From the NCBI GenBank assembly GCA_003138815.1, contig PLHD01000013.1, forward strand, positions 71,003-123,158: 52,156 nt of DNA. Direction: 5' to 3'. Shown here piece after piece: positions 1 to 52,156 of this stretch. Within the stretch, counting starts at the first letter, position 1, and each line of letters starts with the position of its first letter. The position numbers were made by a program, and so were the translations under genes. Source of the stretch: Acidimicrobiaceae bacterium. GTDB taxonomy: Bacteria > Actinomycetota > Acidimicrobiia > Acidimicrobiales > RAAP-2. The notes under the pieces are model-generated. The model worked only from the letters and a program-made list of their open reading frames with translations. It made no database searches and was not told the DNA's origin.

Positions 1-519
1 ATCAAGCTGCGTGAAGGGGACGAGGTCGTGCGCGTGGTCGCGACCAGCGGCAGCGACGACCTCATGGTGGTCACCTACCGCGGTATGTCGATTCGCTTCA
101 ACGAATCCGAGGTCCGCGAAGTGGGCCGTGACTCGACCGGCGTGCGCGGCATCAAGTTGCGTGGGGACGACAAGGCCATCGCGCTCGACGTGGTCCGTGC
201 GGGCGCGGATCTCTTCCTCGTCACCGACACGGGCTTCGGCAAGCGGGTGAAGACCGAGCGATTCAATCGGCAGGGTCGAGGCGGCCAGGGTGTGCGCGCG
301 ATCAAGCTCAGCGCCGCGCGCGGTTTCGTCGTCGCTTCGTTCATGGTCGCCCTCGATGACGAGCTGATGCTCGCCTCCAGCGGCGGGGTCCTGATACGCA
401 CTCCCGTTCGCGAGGTCTCGTCGCAGGGTCGCGATGCCACCGGGGTTCGCGTCATGAACCTCGACGAGGGACACACCGTGGCCACGGCCGCCGCCGTGCC
501 GGCCGACCTGGAGGACTAG
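1..519 (+). CDS. gyrA: DNA gyrase subunit A, C-terminal part (5' truncated by window edge)
   Basis: Only the last 172 codons are present, read in frame from base 1 to the TAG at 517-519. The product is the C-terminal beta-pinwheel of GyrA, which wraps DNA so that gyrase can introduce negative supercoils with GyrB. The repeated blade pattern is visible (D-L-M-V-V-T, then F-L-V-T-D-T-G-F-G-K, then L-M-L-A-S-S-G-G), and a GyrA-box-like stretch, RQGRGGQGVRAIKL, lies near local residue 90. That box separates GyrA from ParC-type topoisomerase IV. The stop codon shares the palindrome CTAG with the stop of the convergent dsbA-like gene. The start and the catalytic domain lie outside the window. Confidence 0.93.
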   Translation: MKLREGDEVVRVVATSGSDDLMVVTYRGMSIRFNESEVREVGRDSTGVRGIKLRGDDKAIALDVVRAGADLFLVTDTGFGKRVKTERFNRQGRGGQGVRAIKLSAARGFVVASFMVALDDELMLASSGGVLIRTPVREVSSQGRDATGVRVMNLDEGHTVATAAAVPADLED

Positions 520-1166
520 GCCGCCTCCCGTCGCGCCCAGGCCCCTCGCAGCACATCGAGGATCCGCGCTGTTCCCTGCGCGCCGACGACCATGAACTTC
601 GCGTCGACCAGTAGCGAGGGCACCCCGGCGATTCCCAGTTGCGTCGCGCGCGCCTCGTCTGCACGCACGTCGCCACTGAAGGCGTCGCTGGCCCACAGGG
701 CGTCGACACCGGTGACGCCGACTTCGCTGGCGAGCGTGGCGAGTGTCTCGGGGTCGCTCACGAGCATCCCGTCGCAGAAGTAGGCGTGGAACAGCTTCTC
801 GCTCATCGCGGCGCCCGCGCCCTGCGTCGTCGCGAGCGCGATGAGCCGGTGGGCTTCGAAGGTGTTCGTCGGCCTGGCCCGCTCCAGCGACCAGGTCATA
901 CCCAGGTCGCCCGCTTGCGCCTCGAGACGCTCGTGAAGCGAATGAACCTGGCTGAGCGCCATGCCGTACTTGCGAGCGACGAGTTCGCTGAGGGAAAGTC
1001 CAACCTCCTCGTGAGGTCGCGGGTCGAGCTCGAAGGCGCGCGGGCGCACGACGACGAGGTCGCGTTGCTCGAACTGGCTCAGCGCCGCGGAGAGCTGACG
1101 TGATCCCAAGTAGCAGAAGGGGCACACGACATCGCTCCAGACGTCGATCGGGAACGCTTCATCCAC
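516..1166 (-). CDS. DsbA family oxidoreductase (FrnE-like, cytoplasmic)
   Basis: This is a 216-aa thioredoxin-fold protein of the DsbA/FrnE family, with a disulfide-type active site C15-P-F-C18 (VVCPFCYLG) and the cis-proline loop GIAGVPSLLVD near residue 180. The all-helical insertion typical of DsbA lies between them. There is no signal peptide, so it should act in the cytoplasm, as FrnE-type proteins do in oxidative-stress defence and polyketide tailoring. The start is GTG at 1164-1166. The first codon lies only 2 nt from the start of the relict CoA-transferase gene on the other strand. It converges on gyrA with a shared CTAG stop. The exact substrate is unknown. Confidence 0.88.
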   Translation of the reverse strand: MDEAFPIDVWSDVVCPFCYLGSRQLSAALSQFEQRDLVVVRPRAFELDPRPHEEVGLSLSELVARKYGMALSQVHSLHERLEAQAGDLGMTWSLERARPTNTFEAHRLIALATTQGAGAAMSEKLFHAYFCDGMLVSDPETLATLASEVGVTGVDALWASDAFSGDVRADEARATQLGIAGVPSLLVDAKFMVVGAQGTARILDVLRGAWARREAA

Positions 1167-1168
1167 CG

Positions 1169-1680
1169 ATGAATCGTGCCACAGAAGCTGTCGCCGTGCA
1201 GAATGGCCCGATCGTCGCGCGCGAACTCACCACCCAGGAGGCGGTAGACCTGGTGCGACCGACGGGCGCCATCGGCATGGGCCTCGTCACGGCGACACCG
1301 GTGGCGCTCTTGAACGTCTTGCCGGCGCGCGACCCTGGCAGGACGTCGCGGCCGACGCCGTAGGGGCCCGCCAGTATTCGGGCGTCGGCGGCCCTGGACC
1401 TCATGCAGGGACGAGCCTTTCGCCCGAGCCCGCCTCGCTGATCTGCCTGCAGTCGGCCGCAGTGGTCGACGGTCCACTGAAGAGTCGTATCATTGGTGGT
1501 ATGAACCCGCACTCCGTCGTGACCACCCCACGTCATCTCACGGGTGTCATCATCACTGAGAACGGCTCCGCCGACCAGGGTGGACGAACCGTCAAGGAGC
1601 GGGCGCAACCGCTCATCGGCATCGCACATCCCCAGTTCCGGGACGAACTCTCCGTTGCAACTGGGTCGCCAGGACTCTAA
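1169..1680 (+). pseudogene. Remnant of an acetyl-CoA hydrolase / 4-hydroxybutyrate CoA-transferase
   Basis: There are two pieces in different frames. Piece 1 (ATG 1169 to about 1330) reads ELTTQEAVDLVRPTGAIGMG, then VTATPVALLNVL. This is the N-terminal glycine-loop region of the acetyl-CoA hydrolase/transferase family. Piece 2 (about 1339-1680, another frame) reads QDVAADAVGARQYSGVGG, then SVVTTPRHLTGVIITENG, then RTVKERAQPLIGIAHPQF, which is the C-terminal domain of the same family, in the right order. A family member has about 430-500 residues. Some 300 central residues, including the catalytic glutamate region, are missing at a junction near 1330-1340, and a frame change accompanies the loss. 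It ends with TAA directly before the ABC-F start, so it may once have led that operon. The family call rests on recognised motifs, not an alignment. Confidence 0.75.
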
Positions 1681-3279
1681 ATGCTCATAGTTCGTGATTT
1701 GGGCATAGAGATCGGCGCGCGACGTATCCTCAACCCCGTGTCGTTCACCGTCGGAAACGGCGAGAAGGTTGGCCTCGTGGGGCGAAACGGAGCCGGAAAG
1801 TCGACCCTCCTTTCGGTGCTGCTCGGCTACACGCCAGAGCACCTACGCATCACCGGGGTGGTGCAGCACCAGGGAACGCTCAGCCACCTGCCCCAGGAAC
1901 CCGTGCCCGGGGGACTGGGTGTCGAGCCGATCGGGCTTTCCCACGTGCTCTCGGCGCGCGGCCTCGACCAGATCGACGCCGACATGCAGCACGCCCGCCA
2001 CGCCCTGGCCGCCGATCCCACCGAGGAAACCATCGAGCGCTTCACGTCGCTCGAAGAGACGTTCCGCGAGCGCGGCGGCTATGAGGCGGAGTCCGAGGTC
2101 TCGCGGCTGGCCGCGGGCCTGGGCCTCGAGGAGGACCTGCTGCTCGAAGACCTCGGCTCGCTCTCGGGCGGCCAGCGCCGGCGCGTCGACCTCATGCGGG
2201 TCCTCTACGAGGAACCCGAGACGATGGTCCTCGACGAACCGACCAACCACCTCGACAAGGCGGCCAAGGCCTGGCTCTTCGACGAGCTCGAACGCTTCCG
2301 CGGCACCGTGCTCGTGATCAGCCACGACCTGCCTCTGCTCGACAAGTCGATCGACCGCGTCCTCGCGCTGCGCGACGGCCAGCTGCGCGAGTACCGGGGC
2401 AACTACTCGAAGTACCTGGCCCAGGAGGAGACCCAACGCCTGGGCGAGGAGAAGATGGCAGCCCAGCAGGACGAGCAGATCTCGCGTATGAAGACCCTCG
2501 CCGACGGCATGCGCGGGCAGACGGCGTCACGCGCGCGCGTGGCCAAGGTCCTCGACCGCAAGGTCGAGAAGCTCGAGGGCAACCGCATCGAGGTCACCAG
2601 GAAAGAGCGCAAGGTCGTCTTCAAGCTTCCCCAGCCACCGCGCAGCGGCGACGTGCCCATGACGGTAGAGCACATCGCCGTGCGCTACGGACCGGTGGAG
2701 GTGCTGCGCGACGTGAACTTCATCACCCGTCGCGGCGATCGCATCTTGATCGTCGGCAAGAACGGGGCCGGGAAGTCCTCGATGCTGCGCTGCCTCGCGG
2801 GCACCCAGAAGGCCGCAACCGGCACCGTGAAGTTCGGCGCCAACGTGAAGGTCGGTTACTTCGCCCAGGAGCACGAGCAGCTCGACTTCTCGCGCAGCGT
2901 CCTGGACCACCTGGCGAACGCCACGGTGCAGACTGAGGTGCAGCGCCGGGCGCTGCTCGGAGCCTTCGGACTGAAGGGATCGGCCGCGCACCAGATGCCC
3001 GGGACGCTCTCGGGCGGCGAACGCGCGAAGCTGTCCCTGGCGATCTTGGCGGCTTCGGACGCCAACCTGCTGTTGCTGGACGAACCGACCAACAACCTCG
3101 ACCCGGCCAGCGTCGAGGCCTTGGGCGTGATGATGCACCAGTGGAAGGGGACGATCGTGGCCGTGAGCCACGAGCGCCCCTTCGTCGAGGCCCTCGACCC
3201 GACGCACGCCGTGCTGCTGCCCGAGGAATACTTCGACCTCTGGCGCGACGACTACATGGACCTCATCGAGCGTAGGTAG
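1681..3279 (+). CDS. ABC-F family ATPase (ribosome-associated type)
   Basis: This 532-aa protein has two ABC ATPase domains in one chain and no membrane segment, the hallmark of ABC-F proteins, which act on ribosomes in translation or antibiotic protection and do not transport. Domain 1 has Walker A GRNGAGKST, signature LSGGQRRRVDL and Walker B LDEPTNHLD. A charged linker follows at about residues 240-320. Domain 2 has GKNGAGKSS, LSGGERAKLSLA and LDEPTNNLD. The ATG at 1681 directly follows the TAA of the relict CoA-transferase, and no strong Shine-Dalgarno is visible. It resembles the EttA/Uup side of the family more than the known resistance determinants, but the subgroup cannot be settled by eye. 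Confidence 0.9.
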   Translation: MLIVRDLGIEIGARRILNPVSFTVGNGEKVGLVGRNGAGKSTLLSVLLGYTPEHLRITGVVQHQGTLSHLPQEPVPGGLGVEPIGLSHVLSARGLDQIDADMQHARHALAADPTEETIERFTSLEETFRERGGYEAESEVSRLAAGLGLEEDLLLEDLGSLSGGQRRRVDLMRVLYEEPETMVLDEPTNHLDKAAKAWLFDELERFRGTVLVISHDLPLLDKSIDRVLALRDGQLREYRGNYSKYLAQEETQRLGEEKMAAQQDEQISRMKTLADGMRGQTASRARVAKVLDRKVEKLEGNRIEVTRKERKVVFKLPQPPRSGDVPMTVEHIAVRYGPVEVLRDVNFITRRGDRILIVGKNGAGKSSMLRCLAGTQKAATGTVKFGANVKVGYFAQEHEQLDFSRSVLDHLANATVQTEVQRRALLGAFGLKGSAAHQMPGTLSGGERAKLSLAILAASDANLLLLDEPTNNLDPASVEALGVMMHQWKGTIVAVSHERPFVEALDPTHAVLLPEEYFDLWRDDYMDLIERR

Positions 3280-3393
3280 ACGCTGGGTCGCGGGCCGACG
3301 GGGGATCTCGGAGGGTCGCAAGCTCCCTGCGCGAAGACGAAAGTTGTCACCTTCGTGTCACGACTGGTTCGCGGAGAGGACGCCTTGCTTCGT

Positions 3394-3399
3394 TAGCAT
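3394..3399 (+). promoter_or_regulatory. -10 box TAGCAT for a leaderless phnW-like transcript
   Basis: The hexamer TAGCAT ends 6 nt before the ATG at 3406. That distance puts the expected transcription start on or next to the start codon, and no Shine-Dalgarno lies between. No clear -35 box is seen. The same hexamer occurs before several other genes in this window. Confidence 0.5.
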
Positions 3400-3405
3400 T
3401 CGCTC

Positions 3406-4581
3406 ATGACTCGGCCCGCCGAACCTATGACGTTGCCAGCGGTGAAGCGGGGCGAGGCAGTGAGAGACGTGCCGCTCCTGCTCACACCCGGACCGCTCAC
3501 CACTTCGGACACGGTGAAGCATGCCATGCTGCGCGACTGGGGCTCGCGCGACGACTCGTTCATCGCGATGAACCGTGAAGTCCGCGAGCGCCTGATCGAC
3601 CTCGCGGGGGCTCGGGGGACCCACGTGTGCGTTCCGCTGCAAGGTTCGGGCACCTTCGCAGTGGAAGCGACGCTGGCAACCTTGGTGGCACCCGGTGACA
3701 AGCTGTTGGTGCTGGTCAACGGCGCCTATGGCGCGCGGATGGTCGAGATGGCGCGAAGGATGCAACGCGACGTCGAACAGCTCCAATGGCGCGAGGACGA
3801 GCAAGTCGACTGCCATGCGCTCGACAGTTGCCTGGGCGCCGATCAGGGAATCACCCACGTCGCCGTCGTCCACTGCGAGACGACGTCGGGGATTCTCAAT
3901 CCGCTCGCGCAGGTGGCCGAGACCGTGGCACGCCATGAGCGGGCGCTCATCATTGATGCCATGAGCACGTTCGGAGCTCTGGAGATCGACGCACGTGAGG
4001 TCCCGTTCGTCGCCGCGGTGGCCTCGTCGGGCAAGTGCCTCGAAGGCGTCCCCGGGATGGGCTTCGCTCTGATCCGCCGCGACGCCTTAGAGCTCTGCCG
4101 GGGCAACGCCCACTCGCTCAGCCTTGACCTGTTCGCGCAGTGGCAGGGCTTCGAGAAGAACGAGCAGTGGCGCTTCACTCCACCTACCCAGGTGATCGCC
4201 GCCCTTCGCCAGGCGCTCGACGAGCACGCGAGCGAAGGCGGGGTCAAGGGTCGCGGCGCTCGCTACGCGCGAAACCACTGGGTGCTTGTGGACGAAATGG
4301 AGGAGATGGGGTTTCGCTGTCTAGTCGCGAGGGAAATGCAGTCTCCCATTATCGCGACCTTCCTGATGCCTGCCGACCCGAACTTCGAATTCAGCCACTT
4401 CTACGAACGACTGCGAAGCAGGGGATTCTTGATCTATCCCGGAAAGGTGACGGTGGCCGACTCGTTTCGGATCGGCTGCATTGGCCATATTGGTGAAACC
4501 GAGATTCGCGACGCCCTGGATGCAATTCGCACGGTGCTGGTGGAGTTGGGCGTGTCCAACGTTTCCCCGATACCTACGTGA
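3406..4581 (+). CDS. phnW: PhnW-like class V aminotransferase (2-aminoethylphosphonate:pyruvate type)
   Basis: This is a 391-aa PLP enzyme of fold type I, class V. The N-terminal block PLLLTPGPLTTSDTVKHAML is characteristic of 2-aminoethylphosphonate--pyruvate aminotransferase (PhnW), which makes phosphonoacetaldehyde and alanine. The PLP lysine lies in ASSGKCLEGVPGMGFAL, close to the PhnW consensus, and an Asp-containing DAMSTFGALEID block precedes it. The usual partner phnX (phosphonoacetaldehyde hydrolase), phnA/phnY and a phosphonate transporter are not in the window, so another amino donor or a stand-alone role is possible. It starts at ATG 3406 six nt after a -10 box, probably leaderless. 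A second in-frame ATG lies at 3427. It converges on the uspA-MFS pair. Confidence 0.78.
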   Translation: MTRPAEPMTLPAVKRGEAVRDVPLLLTPGPLTTSDTVKHAMLRDWGSRDDSFIAMNREVRERLIDLAGARGTHVCVPLQGSGTFAVEATLATLVAPGDKLLVLVNGAYGARMVEMARRMQRDVEQLQWREDEQVDCHALDSCLGADQGITHVAVVHCETTSGILNPLAQVAETVARHERALIIDAMSTFGALEIDAREVPFVAAVASSGKCLEGVPGMGFALIRRDALELCRGNAHSLSLDLFAQWQGFEKNEQWRFTPPTQVIAALRQALDEHASEGGVKGRGARYARNHWVLVDEMEEMGFRCLVAREMQSPIIATFLMPADPNFEFSHFYERLRSRGFLIYPGKVTVADSFRIGCIGHIGETEIRDALDAIRTVLVELGVSNVSPIPT

Positions 4582-4599
4582 GTGGCCCGCACCGAGTCT

Positions 4600-5025
4600 C
4601 TAGACGTCGCCCAGCTGCTTGACGATTACCACGGGACACGTGGCGTACTGCGCGCACTCCTGACTCACCGAGCCAAGCTTGAGACCGGCAAAGCCGCCTC
4701 GCCCCCGAGATCCGAGGACCAGCATGTCGGCGTCGCGAGCCGCCTCGATGAGCGACGCACTGACGTCGCCCTCGGCGAGCAGAGTCGTGATCGGTATCGG
4801 CGGCGCGGGGACCACGCGGGCGACGGTCTCCTCGATGAAGTCCTGATAGAGCCCCTCCATCTGGGCGCGGTCGAAGGCTCCGGGGATTCCGATCAAAGGA
4901 ATCTGCCAGGCGAAGACGGCGAAGATCTCCCCGTGGTGGACTTGGGATTCGGCTACGGCCCAGCGCAGCGCCGCGTTCCCGTGCGCGGATCCGTCTACCC
5001 CTACCACGATGCGGTGGATCGTCAC
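4600..5025 (-). CDS. Universal stress protein, UspA family
   Basis: This 141-aa single-domain UspA protein begins V-T-I-H-R-I-V-V-G-V-D-G-S, the usual first strand and ATP-binding start. It carries the glycine-rich nucleotide motif GSRGRGGFAGLKLGSVS near residue 110 (pattern G-x2-G-x9-G-S), so it should bind ATP. The GTG start at 5023-5025 overlaps the TGA of the upstream MFS gene (GTGA), so the two are translationally coupled. UspA domains often associate with transporters and sense energy or stress state. A regulatory role on the carrier is inference from the coupling. Confidence 0.88.
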   Translation of the reverse strand: MTIHRIVVGVDGSAHGNAALRWAVAESQVHHGEIFAVFAWQIPLIGIPGAFDRAQMEGLYQDFIEETVARVVPAPPIPITTLLAEGDVSASLIEAARDADMLVLGSRGRGGFAGLKLGSVSQECAQYATCPVVIVKQLGDV

Positions 5026-6470
5026 TTTACGCCACTCGCTCCAGCGCGAGGGGAGTAGGCCGTCTCCTCGATCTGTTCGAGGCTGAGCCCTTTGGGTTCT
5101 GGCAGTAGCCAGAGCGTCAGGCAGAGCCCCACCAGGCAGACGGTGCCAGCCACGATCTCGGCACCGCGCAGTCCGAAGGACGAGGCGAGCATGGTGGGAA
5201 AGAGGAAGGCCCCGGCGAACGCACCGAGCTTGCCCGCCGCAGCCGAGATGCCGTGTCCGGTCGTTCGCACCTCGACGGGGAAGATCTCGGCGGGGTAGAT
5301 GAATGTCGTCGTGTTGGGTCCGAACTCGGTGAAGAAGTAACTCATGCCGAAGATGATGACGAACGGCGCTACGGTGGAACTCACTCCCGGAACGAACCCG
5401 ATGAGGTAGAAGGCGACCGCCATCATGGAGAAGCCCAAGCATTGGATCTTCTTGCGGCCGGACTTGTCGAGCAGTCGAATCGCCAATGCGTAACCGGGAA
5501 GCGCGAACACCGCGAAGATGAACAGCTGCAGCGTGGTGTTGTAGAGCAGCGAGCCGTTGGGATTGATGGCTTTGAGGACTTCGGGACTCGAGATGGTGTT
5601 GCCGTAGTAGGCGAAGTCGAGCATCGCCCATGCTCCCGCGGTGCCGATGATCCAAAGGAGCATCTGACGATTGCGGCCAATGGTCCTGAATCCCGCGAAG
5701 GCGCTCTGTTGATGACGGGCCTTGGACGCGGCCCGGGGACCCTTGGACGCGGCTTGGCCAGTGGCGGCCGCAATCGCGGCCTGGGCCTCAGCCGGGTCGC
5801 CGCCGGCCAGGGCGAAGCGGGGAGTCTCGTTGAGCTGGCGGCGCAGGTAGAACACGGCCAAACCGGGGATCGCGCCCAGGCCCAGCAGAATGCGCCAGGT
5901 GATGCCGGTGGACATGTGCGAGGCGAGGAGGATCGCGGCGATGAACGGACCCACGACGAGGCCGGCTCCCTGCATCGCGAAGACCAGCCCGACCATGCGT
6001 CCACGCGACTTCGTGCCCGAGTACTCGCTCATGATGGTGGCGCTCACGGGATAGTCGCCGCCGATACCGATGCCAAGGATGATGCGCGAGACGAGGAGAA
6101 AGACGTAGTTGGGCGAGAGGGCCGACGCAATGGCTCCTATAGCCAGAATCAGTACCTCGAAGCCGTAGATCTTCCTTCGGCCGAAAATGTCCGCGATGCG
6201 TCCGAAGACGATGGCGCCGACCGCCGATGCGGCCAGGGTTACGGAGTTGAGCAGGGATACCTGTCCGGTGGAGAGGTTCCACTGCGTCGTCAGGAGTGCC
6301 ACCACCACGCCGATGATGAAGAGGTCGTAGGCGTCGGTGAAGAACCCCATGCCCGAGATGAACATGATCTTGTATTGGAACTTGGTGACCTTGCTGTTGT
6401 CGAGTTCAGTGAAGGCACCAGCTCCCGAAGAGGTAGCAGTAGTGATGCCTACAGTGTCCACCACCGTCAT
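5022..6470 (-). CDS. MFS transporter, phosphate:H+ symporter-like (PHO84/SP family)
   Basis: This 482-aa protein has about 12 predicted membrane segments. The first segment contains GMGFFTDAYDLFIIGVVV, and helix 4 contains GIGIGGDYPVSATIMSEY. Both blocks are typical of eukaryotic-type phosphate:H+ symporters (PHO84/PiPT) and their bacterial relatives. The MFS loop 2-3 motif is GRIADIFGRRK, and the C-terminal LPEPKGLSLEQIEE matches the sugar-porter-like tail. The start at ATG 6470 gives the family's usual N-terminus; an in-frame upstream extension to 6596 is Arg-rich and unlikely. It is coupled to the following uspA gene by a 4-nt overlap. Phosphate is the best-guess substrate; organic acids are carried by close relatives. 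Confidence 0.82.
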   Translation of the reverse strand: MTVVDTVGITTATSSGAGAFTELDNSKVTKFQYKIMFISGMGFFTDAYDLFIIGVVVALLTTQWNLSTGQVSLLNSVTLAASAVGAIVFGRIADIFGRRKIYGFEVLILAIGAIASALSPNYVFLLVSRIILGIGIGGDYPVSATIMSEYSGTKSRGRMVGLVFAMQGAGLVVGPFIAAILLASHMSTGITWRILLGLGAIPGLAVFYLRRQLNETPRFALAGGDPAEAQAAIAAATGQAASKGPRAASKARHQQSAFAGFRTIGRNRQMLLWIIGTAGAWAMLDFAYYGNTISSPEVLKAINPNGSLLYNTTLQLFIFAVFALPGYALAIRLLDKSGRKKIQCLGFSMMAVAFYLIGFVPGVSSTVAPFVIIFGMSYFFTEFGPNTTTFIYPAEIFPVEVRTTGHGISAAAGKLGAFAGAFLFPTMLASSFGLRGAEIVAGTVCLVGLCLTLWLLPEPKGLSLEQIEETAYSPRAGASGVK

Positions 6471-6483
6471 GAACGGCGGGTGA

Positions 6484-6497
6484 CGTTCAAATGAACG
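6484..6497. repeat. Short inverted repeat upstream of the MFS gene
   Basis: The sequence cgttcaaatgaacg has two 6-nt arms around AA and lies 14 nt upstream of the MFS start codon. A related half-site, cgttcattcat, occurs again near 6552. It could be an operator for a dimeric repressor. It is too short to be sure. Confidence 0.3.
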
Positions 6498-6705
6498 CCA
6501 GGAGCCTGGCCGTGGACGGGTCGCGACCTCGACCACTGCGCCCCTGGCGCCACGTTCATTCATTTGCAGGCGCCGCCGTCGCTTTGGGAGAGTCACGGGG
6601 CAGCAGCGACGAGCGATTGCGGTTCGGCCCTCGAAGCAACGGTTGACACTTAAAAATTTATTAACCCGAGAACCGGGCTCTCGTGCCAGCGACAGGAGCG
6701 CGAAC

Positions 6706-7317
6706 TCAGCGCCGTCGCAGAACGACCCACGTGAACGGTTGGACGGTTCCCAACGGTGTCACGTGCTCTTCGCGACGCGAATCCTCCAGAGAGAAGTGCG
6801 GTCCAAACATCTTCACCAGGTCGTCAACGCCGTAACGACGGACCGGCAGGCCTGAACACTGATCCGGCCCGTCGGCCGCAAACGTGGCAATCACGAGAAT
6901 CCCTCCGGGGCTGAGCGCTCGAAGCGCCGCCGCCACGTAGTGGTCACAGTCAGCGGCGTCCACCAGGAAATGCAGGACGGCTCGATCGTGCCACACGTCG
7001 TAATGGCGGCTCGGCGTCCAGTGGCGAACGTCGGCGTTGACGAATGTGAGATTCTCACTCGAGTCGCCCAACCTCCTTCGAGTCAAGGCCAGAGCCTCTG
7101 CGGATACGTCCAAGAGCGAAATGTCGCGCCAGCCAGCATCGAGAAGACGCTCAGCCAGACGAGAGGAGCCCGCGCCGATATCGATGAGGGACCCGCTCGA
7201 GTGGGCCCACTCATCGAGCAGCGCCAGCGACAACGTCGGGTCATCTTGAAACCAGCTCGTCTCGGCGGGTTCTTTGCTGGCGAAGACGTTGTCCCAGTGC
7301 GTGGAAGGGTCGTTCAT
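6706..7317 (-). CDS. Class I SAM-dependent methyltransferase
   Basis: This 203-aa protein has a Rossmann methyltransferase fold. Motif I is SLIDIGAGSSRLAERLL, the acidic end of strand 2 is SLLDVSAEAL, motif II is FVNADVRHW, and motif IV is YDVWHDRAVLHFL. The opening THWDNVFASKEPAETSWFQ is typical of small-molecule methyltransferases in the TehB/thiopurine-like group, where W-x(n)-S-W-F precedes the SAM fold. The substrate is unknown. The start at ATG 7317 lies 6 nt after a TAGCAT box, so the mRNA is probably leaderless. It is divergent from the amidase gene. Confidence 0.85.
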   Translation of the reverse strand: MNDPSTHWDNVFASKEPAETSWFQDDPTLSLALLDEWAHSSGSLIDIGAGSSRLAERLLDAGWRDISLLDVSAEALALTRRRLGDSSENLTFVNADVRHWTPSRHYDVWHDRAVLHFLVDAADCDHYVAAALRALSPGGILVIATFAADGPDQCSGLPVRRYGVDDLVKMFGPHFSLEDSRREEHVTPLGTVQPFTWVVLRRR

Positions 7318-7323
7318 GGCCCG

Positions 7324-7329
7324 ATGCTA
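7324..7329 (-). promoter_or_regulatory. -10 box TAGCAT for the methyltransferase gene
   Basis: Read on the minus strand, TAGCAT ends 6 nt before the ATG at 7317, leaving no room for a Shine-Dalgarno. This is the same arrangement as at 3394 and 48921. Confidence 0.5.
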
Positions 7330-7377
7330 ACGAGGCTGCAGCCGTGCAGGGAAATCGGCTCCGCTCGATTGGCGACG

Positions 7378-7383
7378 TAGCAT
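7378..7383 (+). promoter_or_regulatory. -10 box TAGCAT for the amidase gene (leadered)
   Basis: TAGCAT lies 23 nt upstream of the amidase ATG at 7407. It is followed by a purine-rich Shine-Dalgarno (gggaagggag, 7391-7400), so here the same -10 hexamer drives a short leadered mRNA. Confidence 0.4.
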
Positions 7384-7406
7384 CGCGCCAGGGAAGGGAG
7401 AACGCA

Positions 7407-8816
7407 ATGGGCGAACTCTGGGAGCTGACCGCCGAGCAGATGGCGAATGGCGTGGCCGAGGCGGCCTTCAGCGCACGCGAGCTGCTCGAGGCACACCTCG
7501 GGCGCGTCCAGGAGGTCAATGGGGACCTCAACGCCGTCGTTCGACTGGTGGCTGAGGCGCATGAGCAGGCCGACGCCGCCGATGCGGCGGTGCGCCGCGG
7601 TGATCAACTCGGTGCGCTGCACGGCGTTCCGTTCACGGTGAAGGAGAACATCGACGTCGAGGGCTACCCGACGACCTTGGGCGTGCCGGTCCGGCTCAAC
7701 GTAATCGCGACGAGGGACGCGCCCTCGGTCGAGCGGCTGCGCCGGGCCGGGGCGATCCCCTTCGCGCGGACCAACCTGCCCGATCTCGGGCTGAGGGTCC
7801 ACACCCGCTCCACGCTGTACGGTCTGACCCGCAACCCCTTCTCCCACGACCGCACCGCCGGCGGCTCTTCGGGCGGGGAGGCCTCGGCGATCGCGTCGGG
7901 GATGAGCCCGTTCGGGCTCGGCAACGACATCGGTGGCTCGCTGAGAAACCCCGCCTACTGCTGCGCGATCGTCTCTCTGAAGCCAACGGTGCACCGTATC
8001 GCCGTCGCGTCCACCACGGCGCCGGCGCCACCCAGTCTGGCGGGCCAGATGATGTCGGTGACCGGACCGATGGCTCGTCGGGTGGGCGACCTGCGGCTCC
8101 TGTTCGACCTGCTCGCCGGGCCCGATCCCCGCGATCCGATGGTGGCCCCGACGCCGCCCACGCCGAGGGTCGTCGCGCCGCAGCGGGTGGCGCTCCTGGC
8201 CGAGCCGGCCGGTGGGACGACGGCCCCGTCGGTCGCCGAAGGCGTGCGCCTCGCCGGGCGCGTGCTCGAGGGCGCCGGCTACGACGTGGTCGAGGTCGCT
8301 CCTCCGAGGCTCGAAGAAGCGGTCAGCGTGTGGGGACGCCTGCTGCTCGCCGACGTCGTCGTCGAGCTGGCGAACTACCGTCACGTGATGTCGGACGAGG
8401 CCGTGTCGATCCTCACCTCGGCCGTCGACCAGCTGCCGACCCCCACGGTCGAGAGCCTCTACGAGCTGCACCAGCGCCGCCACGCGATCCAGCGGGCGTG
8501 GGCCGATTTCTTCCAGGACTACCCGCTGCTCGTCGGCCCGACCTGGACCCAGCCGCCCTTCGTCAACGACCTCGACGTACGCGACGAGGCTGGACGGGCC
8601 GAGGTCGTCGAGCTCACCCGCTTCGTGGCCCCGATGAACGTCCTCGGCCTACCGGCGGTCTGCGTGCCCGTGGGCCTTCACGAGGGCCTGCCCCTGGGCG
8701 TCCAGGTCATCGGGAACCGCTTCGACGAGGGCCGCTGCCTCGCGGCGGCGGCCGACCTCGAGACGGCGCTCGGCACCTTCACGCCGGTCAGCCCCTGGGG
8801 TCAGCGGGTCCGCTGA
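7407..8816 (+). CDS. Amidase (amidase signature family)
   Basis: This 469-aa enzyme belongs to the amidase-signature family, which hydrolyses carboxamides with a Ser-cisSer-Lys triad. The catalytic lysine is in VPFTVKENIDVEG (about residue 80). The Gly/Ser-rich block RTAGGSSGGEASAIASGM gives the cis-serine, and LGNDIGGSLRNPA gives the nucleophilic serine. The C-terminal LPAVCVPVG and LPLGVQVIG blocks are also typical. The ATG at 7407 was chosen for the Shine-Dalgarno gggaagggag; the frame is open upstream to 7344. No gatB or gatC lies nearby, so it is a metabolic amidase and not a GatCAB subunit. The substrate is unknown. Confidence 0.88.
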   Translation: MGELWELTAEQMANGVAEAAFSARELLEAHLGRVQEVNGDLNAVVRLVAEAHEQADAADAAVRRGDQLGALHGVPFTVKENIDVEGYPTTLGVPVRLNVIATRDAPSVERLRRAGAIPFARTNLPDLGLRVHTRSTLYGLTRNPFSHDRTAGGSSGGEASAIASGMSPFGLGNDIGGSLRNPAYCCAIVSLKPTVHRIAVASTTAPAPPSLAGQMMSVTGPMARRVGDLRLLFDLLAGPDPRDPMVAPTPPTPRVVAPQRVALLAEPAGGTTAPSVAEGVRLAGRVLEGAGYDVVEVAPPRLEEAVSVWGRLLLADVVVELANYRHVMSDEAVSILTSAVDQLPTPTVESLYELHQRRHAIQRAWADFFQDYPLLVGPTWTQPPFVNDLDVRDEAGRAEVVELTRFVAPMNVLGLPAVCVPVGLHEGLPLGVQVIGNRFDEGRCLAAAADLETALGTFTPVSPWGQRVR

Positions 8817-9014
8817 ACCGGGCCCGTCGTGCGAGGGTCGTTTCATCGGAGCCGGTCAGCGCACCTTCGGGCTGGCCCGCGAACTTGCCCCGGCGTGGGT
8901 GAGGTCTTAGGTTGTAGTCGGCGGGTCGAGAGGCAGTTGAGGCGACCGCTGGGGTTCAGGACCGCGCTGATTGGCTGGGGCCTGCGCGCCTTCACGACGA
9001 AAGGATGGTTCACA

Positions 9015-10715
9015 GTGACCACAGCGACCGAGGCACTGCGCGGTGCCCGCGATTTCCTGCTGAAGCATCGCGACGACTACGACACCGCGTACGAGCAGTT
9101 CGTGTGGCCCCGACCCGAGGAGTTCAACTTCGCCCTCGACTGGTTCGACGCGGCGCTCACGTCCGAGCATCCCGACCGGGTAGCGCTTCGGATCATCGAG
9201 GGTGACGGCGCCGACGTGTCCTACACCTACGCCGAACTCTCGAGCCGGTCGAACCAGCTGGCGAACTGGATGCGCTCGCTCGGCGTCGTGCGGGGCACCC
9301 GCGTGCTGGTGCTGCTCGGCAACCAGGTCGAGTTGTGGGAGACGTTCCTCGCCGCGATGAAGCTCGGCGCGGTGCTGATCCCCGCGACGACGATGCTGAC
9401 CCCCGTCGACCTGCGCGACCGGGTGGACCGGGCGGGCGCCGGCGTCGTCATCGCGCGAGCGGACGTGACGAGCCACTTCAGCGACGTGCCGGGATCGTTC
9501 GTCCGCATCGCGGTGGGCGCGCCGGTGCAGGGATGGCGGGACTACGCGGACCTGGGTGCCAGCCCCGCAGCGTTCGACGCGGACGGACCCACCCTGGCCG
9601 GCGACCCGTTGCTCATCTACTTCACCTCGGGCACGACGGCGCTGCCGAAGATCGTCGAGCACACCCAGACCAGCTACCCGATCGGCCACCTCTCCACGAT
9701 GTTCTGGATCGGCCTGCAGCCCGGCGACGTGCACCTGAACGTCTCGAGTCCGGGCTGGGCGAAGCACGCGTGGTCGTGCGTCTTCGCGCCGTGGATCGCC
9801 GGGGCGACCATCTGCCTGTTCAACTACGAGAGGTTCGACGCTGCGGCGATGCTCGACGTCCTGCGAGACGCGAAGGTGTCGACGTTCTGCGCTCCGCCCA
9901 CGGTATGGCGAACGCTGATCCAGCAGGACCTCTCCAAGTGGTCGCTGTCGCTGCGCGAGGTGGTGAGCGCGGGCGAGCCGCTGAACCCCGAAGTGATCGA
10001 GCACGTCCAACGTGAGTGGGGACTGATCATCCGCGACGGCTACGGCCAGACCGAGACCACCCTGCAGATCGGCAACTCGCCGGGCCAGGCGCTCAAGGCC
10101 GGCTCCATGGGCCGTCCGCTGCCGGGCTTTCGCATCGACCTCGTCGACCCGCTCACCGACGAGGTCGGCGATGACGGGGAGATCTGCGTGCGCAGCGAGC
10201 CAGAGCGTCCGGTCGGCCTGATGGTCGGTTACCAGTCGGGTACCGGTTCGAGCGTCGAGATCAACGAGCGCGCCTTCGCGGGCGGCCGCTACCACACGGG
10301 CGACGTCGCGAGCCGCGACGCCGACGGCTTCATCACCTTCGTGGGGCGCACCGACGACGTCTTCAAGTCGAGCGACTACCGGATCAGCCCGTTCGAGCTG
10401 GAGAGCGTCCTGATCGAGTTCCCCGCGGTAGGCGAAGCGGCGGTCGTGCCGGCGCCCGACGAGAAGCGTCTCAGCGTTCCCAAGGCCTACGTCACGCTCG
10501 TGGCGGGCCAGCAGCCGAGCAAGGAGCTCGCCGGGGAGATCCTGGCCTACTGCCGCGAGAACCTGGCTCCCTACAAGCGGATCCGGCGTCTGGAGTTCGC
10601 CGAGCTGCCCAAGACGATCAGCGGCAAGATTCGTCGGGTGGAGCTGCGAAACGCCGAGATGGGCCGTGGCGACGGGCGTCCCGAAGGCGAGTACCGCGAA
10701 GAGGACTTCGCGTAG
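9015..10715 (+). CDS. Acyl-CoA synthetase (AMP-forming, medium-chain/aryl-CoA type)
   Basis: This 566-aa ANL-superfamily enzyme activates a carboxylate to acyl-AMP and then acyl-CoA. Its phosphate loop is YFTSGTTALPKIVEHT, the adenine motif is DGYGQTETT, the hinge region is YHTGDVASRDADGFITFVGR, and the C-terminal catalytic lysine is in PKTISGKIRRVEL. The layout and the N-terminal EFNFALDWFDA block resemble medium-chain acyl-CoA synthetases (ACSM) more than long-chain ligases. The GTG at 9015 is preferred because gaaagga precedes it; an open frame extends back to 8829 but its translation is Arg-rich and looks non-coding. A truncated SDR gene follows 100 nt downstream. Confidence 0.87.
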   Translation: MTTATEALRGARDFLLKHRDDYDTAYEQFVWPRPEEFNFALDWFDAALTSEHPDRVALRIIEGDGADVSYTYAELSSRSNQLANWMRSLGVVRGTRVLVLLGNQVELWETFLAAMKLGAVLIPATTMLTPVDLRDRVDRAGAGVVIARADVTSHFSDVPGSFVRIAVGAPVQGWRDYADLGASPAAFDADGPTLAGDPLLIYFTSGTTALPKIVEHTQTSYPIGHLSTMFWIGLQPGDVHLNVSSPGWAKHAWSCVFAPWIAGATICLFNYERFDAAAMLDVLRDAKVSTFCAPPTVWRTLIQQDLSKWSLSLREVVSAGEPLNPEVIEHVQREWGLIIRDGYGQTETTLQIGNSPGQALKAGSMGRPLPGFRIDLVDPLTDEVGDDGEICVRSEPERPVGLMVGYQSGTGSSVEINERAFAGGRYHTGDVASRDADGFITFVGRTDDVFKSSDYRISPFELESVLIEFPAVGEAAVVPAPDEKRLSVPKAYVTLVAGQQPSKELAGEILAYCRENLAPYKRIRRLEFAELPKTISGKIRRVELRNAEMGRGDGRPEGEYREEDFA

Positions 10716-10815
10716 GGCATCGTCACGCGTTCGCGGCAGGCACTGCTTCGAGCGTGGCGAGGTGGCCAACGAGGTTCCCCTCCGCGAGCGGGCGACCGTC
10801 ACTAGGTTGGTGCCC

Positions 10816-11079
10816 ATGGATCTCGACCTCGCGGGACAAGTTGCCGTCGTCACCGGTGCGAGCACCGGCATAGGCCGGGCCACCGCCGTCGCGTTGGCCA
10901 GCGAAGGGGTGCGGGTCGTCGGCGTGTCGAGACGTCCGCCCGAGGATGAAGTGGAGGCAATCGCGCACTTCGCGGCCGGCCACCGCGAACCCGACGCCCC
11001 GCGGCGGGACTGCGCGAAGTCCGTCAGCGCGGCGCCGGCGCGGGAACGACCAGTATCGGGCAGTCGGCGAACTCGATGA
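10816..11079 (+). pseudogene. Truncated short-chain dehydrogenase/reductase (SDR) gene
   Basis: The ATG at 10816 opens a clear SDR N-terminus: L-A-G-Q-V-A-V-V-T-G-A-S-T-G-I-G-R-A-T-A with the NAD(P)-binding TGxxxGIG motif, then a second strand GVRVVGVSRRP. Similarity stops after about 55 residues (near 10980), and the frame runs out at 11079 without the N-x-A-G, Tyr-x-x-x-Lys or later helices of a full 250-aa SDR. The break lies where the 3' end of the oppositely oriented uspA gene begins (11024), which suggests a deletion or rearrangement joined the V-ATPase operon end to the SDR gene. Confidence 0.7.
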
Positions 11080-11473
11080 CCTGCTCGGTCACGCTGCCGA
11101 CGTAGTTGGAGACCACGCCTCGTTGGTCGGACACGGCCATGACGATCATGTCGGCCGGCCAGGTTCGCGCCGCCTCGAGGATCTGGCGGAACGGGTTGCC
11201 CGCGGCTTGGGCGACGTCCACCACGGAAGGCGAAACCCCCTCGGCGCAAACCTCGCGGCGCACGTACTCCAGCAGGTTGCTCGCCGCCTGACGCCGCCGC
11301 TCCCTTGAGCCGGGCTCGCTGACCCGCTCGACCTCCTCGCCGACGCCATCGTCTTCGACCACGATGAAGATCCGCACCAGCGCTTGAAGGTCCTTGGCGA
11401 GGCGCGCGGCGGTGCGCGCCGCCGCGAGGCTCTCTCTCGAGTCGTCCACTGCCACGAGTATTCGCTGGGTCAT
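11024..11473 (-). CDS. Universal stress protein, UspA family, coupled to V-ATPase operon
   Basis: This 149-aa UspA-fold protein begins M-T-Q-R-I-L-V-A-V-D-D-S and ends D-C-P-I-L-V-V-P. The ATP motif region reads AVSDQRGVVSNYVGSVTEQ. It keeps the second glycine-serine but lacks the first glycine of the standard G-x2-G-x9-G-S/T pattern, so ATP binding is uncertain. The ATG (11471-11473) overlaps the TGA of V-ATPase subunit D (11470-11472), so it is the tenth and last gene of that operon. A link between ATPase state and a stress protein is inferred from this coupling only. Confidence 0.85.
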   Translation of the reverse strand: MTQRILVAVDDSRESLAAARTAARLAKDLQALVRIFIVVEDDGVGEEVERVSEPGSRERRRQAASNLLEYVRREVCAEGVSPSVVDVAQAAGNPFRQILEAARTWPADMIVMAVSDQRGVVSNYVGSVTEQVIEFADCPILVVPAPAPR

Positions 11474-12105
11474 GGAGTGGCTCCTTGCTCGCTGCGCCGG
11501 GCCGCCCAGCGCGTGAAGAGGCGCTCCTCGCGCTCGACCTCGTCGAGGGCCAGCACCAGCGTGTGGAGCTCGGCCTTGAGCCAGGGGAGCCGGTCGCGCT
11601 CGATGGCGCGCAGGCGTCGGCGGGTGGAGGCCAGCTCGGTCTCGACCGCGCCTAGGGCGCTGCGGGCGACGGCGAGGCGTGCCGCGGCACCGAGGGCCCG
11701 GCGATGGGCCAGCGCGGACGGCCCGACGGCCGCGTTGAAGGACGCCAGGTCGGTGGCGTCGAGGGGTGCAGGCGTGACTCGAGCCTCGTCGGGGTGCACG
11801 ACGCCCATGGTGTTGCGCCACGAGATCGAGACCTCGGCGAGTCCCGACGTCTGGGCGCCCGCGAGCCGGGTCGAGGAGGCACCGCCCAGAGCGCCGGCCC
11901 GGGTGGACCAGAGCTCGGCCTCGGCCTGGGCGGTCGCCCACGCGCTGCTGGCCTCTTCGAGGTGCCGGACGAGCCGGCGCCGCTCGCGAGAGAGCAGCTG
12001 CTGCTTCTGGCCGAGCAGGTCGATCCCGTGGGTCGCGGTGGCGATCCGCTCGAGCAGCCAGGCCCGTCCGGCCCGTCCGGGAGGAGCCTGCTTAGCCATG
12101 GTCAT
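11470..12105 (-). CDS. atpD: V/A-type ATPase subunit D (central stalk)
   Basis: The protein is about 211 aa and almost entirely helical, with long N- and C-terminal coiled-coil segments (L-L-G-Q-K-Q-Q-L-L-S-R-E-R near the start; L-A-S-T-R-R-R-L-R-A-I-E-R near the end) around a short central domain. That is the shape of subunit D, the rotor shaft inside the A3B3 head. Its position directly after subunit B is the usual one in V/A-ATPase operons. The start is uncertain among GTG 12108, ATG 12105 and ATG 12099; all overlap the end of the B gene (stop at 12092). It ends with ATGA overlap into uspA. Confidence 0.82.
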   Translation of the reverse strand: MTMAKQAPPGRAGRAWLLERIATATHGIDLLGQKQQLLSRERRRLVRHLEEASSAWATAQAEAELWSTRAGALGGASSTRLAGAQTSGLAEVSISWRNTMGVVHPDEARVTPAPLDATDLASFNAAVGPSALAHRRALGAAARLAVARSALGAVETELASTRRRLRAIERDRLPWLKAELHTLVLALDEVEREERLFTRWAARRSEQGATP

Positions 12106-13570
12106 CACCGGAGGGTTCCGGGGCTTCGCCCGTCTCGGCCGCGGGACCGTCGGCCTTTCGCAGGCTGCCGCGGTAGTGGGCGGCGATGCTCGCGGCGGGC
12201 ATCATCGTGAGCTCGCGTTCGGGCAGCACCGAGATGACGCCCCACGCGCGCTCGAAGGTCTCGGGCATCGTTCGCGCCTCGTCCGGCGACTGGTTGACGA
12301 GATCGCGGTAGAAGGCGTCCTCGAAGTCGAGGTAGATGCGGTCGGTTTCGGTGAGGGCATCGGCGCCGATCAGGTCGGCCAGCTCCCTGGCGGCGCGCGA
12401 GCGGGCGAGGGCCGCGATGATCTGGGCCGCCAGCGCCATGTGGTCGGCGCGCGTTCGTCCCTCACCCACGCCCTTGCGCATGAGCCGCGAGAGCGTCGAG
12501 AGCACGTCGACGGGAGGATAGACGCCGCTGGCCTGGACGTCGGGCGACAGCACGATCTGCCCCTCGGTGATGTAGCCGGTGAGGTCGGGGACCGGGTGGG
12601 TGATGTCGCCGCCGGGCATCGTGAGCACCGGCACGAGCGTGACCGACCCCGCGTGCCCGCGGATCCGCCCGCAGCGTTCGTAGAGCGAGGCCAGGTCGCT
12701 GTAGAGGTAGCCGGGGTAGGCGCGCCGTCCCGGCACCTCGCCGCGGGCGGCCGAGACCTCGCGCACCGCCTCGCAGTAGCTGGTCATGTCGGCCAGTATG
12801 ACGAGCACGTGCTGGTCGCGTTCGAAGGCCAGGTACTCGGCGATGGTGAGTGCGACGCGCGGCGTGAGTACGCGCTGGACGACCGGGTCGTCGGCCGTGT
12901 CGAGCACGAGCACGAGGTCGCCCGACGCGGCGCGGGACTCGAGCACTTCGCGCATCGTCGCGGCATCGGCGTGGGTGAGTCCCATGGCGGCCACGACGAC
13001 CTTGAAGTTCTCGCCGGCGACGTTGGCCTGCGCCGCGATCTGCGTGGCGAGCTGGAGGTGGGGCAGCCCGGCCGAGGAGAATACCGGGAGCTTCTGTCCG
13101 CGCACCAGGGTCGCCAGCGAATCGATCACCGAGACGCCGGTGAAGACCGGGTCGCTCGGCACGTCGCGTTGGCTGGGGTTGAGCGGCGAGCCGTTGACCG
13201 TGCGGCGCTCGCTGGCGAGCATCGGAGGACCTCCGTCGAGGGGCTCGCCCATCCCGTTCCAGACGCGCCCGAGCCAGCCGTCACCGACGGGGATGTCGAA
13301 CGGACGGCCCTCGAAGGCGGTGGAGACGAGGTCGGGGTCGATGCCACCGGTGCCCTGAAGCACCTCGACGATGGCGGTGTCGCCGCTGACCTCGAGCACC
13401 AGACCGTGACGCAGCTCGCCCGAGGGCAGGCGGACCCGGGCGATCTCGTCCCATCCCACTCCTTCGACGCCGTGCACGACGAGCAGCGGTCCGCCGACCT
13501 GGCTCGCGCCGGAGTACTCGAGGGGTGCCAAGGGTTCGGGCGGCCCGCCGCTCGCCGGGACGGCGCTCAC
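12092..13570 (-). CDS. atpB: V/A-type ATPase subunit B (non-catalytic head subunit)
   Basis: This 492-aa protein has the family blocks ASQVGGPLLVV, GDGWLGRVWNGMGEPLDGG, DPVFTGVSVIDSLATLVRG and RRAYPGYLYSDLASLYERC. As expected for a non-catalytic B subunit, the Walker A position reads FSSAGLPHLQLATQI, with no GKT. It forms the alternating A3B3 hexamer with subunit A in the cytoplasmic head. The GTG start (13568-13570) overlaps the TGA of subunit A (GTGA), and its 3' end overlaps subunit D. The N-terminus carries about 20 extra Pro/Ala-rich residues. It is clearly V/A-type and not F-type beta. Confidence 0.93.
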   Translation of the reverse strand: MSAVPASGGPPEPLAPLEYSGASQVGGPLLVVHGVEGVGWDEIARVRLPSGELRHGLVLEVSGDTAIVEVLQGTGGIDPDLVSTAFEGRPFDIPVGDGWLGRVWNGMGEPLDGGPPMLASERRTVNGSPLNPSQRDVPSDPVFTGVSVIDSLATLVRGQKLPVFSSAGLPHLQLATQIAAQANVAGENFKVVVAAMGLTHADAATMREVLESRAASGDLVLVLDTADDPVVQRVLTPRVALTIAEYLAFERDQHVLVILADMTSYCEAVREVSAARGEVPGRRAYPGYLYSDLASLYERCGRIRGHAGSVTLVPVLTMPGGDITHPVPDLTGYITEGQIVLSPDVQASGVYPPVDVLSTLSRLMRKGVGEGRTRADHMALAAQIIAALARSRAARELADLIGADALTETDRIYLDFEDAFYRDLVNQSPDEARTMPETFERAWGVISVLPERELTMMPAASIAAHYRGSLRKADGPAAETGEAPEPSGDDHG

Positions 13571-15300
13571 GGCTCGCTCGCCATCCGCGCCAGGACCTCG
13601 TCGCGCAGCCGGGTGACGCCCTCGGCGTCGTCAGGTCCGGTCTCGTCGCGCGCGCGGGTGACCGTGCTGAGGTCGATCTCCTCCACGGCCGACGCCGGCA
13701 GTCCGCCCTCGATGAGCGAGAGGCACTTGTCGTGGACGCTGAGCACCATGTCGAGCAGGGCGGCCTGCTTGGCCGGGCTGCAGTAGGCGTCGTTCTCGCT
13801 CATCGCGCTCTGCTGGAGGATTGCCTCGCGCAGCAGGCGCCCCGTCAGCAGCACGATGCGCTCGCGCGCCGGCAGTGCCCCCAGTCCCACGAGCTCGACG
13901 ACCGACGAGAGGCGGTCGGCCTCGGCGAGCAGCGCGAGCGCCTGGGCGCGCGCTTCGACCCAGCCGCTTCGACCCTGGGTGGCGTGCCAGTTGGCGATGG
14001 AGGCGTCGTCGAGGCTGAACGAGTGGCGCCAGGTGACCGCGGGGTAGTGGCGCGCGTACGCGAGGTCGCGGTCCAGCGACCATAGGCAGCGGACGTAGCG
14101 CACGGTCTGGGAGGTGACCGGCTCGGTCATGTCGCCGCCCGCTGGTGAGATCGCGCCGATGAGGGTCACCGATCCCTCGGTACCGCCGAGGGTCGTCACC
14201 CGCGACGCGCGCTCGTAGAAGGCGGCCAGCGAGGACGACAGGCTGGCCGGGTAGCCCTCCTCGGCGGGCAGTTCGCCGCTGCGCGACGAGAACTCCCGCA
14301 TGGCCTCGGCCCAGCGCGACGTGGAGTCCGCGAGCACCACCACGCGGTACCCCATGTCGCGGAAGTACTCGGCGACGGTCATGCCGGTGTAGACGCTCGC
14401 CACCCGCGCCATGACCGGCATGTTGGAGGTGTTGGCGATGACCACGGTTCGCTCGCGCAGGCTGGCGCCGGTCGCGGGATCGTTCAGGGCGGTGAGGTCG
14501 GCCATGGCGTCGGCGAGCTCGTTGCCCCGCTCGCCGCATCCGATGAAGACGACGACCTCGACGTCGGCCCACTTGACGATCTGCTGGAGCAGCATTGTCT
14601 TACCCGTTCCGAATCCCCCCGGCACCGCGGCGGTCGCGCCGTGGGCGATGGGGAAGAAGAGGTCGACGACCCGCTGGCCGGTGACCAGGGGGGCGAAGGG
14701 GCGCAGCCGCTCGCGGACCGGACGGGGCCAGCGCACCGGCCACTCCTCCCAGAGGTTCACGGCGCGTCCGGCGACGGTGGCGACCACGTCGTCGTCACCG
14801 GTCGCGCCGGGTCCGGCGAGCCAGGTGAGGGCCCCGTGCACGTCGGGCGGGACCAGCACGCGGTGCACGAAACCGCTCCCGGTCGTCACCGTGCCGAGCG
14901 TCGCTCCGGGCGAGAGCACCGTCCCAACGTCGATCGACGCGGGCGCGAATGGCCATGAGGCGCCTGACGGGTGCTCGGCGAGCGCCCCGGGAGTGAGCCA
15001 GGTCGGGGCCTCGGCGAGGGGCCTGAGGAGTCCGTCGAAGACGCCGCCCAGGAGGCCAGGACCGAGCCGCGCCGACAGTGGACGAAGGCTCGAGACCGCC
15101 ACGTCGCCGACGCGCAGGCCCCCCGTGTACTCGAAGGCCTCGGCCGTGAGCAGCCCGTCGCGAATGGAGACGACCTCTGCCGGGATGCGCAGGGGCCCCA
15201 CCTCGACCACGTCGAGTGCCGCTACGCCGGACAGGCCGGCCACTTCGACGAGCGGTCCGTTCACCCGAACGACGCGGCCGGTTGCGGCGCCGACGCTCAT
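13567..15300 (-). CDS. atpA: V/A-type ATPase catalytic subunit A
   Basis: This 577-aa protein is the ATP-hydrolysing or ATP-synthesising subunit of the V/A head. Walker A is PGGFGTGKT at residues 227-235, and the catalytic-glutamate block is IGCGERGNELADAM. LADSTSRWAEAMREFSSRSG and EEGYPASLSSSLAAFYERA are A-subunit signatures. The non-homologous region that distinguishes A from F-type beta is present at about residues 110-190 (SWPFAPASIDVGTVLSPGA). The start is ATG 15298-15300, which overlaps the TGA of subunit E as ATGA; a GTG 6 nt upstream is in frame. Length is normal for the family. Confidence 0.95.
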   Translation of the reverse strand: MSVGAATGRVVRVNGPLVEVAGLSGVAALDVVEVGPLRIPAEVVSIRDGLLTAEAFEYTGGLRVGDVAVSSLRPLSARLGPGLLGGVFDGLLRPLAEAPTWLTPGALAEHPSGASWPFAPASIDVGTVLSPGATLGTVTTGSGFVHRVLVPPDVHGALTWLAGPGATGDDDVVATVAGRAVNLWEEWPVRWPRPVRERLRPFAPLVTGQRVVDLFFPIAHGATAAVPGGFGTGKTMLLQQIVKWADVEVVVFIGCGERGNELADAMADLTALNDPATGASLRERTVVIANTSNMPVMARVASVYTGMTVAEYFRDMGYRVVVLADSTSRWAEAMREFSSRSGELPAEEGYPASLSSSLAAFYERASRVTTLGGTEGSVTLIGAISPAGGDMTEPVTSQTVRYVRCLWSLDRDLAYARHYPAVTWRHSFSLDDASIANWHATQGRSGWVEARAQALALLAEADRLSSVVELVGLGALPARERIVLLTGRLLREAILQQSAMSENDAYCSPAKQAALLDMVLSVHDKCLSLIEGGLPASAVEEIDLSTVTRARDETGPDDAEGVTRLRDEVLARMASEP

Positions 15301-15851
15301 GACCACAGCTCGGCGATCTCGTCGCCCATGGACGGCAGCTCTCGCTCTATGAGCGCCTCGACGCTCAGGTCCAGCCGCCGCCGTCCGCTTCGCGCGACGA
15401 TGCCTGGCGCTTGCGCCGCCGCCTCCATCTCGGCGTCATCGCCGAGCCGCTCGCGGGCGTGCTGACCGAGGCGCGCCGTCAGGGCAGTCGCTTGGGGCGA
15501 GTCAACGAGACCCGTGACGCGAGCCTGCGCCTGCTCGCGCACGTCCTGGTAGACGCCGCGCTGCGCGCCGAGCACCTCCTGGCGGGCTGCGAGCCGGGCA
15601 TCGGCCACGACCGACGACGCCAGACGGCGCGCCGTTGCGGCGCCGTCGGCACGGGCCGACTCGATCAGTTCCTCGCCTTGACGTCCAGCCTCGTCGAGGA
15701 CTGCGTTCGCCCGCGCGTCGGCGTCGGCGAGGATCCGGTCGGCAAGCTGTGCGGCCTGAGCCGCGAGGGCGCCCGCCACTGGTGCCAGGCCGCGGTCGAG
15801 CCCCGCCCTGCTCGTTCTCGCGCCGCTGGCCGCGGCCGGGATGGTCGTCAC
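15297..15851 (-). CDS. atpE: V/A-type ATPase subunit E (peripheral stalk)
   Basis: This 184-aa protein has a long Ala/Arg/Glu-rich helix in the first half (QLADRILADADARANAVLDE) and a compact C-terminal domain that ends EALIERELPSMGDEIAELW. That matches subunit E of the peripheral stator, which pairs with G/H and holds the head. The start is GTG 15849-15851, overlapping the TGA of subunit F (GTGA); the upstream open frame to 15968 is Arg-rich shadow of the F gene. Sequence conservation of E is low, so the call leans on its position between F and A and on its architecture. Confidence 0.78.
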   Translation of the reverse strand: MTTIPAAASGARTSRAGLDRGLAPVAGALAAQAAQLADRILADADARANAVLDEAGRQGEELIESARADGAATARRLASSVVADARLAARQEVLGAQRGVYQDVREQAQARVTGLVDSPQATALTARLGQHARERLGDDAEMEAAAQAPGIVARSGRRRLDLSVEALIERELPSMGDEIAELWS

Positions 15852-16072
15852 GTCGACATCTCCACGACGAGGGGTTCTCTCGCGCCGCCGAGCGCCGCGC
15901 CGCCGAGCGCCGCGGCCGCGGCCCTGGTGACCAGGACGAGCGAAACGTCCCGGTCCAGGCACGACCACGCCCGGCGTACCTCGTCGGGGCTCTCGGCCGC
16001 GACCGCGACGGCGCCGGCCAGGGCGTAACCCTGGATCATCACCGACTCACCGAGCACGACCACGCGTCCCAC
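15848..16072 (-). CDS. atpF: V/A-type ATPase subunit F (small central-stalk subunit)
   Basis: This is a 74-aa protein. It opens with a hydrophobic strand, a gly-rich turn and an ALAGA helix (VVVLGESVMIQGYALAGA), followed by AESPDEVRRAW and a strand D-V-S-L-V-L-V-T. This is the Rossmann-like fold of subunit F, which sits on the D shaft. At 74 aa it is shorter than the usual 100 or so, and the C-terminal helix is brief. The start is GTG 16070-16072, 6 nt after the subunit K stop; the end overlaps subunit E. Assignment rests on the fold pattern and gene order. Confidence 0.72.
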   Translation of the reverse strand: MGRVVVLGESVMIQGYALAGAVAVAAESPDEVRRAWSCLDRDVSLVLVTRAAAAALGGAALGGAREPLVVEMST

Positions 16073-16078
16073 CGCTGC

Positions 16079-17876
<1,798 letters not shown>

Positions 17877-17895
17877 GCGCGCCGGTTCGAGCGCG

Positions 17896-18819
17896 TCACG
17901 CCACGGCATCGAGCACTTCGATCCCGCGACCGGCGCGCGCCGCGATCTCCAGGGCCGCGCGCAGCCGCCACGCGTCGGCCACCTGGGCACAGACCGCCGC
18001 GACCACGGTCGCTGGCCCCGCGCCCCCCCGCTGGACCCTGTCCTGCGCGTCGGCCCAGAGCCGGCCCCACCAGCGGGCCTCGCCGGCCCACAGGTCTTGG
18101 GGCTCCGCGATGCCCTCCAGGACGGGCACGAGATGCGAGGGCAGCGTCCCTGCGAGGTCTGACAGGGACCTCGCAGCGAGCACACGGGGTCCCAGGACCG
18201 CTCGGACGTTCGCAGCCGTCGCCGAGATTGGCTCGAGGGTCACTCCCGCGACGACGACGCGGGCCAGGACGAGCGCGGCGTAGGACTCGGCCCATTCGGC
18301 CGCTTCGGGAACGCTTTCGACGACCCGACGGACGAACGCGAACTGCAGGGCAATCCTCATCGCTCCGCCGTCGAGCGAGCCGGGGTCGCCCCAGGGAGAG
18401 CGCCGCAGCGCCTCGCGCAGTCCTCCCATTCCCGCGACGGCATTGGAGCGCGTCACGCTGGCGAGCGAACCCAGATCGTAGGGCTCGGCGGCGTCTCGGC
18501 CCTCGACGCGGGCGAGCTCCCCGCTGAGGTTCGCCAGCTCGAAACCGCCGGCGAGCACGTGGAGCCGCGAGGCGCCGAGCGGGGGACACCAGCCGGCGAG
18601 GACGCGCAGGTTCCGCAGCACCGTGGCGAACAGCGCACGCTCGCTGGCAGCGAGGTTCAACCCGAGGTGGATCCGCTCGCCGTAGCCGGACGCGGCGAGT
18701 ACGGCGAGCGCGCCATCGAGCGAGCCCGCGCTGGCCACTTCACGCGCGCCGGCCGGTCCCACACAGTGGCTCGCGAGGCTGCGGCTGCGCACCTGCGCGG
18801 CGACCCAGCCCGTGCTCAC
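17896..18819 (-). CDS. atpC: V/A-type ATPase subunit C (rotor socket; V-type d homologue)
   Basis: This 307-aa soluble protein is rich in Ala and Leu helices. V-A-A-Q-V-R-S-R-S-L starts it, and R-N-L-R-V-L-A-G-W and L-E-P-I-S-A-T-A-A-N-V-R lie further on. This pattern, its size and its place before subunit I and after G/H fit subunit C/d, the funnel that couples the central stalk to the K ring. The start is GTG 18817-18819, overlapping the TGA of the upstream gene (GTGA). Sequence similarity within this family is low, so position carries much of the weight. Confidence 0.7.
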   Translation of the reverse strand: MSTGWVAAQVRSRSLASHCVGPAGAREVASAGSLDGALAVLAASGYGERIHLGLNLAASERALFATVLRNLRVLAGWCPPLGASRLHVLAGGFELANLSGELARVEGRDAAEPYDLGSLASVTRSNAVAGMGGLREALRRSPWGDPGSLDGGAMRIALQFAFVRRVVESVPEAAEWAESYAALVLARVVVAGVTLEPISATAANVRAVLGPRVLAARSLSDLAGTLPSHLVPVLEGIAEPQDLWAGEARWWGRLWADAQDRVQRGGAGPATVVAAVCAQVADAWRLRAALEIAARAGRGIEVLDAVA

Positions 18820-19259
18820 GGCACCCCCCGTGACGAGCTCTCGACCGACATGACCCGCCGCACGAGCTCGTCGACGACCACCGAGGAGCGCTGGCCCGCG
18901 TCGCGCCGGATCCTGCCGGCCTCGTCGTGGCCCCCCGCGCGGATGGCGGCCGCCTCGATCTCGGCCGAGGACGTCTCGGCCACGCCAGCGGCGGCGCGAG
19001 CGGCCGGCATGGACTCGCGGGACTGAACGAGGATCTCCCGAGCCCGCACGCCGGCGCGGGCGAGCCGGTCGTCGGCCTCGGCTTTCGCGCGGGCGACGAC
19101 TTCGTCGGCGGCGTGGTCGGCGCCGCGAAGCGCCGCGAAGACCGGCTCCAGCTCCTCGCGCAGCACGGCCTCGCGGTCCACGGGAACACCGGCAATCCCG
19201 GCCGCGCCGGGCACGGCCATCAACCGGAAGCGACGAAGCAGGTCGCCTGGTCTCGCCAC
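18816..19259 (-). CDS. V/A-type ATPase subunit G/H-like (peripheral stalk), first gene of operon
   Basis: This 147-aa protein has a long alanine/glutamate/arginine-rich helix (DHAADEVVARAKAEADDRLA and onward) like the stator subunit G/H that forms a coiled coil with subunit E. The start is GTG at 19257-19259, because gggagg lies 5 nt upstream; another GTG 6 nt further upstream leaves no spacing to that Shine-Dalgarno. Its stop overlaps the subunit C start. No other function is suggested by the sequence. As the first gene it marks the operon's 5' end. Residues 1-40 are less helical than usual. Confidence 0.65.
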   Translation of the reverse strand: MARPGDLLRRFRLMAVPGAAGIAGVPVDREAVLREELEPVFAALRGADHAADEVVARAKAEADDRLARAGVRAREILVQSRESMPAARAAAGVAETSSAEIEAAAIRAGGHDEAGRIRRDAGQRSSVVVDELVRRVMSVESSSRGVP

Positions 19260-19287
19260 GATCACCTCCCCGTGAACTTTCAGGGCA

Positions 19288-19293
19288 ATCTTA
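19288..19293 (-). promoter_or_regulatory. -10 box TAAGAT for the V/A-ATPase operon
   Basis: Read on the minus strand, TAAGAT lies 28 nt upstream of the first start codon, with the Shine-Dalgarno gggagg between. No convincing -35 is seen at 17 nt. Confidence 0.35.
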
Positions 19294-19524
19294 CGAACGC
19301 GCCCCGCGGATAAGTAGGGCAGAACGTCCCGTTGGGGCCCGTCTTGACCGGGCGATTGCCCGTGATCGCACGTACGGTGGACTCGGGTTCACGACCGAGG
19401 CCCCGAGTCCACCAGTTGGCGGGCCTTCGCGGTGGTGCGCCGCGAAGCAGGCTGGTCGGGAGTTCGCGACATTGCCCGAGCAGGTCAGAATGGTCGTTCA
19501 GTCGTTGCGACGAGGAGGGTGCTC

Positions 19525-20433
19525 ATGAGTGAGGTCATTGCAAGTGATGGGGCCGGCGAACTTCGGGTTGGCTTCGTCGGCCTAGGGACGATGGGTACGC
19601 TGATGGCCGTCAATCTCGCGCGAGCGGGATTCGCGCTCACGGTCTGGAACCGCACGCCCGGGAGGGTTCAGGAACTCCTCGAGCAGGGAGCGACCCGGGC
19701 CACCAGCCCCGCCGAGTTGGCCAGGTGCTGCGACGTGGTGGTCGCGTGCCTCACGGACTCGCCGCAGGTCGAGGCTGTCCTCTTCGGCCCCGACGGACTC
19801 GCCGAGGGTCTGGCCCCCGGCTCCCTGTTCATCGACTGCTCGACCATCAGCCCGGTGAAGGCTGCGCAGTTCGACCAGCGCCTCGCGGCCCAGGGCGTCA
19901 CCATGCTCGATGCCCCCGTGTCGGGCGGGACGGAGGGGGCCAGGCTCGGGACCCTCACCATCATGGTGGGGGGCCGGCCGGGCGACGTGGAGCGAGCGGG
20001 CGGGGTGCTGAGGGCAATGGGCCAGACGGTGACGCACCTCGGGCCGGTCGGCGCGGGTCAGTGGGCCAAGGCCATCAACCAGGTGATCCTGTGCGGGGTC
20101 TACCTGGCGGTGGCCGAAGGCGTCACGCTGGGACTCAAGGCTGGTCTCGACGTCGAGAAGGTCGTCGGCGCCTTGAAGGGCGGCGCTGCCGGGTCGTGGG
20201 TCCTTTCGAATCGCGCCGATCGCATGGTCACCGACGCGTATCCCCTCGGATTCAAGATCTCACTGCACCGAAAGGACCTCGCAATCGCTCTCGAGCTGGC
20301 CCGTGAGGTCGGGGCGGTCATGCCGGTCACCTCCATGGCGGCCACGTTCGAGGATGGGCTCATCGCCCAGGGCTACGGTGACGACGACAACTCGGCCCTG
20401 GCCCGTCCGATTCGGTGGCTCTCGGGCCTGTAG
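19525..20433 (+). CDS. NAD(P)-dependent beta-hydroxyacid dehydrogenase (3-hydroxyisobutyrate dehydrogenase family)
   Basis: This 302-aa protein has an N-terminal Rossmann motif VGFVGLGTMGTLMAVNLARA and the substrate block DAPVSGGTEGARLGTLTIMV. The catalytic lysine region is GAGQWAKAINQ, and the cofactor-side lysine lies in GFKISLHRKDL. These are the four signatures of the beta-hydroxyacid dehydrogenase family (3-hydroxyisobutyrate, tartronate semialdehyde and similar). Which acid is used cannot be told. The ATG at 19525 has gaggagg upstream. It is divergent from the V/A-ATPase operon and 76 nt upstream of moaB. Confidence 0.88.
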   Translation: MSEVIASDGAGELRVGFVGLGTMGTLMAVNLARAGFALTVWNRTPGRVQELLEQGATRATSPAELARCCDVVVACLTDSPQVEAVLFGPDGLAEGLAPGSLFIDCSTISPVKAAQFDQRLAAQGVTMLDAPVSGGTEGARLGTLTIMVGGRPGDVERAGGVLRAMGQTVTHLGPVGAGQWAKAINQVILCGVYLAVAEGVTLGLKAGLDVEKVVGALKGGAAGSWVLSNRADRMVTDAYPLGFKISLHRKDLAIALELAREVGAVMPVTSMAATFEDGLIAQGYGDDDNSALARPIRWLSGL

Positions 20434-20509
20434 GCCGCCATCGCGCGGTTGCGGCGCCGGGACCGGAGAGGGCGCTGATCGAGGGCGCTTCATCACCTGC
20501 GCTCGGGCC

Positions 20510-21016
20510 ATGACTCACGAGGCCAAGGTCGTCACCATCTCCGATTCCGTGCACGGCGCCCGCAACGAGGACCGGGCCGGGCCCCTCCTCGCATCACGTC
20601 TCGAGGACGCCGGCTTCCGGGTCGTCGATCGGCGAGTGGTGCCCGACGGGGTCGAACCGGTGGCCTCGGTCCTGCGTGAGCTCGCCATGGACATCGCCGG
20701 CCTCATCGTTACGACCGGGGGGACGGGATTCTCCCAGCGCGACCTGACCCCCGAGGCGACGCTGGAAGTGCTCGATCGCGAGGCCTCCCGCCTCGCTGAG
20801 GCGATGCGGTCGGCGAATCCTCTGGGCCGTCTTTCGAGGGGTCGGGCCGGCACCGTCGGCAGGGCGCTGGTCATCAATACGCGAGGATCGCCCGCCGGGG
20901 CCGTCGAGTGCCTCGAGGCGGTCCTGGACGTACTCGCCCACGCCCTCGACCTGCTGCGCGGTGAGGCGTCTCAGCACCCGCCGGACACGGGGGGCAGGAC
21001 CGCGACCTCGTCCTGA
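20510..21016 (+). CDS. moaB: Molybdenum cofactor biosynthesis protein MoaB/MogA-type
   Basis: This 168-aa protein adenylylates molybdopterin ahead of metal insertion. The family blocks are VVTISDSVHGARNEDRAGP, then LIVTTGGTGFSQRDLTPEA (the TGGTG pterin/nucleotide loop), and GRALVINTRGSPAGAVECL. It looks intact. The ATG is at 20510. The last 46 bases overlap the 3' end of the oppositely oriented moeA-moaD relic, so the 15 or so C-terminal residues may have been altered by the rearrangement next door. Confidence 0.9.
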   Translation: MTHEAKVVTISDSVHGARNEDRAGPLLASRLEDAGFRVVDRRVVPDGVEPVASVLRELAMDIAGLIVTTGGTGFSQRDLTPEATLEVLDREASRLAEAMRSANPLGRLSRGRAGTVGRALVINTRGSPAGAVECLEAVLDVLAHALDLLRGEASQHPPDTGGRTATSS

Positions 21017-21788
21017 GCGCCGACTCGGTGGAGCGGATCGGCCGCCCCTCCGTTCACCCAGACCTGGCTGCGCGCCAGCACGGCGGCGAACTCAGGCCAG
21101 TGACGCGCCTGCGCCTCACGAAGGACATCTGCGACCGTGTCGGCGTCGATCCCCAGGTCGACTGGCACGAAGCCGGACTGGCGCAGCAAGGCCAGGAGCG
21201 CTGGTCGGTTCGCGTCGCGGATCTTACCGTCGGCGAGCTCGTCGAGCGTGTCGGCGAGTTCGTTGCCCGTCGAGAGCACCCCGACTCGGGGACGCGGGTG
21301 CACCGAGATCGACCCGATTCCCTGGCTCGCCAGCACGCCCAGGTGCGCGGGTCCCAACTCCTTCCCCACCCCGACGTCGCTCCCGGCGCGACGGACGAAC
21401 TCTCCCACCGGGATGCTCCGAGGGATCACCACGGCGAGGCCGCCCGATTCGGCGGTCGTCTCCTCGATCATGCAGACGCCGTCGGCGCCTTCGGGAACCG
21501 GTGCCCCGGCCATTATGCGAACGGCTTGGCCCGGTGCGACTCGCACGGAGGCGGCGTCGCCCGCCATGACCGAGCCGACCACTCGAGCCTGACCGGTGGA
21601 GCCTGGACGTCGACCGACCGGAGGGCGTAACCGTCCATGGAGGAGTTCGCGAAGCCCGGGACTGGCTCCCTCGCCACGATCTCCTCGCCGACGACACAGC
21701 CGAGCGCGTCGTCCAGCGGGAGCTACACGACGGGCAGGGGGCGCAGCGTCAACAGCACGAACCGCTGGGCTTCGTCGAGGGGAATCAC
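20971..21788 (-). pseudogene. moeA: Broken moeA fused to the tail of moaD
   Basis: From GTG 21788 the frame begins V-I-P-L-D-E-A-Q-R-F-V, a normal MoeA start, and meets TAG at codon 22 (21723-21725). Beyond it the same frame continues with PLDDALGCVVGEEIVAREPV and GFANSSMDGYALRS, the MoeA domain I signature. Near 21580-21590 a 1-nt loss shifts the frame to RVVGSVMAGDAASVRVAPGQ, VRIMAGAPVPEGADGV and RPRVGVLSTGNELADTLDEL. About 45 residues later MoeA stops and the last 50 codons read LARSQVWVNG, then DEVAVLPPVSGG, the C-terminal half of MoaD with its terminal Gly-Gly (followed by Cys). So there is a nonsense codon, a frameshift and a deletion that removed the MoeA C-terminus and the MoaD N-terminus. 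MoeA inserts molybdate and MoaD carries the dithiolene sulfur. Neither can be made from this locus. Confidence 0.85.
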
Positions 21789-21834
21789 GGTGCTCGCCCG
21801 GTGAGGCTCCCCGCTCGGCGGCTGCGACCCGCAC

Positions 21835-22299
21835 TCATTGTTCGGGGACCTCGATGATGTCGTGGGCGTCCTCGCTCCACGCCGAGCCCTCATCCCACAA
21901 CTCGAGTTTCCACATCGGCACCGACTCCTTCAGGGTGTCGATGCAGAACTGCGCGGCGTCGAAGGCTTCGCGACGGTGCGGGCAGGATACGGCGACGATC
22001 ACCGCGATCTCGCCCAGTTCGACCCTTCCGATCCGGTGATGGATGGCCACCGCGGCGAGCATCGGCCAGCGCGTGCGAGCCGCCGCCACGATCTTGGTGG
22101 CGGCCTCCTCGGCCAGCGCGACGCTGGTCTCGTACTCCAACGCCTCGACGTTCTGGCGAGTGCCAGAGGTGCGCCGGACGGTGCCGCAGAAGGTGACGAC
22201 CGCACCGCACTCGGGGCGCGTGGCCCAGGCGGAGACGGCCTCGAGCGACAGCGGGGACCGCGAAAGGGATATCCAGACCGTCGTTGGTGTCGATTCCAC
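21835..22299 (-). CDS. moaE: Molybdopterin synthase catalytic subunit MoaE
   Basis: This 154-aa protein is the large subunit of molybdopterin synthase, which transfers sulfur from MoaD thiocarboxylate to precursor Z. Family blocks are VVTFCGTVR, LEYETSVALAEEAATKIV, AIHHRIGRVELGEIAVIVAV, HRREAFDAAQFCIDTLK and the catalytic-lysine signature KESVPMWKLELWDEGSAW. It looks intact, although its MoaD partner next door is broken. The start is GTG 22297-22299. It heads the moeA-moaD relic (47 nt gap) and is divergent from the hydroxylase gene. Confidence 0.93.
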   Translation of the reverse strand: MESTPTTVWISLSRSPLSLEAVSAWATRPECGAVVTFCGTVRRTSGTRQNVEALEYETSVALAEEAATKIVAAARTRWPMLAAVAIHHRIGRVELGEIAVIVAVSCPHRREAFDAAQFCIDTLKESVPMWKLELWDEGSAWSEDAHDIIEVPEQ

Positions 22300-22409
22300 G
22301 AGGTCATCCTAGGTTGGCGCGGCGCGTCGGCGGCCTCGAAGGGCGGGCAATTGTGGCGGGCCCTCGCCGGGTGGGTCCAACGACCCTGGGCCTTCTCGGA
22401 GTGCCGGGA

Positions 22410-22415
22410 TAGCAT
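22410..22415 (+). promoter_or_regulatory. -10 box TAGCAT before the molybdenum hydroxylase gene
   Basis: TAGCAT lies 40 nt upstream of the ATG at 22456, inside a small inverted repeat (gggatagcatccc, 22407-22419). A Shine-Dalgarno (ggagaagg) follows. It is the same hexamer as at 3394, 7378 and 48921. Confidence 0.4.
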
Positions 22416-22455
22416 CCCGCTAGGGACGCTGGCTGCGGTTCGATCGGAGAAGGTC

Positions 22456-24984
22456 ATGAGTGCTGAATCGACGAGCGTGACGTTGGCCGTGAACGGCGTT
22501 GACCGGTCAGTGCGTGCGACGGCGACGCTGCTCTCGGTTCTGCGCTCGGAACTGGGTCTGACGGGCGCCAAGCCAGGCTGCGGTGAGGGCGCGTGCGGAT
22601 CGTGCACGGTTCTCGTCGACGGCCAGCCGGTGAAGGCCTGCCAGCAGCAGGCCGGCGACGTGGCCGGCCGCAGCGTCACGACCGTCGAAGGACTCGCCAG
22701 CGCCGGGCGGCTGCACCGTGTCCAACAGGCGTTCGCCGAGGTCGGTGCTGCGCAGTGCGGGTACTGCACTCCGGGAATGATCATGTCGGTCGTGGCGCTC
22801 TTACAGCGTGAGCCCGACCCGGACGCCGCCGCCATCGATGAGGCGTTGGAGGGAAACGTCTGCCGGTGCGGCAGCTACCCTCAGATCCGTCGGGCGGTGC
22901 ATCGCGCCGTCGAGATGGAGACGGACTCGGGCCCGGGCCCGGGCAACGAGGTATCCAGCGACGCCGCGAGGGACCGCCAGGCGATCCCCGAGCCCGCGAC
23001 GCCGCGACTGCGGCCCGCTCGGCCGTGGGACATGACCGAGCCCGAGAGGTGCGAGTGGTTCGACATCCTGGGTGATGGCCTCATGGTCGTGCTGCCCCCG
23101 CCCCCGGTCGCGGCGAGCGCGTGGACCACCGGCGGTGGCGCCTGGCTGCACGTCACGAGCGACGGAGCGGTGACCGCGTTCACCGGCAAGGTTGACGTCG
23201 GCCAGGACAACTGCACCGCGTTGCGGCTCCTCGTCGCTGAGGGGCTGAGGGTTCCCTTGAGCAGCGTTCGCCTCGCGATGGGTGACACCGATCTCTGCCC
23301 GTACGACATGGGCACGTTCGGGAGTCGCTCGATGCCCGACGCCGGCAGCGCCCTGGCCAAGGTGGCGGCCTTCGCGCGCGCGGCGCTGCCCATCGCCGCC
23401 GGCGAACGCCGGCTGGAGGTCGTCACCGGCGAGCCCGACGTCATCGCGCCCAGCGAGTGGCGAGCCGCGGGAAGGGCCCACGTGCCCGAAGGGATGGTTG
23501 GCGCGGTCACGGGTTCGCGCCGCTTCGTCTCGGACCTCACGATGCCCGGGCTTCGCTACGGCGCGGTCCTGCGCGCGCCCGTGGTGGGGACGACCCTGCG
23601 CGACGTGGACGCCGGCGGCCTGGCTGGCTTCGAAGGCGTCGAACTCGTGCGCACCCACAAGGTGGCCGGAGTCGTGGCTGGTGACCCGATGAGCGCCCGT
23701 CTCGCGTTGGCGAGCCTGAAGGCCGAGTGGGACGTTCCCGACGCCCCGTCGCGGTCCGACCTGGAGACGTTCCTGCGCACGCATCCGGTGGCCGAGACCG
23801 GCGGCTGGGGCCAGGCGATGCTCGACGAGCAGGGCAGCCCCGAGGCGGTCCTAGCGGCGTCGGATATCCGGGTTCGGGCCACGTACACCACGGCCTACAT
23901 CGCTCCCGCGGCGCTCGAGACGCGCGCGGCGCTGGCGATCTGGGACGACGACGGACGCCTGACGATCTGGGTCGGGACCCAGACGCCGTTCGCCACACGC
24001 GCGCAGGTCGCCGCCGAGCTGGACGTGGCCGAGGAGCGGGTGCGCGTGATCGTGCCGCCGACCGGCGGAGGGTTCGGCGGCAAGCACGGCGGCGGCGTCG
24101 CCCTGGAAGCGGCCGTCCTGGCCCGAGAGGTCGGCGGGCCGGTCAAGGTCTCGTGGTCGCGCCACGAGGAGTTCACGTCGGGCATGCTGCGCCCGGCGGC
24201 GGTGATCGACGTGGACAGCGCGGCAGCGCCGGACGGCACGCTGAGCGCCTGGACGTTCACCAACATCAACTCGGGTCCGGCCGCGATCGCGATGCCGTAC
24301 GAGGTGGCGAACCAGCGCCTCGAGTACCGTCCGGCCGCGAGTCCATTGCTCCAAGCCTCGTACCGGGCGCTGGCCGCGACGGCCAACAACTTCGCGCGCG
24401 AGTCGCAGATCGACGAGCTGGCGCACCGCCTGGGCCTGGACCCGGTGGAGTTCCGCCTGCGTAACCTCGACGACGCGCGCCTGGCCGCGGTCTTGACCGG
24501 CGCGGCCGAACGCTTCGGGTGGAGCGGTGTCGCGGGCGAGGGCCAAGGCATCGCCCTGGCGCTCGAGAAGGGCGGACGGGTGGCCACGGCGGCCCAGGTC
24601 GCCGAGGTCGATGGACATCTGAAGGTCGTGCGCCTCGTCACGGCGTACGAGTGCGGAGCCGTGGTGAACCCGCGCACGGTGATCAACCAGATTGAAGGGG
24701 CCACGATCATGGCCCTGGGCGGAGCGCTGTTCGAGGCTATCGACTTCGCCGACGGCGTCATCACGAACGGTTCCTTCTCGAGCTACCGTGTCCCGCGGAT
24801 CACCGACGTTCCGCCCATCGAGGTCCTGCTGCTGGACCGGCCCGATCTGGCGTCGGCCGGCGCGGGCGAGACTCCGATGATCTGCGTCGCCCCGGCGATC
24901 GCCAACGCCGTCTTCGACCTCACGGGCCGACGCGTGCGGTCGTTGCCCCTGGACCTCGAGGGCACCGCCGGTCCTTCGAGCTAG
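22456..24984 (+). CDS. Single-chain molybdenum hydroxylase: [2Fe-2S] domain fused to molybdopterin subunit
   Basis: This 842-aa protein joins two normally separate subunits. Residues 1-155 are the small iron-sulfur subunit: C42-G-E-G-A-C47-G-S-C50 with C62 for the plant-type cluster, and C101-G-Y-C104 with C136-R-C138 for the second. After a Pro/Ala linker, residues 210-842 are a molybdopterin-binding subunit of isoquinoline 1-oxidoreductase/nicotinate dehydrogenase layout, in which a segment of the second Mo domain comes first (VTAFTGKVDVGQDN, MGTFGSRSMPDAG). The Mo-site blocks are PPTGGGFGGKHGGG, then SYRALAATANNFARES, and the catalytic glutamate is in GAGETPMICVAPAIANA. About 50 residues seem to be missing between FARAAL and the WRAAG block compared with relatives. 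There is no FAD-subunit gene, so electrons probably go to a cytochrome or ferredoxin. No signal peptide is seen. The ATG at 22456 follows ggagaagg. Confidence 0.88.
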   Translation: MSAESTSVTLAVNGVDRSVRATATLLSVLRSELGLTGAKPGCGEGACGSCTVLVDGQPVKACQQQAGDVAGRSVTTVEGLASAGRLHRVQQAFAEVGAAQCGYCTPGMIMSVVALLQREPDPDAAAIDEALEGNVCRCGSYPQIRRAVHRAVEMETDSGPGPGNEVSSDAARDRQAIPEPATPRLRPARPWDMTEPERCEWFDILGDGLMVVLPPPPVAASAWTTGGGAWLHVTSDGAVTAFTGKVDVGQDNCTALRLLVAEGLRVPLSSVRLAMGDTDLCPYDMGTFGSRSMPDAGSALAKVAAFARAALPIAAGERRLEVVTGEPDVIAPSEWRAAGRAHVPEGMVGAVTGSRRFVSDLTMPGLRYGAVLRAPVVGTTLRDVDAGGLAGFEGVELVRTHKVAGVVAGDPMSARLALASLKAEWDVPDAPSRSDLETFLRTHPVAETGGWGQAMLDEQGSPEAVLAASDIRVRATYTTAYIAPAALETRAALAIWDDDGRLTIWVGTQTPFATRAQVAAELDVAEERVRVIVPPTGGGFGGKHGGGVALEAAVLAREVGGPVKVSWSRHEEFTSGMLRPAAVIDVDSAAAPDGTLSAWTFTNINSGPAAIAMPYEVANQRLEYRPAASPLLQASYRALAATANNFARESQIDELAHRLGLDPVEFRLRNLDDARLAAVLTGAAERFGWSGVAGEGQGIALALEKGGRVATAAQVAEVDGHLKVVRLVTAYECGAVVNPRTVINQIEGATIMALGGALFEAIDFADGVITNGSFSSYRVPRITDVPPIEVLLLDRPDLASAGAGETPMICVAPAIANAVFDLTGRRVRSLPLDLEGTAGPSS

Positions 24985-25011
24985 ACGCCACCGCCGCGTG
25001 GACTCTCTCAA

Positions 25012-25027
25012 CCTCGCAAATGCGAGG
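25012..25027. repeat. Palindrome between the hydroxylase gene and modA
   Basis: The sequence cctcgcaaatgcgagg has two 7-nt arms around AA. It lies 27 nt after the hydroxylase stop and about 80 nt upstream of modA. It lacks a T-tract, so an operator (for example for the MerR-Mop regulator downstream) is as likely as a weak terminator. Confidence 0.35.
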
Positions 25028-25066
25028 ACTCACACCATTTCAGTGCACTTACTGCCTGGTCATTGT

Positions 25067-25072
25067 TAGGAT
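25067..25072 (+). promoter_or_regulatory. Possible -10 box (TAGGAT) for the mod operon
   Basis: TAGGAT lies 36 nt upstream of the TTG start of modA, in the only A/T-richer stretch between the genes. The -35 region is not recognisable. Confidence 0.3.
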
Positions 25073-25108
25073 GTCACCGTAAATGCAGCTCGAATTGGAG
25101 GTGGAACC

Positions 25109-26062
25109 TTGTCGACCCGGTCCAAGCCCGCGCACAGTTCACGCTGGGCGTCACCCCGCCGTCTGGCCGTGTCAAGCACGGTGGTCTCCCTCACGTTGGC
25201 GGGGACCCTCGCCGCGCCCTTCACCGGTTCAGCGACCTCAGCGGCGTCGGCCAAGCATTCGGGCACCGTCGATGTGCTCTACGCCGGGTCCTTCCTCGAC
25301 CTCATGGAGCAGCAGATCGGCCCCGCCTTCCACAAGGCCTCTGGCTACACGGTGAGCGGATTCTCCGCCGGCTCTTCGGCGCTGGCGAGTGAGATCGCCG
25401 GCGGCACCCAGGTCGGTGACGTCTTCATCAGTGCCTCGTCCAGCGTCAACCAATCACTCGAGGGTGCCTCGAACGGTGGCTGGGTCTCCTCCTACGACGA
25501 GTTCGGCACGTCACCGCTGGTGCTCGGCTACAACCGCTCCTCGAGGTTCGCCGAGGCGCTGAGGACCACGCCCTGGTACGACGTGGTCGATCGGCCCGGA
25601 TTCCTGCTCGGGCGAACCGACCCGGCCACGGATCCCAAGGGCGTCCTGGCGGTCGACGCGTTGAGCGGCGTCGCGCTCAGCTACGACGTGCCGGCGCTCG
25701 GGGCCCTGGCGACCTCGACCTCGAACATCTTTCCCGAGACGACGCTCGTCGGCGAGCTCCAGGCGGGCCAGCTGGACGCCGGATTCTTCTACGGGGTCGA
25801 GGCCGCCGCCGCGCACATCAAGACCGTGGCGCTCACGGGGACCAGCCTCGAGGCCGAGTACACCGTGGCCGTACTGAACCGGGCACCTCACGAGGCGGCC
25901 GCCAAGGCCTTCGTGAAGTTCCTGCTCGGCGCGAACGGTCGCAGGATCCTGAAGGAAAATGGCGTTGACCCGATCAGCCCGGCCAAGGTCGTCAAGCACT
26001 CTGCGGCATCGACCGCCGTGGCATCGTCGACGCGACCGACCACGACTAGCACGCGGTCGTAG
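25109..26062 (+). CDS. modA: Molybdate/tungstate-binding protein (ModA/WtpA-like), secreted
   Basis: This 317-aa protein has a twin-Arg-like basic start (S-P-R-R-L-A-V-S-S-T-V-V), a hydrophobic stretch and an Ala-rich cleavage region near residue 45. The mature part opens GTVDVLYAGSFLDLMEQQIG, and GFSAGSSALASEIAGG, GDVFISASSSVNQSL and FGTSPLVLGYNRSS follow. These are oxyanion-binding features of the extracellular family 1/WtpA group. It captures molybdate or tungstate for the ModBC fusion downstream. The start is TTG at 25109, preceded by ggaggtgg. A Thr/Ser-rich tail ends the protein. Its TAG overlaps the next gene's GTG by one base. Molybdate and tungstate cannot be told apart here. Confidence 0.88.
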   Translation: MSTRSKPAHSSRWASPRRLAVSSTVVSLTLAGTLAAPFTGSATSAASAKHSGTVDVLYAGSFLDLMEQQIGPAFHKASGYTVSGFSAGSSALASEIAGGTQVGDVFISASSSVNQSLEGASNGGWVSSYDEFGTSPLVLGYNRSSRFAEALRTTPWYDVVDRPGFLLGRTDPATDPKGVLAVDALSGVALSYDVPALGALATSTSNIFPETTLVGELQAGQLDAGFFYGVEAAAAHIKTVALTGTSLEAEYTVAVLNRAPHEAAAKAFVKFLLGANGRRILKENGVDPISPAKVVKHSAASTAVASSTRPTTTSTRS

Positions 26063-27945
26063 TGCCGGCGAGGCCGCTCAAGAGTCCCGTCGCGTGGCTG
26101 GGCAGCCTCGTCGTCCTGTACCTGGGACTTCCGCTGGCGGCCTTCGCGGTTCGCTTCCTATCAGCGCCGTCCCGCGGCTTCGGGGTCCCGGGACTGTTTC
26201 CGGCGTTGTGGGTGTCTCTCGTGTGTGCGACGATCTCGTTGGGCCTCATTACCTTGTTCGGGGTCCCGCTCGCGTACGTGCTGGCCCGCTCCAAGGGCCG
26301 AGCGGCCTCGGTCGCGGCGCTGGTCGTCCAGATTCCCCTGGCCCTGCCCCCGATCATGGCCGGGATCGTGCTCATCTACGTCGTCGGCCCCTACACCTTC
26401 CTGGGCCGACTCTTCGGCGGTCATCTCACCGACTCGATGATCGGGATCGTGCTCGCGATGACGTTCTGCTCGGCACCGTTCCTGATCGTGACCGCCCGCT
26501 CGTCATTCGCGATGGTGGATCAAGGGCTCCTGGACGTGGCCGCCACCCTGGGCCACTCGGAGTTCTCGCGTTTCATGCGTGTCGCCGTGCCGATGGCCGG
26601 GCCTGGAATCCGAGGGGGGATGCTCCTGGCGTGGCTACGGGCCTTCGGCGAGTACGGCGCGGTGATCATCCTCGCCTACAACCCGGCGTCACTGCCCGTC
26701 TACACGTACAACCAGTTCAGCGGCCGGGGGCTGCCCACCACCCTGGCGCCCACCGCGCTGGCGCTCGGGGTGGCCGTCGTCGTGGTGATGATCAGCCGGG
26801 TCAAATTCCCCAGGACCGATGGTGCGCGCGCCAGCGCCTCGGCGGCCCGTGCGCCGTCGCCGTCGCCGACCCAGCCCGTACGCTTCGCCGTCGACCACCA
26901 TCTCGGATCGTTTCATCTGGAGCTGTCGCACGATTCGGGTGCGAGCCACCTGGCCGTGCTGGGTCCCTCGGGCTCGGGCAAGTCCGCCCTGCTGCGGTGC
27001 CTGGTCGGGCTCTATGGTCGAGAGCCCGGGCCAGTCTGGTACGGCGACCAGCCGGTCCAGGACGTTGCGGTCGAGCAGCGCCGCGTGGGTTACGTCGCCC
27101 AGGGGTTCTCGCTGTACCCCCACCTCACGGTGTGGCGCCACCTGTTGTTCGCCAGGGGCGCCACGCCGGAACTGGCCGCCTACTGGCTCAATCACCTTCG
27201 CCTCGACGGCCTGGAGAGCCGGTACCCATCCGAGCTCTCGGGCGGGCAGCGCCAGCGGGTCGGCCTGGCCCAGGTCCTCTGCGAGAGCCCCCAGGTCCTG
27301 CTCCTGGACGAGCCGTTCTCCGCCCTCGACCTGCCGGTGCGCCTGGAACTTCGCCGCGAGCTTCGCCGCCTCCAGCACGAGACCGGACTCGCGACCGTAC
27401 TCGTCACGCACGACCCCGAAGAGGCCGCCTTCCTCTCCGAAGAGGTGATCGTCATCGCCAACGGCCGGGCGCTCCAATCCGGGGCGAGCCGCGAGGTGTT
27501 CACCCGTCCCGCGTCACCCGAAGTGGCCCGGCTGCTCGGCATCGCGAACATGCACCACGCGGTCGTCGCCTCGAGGCAGCGGATCGACGCGCACGGCGTC
27601 CTCATCGCGGTGGGCGACACCGACATCGCGACGGGCACCCCGGTGCTGTGGAGCGTGCGACCCGAAAGGGTGTCCGTGATCGCGGCCCCGGGTCAGGGCG
27701 AGCCGGCGATCGGCGAACGGTCCGGCGCTCCGATCGGAACGGTGCGCGACATCGCCGACGTGGGCGTGGCCGTGGACCTCTTCATCACCATGAGCCCGCT
27801 GTTCGAGCTTCAGGCCCGCGTGGTCGAACCGGGGAACCTTCGCGTGGGCGACCGGTGCCGCGTCGAGATCGCGCCGTCGGCGGTCTCGCTCTGGGCGCAA
27901 CCGTCCCAGGGCGAGGAGGCCGTCGGGTCGTATTCGCTCCGGTAG
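26062..27945 (+). CDS. modBC: Fused molybdate ABC transporter: ModB permease + ModC ATPase
   Basis: This 627-aa protein has residues 1-250 as a ModB-type permease with about six membrane segments and the EAA loop (LDVAATLGHSEFSRFMRVAV, then GGMLLAWLRAFGEYGAVIIL). Residues 275-480 form an ABC ATPase: Walker A GPSGSGKS, Q-loop GYVAQGFSLYPHLTV, signature LSGGQRQRVGLAQVL, Walker B LLLDEPFSALD and switch LVTHDPEEA. Residues 520-615 are a TOBE-like regulatory domain. The permease and ATPase genes are separate in most bacteria. The GTG start (26062-26064) shares its first base with the modA stop. It is convergent with the MerR-Mop gene. Confidence 0.9.
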   Translation: MPARPLKSPVAWLGSLVVLYLGLPLAAFAVRFLSAPSRGFGVPGLFPALWVSLVCATISLGLITLFGVPLAYVLARSKGRAASVAALVVQIPLALPPIMAGIVLIYVVGPYTFLGRLFGGHLTDSMIGIVLAMTFCSAPFLIVTARSSFAMVDQGLLDVAATLGHSEFSRFMRVAVPMAGPGIRGGMLLAWLRAFGEYGAVIILAYNPASLPVYTYNQFSGRGLPTTLAPTALALGVAVVVVMISRVKFPRTDGARASASAARAPSPSPTQPVRFAVDHHLGSFHLELSHDSGASHLAVLGPSGSGKSALLRCLVGLYGREPGPVWYGDQPVQDVAVEQRRVGYVAQGFSLYPHLTVWRHLLFARGATPELAAYWLNHLRLDGLESRYPSELSGGQRQRVGLAQVLCESPQVLLLDEPFSALDLPVRLELRRELRRLQHETGLATVLVTHDPEEAAFLSEEVIVIANGRALQSGASREVFTRPASPEVARLLGIANMHHAVVASRQRIDAHGVLIAVGDTDIATGTPVLWSVRPERVSVIAAPGQGEPAIGERSGAPIGTVRDIADVGVAVDLFITMSPLFELQARVVEPGNLRVGDRCRVEIAPSAVSLWAQPSQGEEAVGSYSLR

Positions 27946-27979
27946 GCGCGGCCTCGGTCGGGTGTTCTCGTGGCGTCGC

Positions 27980-28381
27980 TCAAAACTGCGCGGGGACCTC
28001 GACGCCGACGTTGGTGGCCTTGACGACGGCGTCGACCGTCATCCCCGGTACCAGGCGCAGCTCGTCGGCGGCTTCGCGCGTGATCAGCGAGACGAAGCGG
28101 TGCGGACCGGCCTGAATCTCGACCTGCGCGACGACCTTGTCCTTGACGACCTTGGTGACGATCCCGACGAAGCGGTTACGGGCCGACTGGGCCCGGGGCT
28201 GGACCGGAGTCTGGTTGCTGGCTATCTGCGACGCGAACCGGGCGAGCTCGGCGCCGTCGAACACGCGCCGCCCGCCCGGTCCGACGGTTACGCCGATACG
28301 CCCGCTGTCGGCCCAGCGGCGCACCGTATCGACGCTGACGCCCAGAAGCTCGGCAGCCTGGCCAACGCGGTACTCGGTCAT
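27980..28381 (-). CDS. MerR-type HTH fused to a Mop (TOBE) molybdate-binding domain
   Basis: This 133-aa protein has residues 1-45 as an excisionase/MerR-like helix-turn-helix (VGQAAELLGVSVDTVRRWAD, then a basic wing G-P-G-G-R-R-V-F). Residues 68-133 are one Mop/TOBE domain (ARNRFVGIVTKVVKDKVVAQ, then SLITREAADELRL and ATNVGVEV). Such proteins are thought to sense molybdate in actinobacteria and related groups that lack E. coli-type ModE, so it is the likely regulator of modA-modBC and its neighbours. The start is ATG 28381, 6 nt after a TATCCT box, so it is probably leaderless; TTG 28387 is the alternative. It is convergent with modBC, 34 nt away. Confidence 0.87.
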   Translation of the reverse strand: MTEYRVGQAAELLGVSVDTVRRWADSGRIGVTVGPGGRRVFDGAELARFASQIASNQTPVQPRAQSARNRFVGIVTKVVKDKVVAQVEIQAGPHRFVSLITREAADELRLVPGMTVDAVVKATNVGVEVPAQF

Positions 28382-28387
28382 CTCCAA

Positions 28388-28393
28388 AGGATA
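28388..28393 (-). promoter_or_regulatory. -10 box TATCCT for the MerR-Mop gene
   Basis: On the minus strand TATCCT ends 6 nt before the ATG at 28381, the leaderless layout repeated elsewhere in the window. Confidence 0.45.
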
Positions 28394-28417
28394 GTGAGCA
28401 CCGAGCCCTGGTGTCCC

Positions 28418-29316
28418 CTAGCCTCCGATCATCGACATCGATCGCGCCGGTCGCAGGAACCCGGGTTGGTTGGTGGCGTGGCCCGGGAACTTCGCCCACA
28501 CGGCCTCCCGCAGCATCCTGGCGATTTCGCCGGCGCCGGCGCCGCCGCGCAGTACGTCGCGGGCCGAGCGCTCGTCATCGGAGAACGGGCAGTTTAGGAA
28601 CGCGCCGTCGGCCGTGAGGCGCAGTCGCTCGGCGGGCGCCGGCTCGCCATGGTCGCCGAGCGCTTCGAGGGGCCAGACCTGAGAGATCCGCTCGAAGACC
28701 TCCTGGCCCGGCACCAGCGACGACCGGTCCCACTGACCTTGCGCGTCCAGTGGCATGAACTCGATGAACCGGACGATCCGGCCGGTCTCGCGGGCGAAGG
28801 CGGCGAAGTCGAGGACCTCGTCGTCGCTCCTGCCGCGCAGCAGCACGACGTTGACCTTCAGCGGCAGGAGCCCCGCCGCCTCGGCCGCGTCCATTGCGCT
28901 GAGCACGGTGGCGAGGTCCCCGCGGCGGCGAATCGACTCGAAGCGGTCGGCCCGAAGGGAGTCACAGCTCACGTTCACCCGCTTCAACCCCGCTGCCGCG
29001 AGCCCCGCCGCCATCTTCGCGAGCTGCATTCCGTTGGTGGTGAGGGCCAGGTCCTCGAGGCCGATCGAGGTGAGGCGCGATACCAGGGAGGTGAGGTCCT
29101 TGCGCACGAGCGGCTCGCCGCCCGTAAGCCGGATCGAGGTCACGCCCAGGTCGCGGGCCACCGCCGCGACGCGGCCGATCTCCTCGTAGGAGAGCAACTG
29201 TGACCTGGGCAGGAACGTCATTCCCTCGTCGGGCATGTAGTAGACGCAGCGCAGGTTGCACCGGTCGGTGACCGAGATGAGCAGGTCGGTGTGGACCCGG
29301 CCGACTAGATAGGCAC
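28418..29316 (-). pseudogene. moaA: Damaged moaA (GTP 3',8-cyclase)
   Basis: The body is clearly MoaA: GRVHTDLLISVTDRCNLRC, TSIRLTGGEPLVRKDL, LALTTNGMQLAKMA, RVNVSCDSL, RFIEFMPLDAQG and the ending RPARSMSMIGG. Three lesions are visible. (1) The radical-SAM motif should be C-x3-C-x2-C, but the third Cys is Tyr (codon TAC, 29237-29239). (2) Near the C-terminus about 25 residues are missing before RLRLTADG, taking two of the three cysteines of the second 4Fe-4S cluster; only the Cys in FLNCPFSDDE remains. (3) The expected start (GTG 29316, preceded by aaaggaga) runs into TAG after three codons, with an apparent 2-nt insertion before the conserved frame resumes. An alternative upstream start could still make a chain, but it could not bind either cluster properly. 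MoaA makes the first pathway intermediate from GTP. Confidence 0.82.
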
Positions 29317-29457
29317 CGTCTCCTTTGCAAGATGATGCCACCTGAAGGCCGCTGAGATCTGGAGGGGTGTTTGCCCGCGAGAGTGCTCGCCACCTTGTCC
29401 TCGAATGCGCTGGCCGGCGCAGACCGATCGACGGATGCGGGAGTTGCAAGAGGCGTC

Positions 29458-29463
29458 TATAAA
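29458..29463 (+). promoter_or_regulatory. -10 box TATAAA for the MsrP-like gene
   Basis: TATAAA ends 8 nt before the ATG at 29472, with no Shine-Dalgarno between. The transcript is probably leaderless. Confidence 0.45.
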
Positions 29464-29471
29464 CTGCCCGC

Positions 29472-30200
29472 ATGCTTCGCAACCGCGGTCAATCGGCTGC
29501 CGGTGGGCAACCGCGTGGAATCGCCGTAGGGCGAAGGGTGTTCTTGGGCGTCGCGGCGCTGGGCGCGGTGGGAGTCGTCGTCGGAGCCAGCGTCCAGAAC
29601 TTCCTCGGCGACGTCTTCGGATCGGGATTCGCCAGCCTGCTGCCCGGCGGCGACCATTTCCGCATCTACACGATCACGGGCGCGTACCCAAAGGTGAGCC
29701 GCGACCGCTACCGACTCGAGGTCAGCGGACTAGTCGAGCGCCCCGCCATGCTCACGATGGATGACCTCGAGGCGATGCCCGCCACTTCGTTCGTCAAGAC
29801 CTTCCAATGCGTCACGGGCTGGAGGGTCCCCGGCGTCCATTGGCAAGGGGTCAGGCTCTCCGAGATCCTCGACACGGTCGGGGTGAAGCCCGGGGCGGTG
29901 GCCCTCAGCTTCGAGTCCTACGACCGCTCCGACAGCGAGAGCCTGACGCTCGAGCAGGCCCGCCTGCCCGATGTCATCGTGGCGTATCGGATGCTCGGCG
30001 GACCCGTCACCACCGAGCACGGCGGACCGGTGCGCCTCTACGTTGCGCCGATGTACGGCTACAAGTCGCTCAAGTGGCTTTCGGCCATCCGAGTCGTGGA
30101 CCAGGTCGTGCCCGGGTACTGGGAGCAGAATGGCTACCCCGTCAACGGCTGGCTGGACGGCACGACCGGATCCACGAATCCCGATCCCGGTCTCACCTAA
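29472..30200 (+). CDS. Molybdopterin-dependent oxidoreductase, sulfite oxidase/MsrP-like, Tat-exported
   Basis: This 242-aa protein has a Tat-like signal, V-G-R-R-V-F-L-G (Arg21-Arg22) followed by a hydrophobic stretch to residue 41. The catalytic domain has the sulfite-oxidase-fold Mo block VKTFQCVTGWRVPGVHWQGV with Cys113 as the Mo ligand, then LPDVIVAYRMLGGPVTTEHG and GGPVRLYVAPMYGYKSLKWL. Its size and single domain resemble MsrP/YedY (methionine-sulfoxide repair) and related small enzymes, not full sulfite oxidases, which carry a dimerisation domain. It should act outside the membrane. The partner cytochrome b gene follows 5 nt downstream. The substrate is unknown. Confidence 0.88.
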   Translation: MLRNRGQSAAGGQPRGIAVGRRVFLGVAALGAVGVVVGASVQNFLGDVFGSGFASLLPGGDHFRIYTITGAYPKVSRDRYRLEVSGLVERPAMLTMDDLEAMPATSFVKTFQCVTGWRVPGVHWQGVRLSEILDTVGVKPGAVALSFESYDRSDSESLTLEQARLPDVIVAYRMLGGPVTTEHGGPVRLYVAPMYGYKSLKWLSAIRVVDQVVPGYWEQNGYPVNGWLDGTTGSTNPDPGLT

Positions 30201-30205
30201 CGCCG

Positions 30206-30853
30206 ATGCCCCCCACTCGAACCACGTCGACGCTGCGAATGCTGCGCTTCGACCGCATCCAGCGCGGCGCCCACTGGGCCAACGCCATCTTGTTCGGCGT
30301 CCTCATGGTGACCGCTATACCGCTGTACTTCGGGTCCCTGTTCGGCATCGTCCTGCAGCGTCACCTCGTGGCCCAGGTCCACTTGTGGACCGGCGTCGCG
30401 CTACCCCTGCCGATCATCGTTTCGCTGGTTGGCCCGTGGGGGGCCCAGATGCGCTGGGACATCCAGCGCATCAACTACTGGACGGCTGATGAGATCCGCT
30501 GGCTGAAGTCGCTCGGACGCACCCCGCTGGAGGCCGACAAGTTCAATCCGGGTCAGAAGCTGAATGCGATCTTCGTCGGCGCCACGATCGTCGTCATGCT
30601 GGCCACCGGTTCGGTACTGCAGTGGTTCAGGCTCTTCCCGGTCTCGTGGCGCACCGGTTCGACGTTCGTCCACGACGTCTTCGCCCTCGCCGTGTTCGTG
30701 GTCGTCATCGGGCACGTCATCATGGCGCTCACCCACCGTGATTCGCTGGTCTCCATGATCAAGGGCCGGGTGAGCGAGGCCTGGGCGGCAAGCCACGCCG
30801 CCGCCTGGCTACACGAGCAGAAGGTGCTGGAGGGCTCCGGGGAACCGGAGTAG
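30206..30853 (+). CDS. Cytochrome b subunit (formate dehydrogenase gamma / b561-like)
   Basis: This 215-aa membrane protein has four hydrophobic segments: about residues 22-42 (HWANAILFGVLMVTAIPLYF), 55-75, 118-140 and 155-178. Histidines suited to heme b ligation lie in RIQRGAHWANA, QVHLWTG, TFVHDVFALA and GHVIMALTH. The layout resembles the cytochrome b of formate dehydrogenases and of sulfite-oxidase-like enzymes. It should pass electrons between the quinone pool and the exported molybdoenzyme encoded 5 nt upstream, the role MsrQ plays for MsrP, though it is not an MsrQ homologue by pattern. ATG 30206. The end is convergent with the acyl-CoA ligase. Confidence 0.85.
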   Translation: MPPTRTTSTLRMLRFDRIQRGAHWANAILFGVLMVTAIPLYFGSLFGIVLQRHLVAQVHLWTGVALPLPIIVSLVGPWGAQMRWDIQRINYWTADEIRWLKSLGRTPLEADKFNPGQKLNAIFVGATIVVMLATGSVLQWFRLFPVSWRTGSTFVHDVFALAVFVVVIGHVIMALTHRDSLVSMIKGRVSEAWAASHAAAWLHEQKVLEGSGEPE

Positions 30854-30913
30854 GAGCCGCGTCTCGAGCGCCCGGGTCTCTCTCGTGGCTGCGGCGCTGC
30901 CTCGCCGACGCGC

Positions 30914-32440
30914 CTAGTGGAACTGCTCGCGCAACCTGAACTTCAGCACCTTGCCGGCCGGATTCCTCGGAAGGACGTCGATCGTCTCGAGACGGATGGG
31001 GAGCTTGTACTTGGCCAGCCTCGCCGCTCCGAAGTCCCTGAGTCCATCGAGGGTCAGTTCCTGGTCGGCCTTCAGCGCCACCACCGCGGTGACGCCCTCG
31101 CCCCATCGTTCGTCGGGCAGGCCGATGATCGCCACCTCGCTCACGCTGGGGTGCTCGTAGAGCACCGACTCCACCTCGGCGGGGTAGACGTTCTCGCCTC
31201 CGGAGATGATCATGTCCTTCATCCGGTCCACGACGTAGACGAAGCCGTCGTCATCGAGGAAACCGACGTCGCCGGAGTGGAACCATCCCCGCGCGTCGAT
31301 CGCGTCGACGGTGGCAGCGGGTTGGTTCCAGTAGCCGGCCATGACGTTCGGACCGCGCGCGCAGACCTCGCCGCGCACCCCCGCTTCGCAGGGGCTGCCC
31401 GCGACGTCGAGAATCGCCAGGTCGCTGTAGAGAGGGCTCTTGCCGGCCGACCCCAATTTCTCAAGCGCGAACTGGGGCTCGAGAATCGCCACGAACGGCG
31501 AGGTCTCGGTGAGTCCGTAGCCCTGGGCGAACGGTATGCCCCTGGCGTTGTAGGCGTTGAGGAGAGGCTCGGGAACCGGCGCGCCGCCGACGATGAAGAG
31601 CGCCACGCTGGAGAAGTCGGTCGCGTCGAAATTCGGGTGCTGGTTCATGAACAGGTACATGGCGGGGACGCCGAACATCGTCGAAACACCGTGGCGCTCG
31701 ATCGCCTCCAAGGCGGCGCCCGGGTCGAAGTTCCGGTGCAGGACGACCTCGCCACCCTTCTGCAGGGTTACCAGGGTTGTGACGTTGAGGCCCCCGATGT
31801 GGAACAGCGGCGCGACGACCAGTGTCCTGTCACCGGTGGCAAATGAGTGCAGCGAGTTCACGTTGTTCCACGCGATGTTGCCGTGGGTCAGCATGGCGCC
31901 CTTCGGCCGTCCGGTCGTTCCCGAGGTGTACATGATCAGGGCGACATCATCGGCCTCGACGTTCTCGGCCTCCGAAAGGGGCTCGCACGATGCGACGATC
32001 TCTTCGAGGCCCTCCCAGCCGTCGCCGGCGCTCTCGGCACCCACGAACCGCTCGCAGGGCAGCTGGCCGCGGATCTCGTCGAGGGCCGCCTTGTGGGCGT
32101 CGTCGGCGACGACCGTGTGCACTCCCGAGTCATTGATGATGTAGTCGAGCTCGCTGGACGTAAGCCGGAAGTTGAGCGGCACGAAGGATGCTCCGAGGCG
32201 CGCGGTAGCGAACATCGTGACGAGGAAGGCGGGATGGTTGAAGCCCAGATAGGCGACGCGGTCCCCGGAGGCGACTCCCCCCTCGCGAAGCGAGGCGGCC
32301 AACCGGTCGATTCGTCCGAGGAACTCGGCGTAGCTCCAGGTCACACCCTCGAAGGTGAGCGCACGGTTGGTCGGGGTCAGCGCGGCACGCTTGGCAATCA
32401 TTCGACCGAGTCCGACGTCGGGGATGTTGTGCGAGGCCAT
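30914..32440 (-). CDS. Fatty-acid/aryl--CoA ligase (AMP-forming)
   Basis: This 508-aa ANL enzyme has phosphate loop IMYTSGTTGRPKGAMLTH, gate residue region LFHIGGLNV, adenine motif GYGLTETSPF, hinge WFHSGDVGFLDDDGFVYVVD and L-motif SGGENVYPAEVESVLYEHP. The final catalytic lysine is in LPRNPAGKVLKFRLR. The pattern is that of the FadD3/FadD13/long-chain fatty-acid CoA ligase group. ATG 32440 lies 6 nt after a TACTTT box, and no Shine-Dalgarno is seen. It is divergent from the livGFHMK importer, whose substrate it may activate; that link is only positional. Confidence 0.88.
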   Translation of the reverse strand: MASHNIPDVGLGRMIAKRAALTPTNRALTFEGVTWSYAEFLGRIDRLAASLREGGVASGDRVAYLGFNHPAFLVTMFATARLGASFVPLNFRLTSSELDYIINDSGVHTVVADDAHKAALDEIRGQLPCERFVGAESAGDGWEGLEEIVASCEPLSEAENVEADDVALIMYTSGTTGRPKGAMLTHGNIAWNNVNSLHSFATGDRTLVVAPLFHIGGLNVTTLVTLQKGGEVVLHRNFDPGAALEAIERHGVSTMFGVPAMYLFMNQHPNFDATDFSSVALFIVGGAPVPEPLLNAYNARGIPFAQGYGLTETSPFVAILEPQFALEKLGSAGKSPLYSDLAILDVAGSPCEAGVRGEVCARGPNVMAGYWNQPAATVDAIDARGWFHSGDVGFLDDDGFVYVVDRMKDMIISGGENVYPAEVESVLYEHPSVSEVAIIGLPDERWGEGVTAVVALKADQELTLDGLRDFGAARLAKYKLPIRLETIDVLPRNPAGKVLKFRLREQFH

Positions 32441-32446
32441 TGGCAA

Positions 32447-32452
32447 AAAGTA
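32447..32452 (-). promoter_or_regulatory. -10 box TACTTT for the CoA ligase gene
   Basis: On the minus strand TACTTT ends 6 nt before the ATG at 32440. This is another leaderless-type arrangement. Confidence 0.4.
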
Positions 32453-32604
32453 CTACCAAAGTGGATCTGCGGCACTCGTATTCCTGGCCCGACCCGACCG
32501 CGCCTTCCCAGTTCGCGCGGGTTGCTCGCGCCGATCGATGAAGCGCGGCCGGGGCGAGAAGCGGCGTGCTCGCGTATGCGCGAACATGTAACGTAAGGGA
32601 CACC

Positions 32605-33381
32605 ATGGCCTCACCATCCGAACTGCCGGCGCTCGCCCTCGAGCACGTCTCAGTTCATTTCGAGGGAATCAGGGCCTTGCGCGACGTTTCATTCACGGTG
32701 TCGTCGGGTGAGATCGTGGGGATGATCGGTCCGAACGGCGCGGGCAAGACGACCGCTTTCAATGTCGCGTGCGGCTTCGTCAAGCCCTCCGAGGGGCGCG
32801 TGCTCTTCCCCGTGAAGAACAGGACGAATCTGAAGCCCAACCAACTCGCCAAGGCTGGCGTAGCCAGGACCCTCCAAGGCGTCGGGCTCTTCCCCCACTG
32901 CACGGTGCTGGAGAACGTGATGGCCGGGGGTCATGTGCGGGCCAACGGCGGATTTGTCTCCGGCTTTCTCTCGCTGCCGGGCGGCGTGCGCTCCGAGAGG
33001 GTGCTTCGCAACGACGCCATGGCCATGCTCGAGCGCCTCGGAATCTCGCGGATGGCGATGCGACTGCCGTCGGCCATCCCCTACGGCATTGCGAAGAAGG
33101 TCTCGGTGGCGCGAGCGCTGATGTGCGAACCGACCCTTCTGCTGCTCGACGAGCCGGCGTCCGGACTCGACGAGGCGGAACTCGACGATTTCGGGTCGCT
33201 CATAACGCAGCTGCGCTCGACGATGGGCGTGCTGCTCGTTGAGCACGACATGGAATTCGTGATGCCGCTGGTCGATCGGCTGGTCGTCTTGAACTTCGGT
33301 GAGGTCATCGCCACGGGCACACCGAAGGAGGTGCGCGACAATGAAGCGGTGATCGCGGCCTACCTGGGGGTGGACGAATGA
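32605..33381 (+). CDS. livG: Branched-chain-type ABC transporter ATPase LivG
   Basis: This 258-aa ABC ATPase is the LivG subunit of a hydrophobic/branched-chain amino acid type importer. Walker A is GPNGAGKT, and the family-specific block AKAGVARTLQGVGLFPHCTV carries the Q-loop region. The signature region is PYGIAKKVSVARALMCEPT, where the usual L-S-x-G-Q is poorly conserved (I-P-Y-G-I). Walker B is LLLLDEPASGLD and the switch is LLVEHDMEFVM. The ATG at 32605 has aaggga upstream. The stop overlaps livF as ATGA. The weak signature motif deserves note, but the start of an ATGA-coupled five-gene operon argues for a working gene. Confidence 0.88.
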   Translation: MASPSELPALALEHVSVHFEGIRALRDVSFTVSSGEIVGMIGPNGAGKTTAFNVACGFVKPSEGRVLFPVKNRTNLKPNQLAKAGVARTLQGVGLFPHCTVLENVMAGGHVRANGGFVSGFLSLPGGVRSERVLRNDAMAMLERLGISRMAMRLPSAIPYGIAKKVSVARALMCEPTLLLLDEPASGLDEAELDDFGSLITQLRSTMGVLLVEHDMEFVMPLVDRLVVLNFGEVIATGTPKEVRDNEAVIAAYLGVDE

Positions 33382-34085
33382 TCGTGGTCGAAGGATTGTC
33401 GGTCTCCTTCGGGGCAGTCCAGGCGTTGCGTGACGTCTCCTTCGAGGCCCAGACCGGGAAGATCACCGCGGTCCTCGGCTCCAACGGTGCGGGCAAGACG
33501 ACCCTTCTGCGCACGATCAGCGGCCTGAAGGAACCCGCCAGCGGATCGGTCATGCTGAACGAACGCTCCCTGTTGCACGTGAAGCCCGAGAATATCGCGC
33601 GCCTCGGCGTGGGGCATGTGCCCGAGGGCCGTGGGGTCATCGGCGAGTTCACGGTCGAGGAGAACCTGCGCCTCGGCGCCATGATGGCGAAGGTCAACCT
33701 GTCGGCCGGGCTGGAGGAGCAGTACGAACGATTCCCGGTGCTGGGCGAGCGGCGCAAGCAGCACGCCGCCAAGCTCTCCGGAGGCGAGCGCCAGATGCTG
33801 GCGATGGCCCGTGCTCTGATCGCGCAACCTTCGGTCCTCTTGCTCGATGAGCCTTCGTTGGGGCTCGCTCCGCTGGTCACCTCGCAGCTGATGCACTCGA
33901 TCCACGACCTCTGCGCCACGAAGAACCTGACGGTGATACTGGTGGAGCAGAATGCGTCGACGGCGCTTCGGATATCGGACCACGCCGTCGTGCTTCATCT
34001 GGGCAGCGTCGTGGCCAACGACGTCGCGTCCAAGATCGCCGCGGACGAGGACCTTCGCCGGTACTACCTGGGTATGGTCGAGTGA
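33378..34085 (+). CDS. livF: Branched-chain-type ABC transporter ATPase LivF
   Basis: This 235-aa ABC ATPase pairs with LivG in the same importer. Walker A is GSNGAGKT. The LivF-type block RLGVGHVPEGRGVIGEFTVE, signature LSGGERQMLAMARAL, Walker B LLLDEPSLGLAP and switch LVEQNAS are all present. VGHVPEGRG and the C-terminal YYLGM ending are LivF hallmarks. The ATG at 33378 overlaps the livG TGA, and the stop overlaps livH. Confidence 0.93.
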   Translation: MIVVEGLSVSFGAVQALRDVSFEAQTGKITAVLGSNGAGKTTLLRTISGLKEPASGSVMLNERSLLHVKPENIARLGVGHVPEGRGVIGEFTVEENLRLGAMMAKVNLSAGLEEQYERFPVLGERRKQHAAKLSGGERQMLAMARALIAQPSVLLLDEPSLGLAPLVTSQLMHSIHDLCATKNLTVILVEQNASTALRISDHAVVLHLGSVVANDVASKIAADEDLRRYYLGMVE

Positions 34086-34984
34086 TGGATCCGTTCCTTA
34101 CCTCGAGGATCGTCTCGGATATCTTGGGCGGCCTCACGAATGGCGTGATCTACGGTCTGGTGGCACTCAGCCTGGTCCTCATCTGGCGCTCCACGGGCAT
34201 CTTGAACTTCGCCCAGGGCGCGATGCCAATGATCGCCACCTACATCGGCATGGTGGTCTTCGCCCACGAGTTCAGCTACTGGCCCTGCGTGGCCATCTCG
34301 CTGGTGGTCGGCTTCGCCATCGGCGGTGGTACGGAGCGACTGCTCGTGCGCCATCTCTACGGCAAACCCGAGATCAACCCGATCGTGGTCATGGTCGGAT
34401 TCTTGATCGTGCTCGAGGGCGTGGCGGCGGCCGTCTGGTCGACCGAACCCCGGGGGATCGTGAACCCCTTCTCGCCGATCGACTTCCAGCTAGGGGGCAA
34501 GCCGATCGCGATGTCCGCCTTCAGCCTCTACGAGGTCATCACCGCGATGGTCGTCATGACCCTGGTGGCCGTGCTGTTTCGCTATACGAAGCTCGGGCTG
34601 CAGCTGCGGGCCTCGGCGCTCGCGCCCGAGGTCTCGCGTCTGCTGGGCGTGCGCGTGAGCCGGATGCTCACGCTCGGCTGGGTCCTTTCGATGGGGGTCG
34701 GTACCATCACCACGATCCTGGTGGCCTCGAACTTCTTCACCGGCCTGACCCCTCAGGTGATGGACGGGATCTTCGCGTTCGGGTTCATCGCGGCGGCGGT
34801 GGGTGGCCTCGACAGCCCGGTGGGCGCGATTATCTCGGGCATCTGCATCGGCATCATCCTCCAGTTCGTGGGGGACTTCCTGAACTCGAACTACATCATC
34901 CTGGTCGCGCTGGGCATCCTCATCGTGTCGCTGATGGTGCGCCCCAACGGGCTGTTCACGAAGAGCTCCGTGAGGCGCGTCTGA
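34085..34984 (+). CDS. livH: Branched-chain-type ABC transporter permease LivH
   Basis: This 299-aa membrane protein has about eight hydrophobic segments. It opens with GGLTNGVIYGLVALSLVLIW and STGILNFAQGAMPMIATYIG, the classic LivH start. GLDSPVGAIISGICIGI and the tail VRPNGLFTKSSVRRV close it. It forms the transmembrane channel with LivM. The start is ATG 34085 (TGATG overlap with the livF stop); GTG 34082 is the in-frame alternative. Confidence 0.93.
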   Translation: MDPFLTSRIVSDILGGLTNGVIYGLVALSLVLIWRSTGILNFAQGAMPMIATYIGMVVFAHEFSYWPCVAISLVVGFAIGGGTERLLVRHLYGKPEINPIVVMVGFLIVLEGVAAAVWSTEPRGIVNPFSPIDFQLGGKPIAMSAFSLYEVITAMVVMTLVAVLFRYTKLGLQLRASALAPEVSRLLGVRVSRMLTLGWVLSMGVGTITTILVASNFFTGLTPQVMDGIFAFGFIAAAVGGLDSPVGAIISGICIGIILQFVGDFLNSNYIILVALGILIVSLMVRPNGLFTKSSVRRV

Positions 34985-36189
34985 TGGACTGGCTGCGGTT
35001 CGGACGCCGACCAATCATCACCACCGCGCTCGTCGCCGCCGCCGTCGTGGTCGCCGTCGTGACGACCTCGACCGTGCGCGACGGTGTCGCCGTCAGCATC
35101 GCGCTCGCGGTGGCGATCGCGGGAGTCGCGACGCTCACCTCGAAGGGCATTCGCGCGACCCACCCGGCGCTTGCTCGCGCGGCCCTCACGGTCACGGCCG
35201 TCGACGTCGCGCTCTTCGCTACGTACTTCTTCTCAGCGACCACCAACTTCAACCTGGCCATCGGCGCGGCGATGTCGATCGTGCTGCTGGGCCTCTCGTT
35301 CCTCACGGGCGCGTCCGGCCAGATCTCGCTGGGCAACGGAGCCTTCATGGGTGTGGGGGCGCTCATCATGGCGATTTGGGCGAACCATCACGCCACGACA
35401 CCGATTGCGATCACGCTCTTGATCGCGGTGGTCGGTGGCGCCTTCGTCGGTCTTCTCCTGGGACTGCCGGCCACGCGCCTGCGGGGACCGTACCTCGCGG
35501 GAATGACGCTGGCGTTCGCGGTCGCCTTCACCGGGATCGTGAACACCTTCTCGTCGTGGACCGGCGGTGACGCCGGTCTGCAACTGCCCTCCGCGGCGCC
35601 GGCGCCGCACTGGCTCGTCAGCTTCTTCAGCGCTCAAACCTCGCTCTTCACGACGGGCACGATGTGGCTCACTGATATCACGATCGTCGTCACGGGAGTC
35701 GCCTTTTTCTTCATGGCCAACTTGTTCGCCAGTCGCACCGGACGAGCCATGAGGTTGATCAGGGACAACGACGTCGCCGCGGAGCTCGTGGGCGTGTCGC
35801 TGCCTCGTGCGCGGGTCATCGCGTTCATCGTGTCGTCGGCCTACGCGGCACTCGGTGGCGCCCTTTGGACCCTTATCAACAACTCGGTGTCGCCCCCCAC
35901 GTACTCGTTCGCCCTCTCGGTCACGATCCTGTCGCTCATCGTCATTGGAGGGATCGGGACCATCCCCGGAGCCCTCATCGGCGGCCTCATCTACGCGTAT
36001 TCGACCAACGTGATCTCGTGGATCACCACGCAAACCGGGCTCAACCCCCAGGGGAACTTCGCCAGCCAGCTGAACGGGATCATCTTTGGCGGACTGCTGA
36101 TCGTGACCATGCTCTTCGCCCCGATGGGCATTGCTGGCGCCGTCCGACGCCTGTGGGTGCATCGGCGCACCAAAACGGCCCTTGAATAG
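34984..36189 (+). CDS. livM: Branched-chain-type ABC transporter permease LivM
   Basis: This 401-aa membrane protein has about ten hydrophobic segments. SIVLLGLSFLTGASGQISLG is the conserved LivM block, and RAMRLIRDNDVAAELVGVSL carries the EAA-like loop that contacts the ATPases. VIGGIGTIPGALIGGLIY is the final permease signature. The N-terminus has about 60 extra residues with two additional hydrophobic segments. It overlaps livH by one base (TGATG at 34982-34986) and ends 61 nt before livK. Confidence 0.92.
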   Translation: MDWLRFGRRPIITTALVAAAVVVAVVTTSTVRDGVAVSIALAVAIAGVATLTSKGIRATHPALARAALTVTAVDVALFATYFFSATTNFNLAIGAAMSIVLLGLSFLTGASGQISLGNGAFMGVGALIMAIWANHHATTPIAITLLIAVVGGAFVGLLLGLPATRLRGPYLAGMTLAFAVAFTGIVNTFSSWTGGDAGLQLPSAAPAPHWLVSFFSAQTSLFTTGTMWLTDITIVVTGVAFFFMANLFASRTGRAMRLIRDNDVAAELVGVSLPRARVIAFIVSSAYAALGGALWTLINNSVSPPTYSFALSVTILSLIVIGGIGTIPGALIGGLIYAYSTNVISWITTQTGLNPQGNFASQLNGIIFGGLLIVTMLFAPMGIAGAVRRLWVHRRTKTALE

Positions 36190-36250
36190 TAATTACTCAC
36201 CGGTAGGCCTATAGTCCTCCCCTAAGAGAAGTTCGAAAGGGGAAATAGAA

Positions 36251-37597
36251 ATGGGTAAAAGGCAGACACATAGGCTCGCCTACACGGGGACAGCATTGAT
36301 CCTGTGCATGGGGCTCATGACGGCCGGGAGTTCGATCGTGACCGCGGGGGCTGCTACCAAGACTCCAGGTGTCACGGCGAAGCAGGTCACCATCGGAGCT
36401 ACAGTGCCGCTCACTGGTATCGCGGCGCAGGGATACGATGAGGTCGCCAAGGCGGCCAACGCGGTCTTCAAGTACGTCAACGCCAAGGGCGGAGTCAACG
36501 GTCGCAAGATCAAGTACATCATCAAGGACGACTGCTACGGCACCCCCGGTTTTGGTTGCACCGGCAATCCGAGCACGGTAGCCCAGACGCGCGCGCTGCT
36601 CGCAGTGCCGGTCTTTGCCACCGTCGGTTCCCTGGGAACGCCAACCCAGGACTCCGTGCGATCGCTGCTGAAGTCCAACGGTGTCCCACAGCTCTTCGTG
36701 AACTCGGGCTCGCTGGACTGGAACAACCCCACTGCCTACCCCGGACTGTTCGGTTGGCAGACCAGCTACAACGAGGAGAGCAAGATCTTCGCCAAGTACA
36801 TCAACGCGACGTATCCCACGGCGAACGTCTGCTTCCTCGGACAAGAGGATGACTTCGGTACTGACGGTCTGGCCGGATTGGTCGCCGGCGGCGTCTCGCC
36901 CTCGGACACGGCTCTCTACAGCGTCGACGCCTTGGTAGCGAGTTCGGGTGCGTCCTTCGGGCCGTACATTGCCAAGTTCCAGGCTGACAAGTGCACGGTC
37001 GTGGTGCTCGACTCCATCCCCGGCGCCACCGACGCCGCCCTCGGCGCCGCCCTCGCGCTCGGTTACTCGCCCCACTGGGTGATTTCGAGCGTTGGATCGG
37101 ACCCGTCGACGGTCTACGCACCGCTCGTGGGCAAGGTGCCGAGTGACCCCGAGATCGGCGCGGTTTCCTTCAGCTACCTGCCAGTCTCGACCAGCACCAG
37201 TGCCTGGATCCCCTGGATGAGGAAGGTGCTGACCGCCGACAAGGCGGACTTCCCGAGCTTCACGTCGACCACGACGCTAGACGGGGACATGGCTTACGGC
37301 ATCGGCTGGGGAGTTCTCTTCGTGGAGGCCCTGAAGGCTGCGGGCAAGACGTTCACGCGTGCGAGCTTCCTGAAGACGCTCACCCACACGACGTTCTCGC
37401 AGACGCCGTCGCTGACACCGGTTCGGTACACGAGCACTGACCACCAGGGCTTGAACGGTGGTTACCTCGATACCATCATTAGCTCGACCCAGACCCAGGC
37501 GATTACCGGAACTGTTTACACGACCGACAGCACGTCGGCTGGTCCGGTCGTCAAGGCAAAGAAGTTGAGCACAGGGATTCCATCCTGGCTGAGGTAG
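36251..37597 (+). CDS. livK: Branched-chain-type substrate-binding protein LivK
   Basis: This 448-aa secreted protein has a basic start, hydrophobic core (ALILCMGLMTAGSSIV) and Ala-rich cleavage site near residue 35. The mature protein begins GVTAKQVTIGATVPLTGIAA, the usual LivK/type I periplasmic-binding start. YVNAKGGVNGRKIKYIIKDD is the family's N-K-x-G-G-x-N-G-R block. The ligand is unknown; the nearby acyl-CoA ligase hints at organic acids as much as amino acids. It lies last in the operon behind a 61-nt spacer with a TATAGT-like box (36210-36215) and a Shine-Dalgarno (gaaagggga), so it may have its own promoter for higher expression. Confidence 0.9.
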   Translation: MGKRQTHRLAYTGTALILCMGLMTAGSSIVTAGAATKTPGVTAKQVTIGATVPLTGIAAQGYDEVAKAANAVFKYVNAKGGVNGRKIKYIIKDDCYGTPGFGCTGNPSTVAQTRALLAVPVFATVGSLGTPTQDSVRSLLKSNGVPQLFVNSGSLDWNNPTAYPGLFGWQTSYNEESKIFAKYINATYPTANVCFLGQEDDFGTDGLAGLVAGGVSPSDTALYSVDALVASSGASFGPYIAKFQADKCTVVVLDSIPGATDAALGAALALGYSPHWVISSVGSDPSTVYAPLVGKVPSDPEIGAVSFSYLPVSTSTSAWIPWMRKVLTADKADFPSFTSTTTLDGDMAYGIGWGVLFVEALKAAGKTFTRASFLKTLTHTTFSQTPSLTPVRYTSTDHQGLNGGYLDTIISSTQTQAITGTVYTTDSTSAGPVVKAKKLSTGIPSWLR

Positions 37598-37613
37598 AAG
37601 GAAGCGTTTGAGA

Positions 37614-37656
37614 TTGACCAAGAACCCCGGTGCGCTGCACCGGGGTTCTTGGTCAA
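37614..37656. terminator. 20-bp perfect hairpin after livK
   Basis: Two perfectly complementary 20-nt arms (ttgaccaagaaccccggtgc and its complement) are separated by 3 nt, 16 nt after the livK stop. No T-tract follows on either strand, but the stem is long and GC-rich and would act on both. It probably ends the liv transcript and insulates it from the minus-strand genes beyond. Confidence 0.75.
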
Positions 37657-37726
37657 TGGCCGTGTGGCGTGCTGATCCCGTCCACGAGTCGTCCTCAAGA
37701 GAGGCGAGCCTCCAGAGGCTCTGAAC

Positions 37727-38099
37727 TCAAGTTCCATCCACCTCGGCACGCTCAGCGTTTCCCGGGGTCGGATAGGGGTTGTTGTCCCCGTCGTTGTCCG
37801 TGGCGTGAGTCGTTGTGGTGGACGCGGCGCGCATCGTGAAGCCGGTCACTGCGGCAGGTCCCGCGTCGCTCTTGGAGAACGCCTTCACCGAGGGTTTGTA
37901 TGCTTGCCAGGTTGCAGCGACGTCAGGGTGCAGTGAAAGGTGTTCGCGGACGAGGCGGCCACGATGCAACCCGATGACACTGGTGGCGTGGTCACCACGT
38001 AACCCAAGACGGGATATGTCGTCGCCGCTTCGCGCCACCCGCCACGGCGACGGCCACACTTGCCGCCATGAACATGGTGGCAAGGAGGAGTCGCTTCAT
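37727..38099 (-). pseudogene. Frameshifted small secreted-protein gene
   Basis: ATG 38099 opens a strong signal peptide (M-K-R-L-L-L-A-T-M-F-M-A-A-S-V-A-V-A-V-A-G-G-A) that stops after 35 codons. The next frame reads ATTYPVLGYVVTTPPVSSG and CIVAASSANTFHC, and the third reads AATWQAYKPSVKAFSKSDAG, then a Thr/Asp-rich tail to the TGA at 37727. Joined across two frameshifts the pieces would give a protein of about 120 residues with two cysteines. I do not recognise the family. The region 37657-38343 holds nothing else that looks coding. Sequencing error in two places is the alternative. Confidence 0.45.
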
Positions 38100-38343
38100 C
38101 GCCTGAAAACCAGCAGTCCGTCACCTTCGATGCAGTGAGGCTTGCCGCGGAGCGATCCTGGCGGCGACTGGGGGTGTCCACGTGCGTCGCCCGCCGAGGC
38201 GACTACCAGACGACCAGGTGGCTGGTGCATGAATCGATCTGCCATTGGGGTCCGCCGTGGACGTCTCGCGATCCGCCAGCGGCGGTTGGCCATTTGCGAC
38301 TCGGGCTCCCTGTAGTTGGATCGTCGTCTTGCACACGCATTCG

Positions 38344-39069
38344 TTACTTCGTCGTTCGCCGAAGCGTGGTCGCGCCGACGATGAGCGCCACGAGGATGTA
38401 CCCGACCATGATGGCGAACTGGCTCACGTAGTACCAGTTCGACTGAAAGGGGGCGATCGCGTGCACCGCGGCGGTCATGGGCAGCACGTCGGCCAAGAGG
38501 CGCAGCGCGGACGGGAGCTGGCTGACCGGAAGGATGAGTCCACAGAGGAGAAGCTGGGGGAGGATGAAGGCCGGCATGAACTGCACGGCCTGGAACTCCG
38601 AGTGCGCGGTGGCGCTGAGTGCCAGCCCGAAAGCGGTGCCCAGCAGCCCGGCGCACAGAGCCACGACGCTGATGCGCCACGGCACGCCTTGGTGGGCCAG
38701 CCCGTACCACGTATAGGAGAGGACCGAGACGAGGAAGCTCTGGACGATGGCGAGGGCGCCGAAGGCAATGGCGTAGCCCGCGACGAACTCCGCCTTGGTG
38801 AGGGGCAGCGTGAAGAGGCGCTCGAGCGTCCCTACGGAGCGCTCGCGCAGCGTGATCACCGAGGTAACGAGGAACATGACGACGAGCGGGAAGACCCCCA
38901 GCAGCCTCGGGCCGATCGAGTCGAATGCACCCGGATCATTCGTGAGGCTCCACGCGAGGAGACCGACCAGGGCCGACGGGACGAGCAGCAGCAGCCCGAT
39001 CGTGCGCGGATCGTGGCGCAGCTGCTGGAGGATACGCCGCGTCGTCAGCAGGGCTCGTCGAAGGCTCAC
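38344..39069 (-). CDS. ABC-2 type transporter permease
   Basis: This 241-aa membrane protein has about six hydrophobic segments, including TIGLLLLVPSALVGLLAWSL and FPLVVMFLVTSVITL. The conserved ABC-2 block RERSVGTLERLFTLPLTKAE follows the second segment. FMPAFILPQLLLCGLILPVS and LPMTAAVHAI are typical of drug or lipid exporters of the ABC-2 family. The start is GTG 39067-39069, overlapping the ATPase TGA (GTGA); the open frame further upstream is a shadow. It forms an exporter with the ATPase before it, and the pair sits downstream of a two-component system that probably controls it. Confidence 0.87.
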   Translation of the reverse strand: MSLRRALLTTRRILQQLRHDPRTIGLLLLVPSALVGLLAWSLTNDPGAFDSIGPRLLGVFPLVVMFLVTSVITLRERSVGTLERLFTLPLTKAEFVAGYAIAFGALAIVQSFLVSVLSYTWYGLAHQGVPWRISVVALCAGLLGTAFGLALSATAHSEFQAVQFMPAFILPQLLLCGLILPVSQLPSALRLLADVLPMTAAVHAIAPFQSNWYYVSQFAIMVGYILVALIVGATTLRRTTK

Positions 39070-39788
39070 GCGACCCCCTCGATCAGACGCTCGAACGCCA
39101 CGTCGTAGCTGGTGGCACCGGCGGCGGCGAGTAACTGCGCGGGCGAGTCGTCGAAGAGCAGGGCCCCGTTGCGCAGCAGCAACAGCCGAGCGCAATGTGC
39201 CGCTTCGTCCAGGACGTGACTCGACACCAGCACTGTCGTGCCGGCCCTGGCGAGCTCCTCGAACGTGCGCCAGAGGTCGCGTCGGAGAATCGGGTCGAGA
39301 CCAACGGTGGGCTCGTCAAGGATCAGCGCGGGCGGGGAGCCCAGGAGGGCAATTGCGAGCGAGAGCCTCGTCTGCTCGCCCCCCGAGAGCGACGAGGCGA
39401 GCCGACCCGCGAAGGAGGTGAGGGCGACGACCGCCATGACTCGCTCGACCTCCATGGCAGCGAGGCGGAGCACGCCCGCGAAGTACTCGAGGTTCTCCTC
39501 GACGGTGAGGTCGAGGTAGATGGCGGAGCCTTGGGCCATGTAGCCGATCCGACCCCGCAGTGACGCCGAACCCACGGCTGACTGCAGGACCTTCACCGAT
39601 CCGCTGGTGAGGGCCTGCACGCCGAGTAGCGACCTCATCAGGGTGGTCTTGCCGCTGCCGCTCGGCCCGAGCAGGCCTATGAGCTCTCCGGGGGCAGCTC
39701 GAAAGGAGATTGACCTCAGTATCTCGTTGCCCTGGCGTTCGACGCGAAGATCGTCCACTTCGAAGGTGGACTGCGAGGACGCTTCCAT
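39066..39788 (-). CDS. ABC-2 transporter ATP-binding protein
   Basis: This 240-aa ATPase has Walker A GPSGSGKT, Q-loop GYMAQGSAIYLDLTVEEN, signature SSLSGGEQTRLSLAIALL, Walker B ALILDEPTVGLDP and switch LVSSHVLDEAAH. The short C-terminal tail and the VSSHVLDEA motif are typical of ABC-2 exporter ATPases (drug, lipid or antibiotic peptide resistance). ATG 39788 is taken as the start because the frame upstream reads Arg-rich. It is coupled to the permease by a 4-nt overlap. A 149-nt gap separates it from the response regulator gene, so it may have its own regulated promoter. Confidence 0.9.
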   Translation of the reverse strand: MEASSQSTFEVDDLRVERQGNEILRSISFRAAPGELIGLLGPSGSGKTTLMRSLLGVQALTSGSVKVLQSAVGSASLRGRIGYMAQGSAIYLDLTVEENLEYFAGVLRLAAMEVERVMAVVALTSFAGRLASSLSGGEQTRLSLAIALLGSPPALILDEPTVGLDPILRRDLWRTFEELARAGTTVLVSSHVLDEAAHCARLLLLRNGALLFDDSPAQLLAAAGATSYDVAFERLIEGVA

Positions 39789-39937
39789 TGGAGTCGATGC
39801 TACCGTCGGCCGGAGTTTCCCCTGAATCCGATGCGGCTTAGACCGGCAACCGGCTATTGGCGGCGACGCGAGTCCGAGGTCATCCTGGTCGATGGGGCGA
39901 GCGGCTGAGCGGTCCGCGAGGCGGCCACAGGCCTTAG

Positions 39938-40591
39938 TTAGGAGAGGTGACGCTCGGATGCCCAATTCGTGAGCTGATGCCGATTCGAGAGTTGCAGCTT
40001 CCTCAGCACGGAAGAGACGTGACTCTCGACGGTCTTTGAAGATATGGAGAGTTCGGTGGCAATGTCCTTGTAGGTGTATCCGCGCGCAATGAGTCGCAGC
40101 ACCTGGCGTTCCCTGGGGGTGAGCTGGTCGAGTTCGACGTCGACCAGCTCCATCAGCGGCGCGCTCTCGCCGGTGCTGGCGAAGGCGTCGAGCACGAAGC
40201 CGGCCAGACGCGGCGAGAAGACGACGTCTCCGGCTGCGATGCGGTAGATGGCGTCGGTCAGATCGGGTCCCAAAATGTTCTTCGTCACGTAGCCCCGGGC
40301 GCCGGCTCGGATGATGGCGATGACATCCTCGGCGGCGTCGGACACCGAAAGCGCGAGGAACCGTACCGGGCACGGTGTCTGCGTCACCGCCTTCAGCACG
40401 GCGAGGCCGCCTCCGTTGGGCATGTGAACGTCGAGCAGGACGACGTCCGGTGAGCGCTCGAGGATCATCTCGATGGCGGCGTCGACCTGGTCGGCCTCGC
40501 CGACGATCTCGACCGACCCGGAGAGCTCGGTCCGAATCCCCGAACGGATCAGCTCGTGGTCATCGACGAGAAAGACCCGCGGCTGGTTCAC
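39938..40591 (-). CDS. Response regulator, NarL/LuxR (LiaR-like) family
   Basis: This 217-aa protein has a receiver domain (residues 4-125) with acidic pair D10-D11, phospho-acceptor D54 in VVLLDVHMPNGG and the lysine block GARGYVTKNI. Residues 150-215 are a LuxR-type helix-turn-helix: LTPRERQVLRLIARGYTYKD, then LSISSKTVESHVSSVLRKL. The GTG start (40589-40591) overlaps the kinase TGA (GTGA). It is the partner of the PspC-domain kinase and probably controls the ABC exporter and the divergent pspC gene, in the manner of LiaR/VraR. Confidence 0.92.
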   Translation of the reverse strand: MNQPRVFLVDDHELIRSGIRTELSGSVEIVGEADQVDAAIEMILERSPDVVLLDVHMPNGGGLAVLKAVTQTPCPVRFLALSVSDAAEDVIAIIRAGARGYVTKNILGPDLTDAIYRIAAGDVVFSPRLAGFVLDAFASTGESAPLMELVDVELDQLTPRERQVLRLIARGYTYKDIATELSISSKTVESHVSSVLRKLQLSNRHQLTNWASERHLS

Positions 40592-41856
40592 GGATGCGCC
40601 ACGCTGCGCGGCATCTTCAGCTGGATCTCGGTACCGGCGCCGATCATGCTGTGGATCGACGTCTTGCCTCCGTACTGGCTCATGCGCTGCCTGATGGAAA
40701 GCGCAATCCCTTGGCGGTCGCTCGCCACACTGGCGAGGTCGAAGCCCGAGCCGGTGTCCCTGACGAAGAGCGAGATCGTCGCGGGCTCCACTTCGCCGAA
40801 GATCGAGACCATCGACGCCCCCGACCACTTGGCCGCGTTGATCGCGGCCTCGCGTCCCGCCGCGGCGAGTGCGCGCACACCCTCGTCGGCGCTGCAGTCG
40901 CCGACGACGACCAACTCGACCTTGACGCCGTAGTCGCTCTCGACGTCGCGCTCGATGGTTCCGAGCAGGGCCGCGAAGGACTCGGGCGCCTTGCTCGAAT
41001 CGCTGTCGAAGTTCGGATCGAAGAGCCACTGGCGCAGCTCACGCTCCTGGGCTCGCGCCAGGCGCACGACGTCGACCTCGCTGCCCGCCGCGCGTTCGAT
41101 CAGCGTCAGGGTTTGGAGAACCGAGTCGTGGATGTGGGCCACCATCGAAGCGCGCTCCTCAATCCGCACGCGTTCGCGTCGCTCGCTGGACAGGTCTCGC
41201 ACCGTCTGGAGCCACCACGGGGCCAGGATGATGAGAGCGCCGACGATAAGCACCATCGCTCCGATCAGCGCGGGCACGGCCGCACCCCATATTCCACCGA
41301 TTTTGTTCATAATCCGAAGTCCCACGACGATCAGGATTACTCCCGGGATGATCCGCAGCGCGATGGCCTTCCAGCCACGGGCTGAAGCCGTCCCGACGAC
41401 GGGCGCCGCATTCAATAGTGCCTGAAGGTGAACTCGTTCGTCCTGGGACGCACCTCTCCAGACAGCGAGGACGGCGACGAAACTGAAGAGGATCGCCCAG
41501 GCGAACGAACCGACGCGCTGGAGTGCGAACGAGTGGACCGCCAGCAGGAGACCCAGGGCGACGATGACCGCGAGCAGGACGATCCGCGTGTCGCGGTGCT
41601 GGTGCGAAATACGTTGTCCGATCGACTGGTCCTCGCCGGAGCGCGTCATGAAGATCCAGGACGCGACGTACAAGAGCAGCCCCAGGCCGAACACGAAGGC
41701 GCTGACGGAAAAGGCGATGCGGATGGTGCGCTCTCTTAACCCCAACCGGATGGCGATGCCCGCACAGACCCCGCCCAGTATGCAGTCGGTGCGGGAGCGT
41801 CGCAGTGGTCGAAGGGGCACTCCCAGCGTTGGCTTGCTCGAAATGGTGACTGGCAT
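40588..41856 (-). CDS. Sensor histidine kinase with N-terminal PspC domain (LiaS-like)
   Basis: This is a 422-aa protein. Residues 15-72 are a PspC domain (TDCILGGVCAGIAIRLGLRE, then a membrane segment), normally found in phage-shock and LiaF-type proteins. Four more hydrophobic segments follow to residue 213. The dimerisation box ASMVAHIHDSVLQTLTLI gives phospho-acceptor His243 of the HisKA_3 family. The ATPase domain has N-box REAAINAAKWSGAS and G-box VRDTGSGFD with QGIALSIRQRM. PspC plus HATPase is known among actinobacterial envelope-stress kinases. Its start is ATG 41856. The divergent neighbour is a second PspC-domain gene. Confidence 0.9.
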   Translation of the reverse strand: MPVTISSKPTLGVPLRPLRRSRTDCILGGVCAGIAIRLGLRERTIRIAFSVSAFVFGLGLLLYVASWIFMTRSGEDQSIGQRISHQHRDTRIVLLAVIVALGLLLAVHSFALQRVGSFAWAILFSFVAVLAVWRGASQDERVHLQALLNAAPVVGTASARGWKAIALRIIPGVILIVVGLRIMNKIGGIWGAAVPALIGAMVLIVGALIILAPWWLQTVRDLSSERRERVRIEERASMVAHIHDSVLQTLTLIERAAGSEVDVVRLARAQERELRQWLFDPNFDSDSSKAPESFAALLGTIERDVESDYGVKVELVVVGDCSADEGVRALAAAGREAAINAAKWSGASMVSIFGEVEPATISLFVRDTGSGFDLASVASDRQGIALSIRQRMSQYGGKTSIHSMIGAGTEIQLKMPRSVAHP

Positions 41857-41930
41857 CGCGGTGTCCTGGCCTGTCGGTAGTGGGTTCTCGTCTTCAGGAA
41901 GTCTTGCACGGTGAGACGCCGACGTGACTA

Positions 41931-41942
41931 GGGGTAAACCCC
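41931..41942. promoter_or_regulatory. Palindrome 1 (GGGGTTTACCCC) in the kinase/pspC divergent promoter
   Basis: The plus strand reads ggggtaaacccc, a near-perfect 12-bp palindrome. It lies 75 nt upstream of the kinase start and 70 nt upstream of pspC. Its complement GGGGTTTACCCC matches the second site at 41963. A binding site for the NarL-type regulator is the simplest reading. Confidence 0.5.
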
Positions 41943-41962
41943 GAGGCGTGGTTGGCGCGTCA

Positions 41963-41973
41963 GGGTTTATCCC
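41963..41973. promoter_or_regulatory. Palindrome 2 (GGGTTTATCCC) in the kinase/pspC divergent promoter
   Basis: gggtttatccc repeats the core of palindrome 1 with its centre about 31.5 bp away, which is three helical turns, so two bound dimers would sit on one face of the DNA. It lies just upstream of the -10 box of pspC, in activator position. Confidence 0.5.
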
Positions 41974-41998
41974 AATACCCCTCTATCCACCGGCCTCG

Positions 41999-42004
41999 TA
42001 CATT
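41999..42004 (+). promoter_or_regulatory. -10 box TACATT for the pspC gene
   Basis: TACATT ends 7 nt before ATG 42012. No Shine-Dalgarno is present, so the transcript is likely leaderless. Confidence 0.4.
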
Positions 42005-42011
42005 GACGTCT

Positions 42012-42944
42012 ATGGACGAAGCCCCCGAAAACAGGACCGACGCGAGCGAGCCAGGGGAGCCGGGACTGAGGCGAAGCACTAAGAGGCGTCTGATCGGGGG
42101 CGTGGCCGGTGGCATCGGCGAGCGATTCGACATCGATCCCAACATCGTCCGGGTGATCTTCGTGGTGCTCACGGCCCTGTGGGGCTTAGGTGCGGCGATC
42201 TACCTCGCGATGTGGGTGCTGATTCCTCGCTCCTCCGCAGAAGGCTATTCCGCGGGCCAGGATGACGTCCTTCCGGCATCGAGGTCGCCCTGGATCTACT
42301 ACGCCTTGCTCGCGGGGGTCGTCGGCCTGGCCGTGATCTTCGTGACCACGGTGGGCGGGGTACCTCAGTTCGGCAAGGGTTTCGCCCTGCTCTGGCTGAT
42401 CTTCCTGGTCGTCTTGGCGGTACTCGCGCTGCGAGCGCCGGCTCGCCAGTTCTCGTTTCGACGATTCATAGCCGCGCTCTTCCTCGTGTTCACGAGCCTG
42501 CTGATCCTGCTCTCGGGAACCTTTCTGGGCTTTCTCGAGTCGACGGGCGTGCCGATTTCGGGGGGCAACGGCGTGCGAATCTGGCAGCCGACGTCCCTGA
42601 CGCAGGTGCAGTCGACCTACCGCACGGAGTTCGGCTCGTCGAGGGTCGACTTGAGCAACGTGTCGTTCCCCGCGAATGGCTTCACGGTGACCTCCACGGT
42701 GAGCGTCGGCAACCTGGTCGTGGATCTGCCGGCCAACGCGATAGTCGACCTCAAGACCCACGTCGGCATCGGCTCGGTGTCCTATCAGCTCTGGGTGGGC
42801 TCGGAGATCCTGGGTCAGTTCGAGGCGGTCCCTCCCTCATTGAAGACCGCCGCGAGCCAGAAGAAGGCACCGCACTTGACGGTTGACGCGGAGGTCGGGA
42901 TCGGACGCATCGAAATCGTGAGGACTGCGACAACTCCTGGATGA
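42012..42944 (+). CDS. PspC-domain membrane protein with LiaF-like C-terminus
   Basis: This is a 310-aa protein. Residues 20-78 are a PspC domain (STKRRLIGGVAGGIGERFDI, then VFVVLTALWGLGAAIYLAM). Three further hydrophobic segments follow, about 100-120, 130-147 and 158-178. The C-terminal 125 residues form an extracytoplasmic beta-rich region (SSRVDLSNVSFPANGF, VGNLVVDLPANAIVDLKTHV, then VDAEVGIGRIEIVRT) like the LiaF/DUF4097 type. LiaF proteins restrain their kinase until envelope damage occurs. Divergent from the PspC-kinase gene, it completes a LiaFSR-like set (F-S-R plus ABC exporter). ATG 42012. Confidence 0.87.
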   Translation: MDEAPENRTDASEPGEPGLRRSTKRRLIGGVAGGIGERFDIDPNIVRVIFVVLTALWGLGAAIYLAMWVLIPRSSAEGYSAGQDDVLPASRSPWIYYALLAGVVGLAVIFVTTVGGVPQFGKGFALLWLIFLVVLAVLALRAPARQFSFRRFIAALFLVFTSLLILLSGTFLGFLESTGVPISGGNGVRIWQPTSLTQVQSTYRTEFGSSRVDLSNVSFPANGFTVTSTVSVGNLVVDLPANAIVDLKTHVGIGSVSYQLWVGSEILGQFEAVPPSLKTAASQKKAPHLTVDAEVGIGRIEIVRTATTPG

Positions 42945-42950
42945 AATTAG

Positions 42951-43034
42951 TGGGCGAGGGGGGACTTGAACCCCCACATCCTTTCGGATACAGGCACCTG
43001 AAGCCTGCGCGTCTGCCAATTTCGCCACCCGCCC
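42951..43034 (-). tRNA. tRNA-Leu (anticodon CAG)
   Basis: The minus strand folds as a class II tRNA of 84 nt. The acceptor stem GGGCGGG pairs with CTCGCCC (one G-T pair), and the discriminator is A. The D-arm is TGGCGAAATTGGCAGACGC. The anticodon stem-loop GCAGG-CTTCAGG-TGCCTG carries CAG, which decodes CTG, the main Leu codon of a high-GC genome. A variable arm (ATCCGAAAGGAT) and the T-arm GGGGGTTCAAGTCCCCC follow. CCA is not encoded. It lies between pspC and fhaA on the opposite strand. Confidence 0.95.
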
Positions 43035-43122
43035 TAAGAACCTGCAACAATACTCCAACTCCGGAACCCTTATGTTCTCGACCCCCTCGCATTCTCTAGC
43101 GGCCGGTACAGTTGGAGATGTC

Positions 43123-43770
43123 ATGGTTCTGAAGAAAGTCGAGAATCGCCTGGAGCGACTGTTTGAGCGCGGCTTCTCGCGGACCTTCAAGAACTCGCTG
43201 CAGCCCATAGAGATCGGCTCTCGAATACTCCGCGAGGTCGACCTCACCCGACGGCTCTCCAGCCAGGGTCCGCTTTCGCCGAACCAGATCCGCGTGTGGC
43301 TCAGCCCGGAAGATGCGCAGCGGTTCGACGGGTTCCAGAAAGCCCTGGTCGCCGAACTGGAAGAGACGGTTCGCCAGCACGCCGTCGGCGAGGGCTACAA
43401 CTTCGTCGGACCAGTGCGAGTGGAGGTCTTCATCGATGACGATCTCAAGGTTGGCGACCTGGCGGTCACCACGGAGTTCCTCGGCGGCGAGAGTCAGCCA
43501 CGACTCGTCGCCGACGATGGCCGCTCCTTCGACGTAGGCGACCGGCCCCTCGTCATCGGGCGCAATCCCGACGTTGACGTGGTAATCAACGATTCCAACG
43601 TGTCGCGGCGACACGCCGAGGTGTGGCGCACGAGCGATGGTGTGGCGGTGCGGGACCTCCAGTCGACGAACGGGACGTTCGTCAACGGGCACCGCATCAC
43701 CGCCGTCTCGCTCTCACCCCGCGACGACATCACCGTCGCCACGGTGCACTTTCGGATCGAGCTCGCTTGA
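43123..43770 (+). CDS. fhaA: FhaA: DUF3662 and FHA domain protein
   Basis: This is a 215-aa protein. Residues 1-115 are the DUF3662 N-terminal domain (LKKVENRLERLFERGFSRTF, QPIEIGSRILREVD, NFVGPVRVEVFIDDDL). Residues 130-213 form an FHA phosphothreonine-binding domain with LVIGRNPDVDVVINDSNVSR, RHAEVW and DLQSTNGTFVNGHRI. In mycobacteria FhaA reads phosphorylated MviN and PknB targets in peptidoglycan control. ATG 43123 follows ggagatgtc. The acidic/Gln-rich middle linker of mycobacterial FhaA is missing, giving a much shorter protein. First gene of the fha-pstP-pbpA-pknB-crgA cluster. Confidence 0.92.
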   Translation: MVLKKVENRLERLFERGFSRTFKNSLQPIEIGSRILREVDLTRRLSSQGPLSPNQIRVWLSPEDAQRFDGFQKALVAELEETVRQHAVGEGYNFVGPVRVEVFIDDDLKVGDLAVTTEFLGGESQPRLVADDGRSFDVGDRPLVIGRNPDVDVVINDSNVSRRHAEVWRTSDGVAVRDLQSTNGTFVNGHRITAVSLSPRDDITVATVHFRIELA

Positions 43771-44222
43771 CCGCTCTTGTCGCGTCGTCGAACTACGCGG
43801 CGGTCGTGCGTCCGCTACAGGTCCTGGTAATGGTCGTCGCCGTCCTCTTCTTCGCGCGCGTCCTGCGGGTCGCTTCGGTCCAGGCCCGCTCCCCCGAGGA
43901 GCACTCGCCCGAGCGTCGCCGTCGCCGAAGGGTCGCGCTTGGTTTGGAGTACATCGAACCGCTCGAACTGGCGGGTGCGCGGATTGACGTGGAAGGGGCC
44001 GTCACGATCGGGCGCAGCGCCGAGTGCGACGTGCAACTCCAGGACACCTATCTCTCATCGCGGCACGCCCGGGTCGCGAACGACGACGGCGAGCTTTCCA
44101 TCGAGGACCTGGGATCGACCAACGGGACCTACGTCAATCAGGAGCTCGTGAAGGGCCGCGTGCTCATCGAGCGCGGGGATATCGTCCAGGTCGGTGGCGT
44201 CTTGTTCGAGGTGGTTCGTTGA
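43767..44222 (+). CDS. fhaB: FhaB: membrane-anchored FHA domain protein
   Basis: This 151-aa protein has a hydrophobic N-terminal segment (residues 14-32, PLQVLVMVVAVLFFARVL) that anchors it. An FHA domain occupies residues 65-150, with VTIGRSAECDVQLQDTYLSS, RHARV and EDLGSTNGTYVNQELV. FhaB (FipA partner) reads phosphothreonine on division proteins in mycobacteria. The TTG start at 43767-43769 overlaps the fhaA TGA as TTGA. No better start exists before the membrane segment, so the TTG is favoured. It is coupled to the phosphatase gene the same way. Confidence 0.88.
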   Translation: MTALVASSNYAAVVRPLQVLVMVVAVLFFARVLRVASVQARSPEEHSPERRRRRRVALGLEYIEPLELAGARIDVEGAVTIGRSAECDVQLQDTYLSSRHARVANDDGELSIEDLGSTNGTYVNQELVKGRVLIERGDIVQVGGVLFEVVR

Positions 44223-45409
44223 CACACTGGCGTTACGCCTCGGCGACCGACACGGGACTGGTCCGCGAGACGAACCAGGACGCCATCTACGTCGACGACA
44301 CGTTGGCAGTCGTCGCCGACGGGATGGGAGGCCACGCGGCGGGCGAGGTCGCGTCGGCCCTGACAATCGACCTCGTGTGCCGCAATTTCGGCGAGAGGCC
44401 CACCTGGGAAGGCCTCTTCCGCGCGATCGAAGCCGCGAACCGGGCGATCATCGCCGACGCGCGCGATAACCCGGAACGCTTCGGCATGGGAACGACGGTC
44501 ATCGCGGTCGGGCTCACGCGAGACGCCGCGGGCGTGGTCTCTCCGACGCTGTTCAACGTGGGCGATTCGCGGGCGTACCAGCTCCGAGACGGTGCCCTGC
44601 GCCAGCTCAGCGAGGATCACAGCGTCGCCGAGGAATGGGTCCGCATGGGCCGCCTGACCAGCGAGGAGGCGCAGGTTCACCCTCGGCGCCACCAGCTTAC
44701 GAGGGCGCTGGGGGTCGAGGACGAGCTGCAGGTCGACGTGTCGTCGATTGACGCCGAGGCGGGTGACCGGATTCTGCTCTGCAGCGACGGCCTCTCGAAC
44801 GAACTCTCGGGCGAAGAGCTGGTCCGGCTGGCGAGCCCGCCCATGCCGCTCGAGGACTCGGTGAGCCAGCTGATCGACGCGGCCAGGCAGGCCGGCGGAC
44901 GTGACAACATCTCGGCGATCCTGCTCGAGTTCGACGACGTCACCGTGGCCACGGCGCCGATCAAGAAGACCATGAAGTCGATGCCCGCGCCCGAGGAGTC
45001 GAGTCCCCGGCCCAACGCGAGCTTCGCGTCCACCCGCCGGCGCCGACGATTCACCTGGCGGGTGTGGCTCAGTGTCGCCGTGTTCCTTCTCGTCCTGGGC
45101 GGCTGCGTCCTCGTGGTGCACTGGTACGCGTACTCGACCTACTACCTCGGCGACGACGCCGGAACCATCGCGGTCTACCAGGGCCAGCCGAGCGGCGTTC
45201 TCTGGTACAAGCCGATCAAGGTGCTCGACACGACCTACAAGGCGGCGCAGCTTCGACCGGCCGACCGCCAGGAGCTGATAGCGACGATCGAGGAGCCGAC
45301 GCTCGCCGCGGCGAAGGGACAGGCGGCCGCGCTGCACGGCGCGTGGCAGATGGGCCAGACGCCGTCGAACGCCACCACCACGACCACGCTGAAGAAAGCC
45401 GCCGGTTAG
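44219..45409 (+). CDS. pstP: PP2C-family Ser/Thr phosphatase (PstP), membrane-anchored
   Basis: This 396-aa protein has PP2C residues 1-240. The metal-binding acidic blocks are TNQDAIYVDDTLAVVADGMG and GHAAGEV, then FNVGDSRAYQLRDGAL, EDHSV, LLCSDGLSNELSG and GGRDNISAI. A single membrane segment (about 285-307, VWLSVAVFLLVLGGCVLVV) follows an Arg-rich stop. The last 85 residues are extracytoplasmic and end in a Thr repeat. PstP reverses PknB phosphorylation. The TTG start at 44219 overlaps the fhaB TGA (TTGA). In many actinobacteria rodA follows; here pbpA starts 3 nt after the stop. Confidence 0.93.
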   Translation: MTHWRYASATDTGLVRETNQDAIYVDDTLAVVADGMGGHAAGEVASALTIDLVCRNFGERPTWEGLFRAIEAANRAIIADARDNPERFGMGTTVIAVGLTRDAAGVVSPTLFNVGDSRAYQLRDGALRQLSEDHSVAEEWVRMGRLTSEEAQVHPRRHQLTRALGVEDELQVDVSSIDAEAGDRILLCSDGLSNELSGEELVRLASPPMPLEDSVSQLIDAARQAGGRDNISAILLEFDDVTVATAPIKKTMKSMPAPEESSPRPNASFASTRRRRRFTWRVWLSVAVFLLVLGGCVLVVHWYAYSTYYLGDDAGTIAVYQGQPSGVLWYKPIKVLDTTYKAAQLRPADRQELIATIEEPTLAAAKGQAAALHGAWQMGQTPSNATTTTTLKKAAG

Positions 45410-45412
45410 CGC

Positions 45413-46912
45413 GTGTCACGCCGACTCAGCGTCCTGGCCTCGGCCATTCTGGTCCTCTTCGTGCTGGTGGCCGCTCAATCGGCCTGGATACAGTTCTTCC
45501 ACGCCCCGGCGCTGGACGCCTCCTCGGAGAATCCCCGCGTGTCCAACGCGTCGACGCTGTATCCGCGAGGTGACATCGTCGCGGCCGACGGGACGATTCT
45601 CGCCCGGTCGGTACCGACCCTCGGCGGACTTTACCCTTACCAACGGATCTATCCGCTCGGTTCGCTCACCTCGGGTGTGGTCGGCTTCTCCGGACCTTCC
45701 TATCCGCCCTGGGGCCTCGAGGCGCAGTACGACAGCGTGCTCTCCTCGCACGCGCAGCCGCCCCAGAGCCTGGAGCAACTGCTCGCGCCCACCAGCGCGC
45801 CGGACTCGGTGACCCTGACCCTCGAGCCGACCCTCCAGAAGATCGCCCGCGCCAACATGACCGGTCAGGACGGCGCCGCGGTGGTGCTCGACCCCCGCAC
45901 CGGCGCGGTGCTCGCCATGTACTCGAATCCGTACTACAACCCGGCACCGCTCACCTCGTCGAGTTTCGCGGTCGCCGAGAAGGCCTGGAAGGCAATCAAC
46001 AAGAACGACAGCCACGGATTCCCGCCGTTGGGGCTCGTGGCGACTCAGCAGACCTTCCCTCCGGGTTCGACGTTCAAGGTCGTCACGACCGCGGCGGCCG
46101 TTCTCGGCCGGCCCGATCTGCTCGTGAAGTCGTACCCCTCCAACGTCTGTATTTCCCTTCCGAACTCGAACAAGCAGCTTTGTAATGACGGTCTATCTAC
46201 GTGCGGCGGCACGGTGGCCGTGATGCTGCCCGAGTCGTGCGACCCCGGCTACGCGCTGCTGGGCATGGACCTCGGCGGGCCCCTGATGTCGAAGACCGCG
46301 AACGCGTTCGGCTACAACGAGACGCCGCCGCTGGACCTGCCCGGAGTGGTGAAAAGCTACTTCCCGCCGGCGTCGGTCTTCACCAACGACATTCCCCAAC
46401 TGGCGTACTCCTCGATCGGCCAGCAGAACGTCCGCACGACCGCCCTCCAGGACGCCCTGGTCGCGGCCGCCGTAGCCCACGGGGGTGCCATGATGACCCC
46501 GCACCTGATGTCCTCGATCAGCTCGCCCGAGGGCGCCGTCGTCTCGCGCTACAAGGACTCGGTCTGGAAGCAGCCGCTCACGGCTTCCCAGGCCGCCCAG
46601 ATCGTGCCGCTCATGGTCAACGTCGTGCTCCGCGGCACGGCCGCCGGCATCTTCCTGCCCGCCGACGACGTGGCCGCCAAGACCGGTACCGCCCAGACGG
46701 GCAACAGCGTGAAGAACACCGACGACTGGATGATCGCCTTCGCTCCGGCGTCGGACCCAACCGTGGCCGTGGCGGTGGTGATGCCCTTCCAAGCGGTCTC
46801 CGCGTACGGCGCGACGGTGGCGGGACCGATCGTGAAGTGTCTCATCGAGGGGGCGCTCGCCATCCAACGACATCTCCCCGCCACGGGAACGGCGACCACG
46901 TGCACGAGCTGA
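45413..46912 (+). CDS. pbpA: Class B penicillin-binding protein (PbpA-like transpeptidase)
   Basis: This 499-aa protein has an N-terminal signal anchor (residues 6-24), a linker/dimer domain (TLYPRGDIVAADGTILARS) and a transpeptidase domain. Active-site serine is in FPPGSTFKVVT (S-x-x-K), and the KTG motif is in AAKTGTAQTGN. The second motif, normally S-C-N, reads P-E-S-C-D-P-G-Y, with Asp in place of Asn. It cross-links peptidoglycan outside the membrane, usually with RodA, whose gene is absent here. GTG 45413 lies 3 nt after pstP. Confidence 0.9.
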   Translation: MSRRLSVLASAILVLFVLVAAQSAWIQFFHAPALDASSENPRVSNASTLYPRGDIVAADGTILARSVPTLGGLYPYQRIYPLGSLTSGVVGFSGPSYPPWGLEAQYDSVLSSHAQPPQSLEQLLAPTSAPDSVTLTLEPTLQKIARANMTGQDGAAVVLDPRTGAVLAMYSNPYYNPAPLTSSSFAVAEKAWKAINKNDSHGFPPLGLVATQQTFPPGSTFKVVTTAAAVLGRPDLLVKSYPSNVCISLPNSNKQLCNDGLSTCGGTVAVMLPESCDPGYALLGMDLGGPLMSKTANAFGYNETPPLDLPGVVKSYFPPASVFTNDIPQLAYSSIGQQNVRTTALQDALVAAAVAHGGAMMTPHLMSSISSPEGAVVSRYKDSVWKQPLTASQAAQIVPLMVNVVLRGTAAGIFLPADDVAAKTGTAQTGNSVKNTDDWMIAFAPASDPTVAVAVVMPFQAVSAYGATVAGPIVKCLIEGALAIQRHLPATGTATTCTS

Positions 46913-46954
46913 CGAGCGCTACGTCAAATGCTGAGAGCGTAGGCTGTTAGAGTT

Positions 46955-48898
46955 ATGGAGCCCGTCAGCGACCCCCGGATCTACTCGAACCGGTACCAGG
47001 TCACGCACCTGATCGCGCGGGGCGGCATGGCGACCGTTTACCGCGCCCAGGACCTGCTGCTCAACCGCGCGGTCGCCCTAAAGATCCTCTATCCCGAGCT
47101 CAGCGCCGACCCGGCATTCGTCGAGCGGTTCCGTCGCGAGGCCCAGGCGGCGGCCAACCTCTCGCACCCGAACATCGTGCCGGTCTTCGACTGGGGCGAG
47201 GACGACGGCACGTACTTCATCGTGATGGAGCTCGTGGACGGCACGTCGCTGGCGGAGGTGCTGCGCGGGTCCAGGATCCTCACGGCCTCGCGATCGGCCA
47301 CCATCGTGGCCCAGGTCGCCGCGGCGCTCGGCTACGCGCACCGCAGCGGCGTGGTGCACCGCGACGTGAAGCCGGGGAATATCCTGATCACGAGTGACGG
47401 CCAGGTGAAGGTCACCGACTTCGGCATCGCCCAGGCGGTGTCGAGCGAGGACCACCTCGCCGAAGAGGGCTCGGTCATGGGCACCGCCACATACTTCTCG
47501 CCCGAGCAGGCCTCGGGCGAAGCCGTTGACGGACGCAGTGACGTCTACTCGCTCGGCGTTGTGCTCTTCGAGATGCTGGTCGGGCGCCCGCCGTTCATCG
47601 GCGACACGCCCCTGGCGGTCTCGACCCAGCACGTCCACGGCGCGGTGCCGTTCCCGTCGCAGTTCAACGACACTGTCCCGCGCGACCTCGAGGCCATCGT
47701 CATGGAGTCCCTGGCGAAGTCGCCGGACCAGCGTTACCAGACGGCGGACGAGTTCCGGGCCGACCTGATCCGCTTCACCGAGGGTCAGCCCGTCCGCGCG
47801 GCCGGCCTGGGGGGTGCCTTCTTCGGGGCCGACGCGACGCGAGCCGTGAGCGTGGTATCGGCCGGCGAGCGCACGCAGGCGGTGCCGATGATGCGCGGTC
47901 CGAGGACCGATGTCCGTCGCCACAGGAGCAGCCACGCCGGAGTGATAGCGACGGTGATCATCCTGCTGCTGGCGCTGGGGGGTCTGGCGTACTTCTTCCT
48001 GGCCAAGTCGACTGCGGTGACCTCGATGCCTGACGTCATCGGCCAGCCAAGTGCCACGGCGAGCCAGACGCTCACAAATGACGGCCTGGTCGTCGCCAAG
48101 ACGACCCGGGTCTTGTCCACGAGGCCCAGCGGCACTGTGGTCGCGACCGACCCCAAGCCCCGAGCCAAGGTCACCAAGGGCGAGTCCGTGACGCTGAAGG
48201 TCAGTCTCGGCAAGACCGTGACGCCCGTGAAGATTCCGGACGTGACGGGCATGAACCTGAGCGACGCGGAGAGCACGCTAAACGCTAAGAAGCTGTCCCC
48301 CAGCGTGAAGTTCACCTCGACGGCCTCTGCCGGCGCGAGACCGAATACGGTCCTGTCCCAGACCCCCAAGGGCGGAACGAACTCCCAGACCGGCAAGACG
48401 GTGACGCTGGTCGTGCTGGCGGCGGGAGTGGCCTATCCGATGCAGTCGTACGTCGGCGACACGACGGTGGCGGCGGCGGCAGGAATCGGCCAGGCCGGGC
48501 TGAGCGTGAGTACGACCCAGACGACGTGCTCGAACTCCGTGCCGGCGGGTCTGGTCGTCGGGACGAACCCGGGGGCGGGCAAGCCAGTCAAGGCGGGCTC
48601 CGCGGTGGTGCTGATCACCTCGTCGGGATACTGTCAGGTGGTCGTACCCAACGTCGTCGGCCCGACCTGGACCCAGCAAGCCGCAACCTCCAAGCTCAGT
48701 GCCTCACACCTCAAGGCCTCGACGACCACCGCGCCCCAGGGCACGTGCCTCCCCACCAGTCCCGCGGGCAGCGTGTACTCCCAGAGCGTGGCCGGGGGGT
48801 CATCCGCGCTCTACGACTCCACCATTGACCTGGTGCTCTGTCCAGTCCCGGCAACGACGACCACGACCGCGACCACGACCACGACCACGACGTATTAG
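46955..48898 (+). CDS. pknB: Ser/Thr protein kinase PknB with PASTA domains
   Basis: This is a 647-aa protein. Kinase residues 12-275: glycine loop IARGGMATVYRAQD, lysine VALKIL, catalytic loop HRDVKPGNIL, DFG in VTDFGIAQAV, activation loop EEGSVMGTATYFSPEQAS. A membrane segment lies at about 328-348. Four PASTA repeats follow (MPDVIGQPSATASQTL, IPDVTGMNLSDAESTL, YPMQSYVGDTTVAAAAG, VPNVVGPTWTQQAATSKL), which bind muropeptides or lipid II outside. The protein ends in a Thr-rich tail coded by ACC/ACG repeats. Start ATG 46955 has no Shine-Dalgarno. It probably phosphorylates FhaA/B, PbpA-pathway and CrgA-pathway proteins; no pknA lies beside it. Confidence 0.95.
   Translation: MEPVSDPRIYSNRYQVTHLIARGGMATVYRAQDLLLNRAVALKILYPELSADPAFVERFRREAQAAANLSHPNIVPVFDWGEDDGTYFIVMELVDGTSLAEVLRGSRILTASRSATIVAQVAAALGYAHRSGVVHRDVKPGNILITSDGQVKVTDFGIAQAVSSEDHLAEEGSVMGTATYFSPEQASGEAVDGRSDVYSLGVVLFEMLVGRPPFIGDTPLAVSTQHVHGAVPFPSQFNDTVPRDLEAIVMESLAKSPDQRYQTADEFRADLIRFTEGQPVRAAGLGGAFFGADATRAVSVVSAGERTQAVPMMRGPRTDVRRHRSSHAGVIATVIILLLALGGLAYFFLAKSTAVTSMPDVIGQPSATASQTLTNDGLVVAKTTRVLSTRPSGTVVATDPKPRAKVTKGESVTLKVSLGKTVTPVKIPDVTGMNLSDAESTLNAKKLSPSVKFTSTASAGARPNTVLSQTPKGGTNSQTGKTVTLVVLAAGVAYPMQSYVGDTTVAAAAGIGQAGLSVSTTQTTCSNSVPAGLVVGTNPGAGKPVKAGSAVVLITSSGYCQVVVPNVVGPTWTQQAATSKLSASHLKASTTTAPQGTCLPTSPAGSVYSQSVAGGSSALYDSTIDLVLCPVPATTTTTATTTTTTTY
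48856..48893 (+). repeat. ACC/ACG hexanucleotide microsatellite coding for a Thr tail
   Basis: Repeats of accacg and close variants code the last dozen residues of PknB, nearly all Thr. Tracts like this can expand or contract in multiples of 3 without breaking the gene. Confidence 0.6.
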
Positions 48899-48920
48899 CT
48901 GCCCGCTCTACGGGCGGCAG
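48899..48920 (+). terminator. Weak hairpin after pknB
   Basis: ctgcccgctctacgggcggcag can form a gcccg/cgggc stem, extended by ctgc/gcag with a small bulge. It sits just after the pknB stop and touches the crgA -10 box. It may attenuate pknB readthrough. There is no T-tract. Confidence 0.3.
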
Positions 48921-48926
48921 TAGCAT
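48921..48926 (+). promoter_or_regulatory. -10 box TAGCAT for leaderless crgA
   Basis: TAGCAT ends 8 nt before ATG 48935. No Shine-Dalgarno lies between, so crgA is likely transcribed alone and leaderless. Confidence 0.5.
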
Positions 48927-48934
48927 CGGGTCCT

Positions 48935-49210
48935 ATGGCAAAGACCGGACAGAATCGCCGCAAGAGCAAGACCATGGGGCGTTACGTCTCGGCGGAGGGC
49001 CGCGGCCGCTACACCGCGCCTCGGCCCGCGAGTGACGACCACAGCCCCCGCTGGTACGGGTGGCTGCTCATCGACCTGCTCGCCTTCGGCGTGCTGATCA
49101 TCACGCTCAACTATCTCCAGGTGCTCCCGGGCTCGGTCTCGTCGTGGTACCTGGTGCTGGGCCTGGTCTCGATCTTCTCGGCCTTCTTTCTCGCCACCCG
49201 ATATCGCTGA
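48935..49210 (+). CDS. crgA: Cell division protein CrgA
   Basis: This 91-aa protein has a basic N-terminus (AKTGQNRRKSKTMGRYVSAE), then two membrane segments: about residues 42-62 (WLLIDLLAFGVLIITLNYLQ) and 69-88 (YLVLGLVSIFSAFFLATRY). Size, the two helices, the short loop between them and the position next to pknB match CrgA, which coordinates FtsZ, FtsI and peptidoglycan synthases at the septum in actinobacteria. The presence of crgA supports an actinobacterial origin. Confidence 0.9.
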   Translation: MAKTGQNRRKSKTMGRYVSAEGRGRYTAPRPASDDHSPRWYGWLLIDLLAFGVLIITLNYLQVLPGSVSSWYLVLGLVSIFSAFFLATRYR

Positions 49211-49232
49211 GCGACCCGGGCGTCCGGGCTGA

Positions 49233-50411
49233 TCAGCCCAGGCGCTCGATGATCGTGGCGTTGGCGAGCCCCCCGCCTTCGCACATGGTGATCAGCCCGT
49301 ACCGGCCGCCCGTGCGCTCGAGCTCGTTGAGCAGGGTGGCGCACAGCTTCGCGCCCGAGGCTCCGAGCGGGTGGCCCAGCGCGATGGCGCCCCCGTTGAC
49401 GTTCACCTTCGACAGGTCGGCGTGGTGCTCCTTCTGCCACGCCAGCACCACCGAGGCGAAGGCCTCGTTGATCTCGACGAGGTCGATGTCGCCCAGGGTG
49501 AGTCCGGCGCGCTCGAGCACCTTGGTGGTCGCGGGGATGGGCCCGGTCAGCATCGTCACCGGGTCCACGCCCGCGAGGGCGAAGGTGTGGAACCTCGCGC
49601 GAGGGGTGTAGCCGAGCTCGCGGGCCTTCTCCTCGCTCATGATCAGCACCGCCGACGCGCCGTCGGTGATCTGCGAGGAGTTGCCGGCCGTGACCTTCCC
49701 GCCCTCCTTGAAGGCGGCCTTGAGGGCCCCGAGCGTGGCGACCGTGGAGTCGGGGCGGATGCCCTCGTCGGCCGTCATCAGCTCGCTGGTGGGCTGGCCG
49801 TCCGCGTCGCGCACCAGGACCGGCACGATCTCGCGCTCGAAGCGGCCCTCGGCGGTGGCCTGGGCGGCGCGGCGGTGGCTCTCGGCGGAGAACGCGTCGA
49901 GGTCCTCGCGCGAGATGTCCCACCGGTCGGCGATCATCTCGGCGCCGATTCCCTGGTTCTTGAGCCCACCCTGGGGTTCGTAGCGCTGCATGACCCGGGG
50001 TCCGAAGGGAAAGCCCACGTCGTTGCCGATGGACGTGCCCATCCCGACGCGCGACATGACTTCCACGCCGGCCGCGACGACGATGTCGTAGGCGCCCGAC
50101 ATGACGCCCTGGGCGGCGAAGTGCAGCGCCTGTTGGGACGAGCCGCATTGGCGGTCGATGGTGGTGGCGGGCACCGATTCGGGCCATCCGGCCGCCAGGA
50201 CGGCGTTGCGCCCGACGTTGAAGGCCTGCTCGCCAACCTGCGAGACGCAGCCCATGATGACGTCGTCGACCAGGGCGGGGTCGAAGTCGTTGCGACTGGC
50301 GATGGCGCGAAGCGCTTCCGACGCCAGGTCGACGGAGTGCCAGTTCTTCAGTTTCCCGTTTCGCTTGCCCCCCGGCGTGCGTACGGCGTCGACAATGACC
50401 GCGTTCGGCAT
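49233..50411 (-). CDS. Acetyl-CoA C-acyltransferase (thiolase)
   Basis: This 392-aa thiolase has its nucleophile in TTIDRQCGSSQQALHFAA (Cys near residue 90), the catalytic His in NVNGGAIALGHPLGASGA and the second Cys in GLITMCEGGGLANATII. NSSQITDGASAVLIMSEEKA and EINEAFASVVLAWQ are further signatures. Size and motifs match degradative or biosynthetic thiolases of fatty-acid beta-oxidation (FadA-type). ATG 50411 follows agaaggg. Beta-oxidation partners are not adjacent, but two acyl-CoA ligases lie elsewhere in the window. Confidence 0.93.
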   Translation of the reverse strand: MPNAVIVDAVRTPGGKRNGKLKNWHSVDLASEALRAIASRNDFDPALVDDVIMGCVSQVGEQAFNVGRNAVLAAGWPESVPATTIDRQCGSSQQALHFAAQGVMSGAYDIVVAAGVEVMSRVGMGTSIGNDVGFPFGPRVMQRYEPQGGLKNQGIGAEMIADRWDISREDLDAFSAESHRRAAQATAEGRFEREIVPVLVRDADGQPTSELMTADEGIRPDSTVATLGALKAAFKEGGKVTAGNSSQITDGASAVLIMSEEKARELGYTPRARFHTFALAGVDPVTMLTGPIPATTKVLERAGLTLGDIDLVEINEAFASVVLAWQKEHHADLSKVNVNGGAIALGHPLGASGAKLCATLLNELERTGGRYGLITMCEGGGLANATIIERLG

Positions 50412-50475
50412 TGGTGTCCCTTCTCTCGACAGTGGGATTGTTCCACTCGCGCGAAGCCTAGACCGGCGCCGCGAG

Positions 50476-50481
50476 TATCGT
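50476..50481 (+). promoter_or_regulatory. -10 box TATCGT for the thioesterase gene
   Basis: TATCGT ends 7 nt before the GTG start at 50489, again leaderless in layout. Confidence 0.35.
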
Positions 50482-50488
50482 CACGGTC

Positions 50489-50932
50489 GTGGATGAACAA
50501 CCAAAGAGCATGGAGCGTTGGCTCGGCGACGGCGGCATGTCCATCATCGGCGCGTTGGGCGGTTCCTTCGAGGCCTACGGCGTCGACGGCGAGGACCTCG
50601 GCTGGGTGAACGGGTCGTTCGACCCGAGCGACCTGGCCTGCAACCCCCACGGCTCGGTCCAGGCCGGCGTGCACGCGGTGCTGCTGGACGCGGCGATGAA
50701 CTTCGCCATCAACGCGGCGCTTCGCGGACGCGACCGTACCCAGGCGACCATCGAGTTCACCGTCGAGTTGATGCGCCCGGCATCGAGCGGGCAGCGCTAC
50801 GCGCTGCGCGGCGACGTGGTGCGCCTCGCGCGCCAGATCGCCCACGCCGAGGCCTCGCTCGTCAACGAGAGCGGCGCCTTGGTGAGCCGCGCCACGGGCA
50901 CCTTCCTGGTGCACCGCGTGCAGCGCGACTAG
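50489..50932 (+). CDS. PaaI/hotdog-fold acyl-CoA thioesterase
   Basis: This 147-aa hotdog-fold protein has the PaaI-type core CNPHGSVQAGVHAVLLDAAM (H-G with a downstream Asp), followed by TQATIEFTVELMRPASSGQR, the usual strand pair. It should hydrolyse short or aryl acyl-CoA thioesters in the cytoplasm. The GTG start is at 50489. It is divergent from thiolase (77 nt), so both may share a control region for acyl-CoA metabolism. Its TAG overlaps the pirin stop within CTAG. Confidence 0.87.
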   Translation: MDEQPKSMERWLGDGGMSIIGALGGSFEAYGVDGEDLGWVNGSFDPSDLACNPHGSVQAGVHAVLLDAAMNFAINAALRGRDRTQATIEFTVELMRPASSGQRYALRGDVVRLARQIAHAEASLVNESGALVSRATGTFLVHRVQRD

Positions 50933-51885
50933 ATGTGGTCGGCCGGAATCTGCCCGAGCCGACCCGCCTCGTAGTCCTCGAACGCCTGCTGCAGCTCGGC
51001 GCGCGTGTTCATGACGAAGGGCCCGTAGGTCGCGACCGGCTCGCGAATGGGCTCACCGCCGAGGATGAGCAGCTCGAGGGCCTCGGTGCGCGAGTCCGGG
51101 GACTCGCTGGCCGACAGCACCAGGTAGTCGCCGTCGACCTGCACGGCCATCTGGCCCTCGCTCAGCGGGGTCCGTTCGAGTCCCACGGTGCCCTGGCCGG
51201 CGAGCACGTAGGTGAGGGCGTTGTAGCGCGGTTCCCACGGCAGGGCGAGCTGGCCTCCCGGGAGCAGCGAGACGTGCAGCACCGTGATCGGCGTGTGCGT
51301 GACGCCCGGGCCGCCGGCGTCGCCGAGCGTGCCGGCGATGACGCGGATGATGGCGTCGCCGTTCTCGTTGGTCATCAGCGTCACCGCGTCGGCGCCGATG
51401 TCTTGGTAGCGGGGAGTGGTCATCTTCAGCCGGGCCGGAAGGTTCACCCAGAGCTGGATGCCGTGGAAGAGCCCGCCTGTGTCGATGAGGGCGTCCGGCG
51501 GCCGCTCTATGTGCAGGATCCCCGCTCCCGCGGTCATCCACTGGGTGGCCCCGTTCTCGATCACGCCGCCTCCGCCGATCGAATCCTGGTGCAGGAATGT
51601 GCCCTCGATCATGTAGGTGACGGTCTCGAAACCGCGGTGGGGGTGCCACGGCGTGCCCTTGGGCTCGCCGGGCCCGTAGTCGACCTCACCCATCTGGTCC
51701 AAGTGGACGAACGGATCGAGGTCAGCCTGGGAGATGCCGGCGAAGGCGCGTCGCACGGGGAATCCCTCGCCCTCGAGTCCGCGCGGCGCGGTGGTGACCG
51801 ATGAGACGCGCCGGGGCCGATTGGCGACCGCCACGGCGGCGACCTTGGGCAGTTCGAGCGGGTTCTGTACGGTGATGGCTGGCAT
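50929..51885 (-). CDS. Pirin family protein (bicupin)
   Basis: This 318-aa bicupin has the pirin N-terminal metal block DPFVHLDQMG and WHPHRGFETVTYMIEGTFLH with its His-x-His-x(4)-Glu pattern, followed by WMTAGAGILHIERP. The second cupin begins near residue 180, and GGEPIREPVATYGPFVMNT is the family's C-terminal signature. Some pirins have quercetinase activity or redox-sensing roles; the role here is unknown. ATG 51885 lies 6 nt after a TAGTCT box. It is convergent with the thioesterase, sharing CTAG. Confidence 0.92.
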   Translation of the reverse strand: MPAITVQNPLELPKVAAVAVANRPRRVSSVTTAPRGLEGEGFPVRRAFAGISQADLDPFVHLDQMGEVDYGPGEPKGTPWHPHRGFETVTYMIEGTFLHQDSIGGGGVIENGATQWMTAGAGILHIERPPDALIDTGGLFHGIQLWVNLPARLKMTTPRYQDIGADAVTLMTNENGDAIIRVIAGTLGDAGGPGVTHTPITVLHVSLLPGGQLALPWEPRYNALTYVLAGQGTVGLERTPLSEGQMAVQVDGDYLVLSASESPDSRTEALELLILGGEPIREPVATYGPFVMNTRAELQQAFEDYEAGRLGQIPADHI

Positions 51886-51891
51886 ACCAAC

Positions 51892-51897
51892 AGACTA
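51892..51897 (-). promoter_or_regulatory. -10 box TAGTCT for the pirin gene
   Basis: On the minus strand TAGTCT ends 6 nt before ATG 51885 and overlaps the stop codon of the upstream membrane-protein gene. Confidence 0.4.
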
Positions 51898-52156
51898 ATG
51901 ACGGCCCTCGGCCTTCCTGACGCCGGCGCGCTCTCGCAGCGCCATCGTGGCGACGCCCGCGACGATCAGGCAACTGAACCCGATCGCCACCGTACCCGGG
52001 CCCCAGTTGAGCCCCCCGCGCTCGTGCGAGACCCCGAACCAGTCGGCGAATGACGCGCCCAGTGGCCTGGTCAGTACGTAGGCCGTCCAGAAGGTGCCGA
52101 TGGCGTTGAGGTGCAGGAATCGATACCCGAGGGCGGGAAGCGTCATGAAGGCGGCG
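51895..52156 (-). CDS. Membrane protein, COG4705-like (5' part outside window)
   Basis: The last 86 or so residues of a membrane protein are visible, running off the window end. FLHLNAIGTFWTAYVLTRPL, then GASFADWFG and GLNWGPGTVAIGFSCLIVAG, resemble the C-terminus of a family of uncharacterised multi-pass proteins annotated as membrane-anchored (COG4705), which repeat the N-x(3)-F-W-x-A-Y-x(2)-T-R-P-L-G-A block. The function is unknown. Stop TAG at 51895-51897. Confidence 0.65.
   Translation of the reverse strand, partial: AAFMTLPALGYRFLHLNAIGTFWTAYVLTRPLGASFADWFGVSHERGGLNWGPGTVAIGFSCLIVAGVATMALRERAGVRKAEGRH

Follow-up and report, generated by a model that had tools for sequence, protein, structure and literature searches.

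The window, by which is meant the whole stretch of 52,156 nucleotides that was analysed (G000:C32:71003-123158), belongs to a draft genome of 2.53 Mb in 75 contigs, estimated to be 95.9% complete, and holds a cluster of molybdenum cofactor (Moco) genes. On the minus strand an open moaE (21835-22299), in which 0/26 genus-conserved columns are changed, is followed by the remains of moeA and moaD, and these are met by an open mogA/moaB gene on the plus strand (20510-21016), whose 3' end is antisense to that of moaD. Beyond moaE, on the plus strand, lie an unbroken molybdoenzyme gene of the xanthine dehydrogenase (XDH) family, whose single chain holds both the FeS and the Mo domains (22456-24984; 79% to G028:C57), a molybdate/tungstate ABC transporter binding protein gene (ModA/WtpA-like, 25109-26062) and a fused ABC transporter permease and ATPase gene (ModBC/WtpBC-like, 26062-27945). 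A moaA-like gene is found further along on the minus strand (28418-29482; 60% to the MoaA of contig C70 over 29302-28421). Upstream of the cluster, at 12095-18185 on the minus strand, are V/A-type ATPase genes, for two ATP-synt_ab proteins that have V/A C-terminal domains and for one V_ATPase_I protein.

The moeA gene has a GTG start at 21788-21786 on the minus strand and opens VIPLDEAQRFVLLTLRPLPVV before a stop, an in-frame TAG at codon 22 (21725-21723); one TAG is also found inside the MoeA_N profile match of the window. The N-terminal part, in its own frame, occupies 21585-21788 and covers MoeA_N positions 1-67. Homology to MoeA stays in this frame between 21788 and about 21585 and lies in another frame below about 21585. 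The shift shows both in the frame change of the matches and when the remnant is aligned with 19 MoeAs from other loci, and it places a one-base slip of the moeA frame near 21583-21592. The middle part (21148-21588), which holds the rest of MoeA_N and the first third of MoCF_biosynth, lies in the frame of a 287-codon open frame at 20971-21834 that is called fused here and whose first ~82 codons are outside the moeA frame. The last MoeA-like residues are GFVPVDLGI, with the final codon at 21150-21148. MoaD homology follows directly in the same frame as DADTVADVLREAQARHWPEF, from DADTVADVL, and continues to SGGC and a stop at 20971, so that the C-terminal 58 residues of MoaD are present (20971-21147) and the first ~21 are gone.

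The earlier note on this DNA had reported the TAG at codon 22, a loss of one nucleotide near 21584 and a deletion joining moeA in frame to moaD. The first two were confirmed, the second as the one-base slip described above. The joint is also real; its position had been misplaced, and the true joint, at about 21148/21147, lies ~30 bases upstream. DTVADVLREA, which had been taken as the end of MoeA, is MoaD sequence by comparison with locus L128 (IDADTVAAVLDEAKVRYG). When both frames were aligned to MoeA and MoaD profiles, as the note had proposed, MoeA_N was matched in two frames and ThiS at positions 21-76 of 76. In the fused frame itself the second part of MoeA_N and ThiS score above the Pfam cut-offs, and a partial MoCF_biosynth match (positions 1-48 of 144) falls just below, at 24.2 bits against a cut-off of 26.6. 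No single frame holds a full MoeA_N and a complete molybdopterin-binding domain, and the GGVSVG of the latter domain, present in 19/19 aligned MoeAs of other loci, is absent from the remnant; the ubiquitin-like domain of MoaD is not whole and its own start is gone. The profile matches, together with the order moaE-moeA-moaD against mogA that is found in many relatives, indicate that these are lesions of genes and more than a chance resemblance. Compared with relatives the lesions are disabling, and the remnant is classed as a pseudogene. The claim that moeA was killed by three separate events is thus supported by a nonsense codon, a slip and a deletion.

The undamaged layout can be seen in many relatives of the genus, in which moaE-moeA-moaD is followed by a mogA that meets moaD tail to tail. 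Molybdate transporter genes lie beyond the cluster in the three loci examined for them (G007:C172, G016:C60 and G022:C73), as does moaA in G007:C172 and G016:C60. Of 26 loci given for sizing the deletion, 18 fitted the motif pattern and were measured and 8 did not; the two points joined in the window are 634-774 bp apart in these 18 loci (median 639), so that ~640 bp have been lost. With this stretch went the rear half of moeA, GGVSVG included, and ~21 residues from the start of MoaD. In relatives, short GATCG-like similarity is found on either side of the joint, which may point to deletion by microhomology. At another locus (G069:C106, L185:1233-2583), from a genome that is 70% complete, moaD is short of its first residues, its match beginning at query position 35 of 85, and what is left of it extends over the end of moeA in a different frame; this is perhaps another deletion at the moeA/moaD boundary.

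The earlier note implied a threat to the cofactor itself, for which no support was found. The second moeA and moaD that it had proposed to search for in the full genome exist, both open, on contig C70, where moaE, moeA (425 aa), moaA and moaD (79 aa, ending GG) lie in that order, accompanied by XdhC-like and MocA-like genes. Contig C52 holds an open mogA and two moaC. The presence of open full-length equivalents elsewhere in the genome fits a redundant-copy pseudogene pair in the window, and for the genes looked at the Moco pathway appears complete without the window moeA and moaD. Apart from the window, MoeA_N is matched in the genome only on C70, with 52% protein identity to the window over the matched part. 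Of the two MoCoBD_1 enzymes in the genome, one lies next to the remnant and the other on C54.

The same contig C52 carries a 422-codon open frame (L201:9214-10482) in which an XDH-family C-terminal remnant, matching residues 646-809 of 842, continues in frame into the open mogA. Directly downstream are a remnant of a ModBC-type transporter gene and then the two moaC in a row, and the region has the look of another Moco cluster in a more advanced state of decay.

The lesions in the window might be assembly or consensus errors of the draft, in which case the real gene pair would be whole. The assembly is in 75 contigs, and one-base slips are frequent among consensus errors. However, three lesions of different kinds fall within one gene, the flanking parts of the cluster are open and stand in the expected order, a deletion joint between two genes would be an unusual consensus error, and the moeA on C70, with its 52% protein identity, is too distant for an assembler to have mixed up the two. 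Error in the draft is accordingly improbable as an explanation.

A survey of 99 genomes of the genus gives a MoeA_N match in 51, MoaE matches in 50, MogA matches in 51 (one of them, G083, only at E = 5e-4) and MoCoBD_1 matches in 23. The loci compared were 63 moeA loci, the window among them, from all 51 moeA-bearing genomes; two or three such loci are present in 10/51 genomes (22 loci) and one in 41/51. Broken Moco genes at moeA loci were found in 5/10 multi-locus genomes versus 1/41 single-locus genomes (Fisher p = 0.0006), a contrast that was defined after the loci were seen and that concerns moeA loci only. The damaged multi-locus genomes are G000, with the broken moeA/moaD of the window (C32); G028, with moaE in three frames (C29); G106, with moaD and mogA each in two frames (C30); G071, which is 71% complete, with a mogA fragment on C45 and a mogA match also on C102; and G109, with a moeA fragment on C14, one side of which lies within ~70 bases of a contig end. 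The one damaged single-locus genome is G069, with the missing moaD start on C106. The counts of broken genes do not include genes simply absent beside moeA (for example moaE and moaD at G022:C73, moaD and mogA at G074:C38), MoaE fragments at no moeA locus (a second copy at G063:C19, and G093:C173 and G026:C63, both seen as matches) or contig-end cuts (G001, G007:C63, G017, G023, G031, G065 and G100). The compared stretch does not reach moaD and mogA in six single-locus genomes at least (G089, G090, G091, G093, G096 and G102). Read in this way, the distribution fits decay of spare copies.

No MoeA_N match was found in the remaining 48/99 genomes, of which 27 are 1.8 Mb or smaller, versus 7/51 of those with a match (rounded sizes). 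The drafts vary in completeness, and G001 and G098 hold other Moco genes. Repeated loss of molybdenum use in the genus is likely.

The end of the MoaD remnant differs from the terminal Gly-Gly of the C70 copy in being SGGC (20971-20979). MoaD is present at 47 loci, counting the window: it stops at SGG in 40 and extends with Cys in five, and of the other two one is truncated by a contig end and the other is damaged. The four other Cys-extended MoaDs are at G010:C52 (L177), G014:C91 (L138), G022:C8 (L142) and G081:C37 (L180), and the residue after Gly-Gly is Cys in all five extended frames (GGCAEEP..., GGCN, GGCA, GGC and GGC). Because these four are otherwise open, the Cys alone is no sign of a lesion, and it was dropped as a candidate fourth one. 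For sulfur carriage by the four, trimming would have to free the Gly-Gly.

The 3' ends of moaD and mogA are convergent and overlap in 37/39 loci with both genes, the window included, mostly by 40 bases (examples are L128:5065-5101, L129:4920-4956, L132:7415-7451 and L134:4271-4307), and the MoaD tail is therefore antisense to coding sequence of mogA. The window mogA has changes at 6/52 genus-conserved columns, against three or fewer in 37 others (6/50 when the C52 copy is added), including NTPGSP to NTRGSP and EAPGL to EASRL. The C52 mogA is changed at 2/52, the same two columns as in G022:C73. With another copy on C52, the window mogA may be drifting or losing function.

The fused frame could also be a maintained new protein, made of the middle of MoeA and the tail of MoaD, with a role such as that of MoaE partner or decoy. 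The frame is open through the joint, the SGG of MoaD is retained, and the Cys that follows it is shared with the four otherwise open MoaDs. The earlier note had described the combination as one not known as a normal protein, and no other such chain was indeed seen; the joint is best read as one that is in frame by chance. The same fused chain in many related genomes, named in that note as a counter-indication, was looked for and not seen: there was no whole-length match to the fused ORF in 60 other genomes (47/61 genomes, own included, match the ORF, and only the own genome over its full length), no MoeA-MoaD chain at any further moeA locus in the genus, and none among 80 of 259 wider loci. 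One match among those 80 of 259, at L054, seemed to span the joint but is an ordinary MoeA whose alignment runs on beyond the joint point, and a conserved fusion was rejected. A separate MoaD-tail match is present in 8 of the 80 (of 259), no closer than 651 bp. Among the 80 of 259 listed, the best named matches of the remnant are from Acidimicrobiaceae and other actinobacterial draft genomes.

The openness of the frame may be a matter of chance. GC content is 70% over 20001-22000, a level at which stops are rare, and open frames of 200 and 202 codons are also present on the other strand there. The C52 remnant that runs in frame into mogA is read here as another such chance chain, which suggests that such frames arise by accident in this genome.

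The preservation of the remnant was judged at conserved columns, defined as those at least 95% identical in 56 near-full-length MoeAs. The window moeA is changed at 0/11 of these ahead of the slip and at 2/39 beyond it, with one of these two changes falling exactly at the slip. This total of 2/50 is no excess, being equalled or exceeded by 14/56 near-full-length MoeAs, and a 98% threshold gives the same outcome (2/39 in the window; 10/56 MoeAs equal or exceed). The moaD tail likewise shows no excess at its conserved columns (1/9 changed; 6/43 others equal or exceed), and the tree tip of the window is not exceptional, being the 8th longest of 57 in a placement that is weak (supports of 0.42-0.89 on the path to the tip, with one inner node without a value). 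Excess substitutions were thus set aside as proof of decay. Relaxed selection is not seen in the substitutions, and the death of the genes is shown by the lesions only, from which it would follow that moeA and moaD died recently.

The conserved columns of the fused chain (37/39 unchanged in the MoeA part, 8/9 in the MoaD part) could be taken to favour a new protein. However, the part of moeA outside the chain is no less conserved than the part inside, so preservation gives no reason to assume a selected fusion, with the reservation that the 11 columns of this internal control are few. Equal preservation inside and outside would speak for a young lesion over a selected new protein. With a MoaD part that lacks its first ~21 residues and a MoeA part that lacks the GGVSVG half added to the missing counterparts elsewhere, a maintained new protein is very improbable. 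Just as improbable is a specific version of it, in which a chain of ~200 residues with a GG-Cys MoaD tail, translated from an internal start after the slip, would still bind MoaE or the MoaD-activating enzyme and so tune the cofactor for the adjacent molybdoenzyme.

The window moeA-moaD is very probably a recently inactivated spare copy in a redundant Moco cluster. The ancestral cluster would have been of the kind found whole in relatives, with moaE-moeA-moaD and mogA tail to tail and, as in several of them, the transporter and moaA beyond. Other copies of the Moco genes would have released moeA and moaD from selection, and the deletion of ~640 bp could then have arisen by ordinary illegitimate recombination, with its in-frame joint a matter of chance. 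Neither remnant is expected to work. The window moaE, XDH-family enzyme and transporter stay open and would be served by cofactor from the C70 and C52 genes, although an open moaE that is itself redundant counts against decay of a spare copy.

The locus matters little by itself, and is an apparently young and clear example of the pruning of duplicated Moco clusters. The genus may offer a natural series for the loss of redundant cofactor genes with the served enzymes kept, given that 10/51 genomes are multi-locus and breakage is mostly there. The 287-codon frame should not be annotated as a MoeA-MoaD fusion protein.

Among known systems, the remnant resembles MoeA (molybdopterin molybdotransferase; PF03453, PF00994, PRK10680) in ~214 N-terminal codons, spread over two frames, and differs from it in its nonsense codon, its frame slip and the lack of the second half. 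It resembles MoaD (molybdopterin synthase small subunit; ThiS family PF02597; TIGR01682) in the C-terminal 58 residues with Gly-Gly, and differs in lacking the first ~21 residues and its own start and in the one Cys after Gly-Gly. MoaX, the natural MoaD-MoaE fusion of Mycobacterium tuberculosis, is reported to be a fused synthase that needs cleavage for activity (PMC4326299). MoaX is similar in being a Moco gene fusion with MoaD in a genome with several Moco gene copies, whereas the joint in the window has broken both partners. Natural Moco fusions such as MoaX therefore exist, and on present evidence the window chain is not one of them. Decay of duplicated genes occurs in bacteria, and the locus shares with it a redundant copy, several lesions and intact neighbours, no point of difference being noted. 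Ordinary decay of a duplicate, with the fused reading frame as an accident, is the most likely account of the locus.
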